23,166 nt of DNA from positions 1 through 23,166 of the IMG/VR virus record IMGVR_UViG_3300029448_000213. The stretch is one strand, 5' to 3'. The DNA is from a virus. The position numbers were made by a program, and so were the translations under genes. This document shows, one piece after another, positions 1-23,166 of the stretch (position 1 is the stretch's first letter; every line of letters begins with the position of its first letter). Under the pieces are notes generated by a model that was given only the letters and a program-made list of their open reading frames with translations, was not told the origin of the DNA and ran no database searches.

Positions 1-1130
1 TCTACGCTGTCAAAACCCTCTAAATAGTTAGCGTATAATAGCCTGTTAGAAACAATAGCTTGAGATCTAGCTTTCCTAGGTAACCCAGAAAAATGCATAG
101 CGGTTTCTTCTTCTGAAACAGGATATAAAATCCTATCGTTATGAAATAAATAACCACTAGTAATTTCGTTAGGCTTTAATTCTTCAACAACTTTCCATCC
201 CCCAGCGTTTCCAAAACGAACCAACAAACGAATTTTTTCTACTTCTTCCGTAATGTTTTTTACAGAGGGAGCCATAGAAGAAGCTGAAGGTACAGTTAAA
301 ACACATACGTTAGCCGATAAGTTTGATAAAGTTTGACTCCCCTGCTGAAGATATTCTTCAGGTATAGCTAATTTAGAGTATGTAGAAATAGGGCTATCTA
401 CTCCCCCCATGTAAATAAATTGATATGCAAACTGCATACCAGGGATTTTTTCAAAATTAGATATTTGTCTTGATGGGTCTACACTAAACTCAAAAGTTAT
501 CGGTTCTAGAGGAGTCCTTGGGCAGGCTTTTATTAAATCATTAATATCGTATACCCCGTAACCACTAAGCTCCGATGTCATAGCTTTATAAACATCTAGC
601 TTTCTTGGTTCGTTTATATTATCTGTAAAATATAAAACACAACTTTTATCAGAGCTATCTGAATAGGTAGAGTCTTGTACGTCTGTATTGTCTGATGAAT
701 ATTTTTGACCTATATGAACAACATCACCATCTACAAAACCTAGTGCAGGGAAACCAAACCTAGAAGAAGTAAAAACTTTAACATAGCTGTCAGCAGAAGA
801 ACCAGGTAAGACCCCGTCTCTATCGTAAGCCCAAACACCCATTTCATCTGCGTTAGCAGCCCAAACAAAGAAAAATATAACACCTAAAACGTCGTCAGTA
901 ACAGAACCTATAACTCTAGAATTGCTACTTAAAACAGATCCCTCAAGAACTGTGTTACTAGGTGTAGGCTTTAATACTCCTAAATCTCCACCAGATGTTG
1001 AGTCCGCACTATTAGATTTATGGTCCTCCCCAAAGTTTATGTTTAGCGCATCAGACATATCCGTATTAGAACGGTATCTAGCGTCTACAGAAGAGTTTAA
1101 CTTCTGAGGTGTTACTTTATCTATAGCCAT
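1..1130 (-). CDS. Muzzle/nozzle ('stabilization')-like tail protein, 3' part outside window
   Basis: The ATG at 1130 opens a reading frame without a stop through to base 3 (at least 376 residues), so the C-terminal part lies outside the window. It begins MAIDKVTPQK. Visible motifs are LYFTDNINEPRKLDV near the middle and PRKARSQAIVSNRLLYANY near the edge. From memory, a 'TDN-NEP-K' motif followed by 'KA-Q-IV-NRL-Y-NY-EG' is typical of the large beta-rich proteins called stabilization or muzzle proteins in crAss-like and other marine Bacteroidota podoviruses, which close the distal tail. Its ATG overlaps the upstream stop by one base (TAATG), so it is probably translationally coupled to the connector gene. 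Position after two connector-like genes fits a tail role. The alternative is a generic large tail protein. Structural class is fairly sure; the exact role is inferred. Confidence 0.7.
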   Translation of the reverse strand, partial: MAIDKVTPQKLNSSVDARYRSNTDMSDALNINFGEDHKSNSADSTSGGDLGVLKPTPSNTVLEGSVLSSNSRVIGSVTDDVLGVIFFFVWAANADEMGVWAYDRDGVLPGSSADSYVKVFTSSRFGFPALGFVDGDVVHIGQKYSSDNTDVQDSTYSDSSDKSCVLYFTDNINEPRKLDVYKAMTSELSGYGVYDINDLIKACPRTPLEPITFEFSVDPSRQISNFEKIPGMQFAYQFIYMGGVDSPISTYSKLAIPEEYLQQGSQTLSNLSANVCVLTVPSASSMAPSVKNITEEVEKIRLLVRFGNAGGWKVVEELKPNEITSGYLFHNDRILYPVSEEETAMHFSGLPRKARSQAIVSNRLLYANYLEGFDSV

Positions 1131-1993
1131 TAGTACTTAGGAGCTAGCATGAAGTTCTTACGGAGCACTTTTAAGGCTTCGTTTTTAGTAAAGTTTCCTA
1201 AACGAGCTTTAGCCTTTCTTCGCTCGTTGTAGTATTCAGACCTAGCTCTAGCTTTTTCTCCTGCAGGGACTGTAGATTTTCTTTCACACAGTTTGTAATA
1301 GATATAACTACGCAAGGCCTCTTCAGCATATACGTGTATAACAGGGTTAGTAGATCTAGCCTCATCTGCTATATACTCTAAAACAATCTCTGACGCTGAA
1401 CCAGACTCTATCTCTAATCTATTCTGGTCTAAATTAATTCTATATGATCCTGGAGCTTTTGCACCACCAGCCCCATAAAGCCTACCTATGCCACCTTGAA
1501 AAATAAAGTTGTCAAATACATCAGAATCTGAATTATTAGTTGTAGCAGACTTTGCATCCTCTCTATCTAAGATTAAATTAGAGTCCATATCTAAAGGTCC
1601 TCCGCCGCTATCGGCAGTTGAAGTTGTGTCGTCTACATTTAGAGAATCTGCAGTCGTATCTTGTTTTATCTGCCTAGAGTAGTTAATGTTTTTGTTTTGA
1701 TTAAATACTCGAACAAGACCATCTGAATCGATACTACCAACTTTAATTAAATCTACGTAATCGTCAGGAAGGATGGCCGTACTGTTGCTCTGTACATCTA
1801 GCTTAATAGATTTTATCCTAGAGGTAACGTCAAAACCAAACTCTCTTATACCTCTTAAAGCAAAGTTTCTAATAGCAGAATCTGAAGCATTAGCCGTGTA
1901 GTCGTCTCCGTCTAAAGTAATAATGTAGTCGTTAATAAGTTGACGTAAGGTAACGTAGTTCATCCCTTTTTGTGAAATATTATCAAATGCCAT
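1130..1993 (-). CDS. Head-tail connector / ring or adaptor-like protein (287 aa)
   Basis: Residues 15-95 (YVTLRQLINDYI, then an AIRNFALRGIREFGFD helix and a LPDDYVDLIKVG strand) resemble the helical-plus-beta organisation of adaptor or ring proteins in short-tailed phages. These pair with the portal and build the neck. The middle (about 125-165) is Ser/Asp-rich and looks like a flexible loop. The C-terminus is a basic helix rich in Arg, Lys and Ala (about 235-287). It starts on a TAATG overlap with the preceding 262-residue gene and ends on another with the muzzle-like gene, so the three appear to be made as one translational unit. Assignment is from position and weak resemblance; whether it is the adaptor or a distal ring cannot be decided here. 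Confidence 0.55.
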   Translation of the reverse strand: MAFDNISQKGMNYVTLRQLINDYIITLDGDDYTANASDSAIRNFALRGIREFGFDVTSRIKSIKLDVQSNSTAILPDDYVDLIKVGSIDSDGLVRVFNQNKNINYSRQIKQDTTADSLNVDDTTSTADSGGGPLDMDSNLILDREDAKSATTNNSDSDVFDNFIFQGGIGRLYGAGGAKAPGSYRINLDQNRLEIESGSASEIVLEYIADEARSTNPVIHVYAEEALRSYIYYKLCERKSTVPAGEKARARSEYYNERRKAKARLGNFTKNEALKVLRKNFMLAPKY

Positions 1994-2781
1994 TATTCAG
2001 CTTTTTCTTCATTAATAGTAATCGTACTAAGGAAAGTATCACGAAGTCTTATCCCTATCATTTTAGCTATCTCTATAACTATTTCATTTGAATAATGAGG
2101 GGCTAGTTCAAAGTGTCTAGAGTTAAGTACATCTGGAATCACAAGAGATCCAGAACCTGTTTGAACGTAAGAGGGGGTAAGGTTACTCTCTACATTTCCA
2201 GTAGAGTTTATAGAACCAGGGATTCTGTAATACTTTAAAACAACCTCGTTAAGATCTACAGGAAGTATTTCTATGTTATGAGATATAAGAGCAACAGGAA
2301 AATCGCGTGTTGGTGTAGATAAGTTGCTATTCATTACTCTATCTGCATCTTCAGAGTTATATATAAGCTCTAAAGGAGTTCTAACTCCAGATTCATTGTT
2401 TCTAATAGAAATAATCTTACCTAAGTTAGAGGGCTTTCGTATAACGGTTATAGAGTCATCAGATGGATCATATACCTCTCCTTCTCCCCCTCCTTCTACT
2501 TCAACATAATCTTCTTCTGCACTTGAATCACCAACAACTCTTTCATGTATAAAATAAGACAGATCTTCTTCTACTTGCTTGTACACCGACTTATCTCTAG
2601 AGTTATCAACATTAGACCGTCTAAGCTTCTTAGAGAGCGCTAATTCAGTAAACATCTCATTATATACATTCTGTTGAGCAATGGCAGCAAAGGTGCTAAA
2701 AACCTCAGGAGTAACGAAGCCTTTCTGGTCTTTATTACAAAGATCTCGAACCGTGTTATATATATCTATCACGTTAATCAT
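1993..2781 (-). CDS. Head-tail connector / ring-like protein (262 aa)
   Basis: The N-terminus is helical (MINVIDIYNTVRDLCNKDQ, then an AAIAQQNVYNEMFTELALS helix at about 32-50). A Glu/Gly-rich acidic loop follows at about 88-108, then a beta-rich part ending near DTFLSTITINEEKAE. Similar proteins sit next to the portal partners in marine Bacteroidota phages and are usually placed with neck or ring components. This is the first gene after a hairpin terminator at 2807-2824, and its ATG lies only five bases downstream of a TATATTTG box at 2787-2794. Its mRNA may therefore be nearly leaderless. It is coupled by TAATG to the next gene. Function is inferred from context; the gene itself is clear. 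Confidence 0.55.
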   Translation of the reverse strand: MINVIDIYNTVRDLCNKDQKGFVTPEVFSTFAAIAQQNVYNEMFTELALSKKLRRSNVDNSRDKSVYKQVEEDLSYFIHERVVGDSSAEEDYVEVEGGGEGEVYDPSDDSITVIRKPSNLGKIISIRNNESGVRTPLELIYNSEDADRVMNSNLSTPTRDFPVALISHNIEILPVDLNEVVLKYYRIPGSINSTGNVESNLTPSYVQTGSGSLVIPDVLNSRHFELAPHYSNEIVIEIAKMIGIRLRDTFLSTITINEEKAE

Positions 2782-2806
2782 ACACGCAAATATACGAAAA
2801 AGAAAA
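2782..2806 (-). promoter_or_regulatory. Bacteroidota-type promoter (-7 box TATATTTG at 2787-2794)
   Basis: Read on the minus strand, 2794-2787 is TATATTTG, matching the Bacteroidota -7 consensus TAnnTTTG, followed by CGTGT and then ATG at 2781. The box and the five bases after it (TATATTTGCGTGT) are the same as those before the gene starting at 4988. No clean -33 TTG is seen; the terminator stem occupies that region. The spacing would put the transcription start at or within a base or two of the A of the start codon. Confidence 0.6.
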
Positions 2807-2824
2807 GCCGCCTAAATAGGCGGC
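2795..2824 (-). terminator. Intrinsic terminator after the 278-residue gene
   Basis: On the minus strand the stem GCCGCC (2824-2819) and GGCGGC (2812-2807) enclose a six-base loop, followed directly by TTTTCTTTTTC (2806-2796). GC-rich stem plus U-rich tail fits rho-independent termination of the transcript covering the gene that ends at 2853. The U-tract abuts the promoter box of the next gene, giving a back-to-back terminator and promoter. Confidence 0.75.
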
Positions 2825-2852
2825 CTTATCTCTATATAGTCTAAGTGTAAGC

Positions 2853-3689
2853 TTATCCTAGCTTATCTAGTCTCTCTTCAATTAAAGAAAGAACACTGCT
2901 TCCTTTTTCGGTAAGGCAGAACCTAACCATAGTACTTACAGGGTCTTGTCCTACAGGAACAGAAACAATTAACTTGTTTGAGTCAAACCAATATACTCCG
3001 CTAGATTTTACATTTAAGATTTGATATTCTTTAGCTTGATGTACTGACGCTCGGCAGGTGACCTCAGGAGAGTCTAACGAAGCCAAGAGTTCAGCTGGTT
3101 TAGATTTAGCAATCTTCAATAGATTAAACCTTATCTCTGAAGTCTGGCTATCTATTCCTATCCCAAAGTACATAGCTATAGGTAAGAGCTCTGTAATATC
3201 TCTATCTCTAACAAGAGAGATAGCATCATTAACTAAGAACTCTTTTTTAAGTTCTTTTTCAGCATCCATTCTTTTATCTACAACCTGAAACGTATTGCCT
3301 CCATTAGCTTTGTTTGCAGGGTGTTCTTCTAAAAACTTTCTAAGATTAGGCTTTTCTTTAGGAACAAATACTCTTCCATTTCTAAAAGCTACAGATTGCT
3401 TAAGGGCGTTCTTTGATTGCTTGTCTACATATATAGACGGCTCATTTGGGCAATAGCGTATTTCTCGAATAGAGTCTATCTCTTTGTCATAAACGGTCAC
3501 GCCTTTTTGAGGTAACATAAAAACGATTCCCCCGCCTTTTATAATCTCGTACTCGCAATGATAGGCTTCTTCTTTTCGCTTTATAGTGCGCTTCTTTACG
3601 GGTTTAGAAGCAGGAGCTTCTTTAGTTATAGCAGGCTTTTCAGCAGCTACATGTTTAGTGCTCTCAGGAGCTTTTTTTGTTTTTTCCAT
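2853..3689 (-). CDS. Conserved phage structural protein of unknown role (278 aa)
   Basis: The first about 40 residues are rich in Lys, Ala, Pro and Glu (EKPAITKEAPASKPVKKRT) and look disordered. The rest is ordered: a beta-like part with IREIRYCPNEPSIYVDKQ, then VAFRNGRVFVPKEKPNLRKF, a charged helical part with RMDAEKELKKEF, and a C-terminal YWFDSNKLIVSVPVGQDP segment. This order (a 'P-N-PSI-VD-Q' strand, 'NG-L-VP---P-L--FL---P-N', then a D-A-rich helix) is one I associate with a protein family common in marine phage structural blocks, usually between capsid and tail genes and without a known role. It is the last gene before a terminator hairpin. Thirteen bases separate it from the upstream lectin-fused gene. 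Confidence 0.6.
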   Translation of the reverse strand: MEKTKKAPESTKHVAAEKPAITKEAPASKPVKKRTIKRKEEAYHCEYEIIKGGGIVFMLPQKGVTVYDKEIDSIREIRYCPNEPSIYVDKQSKNALKQSVAFRNGRVFVPKEKPNLRKFLEEHPANKANGGNTFQVVDKRMDAEKELKKEFLVNDAISLVRDRDITELLPIAMYFGIGIDSQTSEIRFNLLKIAKSKPAELLASLDSPEVTCRASVHQAKEYQILNVKSSGVYWFDSNKLIVSVPVGQDPVSTMVRFCLTEKGSSVLSLIEERLDKLG

Positions 3690-3701
3690 TATTAAAATAA
3701 A

Positions 3702-4988
3702 TTAAAGGGTATATAAATTAAATAAATCTTTTGCTAGTTTAGTAGATGCATTTAAACCTATGTCGTAGTCTAACACGCCAAATCGAGCAATTTTAATTGC
3801 TGCAGTTGAGCTTGGTACTTGAGATACAGCTCCTATTTGTTCTAGAAGAAGGTCTCCATCAGTAAGGCCAGATGTTGAGTTTGAAGAATCTGGTGTGTTT
3901 AATCTTGTTTTTGCAGGTATAAAAGAAATTATATCTCCATTTCGGTTATGTAAAAACAAGTTAAAATCTTTGTCGCGACGTATAATAAATACGTCACAAC
4001 CGTTATAATCTGAAGCAGTAGGTTGTAAATCAGGGTAAGAAAAAGATACAGTCCAGTCGTTTTCTTTTGTAGTTGATTTTGCTGGTAGGCCTGTAACGCC
4101 ACTATGCCTCATAGTAAAAAAATCTTTTGTAGCAGTTTGTTTTGGGAAACTACTAGTAGAAAATGTTCCAGCAAATCCAGAAGTTTCTCCATCTTCATCA
4201 CCAAAGATGCCCTTATAAGATGCTGATGTTGTATTAGACTCTTTAGTACTGCATACTACGTAAATAGTATAATCTTTTTTTACTTTAAAAGAATTAGGTA
4301 TAATAAAATACGCTGTAGAAGGAAATTCTACGTATGAAGTAGAAAATGTAGATAAAACACTTGAAGAATTTTGGGATTTAATTGTCCCTACTCCAGAAGA
4401 AATATCATATGTTGAGCCACCACTCCCAGAATTTTTCCATCCTGTAGAGGTTATTGTTGCAGTTCCTGTGGTAGAAAATTCTTCGTGGTTGTAATCTATT
4501 ACAGGTTTATTCTTGTTAAAAGCAATACCTCCAATTACATTGTTGTATAACCTTGCTTGTTCCTCTGCAGTTTCTTCTCCAGAAAGTATAGAGGTAGGGT
4601 TTGACTTTAAGCTTACCGTAATGTCATTCTTAGACTCAGTTTTAGATCTAGAAAAAGTTGATGCCTGGTCTACAACGTCAAATTTCATAACGCTCTCTCT
4701 AGTCTCTGAACTTATAAAGTTTAAAATTAACTCTATAACTTTCATCTCTTCATTAGGAGCACACGCTATAGATACGCTCGTCTTCTCTATTTTATCTCCT
4801 GTAAGAAGGCTTACATTGTCGTAAAGCCCAGAGCCATTAAAAGTAATGTTTACGAAGCCTTTTACCGCAGTAATGTGTGCTACGTTATCTGAAGGGACAG
4901 CAAAGACACTTAGACCCTCTCCTGTATCGGAAGAGTGAACACTTGCTTCGTTAATCTCTTCTCTACGAAATAAGAAGAATTTTTTCAT
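3702..4988 (-). CDS. Capsid-associated paralogue fused to a LamG/concanavalin-like domain (428 aa)
   Basis: Residues 1-105 repeat the layout of the four preceding small proteins: a short FFLFRRE strand, a VFAVPSDNV turn (compare MPVDRF and MPVDKL), a beta strand (VNITF), then a helix with EMKVIELILNFIS and a final KFDVVD strand. After a linker, residues about 185-428 are beta-rich, with DYTIYVVCSTKE, FIIRRDKDFNLFLHNRNGD and a terminal helix in which LNASTKLAKDLFNLYTL replaces the usual tail of LamG-like jelly rolls. I infer a capsid-binding N-domain presenting a carbohydrate-binding lectin fold. It has its own TATATTTG promoter and sits after a strong terminator, so it may be expressed separately from the smaller paralogues. 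Lectin identity is inferred from fold pattern only. Confidence 0.6.
   Translation of the reverse strand: MKKFFLFRREEINEASVHSSDTGEGLSVFAVPSDNVAHITAVKGFVNITFNGSGLYDNVSLLTGDKIEKTSVSIACAPNEEMKVIELILNFISSETRESVMKFDVVDQASTFSRSKTESKNDITVSLKSNPTSILSGEETAEEQARLYNNVIGGIAFNKNKPVIDYNHEEFSTTGTATITSTGWKNSGSGGSTYDISSGVGTIKSQNSSSVLSTFSTSYVEFPSTAYFIIPNSFKVKKDYTIYVVCSTKESNTTSASYKGIFGDEDGETSGFAGTFSTSSFPKQTATKDFFTMRHSGVTGLPAKSTTKENDWTVSFSYPDLQPTASDYNGCDVFIIRRDKDFNLFLHNRNGDIISFIPAKTRLNTPDSSNSTSGLTDGDLLLEQIGAVSQVPSSTAAIKIARFGVLDYDIGLNASTKLAKDLFNLYTL
3705..4436 (-). other. LamG/concanavalin-like module of the 428-residue protein
   Basis: This is the region encoding about residues 185-428. Alternating beta strands (YTIYVVCS, KGIFGDEDG, FFTMRHSG, DVFIIRRD, NLFLHNRN) end in a helix carrying LAKDLFNLYTL, as in LamG-type beta-sandwich domains. 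It has no counterpart in the neighbouring paralogues, so it appears to be a separate module added to the shared N-domain. Confidence 0.5.
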
Positions 4989-5000
4989 TATACTAAATTA

Positions 5001-5031
5001 CACGCAAATATACAAAGAAATAAAAGAACAA
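5001..5031 (-). promoter_or_regulatory. Bacteroidota-type promoter (-7 box TATATTTG at 5005-5012)
   Basis: On the minus strand 5012-5005 reads TATATTTG followed by CGTGTA, the same box and flank as the site before 2781. A TTG at 5031-5029 lies 16 bases upstream and could serve as a slightly close -33 element. The inferred start gives a leader of about 12-15 bases before the ATG at 4988. The box sits just downstream of a strong terminator, so it probably restarts transcription for the 428- and 278-residue genes. Confidence 0.65.
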
Positions 5032-5032
5032 T

Positions 5033-5057
5033 AAAAAAGGCCCCCGAAGGAGCCTTT
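5033..5057 (-). terminator. Strong intrinsic terminator with UUCG tetraloop
   Basis: On the minus strand, AAAGGCTCC (5057-5049) pairs with GGGGCCTTT (5044-5036) around the loop TTCG, with one G-U pair, and is followed by further T residues. A C(UUCG)G loop closing a nine-pair stem with a U-tract is a textbook rho-independent terminator. It lies 19 bases after the stop of the 273-residue gene. Confidence 0.85.
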
Positions 5058-5075
5058 CTTTTTAATACCATTCGA

Positions 5076-5897
5076 TTAAACCTCACCTAAGATTCTAATC
5101 ATAAGCTTTCCTGAGTCATAAGTAGCAGCATCAGAAGTACCATGACCGTTTCTTAAGAACAAATAAGGTTTAGCTATAGTTGGAACTACAGCAGAGTTTT
5201 CTCCTGTTCTATTTTGAGAACCAAGAGCAATATCGCCATTAAAGTCAGCTAATAAGTCTCCAGATGTAACCGCCCCTCCAGCTGCGTCAGTGCTAGTTGC
5301 ACCTCCAACTAAATGTAAGTCAGGCTCACCTGTCGTAATAGCTTCAACGCATGTAACTTCACATAAGTGAAAAACACTACCATTAATTGTAGAGTCTAGT
5401 TTAGCTATGTATGCACTAGCAGTTGTTCCTTCACCGACAATATTTCCGTCAGCAGCAGTAGAAGCCAAGTCATCAAGATCAAAAATAATTGTTGTTTCAA
5501 TTAAATCCCCAATTCTTTTAACAGAACTCTTGTAGCTTGCACCTCCATTAGCACCTGCTCCAGCGCTCATAAGACCGCTAGAAGAAGTTACGTCAGCATC
5601 TACAGCAACCCCAGTAATAGAAGCGTTAATGTAATCGCTATTAACATCGTCAGCGACAACAACAAACTGATCTTTACTAAAAGCGATAGCTTCTGAAATA
5701 GACTGCATAACAGCTTTTTCAGTGCCTCCATCAACAGTTAGAGTGGCAATAGTTGTAGAGCCTACAGTTGCGTCCTTGTTTTCAAACGTTAGTACGATAG
5801 TTGTGTTGCCAGTTTGATCCATAGATAAAAGCTTGTCTACTGGCATAGTCAAAGCGTTGTTAGAATCTGGATCGAAGTATAAAAATTTTGCAGCCAT
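5076..5897 (-). CDS. Two-module capsid-associated (decoration-like) protein (273 aa)
   Basis: Residues 1-95 are a paralogue of the three smaller proteins just upstream: FLYFDPDSN, MPVDKLLSMD, a TTIVLTFENK strand, a MQSISEAIAF helix, VVVADDVNSDYI and ITGVAV. A Gly/Ser/Ala-rich linker (about 101-120) leads to a second beta-rich module (about 124-273) beginning KRIGDLIETTIIFDLDDL and ending KPYLFLRNG, TYDSGKLMIRILG. That second pattern ('K-GD-IETTI-IDL--L', later 'G-P-I-L', ending 'Y--GKFLI-L-G') is one I recognise from structural proteins of many uncultured marine phages, where it usually forms a whole protein. A surface decoration role on the capsid is inferred from position, two genes classes after the capsid gene and in the same paralogue array. 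A strong terminator follows. Confidence 0.65.
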   Translation of the reverse strand: MAAKFLYFDPDSNNALTMPVDKLLSMDQTGNTTIVLTFENKDATVGSTTIATLTVDGGTEKAVMQSISEAIAFSKDQFVVVADDVNSDYINASITGVAVDADVTSSSGLMSAGAGANGGASYKSSVKRIGDLIETTIIFDLDDLASTAADGNIVGEGTTASAYIAKLDSTINGSVFHLCEVTCVEAITTGEPDLHLVGGATSTDAAGGAVTSGDLLADFNGDIALGSQNRTGENSAVVPTIAKPYLFLRNGHGTSDAATYDSGKLMIRILGEV

Positions 5898-5939
5898 TTT
5901 TTAAAAGTTTATATAGTTAATAATATCATATATTAATGT

Positions 5940-5963
5940 AAAAGCGAGGGAAAGACTTTCCTC
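5940..5963 (-). terminator. Weak terminator-like hairpin upstream of the 273-residue gene
   Basis: On the + strand GAGG (5946-5949) and AAA (5951-5953) pair with TTT (5957-5959) and CCTC (5960-5963), with one bulged G and a three-base loop. On the minus strand it is followed by GCTTTTACAT, a poor U-tract. It lies in the 90-base gap between 5988 and 5897, which otherwise shows only AT-rich sequence and no TAnnTTTG box. It may be an attenuator or an mRNA-end stabiliser. Confidence 0.35.
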
Positions 5964-5987
5964 CCCTCCTTTCACGTGTTAGTGTAA

Positions 5988-6314
5988 TTACGACGTTAAA
6001 AGACCAACAAAAGCTCCTACAGCTGTAATGTTAGGGTGAATATATTCTCCTGAAATGTCATCTGCGATAACAATCATTCCTCCTTTATTGCTGTTTATAG
6101 CCTTAATAATAGTTGTAAATATTTCTTCGTGTCTCCCCCCACTGTCTATAGTTAGAGGTATGTCAACTTGTGTTCCCGAATCTGCAGACTGGTCAAAAGA
6201 ATAGAAAGAAAAAAGTGTATCACTTTCTGCATCAAAACCGTAAATCTCAGAAGCGGGCACCATTACTGACGCACTTGCCGTTGTTCTAAAGAACAAATAT
6301 GTTTTGTTTTTCAT
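5988..6314 (-). CDS. Small capsid-associated paralogue (108 aa)
   Basis: This protein consists almost entirely of the shared domain of this array: a TYLFFRTTASA strand, MVPASEIYGFD, a LFSFYSFDQ strand, VDIPLTIDSGG, a helix FTTIIKAINSN, then MIVIADDISGEYIHPNIT. The motif ADD-S-EYIH is nearly the same as in the next protein upstream (VVEDEYIH) and the one downstream (ADDVNSDYIN), which shows common ancestry. Two bases separate it from the 118-residue gene, so the two are co-transcribed. Location right after the capsid gene suggests a capsid decoration or vertex protein; no direct functional motif is visible. The gene is supported by paralogy, which also rules out a spurious ORF. Confidence 0.65.
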   Translation of the reverse strand: MKNKTYLFFRTTASASVMVPASEIYGFDAESDTLFSFYSFDQSADSGTQVDIPLTIDSGGRHEEIFTTIIKAINSNKGGMIVIADDISGEYIHPNITAVGAFVGLLTS

Positions 6315-6315
6315 G

Positions 6316-6672
6316 TTATGAGTTTAAGGTAATAGCTAAGTTAGTTGCAACCATGTTTGCTCCTCCTGCACTACCTGAAGTGTGAATGTATTCATCTTCA
6401 ACAACATCTGCAAAAGTAATAACACCGTTTTTACCAAATGCAATTTCATCAGTCAAAGCTTTAACTATGTTTTTAAAGTTTACATTATCTCCAGAAGAGT
6501 CGTCAGTAAAATTAAACGTAACTAAAGTTACTTCCTGTTCTGTGTAATCAATAGTAGGTGCAAACGAAAGATATCCTTTAGTTGCGCTAATTTGTTGAGC
6601 ACACACAAAATTATCGGAAGGCAAAAAAACAAAATCGTCATCTGCCACTCTTGTTAATATAACTTTTTTCAT
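6316..6672 (-). CDS. Small capsid-associated paralogue (118 aa)
   Basis: The domain order follows its neighbours: VILTRVADDDFVFLPSDNF, a GYLSFAPT strand, VTLVTFNFTDD, a helix IVKALTDEIAFGKNG, then ITFADVVEDEYIHTSG and a Gly/Ala-rich tail ending LAITLNS. The helix EIAFGKNG compares directly with EINYGKKS of the 103-residue protein and EAIAFSKDQ of the 273-residue one. It begins on a TAATG overlap with the upstream paralogue, so synthesis is probably coupled. Role as a minor or decoration capsid protein is inferred from position. No signal peptide or membrane segment is seen. Confidence 0.65.
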   Translation of the reverse strand: MKKVILTRVADDDFVFLPSDNFVCAQQISATKGYLSFAPTIDYTEQEVTLVTFNFTDDSSGDNVNFKNIVKALTDEIAFGKNGVITFADVVEDEYIHTSGSAGGANMVATNLAITLNS

Positions 6673-6983
6673 TACTTAGCTAGTGTTATAGTTGTTATAT
6701 CAGTAACCTCATCAAAAAAGGTTTCTGGTACAATAACAGATTTTTTCCCGTAGTTTATTTCGTCCATCAACTTTTTCATAAAAGGTAAAGCAAGAGCGTC
6801 AGTTACGGCAAGCGTAATAACGGTTTCTTGAGTCGATGTGCCTCCAAAATAAAAGTTCATCTTTCCTGATTCAGTATATCCAAGAAAACGATCAACGGGC
6901 ATGCAAATGTTATCAGTATCTGATTTTCTAAAAAACAGCGACTTTGATGAAGAATCAAAGTCTGAGTTCATTTTATGTGCCAT
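6672..6983 (-). CDS. Small capsid-associated paralogue (103 aa)
   Basis: This is the first member of the array after the capsid gene. It shows SLFFRKSDTD, MPVDRFLGY, a KMNFYFGG strand, VITLAVTDALA, a helix MKKLMDEINYGKKS, VIVPETFFDEV and a final TTITLA strand, the same order as in the next four genes. Compared with the others it has a short hydrophilic N-terminal extension (MAHKMNSDFDSSSK). The alternative start at Met5 would shorten it slightly; the distal ATG leaves a normal gap after the capsid gene and is preferred. It ends in a TAATG overlap with the next paralogue. Probable minor capsid or decoration protein. Confidence 0.65.
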   Translation of the reverse strand: MAHKMNSDFDSSSKSLFFRKSDTDNICMPVDRFLGYTESGKMNFYFGGTSTQETVITLAVTDALALPFMKKLMDEINYGKKSVIVPETFFDEVTDITTITLAK

Positions 6984-6997
6984 TGTTTAAAATTTAA

Positions 6998-7023
6998 AAG
7001 ATCAAAGAGAAGGGCCGAAGCCC
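6998..7023 (-). terminator. Hairpin terminator or attenuator after the capsid gene
   Basis: On the minus strand GGGC (7023-7020), loop TTCG, GCCC (7015-7012) is followed by TTCTCTTTGATCTTTT. The cUUCGg loop is stable, but the stem is only four G-C pairs and the U-tract is interrupted. It sits in the 62-base gap between the capsid gene and the first small paralogue. Partial termination here would make capsid mRNA more abundant than downstream mRNA. Confidence 0.6.
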
Positions 7024-7045
7024 AACTCTTATCCCTTAGTTAATA

Positions 7046-8476
7046 TTATCCTTTAATAAGGACGTGTTGGTTAGCAGCACGAGTCACAAGAGCAATCTCA
7101 GAGCGGTAGTGGAACGTCGCAACGTCACGGCCAGCATCTCCATTGTTAGTGTGTCCCATAACTCCTCCACCAGTTACCCAGTGCTCCATCTCACGAGAGT
7201 ATCCTCCAGCTTCTTTGTGGTACATAGCTAGAGCAGGTGATTTAATACCTGTACGAGCATCAGCAACTTGAGACATAGGGATCATAGCTCCTTGTAAAAA
7301 GTTACTTGCACCTAGAAGAGTTGGATCGTTTAATAGCTTCCAGTCATGCTTATGGAATGTATACCCTCCACGAGTGAAAGATTTAAATCCAAGGTTTACA
7401 GCCATGTTAGCGTCATTGTTAAATGCACCAAACTGACCAGCCAAACCAGCAGTAGTTCCTGTAGCAATACCTGATGCTAGCATGTCATCGATAGCAAGGT
7501 CTTGCTTTCGGTTAACGTACATAGCGTACTCAGAAGGAGCTCCGTTTTTGTCAAGCTCCATAATGATATCATCAAACTCAGCAAAAGAATCTAGTGGGTT
7601 AGCATTAGCATTAGAGACTACGATACCTCGTGCCTCAAGAGCAGAAACGTATCCTTCAGATCCCGAACCAGCAGTTTGTGCATTGCCGTCATAAGTAGCT
7701 GTAGTAGAGTTACTCCATGAAGCAGGTGTTGCGAAATCGTCATTCCCTGTTTCAGCAAAGAGCATCATCATCTCACGACGGTCCTCAAAACGAGCACGAG
7801 CTTCTTGCTCTCCGTACATAAACCAACGGTATTCTCCGCCTCCGATGTCAACCCATCCTGTATTTGTTGCTTGAGATCCGTTTACTTGGAAACGATCTTT
7901 AACAATCATAAATGGATTTTGACGCTTTTCCATGTCAGCATCAGTGAAGTGAGCTGGCTGCTCAGTTCCTTGTCCGTACATGTTTCCGAGTACAACCCAA
8001 TTTCTATCAGTTGAGTTTGCTGTATCAGCGGTATCTCCATCCAGAGTGCAAATTAACATTGCAGAATTAGTTGTTGGAGTTCCAGTTATATCTATAACAA
8101 TATAACGTCTTCCTGTAGCAGAATCCATAATAACATCGTTAGGTCCTACAGGAGCGCCTTCAGCATCAGTAGTATCAGAAGGAGTAAATGTAGCTTGGTC
8201 ACCAGAAACTGTTCCGTGAGAACCGTTTAATAATCTGTGACGTCTACCAGCCTCGTGGTAACGTACTTCATCAGAAGTACCACCAGATTTGACAGCACCA
8301 GTTAATTTTAGGAATCCAGTAATTCCTTGCTCACCATAAGTTTTAACTAACTCTGGAATAACAAAATCTTTGTTTTGATCGAGTAGTGTACCTATCGTAG
8401 TATATGTCTCAGGGGTTAGCCTGAGGTTTGCTGGAGCGCCATCGACGCCGCCAGCTGCAGCAGTTGTAGTTGCCAT
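7046..8476 (-). CDS. Major capsid protein
   Basis: A 476-residue protein directly after a scaffold-like gene and before the paralogue array, where the major capsid protein sits in tailed phages. It begins with a short Ala/Thr-rich leader and SPP-like helical part (LRLTPETYTTIGTLLDQN, then VIPELVKTYGEQGITGFLKL). The motif FQVNGSQATNTGWVDIGGGEYRW around residues 195-217 and the following acidic-basic helix EQEARARFEDRREMMML are features I associate with HK97-fold capsid proteins of marine Bacteroidota phages. Codon use is noticeably richer in GC-ending codons than in the neighbours, as expected for the most strongly expressed virion gene. Its N-terminus is compatible with no cleavage or a small one; no protease gene is evident in the window. 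Confidence 0.8.
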   Translation of the reverse strand: MATTTAAAGGVDGAPANLRLTPETYTTIGTLLDQNKDFVIPELVKTYGEQGITGFLKLTGAVKSGGTSDEVRYHEAGRRHRLLNGSHGTVSGDQATFTPSDTTDAEGAPVGPNDVIMDSATGRRYIVIDITGTPTTNSAMLICTLDGDTADTANSTDRNWVVLGNMYGQGTEQPAHFTDADMEKRQNPFMIVKDRFQVNGSQATNTGWVDIGGGEYRWFMYGEQEARARFEDRREMMMLFAETGNDDFATPASWSNSTTATYDGNAQTAGSGSEGYVSALEARGIVVSNANANPLDSFAEFDDIIMELDKNGAPSEYAMYVNRKQDLAIDDMLASGIATGTTAGLAGQFGAFNNDANMAVNLGFKSFTRGGYTFHKHDWKLLNDPTLLGASNFLQGAMIPMSQVADARTGIKSPALAMYHKEAGGYSREMEHWVTGGGVMGHTNNGDAGRDVATFHYRSEIALVTRAANQHVLIKG

Positions 8477-8489
8477 ATTTTCTTAATAT

Positions 8490-9635
8490 TTATATTTTAA
8501 AAGTTAACCCAGAAGAACTTCCTCTGAGTATATTTTGTACTTGCTCAGCTAATTTGTTTGTTTGTGTGCCTTGCGGAGTACTTTGTGGAGTTTGAGTAGA
8601 AACATTAGCCGCTGACTGAACTACATTTTTTTGACCGTCACTAAGGCCTTGTCTATAAGTAGACGAGACGATAGAGTCGATATTGTCAATAATAGCTCGG
8701 TGAGAGTTTAACGAATCGTAATCCCAACTTCCGTCAGACTGAATATAAGAATCAAAATAGGTATCTAAATTGGAGTTCTTATTAATTAAGTCCTGTCTTT
8801 GTCGGTCGTCCAAACCGAAAGTAAATGTCTTCTCATTGCCTAGATCAAATTCTAATCCAGTAAGAGCTGACGTTTCGGCCTTCATATCTGAAAGCCATTG
8901 CTCGTTTACGAAGCCTTGTTCTGGTGCTTGTTTAGGTTCGGGAGCTGCATATCTCATGCGTGTTTCCTCTATCCTATTTTTAGCCCCTGCAGCATCTACC
9001 TTCGCTTGAAGAGTAGCTACTTTGACTTCTTGTTCAGAACTTGCACTTGGATCTAAGTTGTACTTATTCTGAATGAGCGTTGTAACTTCCTCTGATGATA
9101 AAGTTGGGTATTGGATAGCCATATCTACTTTTAAAACCGTCATGTCATCCATCTCAGATGTATTTAACGATTGATAAGTAAACCATTCTTGAGGAGACCT
9201 TCCAGTCTCCGTTACGAACTTTGATATTGCTTCCACCCTTTCATCAATAGGGGATGCTACATTTGCAAAATCATCTAAAGATGATATCTCTCTCCCTAGC
9301 TTTTCGCTAAGGTATGTAGAGATAGCCTCGTCTATTTGATCCTGACTGTATTCTTCTGAGTCAGAAGAGTCTAAAGAAGACTCTTGCTGATAATTTTCTT
9401 GTGGTGTTTCTGTAACCGTTTGGTCTTCTACAGGTTGGCTTTCAGTAGGTTCAGCTACTAAAGGTTCTACTTGCGGTTCTGAAACTGGTTCAGGTGTAGC
9501 CGCTTCAGACTGTTCCACTTGTGGTTCTGGAGCTGCCTGTGTTTCTACTTGTGGCTCTGCGTTCAAAGACGCACTAAGCTCTTCAGGAGAGTTAAACACT
9601 TTAAACTCCCCGATTTGATCAACTGTATTTTCCAT
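8490..9635 (-). CDS. Probable scaffolding protein (381 aa)
   Basis: The first about 110 residues are a low-complexity, acidic stretch dominated by Pro, Glu, Gln, Thr and Val (repeated EPQVE and PEPVSEPQVE units). The rest is mostly helical and charged, for example DQIDEAISTYLSEKLGREI and EQEVKVATLQAKVDAAGAKN. It ends with the short helix LAEQVQNILRGSSSG. Highly charged, helix-rich proteins with disordered arms, encoded immediately before the capsid gene (13-base gap), are typical scaffolds for HK97-fold procapsids. No Ser/His/Asp protease pattern was seen, so a protease-scaffold fusion is not supported. Role is inferred from position and composition. Confidence 0.65.
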   Translation of the reverse strand: MENTVDQIGEFKVFNSPEELSASLNAEPQVETQAAPEPQVEQSEAATPEPVSEPQVEPLVAEPTESQPVEDQTVTETPQENYQQESSLDSSDSEEYSQDQIDEAISTYLSEKLGREISSLDDFANVASPIDERVEAISKFVTETGRSPQEWFTYQSLNTSEMDDMTVLKVDMAIQYPTLSSEEVTTLIQNKYNLDPSASSEQEVKVATLQAKVDAAGAKNRIEETRMRYAAPEPKQAPEQGFVNEQWLSDMKAETSALTGLEFDLGNEKTFTFGLDDRQRQDLINKNSNLDTYFDSYIQSDGSWDYDSLNSHRAIIDNIDSIVSSTYRQGLSDGQKNVVQSAANVSTQTPQSTPQGTQTNKLAEQVQNILRGSSSGLTFKI

Positions 9636-9661
9636 TTATATTAAATTAATTTGTTATTTTA

Positions 9662-10357
9662 TTATCCGAAGTATAACACTCCAAACCCGTCATTACCGCC
9701 GTCTGTAGCAAGTATTTGCACAGTGCTAAATGAAGGAATCTGGACTATATGATTGGCTGGAACTATAGCAGCCACAGCCATTGTTGTAGCTTTTAGTATA
9801 TTTAACCCAGCACCAAGTTGAAGATCATCTTCAGCTACAGTAATACTAACTGTAAGTCCAGTTGCAGTAGTGCAAGGAAAAGAAATAACATCACCCTCTT
9901 CTAAGCCAGCACCTTCCGTAGCAGTAACAACGATAGCAGTTAATGCAGTCCCATCATAATTAATACCATCAAAAGATGGCACTGTGACTCCAGTTGCAGG
10001 TTTTCCATTCCTTGTTACCGTAACGGTTCCAGAAGAGTCCGCGCTAAAACTACTAGTAGCACTAGTTTCTGTTGAAGTAGCAGAACTTAAAATGGATTGA
10101 TTGTCGTCTAGCTTACCAGAGTTTAAAGGATTGTGGTAAGTGCTTCTAGCTGTGCCTCCTCCATCTTCTACAGTGTACCTGTATATCTCATTACTAGGAG
10201 CTAAAATAGATACATTTTCACTATGTAAATTATGGAAAGCTCTCCATCTAGCATAACCAACAGGAGGCACTAAATTTACATCAGCTACTACTCCACCTAC
10301 ATCTCCGTTTTCAGTTACGTAAACTGGGTTTAATCTTTGTACTTCTACTTTTGCCAT
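9662..10357 (-). CDS. Beta-rich virion-associated protein of unknown function (231 aa)
   Basis: It begins MAKVEVQRLNPVYVTENGD and is rich in Val, Thr, Ser, Ala and Gly with few Lys or Arg, consistent with a beta-sandwich virion protein. A Ser/Thr-rich linker (about 88-112, SSATSTETSATSS) is followed by VTVTRNGKPATGVTVPSFDG and a second beta region. The last 30 residues (HIVQIPSFSTVQILATDGG) form further strands. It lies between three related beta proteins and the scaffold, but no clear shared motif with those three was seen. A decoration or fibre-anchoring part of the head is a guess from the neighbourhood. Confidence 0.5.
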   Translation of the reverse strand: MAKVEVQRLNPVYVTENGDVGGVVADVNLVPPVGYARWRAFHNLHSENVSILAPSNEIYRYTVEDGGGTARSTYHNPLNSGKLDDNQSILSSATSTETSATSSFSADSSGTVTVTRNGKPATGVTVPSFDGINYDGTALTAIVVTATEGAGLEEGDVISFPCTTATGLTVSITVAEDDLQLGAGLNILKATTMAVAAIVPANHIVQIPSFSTVQILATDGGNDGFGVLYFG

Positions 10358-10366
10358 ATTTATTTA

Positions 10367-10771
10367 TTATGAAAGTGTTACTGCTGAACTATCTAATCCG
10401 AATACTGCGTAATCAACGAGAGAGTCAACTTTGGTAGAGAAAACTTTATATGTCTTAGCCACATCAACAGGGATAAAACAAAACTCACCCCCTGCAATTT
10501 TAGCTACTAAAGCGTCAGACTCGGTAGCGTTATATATGTATAAGTAGTTTTCTTTCTCTTTTTCTAAGTTCTTTACATATAGGTAAGCAGAAACAAGCTT
10601 GTCGTTTTCTTTATATACAACAAGAGCGTTAGCATCTATAGCAGTCTTAAGGATCTTAGCTCTAACTACAACTCCAGAGTCTGCAACAGCAGAAGTAGAT
10701 GTTGTAATATTTACCGCGCTAGACAGTATAGAGTTACTACTTATAGAAAGGTCTACTTTTAAACTTCCCAT
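10367..10771 (-). CDS. Beta-rich paralogue 3, head-associated (134 aa)
   Basis: It is a diverged member of the set formed with the two genes upstream. AYLYVKNLEKEKENYLYIYN aligns with AHKVYLKNTSTTASEYFTVT, and KIAGGEFCFIPVDV aligns with RLYAGDWAFFPWAA, in the same order and spacing. The repeated pattern is a 'Y-KN' strand, a loop, a Y/F-rich strand, then 'GG/AGD-F-P'. It starts on a TAATG overlap with paralogue 2. Such sets in the fibre-to-scaffold interval often supply head or neck decoration proteins; the precise place in the virion is unknown. Confidence 0.6.
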   Translation of the reverse strand: MGSLKVDLSISSNSILSSAVNITTSTSAVADSGVVVRAKILKTAIDANALVVYKENDKLVSAYLYVKNLEKEKENYLYIYNATESDALVAKIAGGEFCFIPVDVAKTYKVFSTKVDSLVDYAVFGLDSSAVTLS

Positions 10772-11481
10772 TATGCTTGGAAGATTAACATAGACTCTAA
10801 AGTCATTGATGTGCCTACACTAGGTGTAATTTTAATATCGCTTGCGTTTGCAACTGGTGCAACTGTTCTTGCTACCGTTCCTGTTCCACTACCCGCAGTA
10901 CTTACTACGTAATCATCAGAAGCAGCGCCTTCTTCAATAAGGGATAAATCGTTACTGTCTTTTGCTGTAAAGGTTGCTACATTAGTGCTTGTCTCAACAA
11001 CTGTAAAGTTTGGGTATTTTGCAGCAACAACTAAGTCAACCATAGCGGCTGTTGTTTCTGTAGCACCTAGAGTAATTGTAACACCGTCAAATACGGCTGT
11101 ATCTCCAGCAGCCCATGTAGAAGCAAACGTTACAGAGAATGCAGCTTTAGTTCCATCAGCTGCAGCCCAAGGGAAGAATGCCCAGTCTCCAGCGTAAAGC
11201 CTTCCCAGGACAGAATCATCTATAGTTACAGTGAAGTATTCAGATGCGGTTGTAGAGGTATTTTTTAAATAGACTTTATGAGCTAAGTTAGCTGTATATT
11301 CGTCTGCCTTAAACAACGTGTATGTATCTAAAGAAGATGTTTGCTTTCGGCTAAGGCCTACGGCTTGATCCATCCCTGTGTTATTTCCTGCTTTGTTTAA
11401 AACAGTTGAAGCCGAAAGGCTTAGGTTACTTCCGACTAAATCCCCGCTAGATAAAGTTAATGTTGCGTTTGTAGTTGCCAT
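10771..11481 (-). CDS. Beta-rich paralogue 2 with an inserted domain (236 aa)
   Basis: Residues 1-114 match the upstream paralogue closely: MATTNATLTLSSGDLVGSNL (compare MATTTATISLNSADITGDPL), AHKVYLKNTST and LGRLYAGDWAFFPWAA. The C-terminal strand (about 212-236, SDIKITPSVGTSMTLESML) corresponds to the end of the short paralogue. Between them, about residues 115-210 are extra: GDTAVFDGVTITLGATETTA, VVAAKYPNF, ATFTAKDSND. This resembles the 'GDTVTIDGVTLTAG ... AAIN ... VTLTAK' unit seen in many phage tail, baseplate and fibre proteins. It is probably a small beta domain inserted in a surface loop. The gene is coupled to paralogue 3 by a TAATG overlap. Confidence 0.65.
   Translation of the reverse strand: MATTNATLTLSSGDLVGSNLSLSASTVLNKAGNNTGMDQAVGLSRKQTSSLDTYTLFKADEYTANLAHKVYLKNTSTTASEYFTVTIDDSVLGRLYAGDWAFFPWAAADGTKAAFSVTFASTWAAGDTAVFDGVTITLGATETTAAMVDLVVAAKYPNFTVVETSTNVATFTAKDSNDLSLIEEGAASDDYVVSTAGSGTGTVARTVAPVANASDIKITPSVGTSMTLESMLIFQA
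10852..11139 (-). other. Inserted beta module in paralogue 2
   Basis: This is the segment encoding about residues 115-210, absent from the 137- and 134-residue paralogues. Its 'DGVTITLG ... TAAMVDLVVAA ... ATFTAK' layout resembles a short beta module found repeatedly in phage structural proteins, consistent with an insertion into an exposed loop after the GDWAFFPW strand. Confidence 0.5.
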
Positions 11482-11493
11482 GTTATATTATTG

Positions 11494-11907
11494 TTAAGCT
11501 GATAATGCTGATTGAGAGAAAACACCAAATTCGATAGTAAGGGCTCCGCTAGTATCAACATCTATATCGTTAATAGCATCCCAAGGTAAAAAAGCCCAGT
11601 CCCCACCGTAAAGTCTCCCTAAGGATACATTAGTGCTTCCAAGTTCTATATTTATAAAGTCTACTTCAGAAGTAGATGTGTTTCTAATATACACTTTGTG
11701 CGCAACGTCTGTATTCACATATGAAGCTGCAAGTATAAGAGGTGTAGCCGTTTGAGGCGCAGAATAAACCAAGGTTGTAATACCTGTAAATTGATCTAAT
11801 CCATCAGTACCTTTAGCTTTAGTTAGGGTTGAAACCTTACTTAAGTTTAAAGGGTCACCAGTTATATCTGCGCTATTAAGTGAAATTGTAGCCGTTGTGG
11901 TTGCCAT
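11494..11907 (-). CDS. Beta-rich paralogue 1, head-associated (137 aa)
   Basis: The simplest member of the three-gene set: MATTTATISLNSADITGD, a central beta part, AHKVYIRNTSTSEVDFINIE, SLGRLYGGDWAFLPWDAI and a short tail. It sits 12 bases upstream of paralogue 2. It is preceded by a TATATTTG box at 11938-11945, with an inferred leader of about 25 bases, so this promoter probably drives the beta paralogues, the scaffold and the capsid gene. There is no signal peptide, membrane segment or catalytic motif. Likely a head decoration protein by position, with the three paralogues perhaps occupying different sites. Confidence 0.6.
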   Translation of the reverse strand: MATTTATISLNSADITGDPLNLSKVSTLTKAKGTDGLDQFTGITTLVYSAPQTATPLILAASYVNTDVAHKVYIRNTSTSEVDFINIELGSTNVSLGRLYGGDWAFLPWDAINDIDVDTSGALTIEFGVFSQSALSA

Positions 11908-11929
11908 TTTACTATTGTTGATAATTATT

Positions 11930-11945
11930 TATATGTGCAAATATA
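11930..11945 (-). promoter_or_regulatory. Bacteroidota-type promoter within a near-palindrome
   Basis: The minus strand reads TATATTTGCACATATA, with the -7 box TATATTTG at 11945-11938. The same 16 bases occur at 17303-17288 before the portal gene. The sequence is a near-perfect inverted repeat (TATAT-n-TGCA-n-ATATA), so it could also bind a dimeric regulator. No strong -33 TTG is seen upstream. Confidence 0.6.
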
Positions 11946-11949
11946 GTTA

Positions 11950-12204
11950 TTATTTGTTTCCATTTTTTTTCTTAGCTCTCCATCGACGAACTCGGCCTTT
12001 TCTTCGTTTCTCCCTTCTTGCTTTTCTTATTTCTGATGGGGTCAACTCTGAAGCAGTTACTGGAGTCTCACTAGATATTTTTTTTGTAGGTCTAAAAGTT
12101 TTGTCTCCTTTGGAATAGTCTTTATCACCGCTTAAAGTTTTCCAGTCTTCTTTAAACCATCTTTTTAGATCTAAGCCTGCTTTTGTTTTACGAACTGTAG
12201 GCAT
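11950..12204 (-). CDS. Small basic conserved phage protein, LDxWFKEDW type (84 aa)
   Basis: Begins MPTVRKTKAGLDLKRWFKED. It has LDLKRWFKEDWKTLSGDKDY near the N-terminus, FRPTKKISSETPVTASELT in the middle and a very basic C-terminus (KARREKRRKGRVRRWRAKKK). The series 'LD-WFKE-W', 'RP-KR-S--TP-T--EL' and a basic tail is one I recall from a small protein family spread through marine phages and some large DNA viruses, of unknown function. It starts on a TAATG overlap with a 55-residue gene. The basic tail suggests DNA or RNA binding, possibly packaged with the genome; that is inference. Confidence 0.65.
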   Translation of the reverse strand: MPTVRKTKAGLDLKRWFKEDWKTLSGDKDYSKGDKTFRPTKKISSETPVTASELTPSEIRKARREKRRKGRVRRWRAKKKNGNK

Positions 12205-12371
12205 TATTTTTTGCTTTTATTACCCCAGTTGGAGGCCCCAACTTTACGGCACTTAGCTAAAGCTCCAGACGCATAAGCAGAAGGCCAGACTTTATATCTA
12301 GCTTTTACTTTATGGTAACAAGCGTCTTTTGCTGCCCCACCTTTTTTATATTTTTTAATTACCTTTGGCAT
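12204..12371 (-). CDS. Small basic protein resembling DUF5872 (55 aa)
   Basis: A short frame from the ATG at 12371 to a TAA at 12204-12206: MPKVIKKYKKGGAAKDACYH at the start, KARYKVWPSAYASGALAKCR in the middle, NWGNKSKK at the end. The 'K--ARYKVWPSAYASGAL-KCRK-GA-NWG' pattern is a well-conserved small-protein signature in marine phages (DUF5872-like, by memory). It overlaps the 64-residue gene upstream by 17 bases and shares a TAATG junction with the 84-residue gene downstream, so the three form one coupled cluster. Conserved pattern and tight coupling outweigh its short length. Role unknown; strongly basic. Confidence 0.75.
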   Translation of the reverse strand: MPKVIKKYKKGGAAKDACYHKVKARYKVWPSAYASGALAKCRKVGASNWGNKSKK

Positions 12372-12549
12372 GGCTTGAAAGTTTAAACATAGCTTTCTCT
12401 ACTGCGCCCTCGTGTGGCTTATACTCTCCTTTCATTAAAAAGTATCTCCCCCGATCTTCCATCCAATGAAACCCCTTAGGCGGATCTACCCCTATCTTTT
12501 TATTAGAAACGTTAAGTTTACCCCCTTTGTTTTTTTTAATTGTGTTCAT
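12355..12549 (-). CDS. Small basic conserved phage protein (64 aa)
   Basis: It begins MNTIKKNKGGKLNVSNKKIG and continues PPKGFHWMEDRGRYFLMKGE, YKPHEGAVEKAMFKLSSHAK. The 'P-G-HWM---G-Y-LM-GEYKPH-GA---A-FK' pattern resembles a small conserved protein that I associate with the two next genes in marine phages. No enzymatic motif is seen. It is the first of a three-gene run of tiny basic proteins between the fibre genes and the head paralogues. The 60 bases before it (12550-12609) hold a 12-base palindrome at 12583-12594 and no promoter box. Confidence 0.65.
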   Translation of the reverse strand: MNTIKKNKGGKLNVSNKKIGVDPPKGFHWMEDRGRYFLMKGEYKPHEGAVEKAMFKLSSHAKGN

Positions 12550-12609
12550 TTTAATCTACACTATTTATTTTACCTATACTAGCTGTAGCTACAGAGCTTA
12601 CCTTTCCTG

Positions 12610-13095
12610 TTAGGTTAAAGTTAGAGTTGTAGATTTACTTACACCACCATTTGTTACAGTCATTACTATACTGTAAGTTGTAGTTGTAACACCTTTTTTA
12701 GTAATAGTAGTAGTTATCATATCTCCAAACGATATGGTAGTGCTACTACCTATGGTTACTATATTAGTGTCACCTGCTAAAGCTGTAGATCCGCTAGTTC
12801 CTAAAGCTAGCAGCGCTGTGTCACCAGCTAAAGCGGTGCTCCTAGACGTGCCAAGAGTCATACTGACTTTATCTTTATTAGAGCTAATTTCAGATCTTAA
12901 ATCATCTAACTCTTCTGTAAGCTTTTGTATTTGATATAAAGCAGGTCCGAGTAGTTTAAACTGACCAACATCTTGTATATACAGGTTAGAGTCAAAATCA
13001 TTTTTTATATCGTTAAATGTATTTGTATCAATTTTATCATTATCGCTACCAGTGGTAGAAAAGACTCTTTCGTATTTTTTGCTATTTAATGCCAT
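12610..13095 (-). CDS. Small fibre-like protein with coiled coil and short repeats (161 aa)
   Basis: Residues 1-45 are polar (KKYERVFSTTGSDNDKIDTN); about 52-75 form a likely coiled coil (LYQIQKLTEELDDLRSEISS). Residues 81-110 hold two copies of a 13-residue unit, LGTSRSTALAGDT and LGTSGSTALAGDT, and a degenerate third (IGSSTTISFGD). The C-terminus is Thr/Val-rich beta (TTTTYSIVMTVTNGG). A helical trimerisation region followed by repeat and beta parts fits a short fibre or fibre-attachment protein. It is 9 bases downstream of the collagen-repeat fibre gene. Paired role with that fibre is inferred. Confidence 0.55.
   Translation of the reverse strand: MALNSKKYERVFSTTGSDNDKIDTNTFNDIKNDFDSNLYIQDVGQFKLLGPALYQIQKLTEELDDLRSEISSNKDKVSMTLGTSRSTALAGDTALLALGTSGSTALAGDTNIVTIGSSTTISFGDMITTTITKKGVTTTTYSIVMTVTNGGVSKSTTLTLT
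12766..12855 (-). repeat. Tandem STALAGDT-type coding repeat
   Basis: Two adjacent 13-residue units (LGTSRSTALAGDT, LGTSGSTALAGDT), with different codons in places, and a weaker third copy downstream. The codon differences mean the repeat is old and maintained at protein level rather than a fresh DNA duplication. Confidence 0.65.
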
Positions 13096-13104
13096 TTGTA
13101 TGTT

Positions 13105-14442
13105 TTAAGATGTAAATACTTGACTTGATACTGTGTAACGATCACTCCAATCGTGAAGTAAAACTACTATAACGTAAATGTTTGAAGAGGTCATACCGCC
13201 AGTAGCTTGTATTGATATTTTCATGTTTTCTCCTTTATCTACAGTAGCGCTGTCAAATAAAAAATGAACAACATCTAGATCATTCGAAGCTGACACACTA
13301 ACCGTTTCAGACTCTACAGCAGAACTTGATGATGAGCCTATAGCATCTTTTTCTACTTCAAGTGTTATATCTCCACCGCTACTAATTACGCTAGTAACTT
13401 TTACCTGAGCGCTTAATACAGTTGTATGACAAGGAGCAAGCCAATCAGTGTATGAGTTGCTGTCAGTAGCTTGTTCACTAGGGGCTCCGTTTAAAGGAAG
13501 GTAATGTTTTGTAGTTCCTATATTATCAAAAAATCCACACGATATATAGTCATATGTTTTAGCTTCAATGCGCCCACCAACAGTTAAATCCCCCGTACTT
13601 GAATTAAAAGCAAGATTTGTACCTGTTTTAGGAGCAACATTACCTGTTGCGGCTGTAGCAAATAAAGGGAAACAAGTTGTGTCTGATGACTCATCAGCTG
13701 CTGTTACTGTTGTTGCTATAGCTGCTGTGCCTGTAGTGTCTTGATTTAAGGTTTCTACATCTAAAACTAAAGTCCCATTTCCTGTTGTGGCCGCAAGTCC
13801 TGCACCCGCTAAATTTCCTGCTGACACTCTTGCGGGTGCTGCTCCACCTACAAGTATACCCCCATTTTCAGAAAGATCTACCTCTTGAATTGTGCCGCCG
13901 CTATTCCCAAATAAAACTGCATTATCTGTAAAAGAGGTTGCTCCAGTCCCTCCTTTTGTAACAGGTAATGATCCAACAGTATTTGGCGCCGACAAATTTA
14001 CCTGAATCTCACCAGAGTTTATTTCAAGACCTGATTGGTATTTTAAATCAGCACTAAACTCAGTCCCAGAAAGGGTTAGTCCGTCTCCTGCTGAATAAGT
14101 AGTATTAGTGTCGCTTACCGTATTAGTGAAGGTTATTTTATCACTGCTTCTAGCTATACTTAACCCTGTTCCAGCTTCAAGAACAACATCATCGGTAGAA
14201 GCATCACTACCCGTTAATCTTATTTTTTCTTCGTCTGAGTTATCACCGTCAACACAAGAAATACCATACGTAGCTCCTGAAGCTCCCGCAGCTCCTGTAG
14301 CTCCCGCAGCTCCTGTAGCTCCTGTAGCGCCAGTTTCTCCTGTGTCACCTTTAGGTCCCTTGTTGGTTACTGTAATAGAAGAATTTGACGGAGTGCTTAC
14401 CGTAACAGATATGCCGCTAGTTGTTGTTACCTCTACGCTCAT
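13105..14442 (-). CDS. Collagen-repeat fibre protein (445 aa)
   Basis: After a beta N-terminus (MSVEVTTTSGISVTVSTPSN), residues 29-58 are ten Gly-X-Y triplets (GPKGDTGETGATGATGAAG and so on), a collagen-like triple helix. Next come fibre-type strands and turns (GLTLSGTEFSADLKYQSGL, LPVTKGGTGATSFTDNAVLF). The KGGTGATS segment is a very common tail/head fibre repeat element. The C-terminal about 140 residues, starting near YDYISCGFFDN and with TDWLAPCHTTVLSAQVKV, look like a folded tip domain with beta strands. The start overlaps the adaptor gene's stop (ATGA), so it is coupled to it. Host-binding or head fibre; which end of the virion is uncertain. Confidence 0.75.
   Translation of the reverse strand: MSVEVTTTSGISVTVSTPSNSSITVTNKGPKGDTGETGATGATGAAGATGAAGASGATYGISCVDGDNSDEEKIRLTGSDASTDDVVLEAGTGLSIARSSDKITFTNTVSDTNTTYSAGDGLTLSGTEFSADLKYQSGLEINSGEIQVNLSAPNTVGSLPVTKGGTGATSFTDNAVLFGNSGGTIQEVDLSENGGILVGGAAPARVSAGNLAGAGLAATTGNGTLVLDVETLNQDTTGTAAIATTVTAADESSDTTCFPLFATAATGNVAPKTGTNLAFNSSTGDLTVGGRIEAKTYDYISCGFFDNIGTTKHYLPLNGAPSEQATDSNSYTDWLAPCHTTVLSAQVKVTSVISSGGDITLEVEKDAIGSSSSSAVESETVSVSASNDLDVVHFLFDSATVDKGENMKISIQATGGMTSSNIYVIVVLLHDWSDRYTVSSQVFTS
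14269..14358 (-). repeat. Collagen-like Gly-X-Y coding repeat
   Basis: Ten consecutive Gly-X-Y triplets, mostly GAT and GAA, encoded by repeated gct/gca/gta-type codons on the opposite strand. Because Gly-X-Y repeats misalign easily, the triplet number may vary between related viruses. Confidence 0.85.
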
Positions 14443-14855
14443 AGTGATTTTGAAACATCATTATTTACAATAAAAGAACCTCTCAAAACAGTAGTATGAG
14501 TATCAACACCTGAAGTTGTTGGTAATACATATTGCAAATCATAAGTGTATTTACCTGGATTTATTCCTCGCATAGTAGAAGCCGTAGCGGATATAGTTAC
14601 GTTTCCGCTATTGTCTAAAACAAAGGCTTCAAAAGAATTATCTACTTTTTTCCCAAGATTAGAGCTGCCCAAAACAGGGTCTTTTGATTTTTTAGAATAA
14701 TCCCAAACTTGCATTAAGAAAGAATAGTTATCGGTTACTAACGGCAAAGCAGTCCCCGAAGAATCCTTTAACGTAACGGTTAAGGAAAAAGTGTCTCCTT
14801 TTCTACAGGTAATATCCAGTCTTTCTGAAACGTCTAAATTAACTCGATTTGCCAT
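14439..14855 (-). CDS. Ig-like fibre-adaptor protein (138 aa)
   Basis: A single beta-sandwich protein: RLDITCRKGDTFSLTVTLKD, ALPLVTDNYSFLMQVWDYSK, then NVTISATASTMRGINPGKYT and LRGSFIVNND. The 'R-D-TC-KGDTFS-T-TLKDS-G--I/L-L---F-MQV' pattern resembles the N-terminal attachment domain of baseplate upper and fibre proteins, widespread in marine phages. It is encoded between the portal (TAATG overlap) and the collagen fibre (ATGA overlap). That suggests it anchors the fibre to the neck or capsid. There are no catalytic motifs. Confidence 0.6.
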   Translation of the reverse strand: MANRVNLDVSERLDITCRKGDTFSLTVTLKDSSGTALPLVTDNYSFLMQVWDYSKKSKDPVLGSSNLGKKVDNSFEAFVLDNSGNVTISATASTMRGINPGKYTYDLQYVLPTTSGVDTHTTVLRGSFIVNNDVSKSL

Positions 14856-17278
14856 TATTTCGTATTGCTATTAAGTAATGTTTGTAAGTAAGAAGCTGGA
14901 TTCTCGTCTAACTCTTTTCTTTCTCCTTTTCGTTGAGACACAAGTTTTGATTGTTCAACCGCTTGTTTAGAAACTCTTTGGTCTTTCCTATCTTCTTTCA
15001 TAACCTCAAGTTTTTCTTTAAACTCTTTGTCATCTTCTTTAAACCCTAAAGTTGCTGTAGCTCTTATTGTTTCAATCTCTTTGTTAAACTCATGTTTCAT
15101 TTGAGCAAGTTGAGCTTCTAGTTGAGCCTCTAGTTGAAGTTTTTGAGCCTCAATCTGAGCATTTACTTGAACCTCTTGTTGTTTAATTTGTGCAGCTTGC
15201 ATTTGGGTCTGCTGTTGAAGCTGAGCTTGTTGTTGCTGCTGTTGAGCAAGCATTTGCTGTTGTTCTTGACGTCTTTTCTGTCTGCGAACAATAAGGAGTC
15301 TTTCGGCTTGATCTATATCTCGCAAAGCCCTAATAGCCATAGAGTCTTCAAGATCTATTTCTTTCTGACCTAAAGCAATCTGTATGTTTTGCTCAAGAAA
15401 AGCTTTGTCCTTATCCTCCATATCTTTCTGGACCTGTACACCAAAGTTGTACATAGGCAGACTACCAAAGCTAGTTAAAACACTCATGTTGGTTTTACCA
15501 ATAGCATTTCTGTAGACTTCAGATATAACTGAATCAGGAGGAAGTATTTGTATACACTTTATAGCATCACTACAAACTTTCTTATACAGGATCATTGCTG
15601 CATTTGTTATGTCGTACGTTGCATTATTGGACGCAGCTATTGCTTGTTCTCTAACGCCAACTAAAGCCTCTCCTTTTGGTGAGCTAGCATCAACAACCTC
15701 GTTAATTCCCGTTGTGTCCCTTATAAGTCTTATGTAGTGATTATATAAATTTATAAGTTCATTTATATTTCTAATACTATTTCCAATCTCTCTAATAGGG
15801 GGGTTTTGAAAACCACCTTCAGGGTTTTTACTTCTGTAGTAGAATACTCCTGTTTGCTCATAAATATCGTGAAGTTCTAACGGTTGCATTTCTCCACCCT
15901 TACCTAGCTGTACGTTTTCTAAACCTTCTATATCAATAATAAGACCATCAGGTTTTGCCTTTGCAATAGACTGTTGAATCTTTAAGTGCGTTAGTTGCAA
16001 CATATCTGCAAACCCTACGCAACTGTCTACCATAGACTTAGGCATCATATCTAAAAGATTTGTTGCTACCACAGAGTATGATAAATTAGCTTTGCTTATG
16101 TCGTATATATTTTTTGGGACGTTAGTTTCTCTACCATACCCAAAAATCTTATCCGTGCCTATTACATAAAAACCTTTGTAGACGTTAACCACATCTAGCC
16201 TATGTGGTGTTCTTTGAAAGACTCCACCAGATTTTTCCTTGTATGAATACCCCTCGTTAAAGAAATTAGTATTTCCGTATTGATTTTCTTTTTCTTCAAA
16301 AATTAAAACATCTGTTGAAAGGAACTCAAACTCTAATACGTCAACAGTGTTCTCATCATAATCATATATTGTAGAACCTCGATTAGAATCATATCTAGAC
16401 CCTAATGAAGCTGAAGAGTTTGTTTTTTTTGCTATCTCTTTGTGATCATCCTCTGTTAATTCATCTCCAGCTAAACGACGTAATTCTTGTATGGGCATAC
16501 TTTTTATATGGCCACCGTAAGTTAAATCTGTAAATCCAGGATCTTCAGAATAACTATGTACAAAATCTTTAGGGTCTATATACTTAGTGGTTATACCGTA
16601 ACTAGGATCGTTTGTTCTTTTTATTACCGCCATACCTATAGAGGCTAAATCTTGTACGGCGCGTCTAAACGTATTGTCATTGAAGTTACTCCAAGAAAGA
16701 GTCATATCAACAGCTATTTGTGCTGCTACTTCAGCATCACTTTTTATATTATTGTTTAGGAAAATTTCAGCTTCAGCCTCATTGTCAGGAAGCTCTTCAA
16801 CATTAAAACTAAACTGAGCTCCAGTTTGTTTTTGCAACTCTAAGAGTTGTTTTTTTATAGCAACCCTAATCTCTAACTTTTTTTTCTCTCTATTCTTTTC
16901 AGAAGAAGATAAAGGATCTATAGCCTCTAAATTTGGATATGGGTTCCTTGATAAAATTTTATTTACAACAATTCTAACAAACTTAGGTAGTATAGGAACT
17001 GGAGTATAATCAATATTCATAAGGCTCCCATCAGCACCATTTGGACTTAAGTTATTAAGAAGCTTTTTGTATATATTTGTATTCTGAGTACCGTTAGCAT
17101 ACTTTCTATTTCTTTCAAAATTATTTAATCTTTTTGAAAAAACAGAATCTGAATTGCCTTTACGACCCCATTGCGACTCTATAGCTTTTGCATACTGCAA
17201 GCCATAAGCTTTTTTCGCCTTTTCTTCCTGAGGAGCGAGTGGATCAGGAAAGCTCTTTGAGCCGCTGTGTTTCTTCAT
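14855..17278 (-). CDS. Portal protein
   Basis: An 807-residue protein directly after the terminase, the usual portal position. The core contains TPVPILPKFVRIVVNKIL, YIDPKDFVHSYSEDPGFTDL and a typical portal segment IRLIRDTTGINEVVDASSPK near residue 540, followed by GEALVGVREQAIAASNN. From about 660 on it changes to a long Gln-rich coiled coil (MLAQQQQQQAQLQQQ, then EAQLEAQLAQMKHEFNKEIE) and a basic tail. Very long portals with such helical barrel-like C-termini are known in crAss-like phages. The gene has its own TATATTTG box at 17296-17303 and a 30-base gap after the terminase stop. It forms the dodecameric DNA gate of the capsid. Confidence 0.85.
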   Translation of the reverse strand: MKKHSGSKSFPDPLAPQEEKAKKAYGLQYAKAIESQWGRKGNSDSVFSKRLNNFERNRKYANGTQNTNIYKKLLNNLSPNGADGSLMNIDYTPVPILPKFVRIVVNKILSRNPYPNLEAIDPLSSSEKNREKKKLEIRVAIKKQLLELQKQTGAQFSFNVEELPDNEAEAEIFLNNNIKSDAEVAAQIAVDMTLSWSNFNDNTFRRAVQDLASIGMAVIKRTNDPSYGITTKYIDPKDFVHSYSEDPGFTDLTYGGHIKSMPIQELRRLAGDELTEDDHKEIAKKTNSSASLGSRYDSNRGSTIYDYDENTVDVLEFEFLSTDVLIFEEKENQYGNTNFFNEGYSYKEKSGGVFQRTPHRLDVVNVYKGFYVIGTDKIFGYGRETNVPKNIYDISKANLSYSVVATNLLDMMPKSMVDSCVGFADMLQLTHLKIQQSIAKAKPDGLIIDIEGLENVQLGKGGEMQPLELHDIYEQTGVFYYRSKNPEGGFQNPPIREIGNSIRNINELINLYNHYIRLIRDTTGINEVVDASSPKGEALVGVREQAIAASNNATYDITNAAMILYKKVCSDAIKCIQILPPDSVISEVYRNAIGKTNMSVLTSFGSLPMYNFGVQVQKDMEDKDKAFLEQNIQIALGQKEIDLEDSMAIRALRDIDQAERLLIVRRQKRRQEQQQMLAQQQQQQAQLQQQTQMQAAQIKQQEVQVNAQIEAQKLQLEAQLEAQLAQMKHEFNKEIETIRATATLGFKEDDKEFKEKLEVMKEDRKDQRVSKQAVEQSKLVSQRKGERKELDENPASYLQTLLNSNTK

Positions 17279-17287
17279 GTCGTCTTA

Positions 17288-17303
17288 TATATGTGCAAAT
17301 ATA
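17288..17303 (-). promoter_or_regulatory. Bacteroidota-type promoter within a near-palindrome
   Basis: The minus strand reads TATATTTGCACATATA with the -7 box TATATTTG at 17303-17296. It is identical over 16 bases to the site at 11930-11945. It fills the only gap between terminase and portal and would give a leader of roughly 12-15 bases before the ATG at 17278. Confidence 0.65.
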
Positions 17304-17308
17304 ATAAA

Positions 17309-19429
17309 TTAACCAAAAACTTCGTACCGTCTAAAAAACTTTCGGTTTAAGTCAGTTTTCTTTTTCTTTTTTACTCTTTTTTGTGCGGCAAGCAAGGCTA
17401 AACCAGAACTTATAGTTAAGTCAAATTTTGTTCTGTTGTCTATTTGGTATCCAATCCAATCCTCTAAAGTTTTGTTAAAGTACATGTTTCCAGCCTCTCC
17501 TGTATCTTGATTTAATCCTACATGATTATGTATATAAGATTCGATTGCATGAGCATGAGCCTGAATTACATCTTGAGAGTTAGAAGGAATACCTTTTGTT
17601 TTAACTTTAACCTTTGCTGAAGTTGACGTTAAGTGCTGGGGTCTATCCATAAGGTACCCGTCATACTCTCTAGACTCAAAGTATCTAGCTATACCATATT
17701 TGTTGTTCTCTATTAAAATAGGGTAACCGTAAAATACCGCAGCCATTAAAACATCTTCGTAAAAAATCTTAGCTAACGGAGGTCTTGAAGCATACTCCAG
17801 TACAAACATATTTGATGGGTGCTCTATATGAAATTTGTTGTACAAATGCAAAGCTCCTTTAGAACCTCTACCGTCTACAGTTGCATCAAGATCGTAAGAG
17901 TCTACCCCACCACAACCCATATCTGCATTAGGCGCAACTCTCTTGCCGTTATTATGTGCTTTTCTATTACGTAGGTCAGCTGGAGGCATCCAAGATATTT
18001 TAAATCTACCTCTAGGGTTAGGAGAGAATAAAACCTCAGTATCTTGTTTTCCGTCTTTCCAAACAAAATCTCCTGTTACTACTGGATTTGGAAATAAATC
18101 TTCATTAACATCTATTTGTTCATATATCTTACCTATGTTAAATATACTACCCTCGATACTATCCCTAAAGGCTTCGTCCTCTGAAAGTGGGAATTGACGT
18201 ATAACCTCGTTCATTTCTGATGCGTTATCTTTTAAAGCATCTCTTTCATTTTTTAAATATTGTTTTGCCCCAATAAGTATAGGTTCGTTATCTATACCTT
18301 CTACGGGTGTTAGGGGAGTTTCTGTAACAGGGTTTCCATATAAATCAAAGAAGCCTTCAAGAGATTCAGATGCTGGGATAAACAATCTATACAAACCTGT
18401 TCTTGTTCTTCCGTTTGCGTTTCTTGATAATGGATCCGAATCAGACCAAAGTGTTTTATACTCTTTCCCCCCTTTAGACATAGGATTAACGGTACTTCCT
18501 ACAAGTGCCTTCCCAACAATTTTTTTACCTACAATTAAGCATGTCCTTTGAATCCTCCATGCATCTCGTATATCTGTTGGCTTCTCCCATTTACCCGCCT
18601 CGTCTAAATATAGAATATGCAGTTTTTCTCCGTCATAAGCATTGTTAGTTGTGTTCTTCCAGTTTATAACTGTGTTAAGAGCCTCTCCTATTTGAGAAGT
18701 TTTATTTTTTTTCGTGATTCGTTTAGAAGGTTCTCTAAATGCTAATTCCATACGAGGGTTTGTTGTACCATCTTGAATAGGCTTAAAAAAGAACGGATAG
18801 TTTCTAAACATGTAAACCACCTTCTTCATGAAGATGTTCTCCTGAGCGTCTTTACCCGTTTTCGATTGTATCCCCATAAGCTTGTCTTTAACTTGTGTAG
18901 CTTCATCAACAAGTACAGCAGAACAAATATTGGTGTACCCAGAACGACGGCACTTAGTATAAAGCTGACCAATACAACGAGGGTCAGCCTCGCAAGCAGC
19001 CATGTGTAAAAATATTTCACGTTGAAAGTTTAAAAAATATGGGTAACCAATATCTAATTTGGTCCATTGCAACATCATGTAATGCCGCCCCGTAATATAT
19101 GTAGGTGTGCCGTTGTTATAAAACCAAATGCCTTCAGACCTACGCCTAAACTCCTCCTCGATATATGGGCGAAACTTTTCTCTAAATTCTTTTGGCGTCT
19201 CGGCCCACTCATCCATAGAACGAATACGAGACAATTCTTTTGGCATAGATATCCTTGTCCACACTTGCAAAGGCTTTGACTGGCTATATCCGAGAATTTG
19301 TTTTTTTTCAGGCTTTTTGGGAAGACAAATGAATATCCCACCGATCTCAATAATTTCACCTTCTGTACCCTTGGGGCATATTTTAATAACCTTCTCATCG
19401 TGCTCTTCTGAGTCAAGAAGCGAACTCAT
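17309..19429 (-). CDS. terL: Terminase large subunit (ATPase and nuclease)
   Basis: A 706-residue genome-packaging motor. The ATPase part has a deviant P-loop TKCRRSGYT at residues 158-166 and a Walker B HILYLDEAG with catalytic acidic pair D276/E277. A coupling-type motif ALVGSTVNPM follows at about 308-317. The RNase H-fold nuclease shows GGVDSYDLD with D510, then ILIENN with E574 and the C-terminal segment SQDVIQAHAHAIESYI. The usual P-loop lysine is replaced by Tyr165, while K159 lies five residues before G164. The gene starts on a TAATG overlap with the Cys-rich gene upstream. No terminase small subunit is recognised; the 96-residue helical protein at 21840-22130 is one candidate. Family identity is secure. 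Confidence 0.93.
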   Translation of the reverse strand: MSSLLDSEEHDEKVIKICPKGTEGEIIEIGGIFICLPKKPEKKQILGYSQSKPLQVWTRISMPKELSRIRSMDEWAETPKEFREKFRPYIEEEFRRRSEGIWFYNNGTPTYITGRHYMMLQWTKLDIGYPYFLNFQREIFLHMAACEADPRCIGQLYTKCRRSGYTNICSAVLVDEATQVKDKLMGIQSKTGKDAQENIFMKKVVYMFRNYPFFFKPIQDGTTNPRMELAFREPSKRITKKNKTSQIGEALNTVINWKNTTNNAYDGEKLHILYLDEAGKWEKPTDIRDAWRIQRTCLIVGKKIVGKALVGSTVNPMSKGGKEYKTLWSDSDPLSRNANGRTRTGLYRLFIPASESLEGFFDLYGNPVTETPLTPVEGIDNEPILIGAKQYLKNERDALKDNASEMNEVIRQFPLSEDEAFRDSIEGSIFNIGKIYEQIDVNEDLFPNPVVTGDFVWKDGKQDTEVLFSPNPRGRFKISWMPPADLRNRKAHNNGKRVAPNADMGCGGVDSYDLDATVDGRGSKGALHLYNKFHIEHPSNMFVLEYASRPPLAKIFYEDVLMAAVFYGYPILIENNKYGIARYFESREYDGYLMDRPQHLTSTSAKVKVKTKGIPSNSQDVIQAHAHAIESYIHNHVGLNQDTGEAGNMYFNKTLEDWIGYQIDNRTKFDLTISSGLALLAAQKRVKKKKKTDLNRKFFRRYEVFG

Positions 19430-19812
19430 TAAAACTTAGCTTTTATAAATCCTTTTTTATGCTTATACGGAGCCATGTATTTTGGAGCGTCTCCATCGCA
19501 ACACCATTCTGCTCCTCCCGCCCAGGGATCTATACACCAGCATTGGTTATATTTTTTAGATTGTTTCAATCTGTAATGATGTTGAGGAGAACAACTCATG
19601 AATAACATAGAGGCTGCTAAAGCCAACGCAAATGTTTGTCCAAATCTATTAGATCTAAAACCAGGGGCTCCTGACTTAGGATTAGCCAATTCCATATACT
19701 CTCCACAATCGCACTTTATGTCATGTATTACACCTACACCTTCTATGTATTTTATTGTTACACCAGACTTATCTACAACTTCATCGTTGCACTTACATTT
19801 ATATTCAGCCAT
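19429..19812 (-). CDS. Cys-rich protein with zinc-ribbon-like head and possible lipobox (127 aa)
   Basis: Two Cys-X-Cys pairs at residues 6/8 and 34/36 (YKCKCNDE and IKCDCGEYMEL) suggest a small zinc-binding ribbon. It is followed by ELANPKSGAPGFRSNRFGQT, resembling small phage proteins encoded near terminases. Residues 60-73 are then hydrophobic (TFALALAASMLFMS) and lead straight to Cys74, as in a lipoprotein lipobox. A second Cys-rich part follows, CWCIDPWAGGAEWCCDGD. The hydrophobic run is internal rather than N-terminal, so this may be a fusion of a zinc-ribbon gene with a small lipoprotein, or an internal start (Met69 or Met72) may be used. It is coupled to terminase by TAATG. Function unknown. 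Confidence 0.6.
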   Translation of the reverse strand: MAEYKCKCNDEVVDKSGVTIKYIEGVGVIHDIKCDCGEYMELANPKSGAPGFRSNRFGQTFALALAASMLFMSCSPQHHYRLKQSKKYNQCWCIDPWAGGAEWCCDGDAPKYMAPYKHKKGFIKAKF

Positions 19813-19823
19813 TTTATTTAAAT

Positions 19824-20060
19824 TTAATTACTATTTGTTTTTTTAGGTCTATTGTTAGCTCTGTTTTTAGAGGCCTTCATAAAACCCTTGATAGCGCCTC
19901 CACAATGATAAGCATCTAGACCGTCCCCTTTTTTTGTTTTGCCTTTTTTTTCGCTCTCTCTATTAAATTTATTTAATGCAGCGCGATATTTTTTAGCGAG
20001 CCCCCCTGACTGAAACTTCTTATACTCGTCTTTATAGTTTCTTTTTTTTTTTGCTTTCAT
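19824..20060 (-). CDS. Degenerate HNH-like small protein (78 aa)
   Basis: A very basic protein: KKKRNYKDEYKKFQSGG, YRAALNKFNRESEKKG, then KGDGLDAYHCGG at about 44-55 and ASKNRANNRPKK near the end. The series 'RNY--EY--Y', 'RA--N--RR', 'KGDG-D--H' and 'NR--N' is that of a small HNH-like phage protein family often found by the packaging genes. In the usual members a further His/Asn pair completes the active site. Here only His52 and the following Asn residues are left, so catalysis is doubtful. An HNH protein beside terminase often assists packaging-end cleavage, which might be retained or lost. Twelve bases separate it from the Cys-rich gene. Confidence 0.55.
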   Translation of the reverse strand: MKAKKKRNYKDEYKKFQSGGLAKKYRAALNKFNRESEKKGKTKKGDGLDAYHCGGAIKGFMKASKNRANNRPKKTNSN

Positions 20061-20078
20061 TGTAAAGATAAATATAGT

Positions 20079-21167
20079 TTAGTACAATACCGTTATAGTC
20101 CCGTTAAACTCAAAAACGTTTACATTAACAGAACTGTGAGCGGTTATAGTGTATACATAAACTCCTGCGGAAACGTTTGCATCCCACTCATCTAAGTTAG
20201 AGGCACTAATCCAAACTAAGCTCCCCCATCTATTGTAAATACGGGTTTCCCATTGATCCCAACAAGCGCCATCTGCTATAACTTTCCAAACATCGTTTAT
20301 GCCGTCTCCGTTAGGAGTAACAGCATTAGGGGCAAAAATAGATACCTCGTCACATGGGAACGTTTGACTACATTGCTCCCCAGTATTACAGTCAATATAT
20401 ACAGACTCAGATACAAACTCAGTTATAGTGTCAGTTTCATAAATGTAAATGTATTCATATACTACAGTCTCTATAGTGTCTGTAACATACAACGTGTCTG
20501 TCGTTATCCACTCAACATCTATATATAGTGTATCCGTAAGGTACTCAATAACATCCACATATTCAATAACGTTTACATACACGGTATCACACGCAGGAGG
20601 AGCGCAGTTTATTGCGAAGTTATTTGTAAGATCTATATCAGGGTAGTTTTGAGTTTGAGTGGCACCACCTCCATTTACTGCCCAGCCACCCTCTCCAGTA
20701 GATGCTGTACGAGATAAGTTTATTTGCCATATGACTAGTTCAGTGCATAAGGTGTCATTTGATAGTATCTCTTCCCAACAATCGTTTGTACTTGACCCTG
20801 TATCATAAACATTAGCACTCCAAGTATCCCCATTCTCTAGTATCTGATTCCCGTAAAGAGTAAACACTTTAAATGTCCAACCTGGGTGATTGACTCCAGT
20901 CAAACAATCCAGCCAATTATAATCCAACCCTTCTGCATGCAATCCTAAAACTATGTGAGATACTGTTGTGTTATTATTAATATGCGAGTTTGGGCTAGTT
21001 TCGCAAGTAGTGCCTTGAGATGTAAATTCATTGCACCCGCAATTTTCACTATTAATAGCTTCAATAACAATATCACCTGATGCAGCATCCCAGCTACTTA
21101 TAGCTACATCGCATTGCGCAGATAGCGTTGGAACCCATAAAGCTAATAGATATATTAGTTTTCGCAT
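20079..21167 (-). CDS. Exported protein with T9SS type B (gliding-motility) C-terminal sorting domain (362 aa)
   Basis: A Sec signal peptide, MRKLIYLLALWVPTLSAQ, with cleavage likely after Ala17. Residues 18-193 are a Cys-rich globular part (LGLHAEGLDYNWLDCLTGV; WAVNGGGATQTQNYPDIDL). Residues 194-258 are a stalk of degenerate D-T-aromatic repeats (DTVYVNV, TDTLYIDV, TDTLYVTDTI, ETDTITEF). Residues 275-362 match the gliding-motility-associated / CHU_C C-terminal domain (TIGR04131 type): FAPNAVTPNGDGINDVWKV, IYNRWGSLVW, SAGVYVYTI and a final NGTITVLY. In Bacteroidota that domain sends proteins through the type IX secretion system to the cell surface. The start lies inside the upstream exported gene (13-base overlap), so both are co-made. 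A role in host-surface modification is inferred. Confidence 0.8.
   Translation of the reverse strand: MRKLIYLLALWVPTLSAQCDVAISSWDAASGDIVIEAINSENCGCNEFTSQGTTCETSPNSHINNNTTVSHIVLGLHAEGLDYNWLDCLTGVNHPGWTFKVFTLYGNQILENGDTWSANVYDTGSSTNDCWEEILSNDTLCTELVIWQINLSRTASTGEGGWAVNGGGATQTQNYPDIDLTNNFAINCAPPACDTVYVNVIEYVDVIEYLTDTLYIDVEWITTDTLYVTDTIETVVYEYIYIYETDTITEFVSESVYIDCNTGEQCSQTFPCDEVSIFAPNAVTPNGDGINDVWKVIADGACWDQWETRIYNRWGSLVWISASNLDEWDANVSAGVYVYTITAHSSVNVNVFEFNGTITVLY
20082..20345 (-). other. T9SS type B / CHU_C sorting domain coding region
   Basis: Residues 275-362 of the exported protein. Matches to the family by motif: 'NAVTPNGDGINDVW', 'IYNRWGSLVW', a lone W before the turn and 'AGVYVYTI', ending with a 'G-I-V/L' strand at the extreme C-terminus, as is usual for this signal. 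Confidence 0.85.
20394..20588 (-). repeat. D-T-aromatic stalk repeats
   Basis: Residues 194-258 contain repeated 'TDT-hydrophobic-Y-hydrophobic' units (CDTVYVNV, TDTLYIDVEW, TDTLYVTDTIE, ETDTITEF), alternating hydrophobic and polar and rich in Asp, Thr and Tyr. They are degenerate at DNA level and likely form an extended beta stalk between the globular part and the sorting domain. Confidence 0.75.
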
Positions 21168-21520
21168 GGAAGCCCGTAGTTTGACAAAAACAACAATAAA
21201 TCCTGAACGTCTATCGTCCCATTATTATCTAAGTCCCCAGGACACGACTCCGCCTGTATGCATGAAGCGTAATTAGGGTGTTCTGTAAGAAGCGGATATA
21301 CAAACCCATCTCCGTTTAAAACAAAAGTAGTACCTATATCAGCGCACAGTATAATGCTATAACCCCCAGTAGGCAACCCAAAGTAATGAGCGCTCCCATT
21401 ACAGTCTTGGTATTGGAAATTAGTCCACTTTTCAGCGCCCACTGAAGTAAAGACATGTTGGTTGCATTGAGATAACACAGATACAGGTAAAAATAATAAA
21501 ACAAATAAAATGTTTTTCAT
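21155..21520 (-). CDS. Exported protein with dockerin-like calcium-binding end (121 aa)
   Basis: Signal peptide MKNILFVLLFLPVSVLSQ, cleavage likely after Ser17. Residues 19-92 form a small domain with Cys, Gly and aromatic residues (YFGLPTGGYSIILCADIG). Residues 93-117 read CPGDLDNNGTIDVQDLLLFL, one dockerin-type EF-hand loop with Asp96, Asp98, Asn100, Thr102, Asp104 and Asp107 at the canonical calcium positions. Dockerins normally have two such repeats, so one is truncated or a single-loop variant. This 'CPGDLDNNG-IDV-DLL-FLS-YG' sequence is common in secreted Flavobacteriia proteins, often directly before a T9SS sorting domain. Here the sorting domain is carried by the next gene, which overlaps by 13 bases. 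It may bind that partner or a host surface protein. Confidence 0.75.
   Translation of the reverse strand: MKNILFVLLFLPVSVLSQCNQHVFTSVGAEKWTNFQYQDCNGSAHYFGLPTGGYSIILCADIGTTFVLNGDGFVYPLLTEHPNYASCIQAESCPGDLDNNGTIDVQDLLLFLSNYGLPCEN
21164..21244 (-). other. Dockerin-like EF-hand segment
   Basis: Residues 93-119, with loop DLDNNGTIDVQD matching the canonical EF-hand coordination pattern (positions 1, 3, 5, 7, 9, 12), followed by a short hydrophobic helix LLLFLSNYG. Cys93 and Cys119 flank it and could pair. Confidence 0.75.
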
Positions 21521-21537
21521 GTTGTAAAGTTAATTAT

Positions 21538-21828
21538 TTATTTTAAAGTAAAAAAATGAGCTATTCTGTGTTTTATAACATATAGTGTTGATTTTAACCA
21601 TAGTTTAAATCCTTTCTCAACGTAGCCTAAGTGAACATTGCATGTGTGGCAAAGTAAGTCTCTTACCTTTCCAGTTTTATGGCAATGATCTACTTTAGCG
21701 CTTGTAAGTTCTTTCTTGCATATAGAACACTTGTTGTTTTGTTTTTTTACTTTTTCCCCATAGTCTTCTTTAGTTAGACCATATCTTTTAAATATTTTTT
21801 GCCACCTAAAGTATTCTGGGTCTCTCAT
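21538..21828 (-). CDS. Endonuclease VII-type HNH protein (96 aa)
   Basis: Cys34-Ser-Ile-Cys37 and Cys60-His-Thr-Cys63 form a four-cysteine zinc site flanking KVDHCHKTGKVRDLLCHTCN, with D47/H48/H50 and N64 as catalytic-type residues. This is the arrangement of the Recombination endonuclease VII family (T4 gp49-type HNH fold), which cleaves branched DNA. T4 endonuclease VII is longer, with C-terminal dimerisation parts; this is close to the minimal catalytic domain, preceded by the helical segment RWQKIFKRYGLTKEDY. It may resolve branched DNA before packaging, which fits its position shortly upstream of the terminase. It may also be a homing-type single-gene endonuclease. Family match is strong, role is inferred. 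Confidence 0.85.
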   Translation of the reverse strand: MRDPEYFRWQKIFKRYGLTKEDYGEKVKKQNNKCSICKKELTSAKVDHCHKTGKVRDLLCHTCNVHLGYVEKGFKLWLKSTLYVIKHRIAHFFTLK

Positions 21829-21839
21829 TACTATTTAAG

Positions 21840-22130
21840 TTATTTTGAAAACCTTTCGGCAAAACCACCAGAGTAATCTTTTGAGCCACCTATTTCTCCG
21901 CTTGTTTTTAAGTCCTTTACCATCTGCTCTAATTTTTGCCTTTCTATAATAAGCTCTTTGCAATCTGTAGCAGTTTGTTTAATTGACTGAAGCTCTGCTT
22001 TTCTAGCGCTCCCATTAATCTCTGGGTCAACAGGTTTTTTAACCTCTTCAATCATGTTTTCTATAGCAATCTCCATGCTTGACATAAGTCTTTTGGATGC
22101 CCCTATAGTTGTGAACTTAGACTTCGACAT
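21840..22130 (-). CDS. Small helical protein, possible terminase small subunit or accessory (96 aa)
   Basis: Mostly helical: ASKRLMSSMEIAIENMIEEV, then ARKAELQSIKQTATDCKELI and IERQKLEQMVKDLKTSG, with a Gly/Ser-rich tail SKDYSGGFAERFSK. No helix-turn-helix can be read with confidence. A helical protein of this size a few genes before the large terminase could act as the small subunit, though several genes intervene. It overlaps the co-chaperonin gene by 14 bases at its start, so the two are co-translated. No family was recognised; the gene is supported by overlap, spacing and lack of conflicting frames. Confidence 0.5.
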   Translation of the reverse strand: MSKSKFTTIGASKRLMSSMEIAIENMIEEVKKPVDPEINGSARKAELQSIKQTATDCKELIIERQKLEQMVKDLKTSGEIGGSKDYSGGFAERFSK

Positions 22131-22704
22131 ACATAAGATCTTCTGCGCGAGTTCTGTAATACTCTTTACCTTCTATCTTTATTCTATAGTCTCGGTTCTG
22201 TTTGAACCCTACTATGTCATCTTTTTTAACACCTAGTTCTTTTAACCAGGGGCTATCAAAAGCAACGCGACCTTTAGTCGGTAAAGTTTCTTCCTGACTA
22301 ACAACTTCTATTAAGTCCGATTTTATTTCTAATTCTTTTTGTTCAGTAAACTCAAGCAACGCCCATCCCATAAGAGGTGATACTTTACCTGTTTTTTTGC
22401 TCTTATAGGCTATGGCCTGGTTGTTAATAGTATGCTCAGGGTCGTACCTTACTAAGTAGTGATCCTTATTCCCTGTTAAAACTTGACCTTCATTGATCAC
22501 AACAAGGTGATGGAAGTATAAGGTGTCACCTTTCTCAACACCTGTTTCGTGTTTTATAGGAGAGCAAATTACAGGACCTTCGGTTACTCTATGTTCAAAC
22601 TCATTAAACTTTGAGTCTAGGTAAAGCTCTAACCCAGAGTCTGTTGTTACTGTGTCGTTAAACTGTTTCTCCAGCTCAACGACGAATATATCTAAAGTCT
22701 TCAT
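22117..22704 (-). CDS. Tandem-domain GroES-like co-chaperonin (195 aa)
   Basis: Two Cpn10-type units occur in one chain. Domain 1 (about 1-112) shows IFVVELEKQFNDTVTTDSGL with a mobile-loop-like segment, RVTEGPVICSP and GVEKGDTLYFHH. Domain 2 (about 113-195) shows GWALLEFTEQKELEIKSDLI, a loop, LPTKGRVAFDSP, LGVKKDDIVGFKQN and the closing RTRAEDLMYVEV. A GroES is normally about 95 residues with one such unit, while T4 gp31 is a single-domain phage co-chaperonin that helps GroEL fold the capsid protein. Here the likely client is the capsid protein of this phage. Chloroplast Cpn20 is a known tandem-Cpn10 precedent. It sits 3 bases after the 79-residue gene. Confidence 0.7.
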   Translation of the reverse strand: MKTLDIFVVELEKQFNDTVTTDSGLELYLDSKFNEFEHRVTEGPVICSPIKHETGVEKGDTLYFHHLVVINEGQVLTGNKDHYLVRYDPEHTINNQAIAYKSKKTGKVSPLMGWALLEFTEQKELEIKSDLIEVVSQEETLPTKGRVAFDSPWLKELGVKKDDIVGFKQNRDYRIKIEGKEYYRTRAEDLMYVEV

Positions 22705-22707
22705 TAA

Positions 22708-22947
22708 TTAAAAATTACAATCGTATTCAACTATACAAGGCATATCATCAATAGACTTCCATAAAGTTTGAGAAGTAGTTTCGTCCTCTAAATATATAAG
22801 ATACCTAAATTTACTGTATCTATAAAGTTTTTCCTCGTCTAATATTATAGTGCTTACTTTTCCGTTACCCGCTCTCATACCAATATAGTAAGCCATAGCG
22901 TTTTTCGGATCTCGACCAATAATAATCTTTCTTATTATACCTTCCAT
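22708..22947 (-). CDS. Small conserved phage protein of unknown role (79 aa)
   Basis: MEGIIRKIIIGRDPKNAMAY at the start, then AGNGKVSTIILDEEKLYRYS, RYLIYLEDETTSQTLWKSID and DMPCIVEYDCNF. The combination 'GK-S-I--DE--L-RY---RY-IYL-----LWK--DD-P--VEYD' resembles a small protein that I recall from marine phages, without known function. No signal peptide or catalytic motif. It is tightly placed, one base after the truncated gene upstream and 3 bases before the co-chaperonin, so it belongs to the same operon. Confidence 0.55.
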   Translation of the reverse strand: MEGIIRKIIIGRDPKNAMAYYIGMRAGNGKVSTIILDEEKLYRYSKFRYLIYLEDETTSQTLWKSIDDMPCIVEYDCNF

Positions 22948-22948
22948 T

Positions 22949-23166
22949 TTATTCTAATTCTATTCCTAAATCCCCTAAAAATTCTTCAAGATCAATATCG
23001 TCTTCTTTATATGTTATACTGATAAAGTCTTGAATGTCTTCTAGCTCAGCTCTGTTCGTTATGTTATAATTATACAGTGCTTTAATATTTGAATGAGAGC
23101 TAGATCTTAAGTTTGATTCTAATAACCCGCACAAAACTACAGAAATATACCTGTCTCTAAAATCGT
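22949..23166 (-). CDS. Partial small protein, start outside window
   Basis: The frame is open to the window edge and ends with a stop at 22949. A TTG at 23132-23134 would give a 61-residue protein, but the frame continues upstream (RDRYISVVLCGLLESN) without a stop, so the true start is probably beyond the window. The rest has NYNITNRAELEDIQDFISIT and an acidic end, DIDLEEFLGDLGIELE. No family recognised. Its stop is one base before the next start codon, in line with the operon's tight packing. Confidence 0.5.
   Translation of the reverse strand, partial: DFRDRYISVVLCGLLESNLRSSSHSNIKALYNYNITNRAELEDIQDFISITYKEDDIDLEEFLGDLGIELE

Follow-up and report, generated by a model that had tools for sequence, protein, structure and literature searches.

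A two-gene cassette, probably exchanged among phages of Bacteroidota, that encodes a predicted type B cargo of the host type IX secretion system

Background

Phage-encoded cargo of the type IX secretion system (T9SS) is already known, having been reported in 2019-2020 (PMC6949934, PMC7468147). In Cryophage, a phage-encoded T9SS type A cargo is variable between phage variants and the authors propose superinfection exclusion (Bellas 2020, PMC7468147), while in crAss-like contigs proteins with T9SS sorting domains are encoded upstream of the phage head section (de Jonge 2019, PMC6949934). Secretion of type B cargo depends on a PorP/SprF-like shuttle, which is commonly encoded adjacent to it, and orphan cargo shares one (PMC12618676, PMC9143113). 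The shuttles for type B cargo are few and their number seems to be stoichiometric with that of the cargo, one shuttle can serve similar C-terminal domains (CTDs), and type B CTDs that are overproduced without their shuttle are poorly secreted (PMC12618676).

The locus described here lies in a window of 23,166 nucleotides, by which we mean the whole stretch of DNA that was analysed, and it encodes a predicted type B cargo protein, P1, and a small partner, P2. Cryophage and P1 are alike in that both involve phage-encoded proteins with T9SS sorting domains, but the Cryophage domains are of type A and are carried on an endoglucanase, a GH39 protein and a PA14 protein, whereas that of P1 is type B, and the available text on Cryophage mentions no P2-like partner (PMC7468147). 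The crAss-like proteins are near the head module and T9SS-tagged like P1, but they are linked with BACON repeats and no P2-P1 cassette is mentioned in the text available (PMC6949934). In BFVD, protein A0A7S9STS8 of Virus NIOZ-UU157 matches along the P1 model by Foldseek (34% identity, E 1e-25); it is annotated as a gliding motility-associated C-terminal domain protein, a database name for which we found no description of a function or of a cassette. SprB and Fjoh_3952 of F. johnsoniae share with P1 a Sec signal and a C-terminal type B CTD, but they are cellular surface-anchored adhesins usually encoded beside a PorP/SprF shuttle, whereas the phage records have no shuttle match (PMC12618676, PMC9143113). 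In the literature searched there was no description of a type B cassette that has a conserved partner gene, lies beside endonuclease genes and exchanges its domains.

Results and discussion

The cassette and its viral neighbourhood

The window belongs to an IMG/VR record of 31,920 bases. The contig is viral: in the PHROG profile search the strand of P1 was found to encode TerL (phrog_6681, E 9e-205), a portal protein (phrog_6547, E 4e-184) and virion structural proteins. The features of the locus are as follows.

21538..21828, minus strand: Endonuclease VII-like protein (PF02945, E 1.3e-17) that adjoins the cassette; relatives frequently have a different HNH/EndoVII-type gene at this place
21155..21520, minus strand: P2, small Sec-exported partner of 121 aa; its signal peptide is followed by a core that contains Cys and is highly conserved, and it has a single EF-hand/dockerin-like motif
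21173..21244, minus strand: EF-hand/dockerin-like motif of P2, CPGDLDNNGTIDVQDLLLFLSNYG
21155..21167, minus strand: 13-nt overlap of P2 and P1, ATGCGAAAACTAA, where P2 ends C-E-N-stop and P1 starts M-R-K-L
20079..21167, minus strand: P1, predicted T9SS type B cargo protein of 362 aa, the sole CHU_C protein found on the contig
21117..21167, minus strand: P1 Sec signal peptide, residues 1-17, with inferred cleavage between A17 and Q18 (Q-rule); conserved in the family
20601..21116, minus strand: P1 head, residues 18-189, beta-rich and Cys-containing, a nearly virus-exclusive family
20373..20591, minus strand: P1 stalk, residues 193-265, with D-T-[LVI]-[YT] repeats; its length varies among relatives
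20082..20351, minus strand: type B T9SS sorting domain at the C-terminus of P1, residues 273-362 (PF13585 and TIGR04131)
19824..20060, minus strand: 78-aa basic ORF downstream of P1, which often stays with the cassette within the phage lineage of the window
19429..19812, minus strand: 127-aa ORF between the cassette and TerL, with a zinc-ribbon-like start and then a membrane/Cys segment, judged by eye

A promoter scan found 10 sites against 9.9 expected and was uninformative, and the terminator-like sites are located within coding sequence.

P1 has the architecture of type B cargo

An earlier sequence-only reading of the window had described P1 as a protein with an N-terminal Sec signal, a repeat stalk and a C-terminal CHU_C/type B domain, with the motifs TPNGDGINDVW and IYNRWG, and all of these elements were confirmed. 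In the profile search residues 279-346 match CHU_C PF13585 (E 7.3e-15, 55.3 bits, cut-off 27) and residues 279-333 match TIGR04131 (E 2.5e-9, 37.2 bits, cut-off 35), which places the C-terminal domain above the curated cut-offs of both models by which type B cargo is recognised. The N-terminal Sec signal expected of such cargo was found with our own hydropathy and Q-rule test, which counts [AGST]-Q after a hydrophobic segment; the signal peptide MRKLIYLLALWVPTLSA is followed by QC. The Q-rule of Bacteroidota has been described before (PMC5837995, PMC10653852). Once the signal peptide is cut off as inferred, the first residue would be a Bacteroidota-type Q in 51-52 of 53 non-redundant P1 and in 31 of 32 P2 sequences and thus both proteins fit the rule; the background for [AGST]-Q, a similar though not identical count, is 290 of 1,442 ORFs. 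The stalk repeats read DTVYV..DTLYI..DTLYVTDTI..DTIT. Related phages encode, at L138:326-949 and L139:3153-3698, a protein, possibly a unimolecular spanin, that has a membrane segment at its N-terminus, repeats rich in D-T and a beta-rich-looking C-terminus; its D-T spacer is of the same type as the P1 stalk.

The AlphaFold models have a mean pLDDT of 58.5 for P1 and 53.9 for P2. The P1 model is confident mainly in the sorting domain (pLDDT 74-89 per 10-residue block) and the stalk was modelled mostly at pLDDT below 50. The top VIA-align match of the C-terminal model is the CTD of the T9SS substrate NucA (8glk_D, Z 9.0, rmsd 1.9 over 72 residues), and the same list has the CTDs of RemA, RgpB, PorZ, PorU and mirolase. 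Many unrelated Ig-like domains reach Z 7-8 against this model and therefore the fold by itself is supportive and not decisive. Structure prediction, which had been suggested as a check on the sequence, thus gave a C-terminal fold like that of T9SS CTDs but left the head residues at low pLDDT. Since the head also had no match among PDB sequence profiles, we claim no function for it. Foldseek rows for RbmA and GbpA were set aside because these matches cover low-confidence regions of P1.

P2 and its overlap with P1

P2 and P1 together make up the functional unit, a modular cassette of two genes, a point that the sequence-only reading had missed. Where P2 precedes P1 their overlap is 13 nt long at 27 loci and 10 nt long at 10, and a gene-sized gap separates them in 8 more; the reverse order, P1-P2 with a gap of 1-2 nt, was found at 11 loci, several of them on very large contigs. 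When viral contigs were scanned with P2 as the query 61 loci were found, and at those that were new relative to the P1 scan P2 adjoins a CHU_C protein in every case in which the contig does not end there, with a divergent head in several cases (L101, L125, L128). P1 also occurs without P2, for example in L052, L053, L055, L060-L063, L070, L071, L074, L076 and L077, and P2 is therefore a frequent and not an obligatory partner. Among public phages the search for P2 relatives gave chance matches only.

No T9SS signal was detected in P2. The protein matches the dockerin-containing chain 2y3n_B in a profile search (E 8e-5, spanning one repeat), and it falls below the cut-offs of Pfam EF-hand and of NF041540 (13.4 bits, cut-off 29). 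We rejected P2 as a true type I dockerin because the window copy has one repeat where two are expected.

Distribution of the family

The search of viruses for phage-encoded CHU_C domains that the earlier reading had proposed was fruitful: with P1 as the query, viral DNA in IMG/VR holds relatives at no fewer than 79 distinct loci, at 30-90% identity. In pattern-based, non-exhaustive searches that used the head alignment with near-identical patterns, 130 viral stretches were picked out and the P1 head was confirmed in 107 of them, whereas in 84,980 cellular genomes it was confirmed in 1 of 50. The lone cellular match is on a 61.6-kb contig labelled as a Pseudomonadales MAG, where P2 and P1 are accompanied by further genes similar to those of phage contigs L017 and L018, and it is most simply explained as a mis-binned phage. 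Thirty-two of 35 virus records encode one CHU_C protein, one record encodes two and two encode none. The cultured phages of the collection include no carrier of the cassette. From the T9SS domain, the Q-rule and the related Flavobacterium and Cellulophaga phages we infer that the host belongs to the Bacteroidota.

Insertion site, exchange of domains and selection

The sequence-only reading had placed P1 inside a virion-assembly operon. The packaging and structural genes do lie on the same strand, but the position is an accessory insertion point, as the cassette is missing at this site in the related phages MW202828 and elemoF. In the podophage MW202828 a 76-aa gene, a GroES-like gene, a 95-aa gene and TerL follow in that order, and the first three resemble by eye the 79-aa, 195-aa and 96-aa genes of the window; in elemoF, a cultured phage of Flavobacterium, the immediate neighbour of TerL is annotated as GroES. 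At the equivalent site the window has an insert of the endonuclease, P2, P1, the 78-aa gene and the 127-aa gene. The GroES/Cpn10-like gene of the window, near TerL at 22117-22704, matches PF00166 slightly below the cut-off (E 8e-4), and L017 has a GroEL-like ORF of 528 aa.

In the lineage of the window the gene before P2 is EndoVII (PF02945) at some loci and a small HNH-like gene of 117-156 aa at others; the upstream 117-, 124- and 156-aa genes had no match in Pfam and are HNH-like by motif alone. In L125 the gene before P2 is a GIY-YIG SegE gene. The cassette is also sited elsewhere, on the L016 contig with a divergent portal and in L044 with a phrog_2 TerL and a phrog_138 head protein, and P2 and P1 co-occur across lineages whose packaging genes differ.

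Parts of the cassette are exchanged as well. In L023 the CTD is swapped while the head and P2 stay similar, and this is the clearest of several swaps, the nucleotide identity to the window being 91% for the head, 53% for the CTD and 79% for TerL. An M43 metallopeptidase gene replaces P2 in L043 and L078, and in L076 the CHU_C protein itself contains an M43 domain (these pappalysin-like proteins in the cassette slot are at L043:8692-10011, L078:7698-9707 and L076:2070-4979). By sequence resemblance M43 is on the CHU_C protein in L074 and L077 too, and at L075:7499-8771 an M43 metallopeptidase-like protein is split across two overlapping ORFs by a frameshift or a sequencing error. The genes found between P2 and P1 are DUF5675 in L024 and L016 and a DUF285 leucine-rich-repeat gene in L017 and L081; just outside the window, on the same contig (G000), a DUF5675-like gene (L221:1036-1548) strongly resembles the intervening gene of L016 and L024. 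A type A sorting domain (PF18962) is also present in 5 of 29 records, and type A domains (PF18962/TIGR04183) were seen in phage ORFs near the cassette at L033:3-1979 and L022:4419-6554.

The head, the CTD and P2 are under purifying selection. Median dN/dS is 0.10 for the head, 0.21 for the stalk, 0.11 for the CTD, 0.12 for P2 and 0.10 for TerL; dS is about 1 and near saturation, and thus these values serve for rough level and order only.

Proposed role of the cassette and its alternatives

Taken as a whole, the explanation that we favour is that P2-P1 is an accessory pair of genes, horizontally exchanged among Bacteroidota phages and carried by many marine ones, whose products are exported and of which P1 is displayed on the infected cell, and we give it a probability of about 0.7. 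The earlier reading, in which the phage hijacks host secretion for display, is well supported in this respect by the Q-rule signals, the CTD scores above cut-off, the CTD-like model and the conservation, but it overlooked both the need for a host shuttle and the two-gene unit. The purposes that it offered for the display, namely superinfection exclusion, receptor masking, release or aggregation, are conjectures, of which superinfection exclusion is a plausible one. Judged from its sequence, P1 is probably exported through the host Sec system and T9SS and displayed on infected cells. From strand and spacing, P2 and P1 would be co-transcribed with the packaging genes, and their translation is probably coupled through the overlap. 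Both proteins would be exported by host Sec, with an N-terminal Gln exposed by the host signal peptidase as the sequences suggest, and P2 would probably be periplasmic or leave with P1. By domain homology, the type B CTD of P1 would be recognised by the host T9SS and a host PorP/SprF-like shuttle, and the head would thereby be displayed on a flexible stalk at the infected cell. Parts of the T9SS or of the gliding machinery may act as phage receptors. Late in infection the cell surface may be changed, with surface adhesins and receptors masked or outcompeted, and this might reduce superinfection and re-adsorption. That displayed P1 alters the surface so as to limit superinfection or the re-adsorption of progeny is the likeliest of the roles considered, though we hold it to be less likely than not. 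We consider it improbable that P2-P1 is a mobile endonuclease-linked surface-display cassette with which many Bacteroidota phages remodel the infected cell surface by way of the T9SS, its heads, whether adhesin-like or an M43 protease, being interchangeable and its CTDs matched to host shuttles, and that phage cargo displaces SprB-type adhesins from the shuttle and thereby blocks gliding and superinfection.

A shuttle gene next to the cargo gene is common in cellular type B cargo but does not define it, and none was found beside P1. A search for PorP/SprF shuttles (PF11751) found none in 35 virus records, a good number of which are fragments; in the positive control, Persicobacter plasmid W01, five were found, one of them directly downstream of the CHU_C match of the plasmid. 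Since type B cargo needs a shuttle and none was found in these records, P1 is predicted to use a shuttle of the host, and its export may be limited because overproduced type B CTDs are poorly secreted without their own shuttle. The same facts bear on the main alternative, namely that a burst of phage type B cargo fills the few SprF-like shuttles or the SprA translocon of the host, so that SprB-type adhesins are kept off the surface, gliding stops and receptors are lost. The scarcity, seeming stoichiometry and sharing of type B shuttles (PMC12618676) are in line with such a decoy, as are the lack of a shuttle in the 35 records and the exchange of CTD types among phages, as though they were host-matched. 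However, the head is kept at high identity with a dN/dS of 0.10, which a pure decoy would not need, and we hold this alternative to be unlikely.

A role in lysis or at the outer membrane, in which the exported pair would act at the end of infection by staying periplasmic or by weakening the outer membrane, is suggested by copies that adjoin DUF5675 or an amidase endolysin (L016, L020, L024). It is very unlikely, because the T9SS CTD would then serve no purpose and neither P1 nor P2 has a membrane anchor or a known lytic domain. Less likely still is that P1 and P2 belong to the virion, for decoration or adsorption, and that the CHU_C domain binds the host T9SS or a shuttle as its receptor. The P1 gene does lie among packaging genes and on their strand, but Sec signal peptides are conserved in both proteins, the position shifts between lineages, relatives with intact structural modules are without the cassette, and neither protein matches a PHROG family. 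Finally, a chimeric assembly, which the sequence-only reading had named as grounds for giving up its view, or a captured host gene with no viral role is hardly credible even though CHU_C domains are typical of cellular Bacteroidota, because the same P2-P1 pair recurs beside the same phage genes in many independent viral contigs, the head family is almost exclusively viral and it is under purifying selection.

Conclusions

The cassette that we favour as an exported, surface-displayed unit offers a testable handle, since the two genes are defined, sprA and type B shuttles are predicted to be required, and heads and CTDs are swapped in nature. If P1 is displayed, phages would exploit the Bacteroidota-specific T9SS during infection, for which the literature that we found has only annotations in a few phages. 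This would bear on receptor access and on the control of superinfection by phages of abundant marine Bacteroidota.

Follow-up and report, generated by a model that had tools for sequence, protein, structure and literature searches.

Genes with T9SS sorting domains have been described in a Cryophage, for which use of the host system was proposed and whose authors raise inter-strain competition and superinfection (PMC7468147), so the general idea of phages using the host T9SS is not new. The locus reported here likewise encodes a T9SS sorting domain in a phage. However, the Cryophage cargo consists of single, variable type A proteins (endoglucanase, GH39, PA14) in one phage (PMC7468147), whereas here a conserved pair of genes, A and B, with a type B domain is found in unrelated phages. 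T9SS type B cargo is displayed on the cell surface via PorP/SprF-like proteins (PMC9143113, PMC12618676), and several orphan cargos can share one shuttle (PMC12618676). The larger protein of the pair, B, is similar to SprB and PG1035 (PMC9143113, PMC12618676) in having a signal peptide, a type B C-terminal domain and an expected surface display, but it is phage-encoded, its N-domain has no known family and it is paired with either the small protein A or an M43 peptidase. Like the type I cellulosome dockerins, A has a calcium loop of the form D-x-[DN]-x-[DNS]-G-x(5)-D and a helix after it, but it has one repeat instead of two, no recognised cohesin and no carbohydrate-active enzyme; with a single repeat and no known cohesin, it falls outside the usual dockerin definition. 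Pappalysin-type M43 metallopeptidases, which stand in the slot of A or are fused to B in some of the phages, differ from A, which has no catalytic domain. T5 Llp is a phage receptor-blocking exclusion protein, i.e., a phage-made envelope protein that stops adsorption. The job that we propose for A/B is alike, but Llp is a lipoprotein whereas B is a T9SS-sorted stalk, and no sequence relation between them is claimed. In the open-access papers searched, we found no reports of the A/B pair, of a phage dockerin-type protein that has a T9SS protein as its partner, or of such a role for M43.

The pair was analyzed in a stretch of 23,166 nucleotides (the window), which is part of the record of an uncultured virus with a total length of 31,920 bases. 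Its features are listed in Table 1. The window also carries a portal (phrog_6547) and, at the capsid position, a virion protein (phrog_13704); by terminase, portal and virion protein, the virus groups with relatives of Flavobacterium elemo phages and of Cellulophaga phages.

Table 1 Features of the A/B locus in the window (minus strand unless given otherwise)
Feature	Position	Strand	Description and basis
Endonuclease VII-like neighbour	21538..21828	-	upstream, 17 nt from A; context only
Gene A	21155..21520	-	121 aa, exported, half-dockerin tail, without T9SS sorting domain
A signal peptide, residues 1-17	21470..21520	-	cleavage before Gln18 judged by eye
A core, ~75 residues	21245..21469	-	Cys-rich, without known family; alignment and family searches
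A half-dockerin, residues 93-119	21164..21244	-	PDB match, loop conservation, pLDDT 75-89
A calcium loop D96-D107	21200-21235	-	dockerin type; conservation
A/B overlap, 13 nt	21155..21167	.	ATGCGAAAACTAA on minus strand; A ends C-E-N-stop, B starts M-R-K-L
Gene B	20079..21167	-	362 aa, exported, T9SS type B sorting domain
B signal peptide (residues 1-17; Gln18 follows)	21117..21167	-	sequence; helix 2-16 in model
B N-domain, residues 18-190 (~170 aa)	20598..21116	-	predicted mostly beta, without known family
B stalk	20382..20597	-	Tyr/Thr/Asp-rich; disordered in model
B C-terminal T9SS type B sorting domain (CHU_C)	20082..20363	-	Pfam, NCBIfam, fold match
Terminase large subunit, phrog_6681	17309..19429	-	downstream of B; ties pair to packaging/structural block; context only

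Gene A starts with ATG, and its coordinates, strand, length and signal peptide are those given in a preliminary description of this DNA. Gln18 and Cys19 are invariant in the alignment of A relatives, and the predicted signal peptide fits the Bacteroidetes Q-rule (PMC5837995). The tail of A had been described as a canonical EF-hand, an assignment that we had to abandon: the canonical motif needs Glu at position 12 of the loop, this position is Asp in 47/47 A sequences, and Pfam EF-hand models scored below cut-off. The loop motif, DLDNNGTIDVQD (residues 96-107), is conserved at positions 1, 3, 5 and 12 in all 47 sequences, and the best PDB sequence match of A was to each half of the type I dockerin 2y3n_B (E=4e-4). 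To judge from these matches, half-dockerin is the better name for the tail. A second tandem dockerin repeat is absent, with a single repeat in A and its close relatives. Searches of A against Pfam and NCBIfam gave no match to a C-terminal T9SS sorting domain, either type A or type B; without this domain, A alone should stop in the periplasm, and its delivery to the surface needs an assumption. The AlphaFold model of A has a mean pLDDT of 55.7, which makes a fold search with it meaningless; the core is not confidently modelled, and the half-dockerin is the best-modelled part.

For B, a hydrophobic N-terminus followed by Gln was detected with a simple pattern in 44/44 proteins, and a predicted Sec signal peptide that fits the Q-rule is well supported. 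The C-terminal domain matched PF13585 (55.3 bits against a cut-off of 27, 7.3e-15) and TIGR04131 (37.2 bits against a cut-off of 35, 2.5e-9), and in the fold search it resembled the C-terminal domain of the T9SS substrate NucA (8glk_D; Z 9.0, rmsd 1.9 over 72 residues). The sorting domain of B occurs in two sequence variants that go with similar N-domains, which would be consistent with B adapting to different shuttles of the host. Much of the N-domain was modelled with pLDDT ~70-89, and it had no match in 50,697 deposited phage records or in 72,556 plasmids. No cohesin-like match for it was found by sequence; the fold search barely covered this domain because the match list was taken up by the C-terminal domain, so the fold of the N-domain is not to be called new.

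A and B had been described as separate genes overlapping by 13 nt, with a sequencing frameshift as the error that could have split one gene into two. Each protein has its own signal peptide, the two genes occur in either order and they are separate in 44/44 distinct pairs, which rules out the frameshift and upholds the two genes. The expected co-occurrence in other phages was confirmed as well. An alignment-based search of viral contigs revealed A relatives with 62–87% identity on 59 contigs, some of which are near-identical to each other, and B was present on 59/59 of them, on the same strand and at most ~2.5 kb away; A was never found without B on these contigs, although B occurs without A. 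The 13-nt overlap is found in 22 of the 44 distinct pairs and a 10-nt overlap in eight, while eight further pairs have the order B-A with 1–2 nt between the genes. Four pairs have a gap of 466 nt, which is filled by a DUF5675 gene in L016/L151, and one pair has a gap of ~2.5 kb that holds a BspA-like reading frame. The last of the 44 (L075) carries an M43 fragment where A would be.

Values of dN/dS ranged between 0.02 and 0.17 for A and mostly between 0.07 and 0.24 for the N-domain of B, and by this measure the pair is under strong purifying selection. The histories of the two genes can diverge. In L054/L056, dS is 1.43 for A and 0.04 for the B N-domain; L004/L012 represents the reverse case, with 0.11 for A and 0.69 for the B N-domain. 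These opposite contrasts indicate that A and B recombined independently. Between L047 and L054, A is nearly identical (dN 0.023) and the B N-domains are far apart (dN 0.48). Across 40 pairs, the divergence of A and that of the B N-domain were weakly correlated (Mantel r=0.27, p=0.035, n=40), so that mirror-tree support for a tight A–B interface is weak.

The phages that carry the pair have unrelated terminases, i.e., phrog_6681 in the podovirus-like group of the window, L151 and L286 versus T4-like terminases in others, whose records reach up to 199 kb and also encode tail sheath, tail tube and portal. A was absent from the 50,697 deposited phage records, and when 84,980 genomes of bacteria and archaea were scanned by pattern, the one match was L133 (WLWP01000006.1), a contig of 61.6 kb assigned to a Pseudomonadales genome. 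Since its neighbouring genes are GroEL/GroES-like and tail-spike-like, this looks like a phage contig that was apparently mis-binned, and with this single match the idea that A is a recently acquired host gene is not supported. On the sequences compared, A/B is a real, selected and mobile phage module.

The position of A can be occupied by another gene. In L043/L044, L078, L214 and L282, the gene directly upstream of B, overlapping it by 1 to 11 nt, encodes a pappalysin-type M43 metallopeptidase; these proteins bear dockerin-like repeats and a C-terminus that by eye resembles a type A sorting signal, below the Pfam cut-off. In L074, L076 and L077, M43 and B form one fused protein with M43 on the N-terminal side. 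Alignment of the L043 M43 protein with A revealed an N-terminal stretch with 12/28 identical residues and a half-dockerin with 15/30, with the M43 domain between them. A and M43 were not found together in the same record, and B with neither of them was found as well, e.g., in L052, L055, L060, L219 and L228. The fusion with M43 and the displacement of A by M43 suggest that the slot gene and B act together; B would then be the anchor, and the slot of A would hold an effector or partner. In L075, M43 lies in two frames upstream of B (3499-4771), which reflects either gene decay or a fault in the assembly.

Gene position suggests that A/B is expressed late: the pair shares a block and its strand with packaging genes here and adjoins endolysin-type genes in other phages. 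Scans of the promoter regions showed no Bacteroidetes-type pattern, and sigma-70-type patterns were at chance level. Lysis-type neighbours are found in three lineages, with the orders endolysin-like-A-B (L178), M15 endolysin-A-B (L288) and A-DUF5675-B (L151), where DUF5675 is counted among them though it is a domain without assigned function; their recurrence suggests action at or near lysis.

The explanation that we prefer, with a probability of roughly 40%, is that A and B form an exported module that uses the host T9SS for a late remodelling of the surface of the infected cell. The sequences support well that both proteins have signal peptides for export in a T9SS-bearing host of the Bacteroidota and that A is always co-encoded with B, and B, with its type B sorting domain on a long stalk, should be displayed at the outer surface via a PorP/SprF-type shuttle of the host. 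PorP/SprF (PF11751) was found in 0/39 records, in a search without a positive control in which control genomes likewise gave no match; a shuttle of the host is the likely route. The module would be made late, with B as surface anchor; its slot partner would presumably be a small binding protein in this phage and in others an M43 metallopeptidase, and the half-dockerin may serve for calcium-dependent docking or stabilisation. Infected or lysing cells would thereby have their surface remodelled, with receptors masked or removed, which would keep other phages out and spare the progeny from being lost to debris. Masking or removal of receptors is our best guess for the role, held with low confidence.

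As to whether A binds B, the preliminary description proposed a two-component complex in which A is a calcium-dependent small subunit held at the surface by B. Its two-component part agrees with the separate genes, the obligate co-occurrence and the exchange or fusion with M43; a close fit of the two proteins does not agree with the weak match between A and the B N-domain or with their recombining apart. A physical complex is favoured by the obligate linkage of the two genes, by their overlapping frames and by the exchange and fusion with M43. Counting against it are the sorting domain missing from A, the near-identical A proteins beside very different B N-domains and, for a tightly matched interface, the weak divergence correlation and the independent recombination. 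Such a complex is possible, with the odds slightly against it.

It is conceivable, if somewhat doubtful, that A is a stand-alone protein, periplasmic or released, which does not bind B and is co-inherited because it serves the same late stage, e.g., envelope disruption at lysis, with the half-dockerin merely a calcium-stabilised cap. The T9SS domain missing from A, the lysis-type genes beside or between A and B, and the independent recombination of the two genes speak for it; however, A does not occur without B though B without A exists, the slot M43 proteins carry their own sorting signal and should thus reach the same place as B, and the fusions of M43 with B suggest that the two act jointly in a single place.

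A more specific form of surface action, which we consider unlikely, is a phage-restricted docking pair, i.e., a viral counterpart of cohesin-dockerin that is displayed on the host surface by the host T9SS and was spread by recombination through unrelated Bacteroidota phages; its swappable effectors, small or proteolytic, would strip receptors or mask them. We regard as distinctly unlikely that B is an adhesin or particle-binding module, whose N-domain sticks infected cells together or to particles and so aids transmission, with A as a tip partner. B is laid out like a stalked surface adhesin and belongs to the same sorting class as the gliding adhesin SprB (PMC9143113), and its N-domain is more variable than A, as is often the case for recognition tips, but no lectin or adhesin family was recognised in B, and M43 in the same slot suits removal better than sticking. 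It is highly improbable that A is a calcium-controlled regulator that keeps B inactive or stable until marine calcium is encountered outside the cell. A does occupy the effector slot, shares the end segments of the effector and has invariant calcium-loop residues; however, A matched no known inhibitor family, and its absence from records with M43 argues against an M43 inhibitor. That A and B are virion-associated, as accessory tail or fibre parts with incidental export signals, is barely credible: the pair does lie among tail-fibre-like genes in L133/L017 and L178, but virions assemble in the cytoplasm, whereas A and B keep signal peptides and Cys residues and B has a T9SS domain.

T9SS cargo in phages was earlier known as a peculiarity of one phage (PMC7468147). 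Under the preferred explanation of surface remodelling, a module that is shared by podovirus-like and large T4-like phages, with an interchangeable metallopeptidase, would make surface action via the host T9SS a general strategy, and suggests that many unrelated uncultured phages alter the exterior of the cells that they infect. What a phage gains from redecorating its Bacteroidota host, probably just ahead of lysis, is a question now open to testing.

Several other genes were observed around the pair. Downstream of B-like genes, either directly or after a short distance, there are small lipoprotein-like genes (~86–90 aa) that fall into two sequence groups and occur mostly with M43 (L078:8853-9119, also L074, L075, L076, L077, L080 and L219); their product is possibly a third partner. 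Directly before a B-like gene, L228:10-5940 is a reading frame of 1976 aa without a PHROG match. Type A T9SS domains are present on further proteins of pair-bearing phages (L178:3799-5937; G035:C1:18084-18272). At the end of the window (~23164-23166 and beyond; L130), undetermined bases break a 101-aa reading frame. The protein encoded at 13105-14442 is fibre-like and includes a Gly-x-y stretch of the collagen type (Pfam Collagen 5e-5, below cut-off). The gene at 19429-19812 encodes a 127-aa protein with a zinc-ribbon-like N-terminal half; most of its relatives match up to ~residue 62 only, and a lipobox-like segment (LFMSC) plus a Cys-rich tail are added to this half here and in L003.
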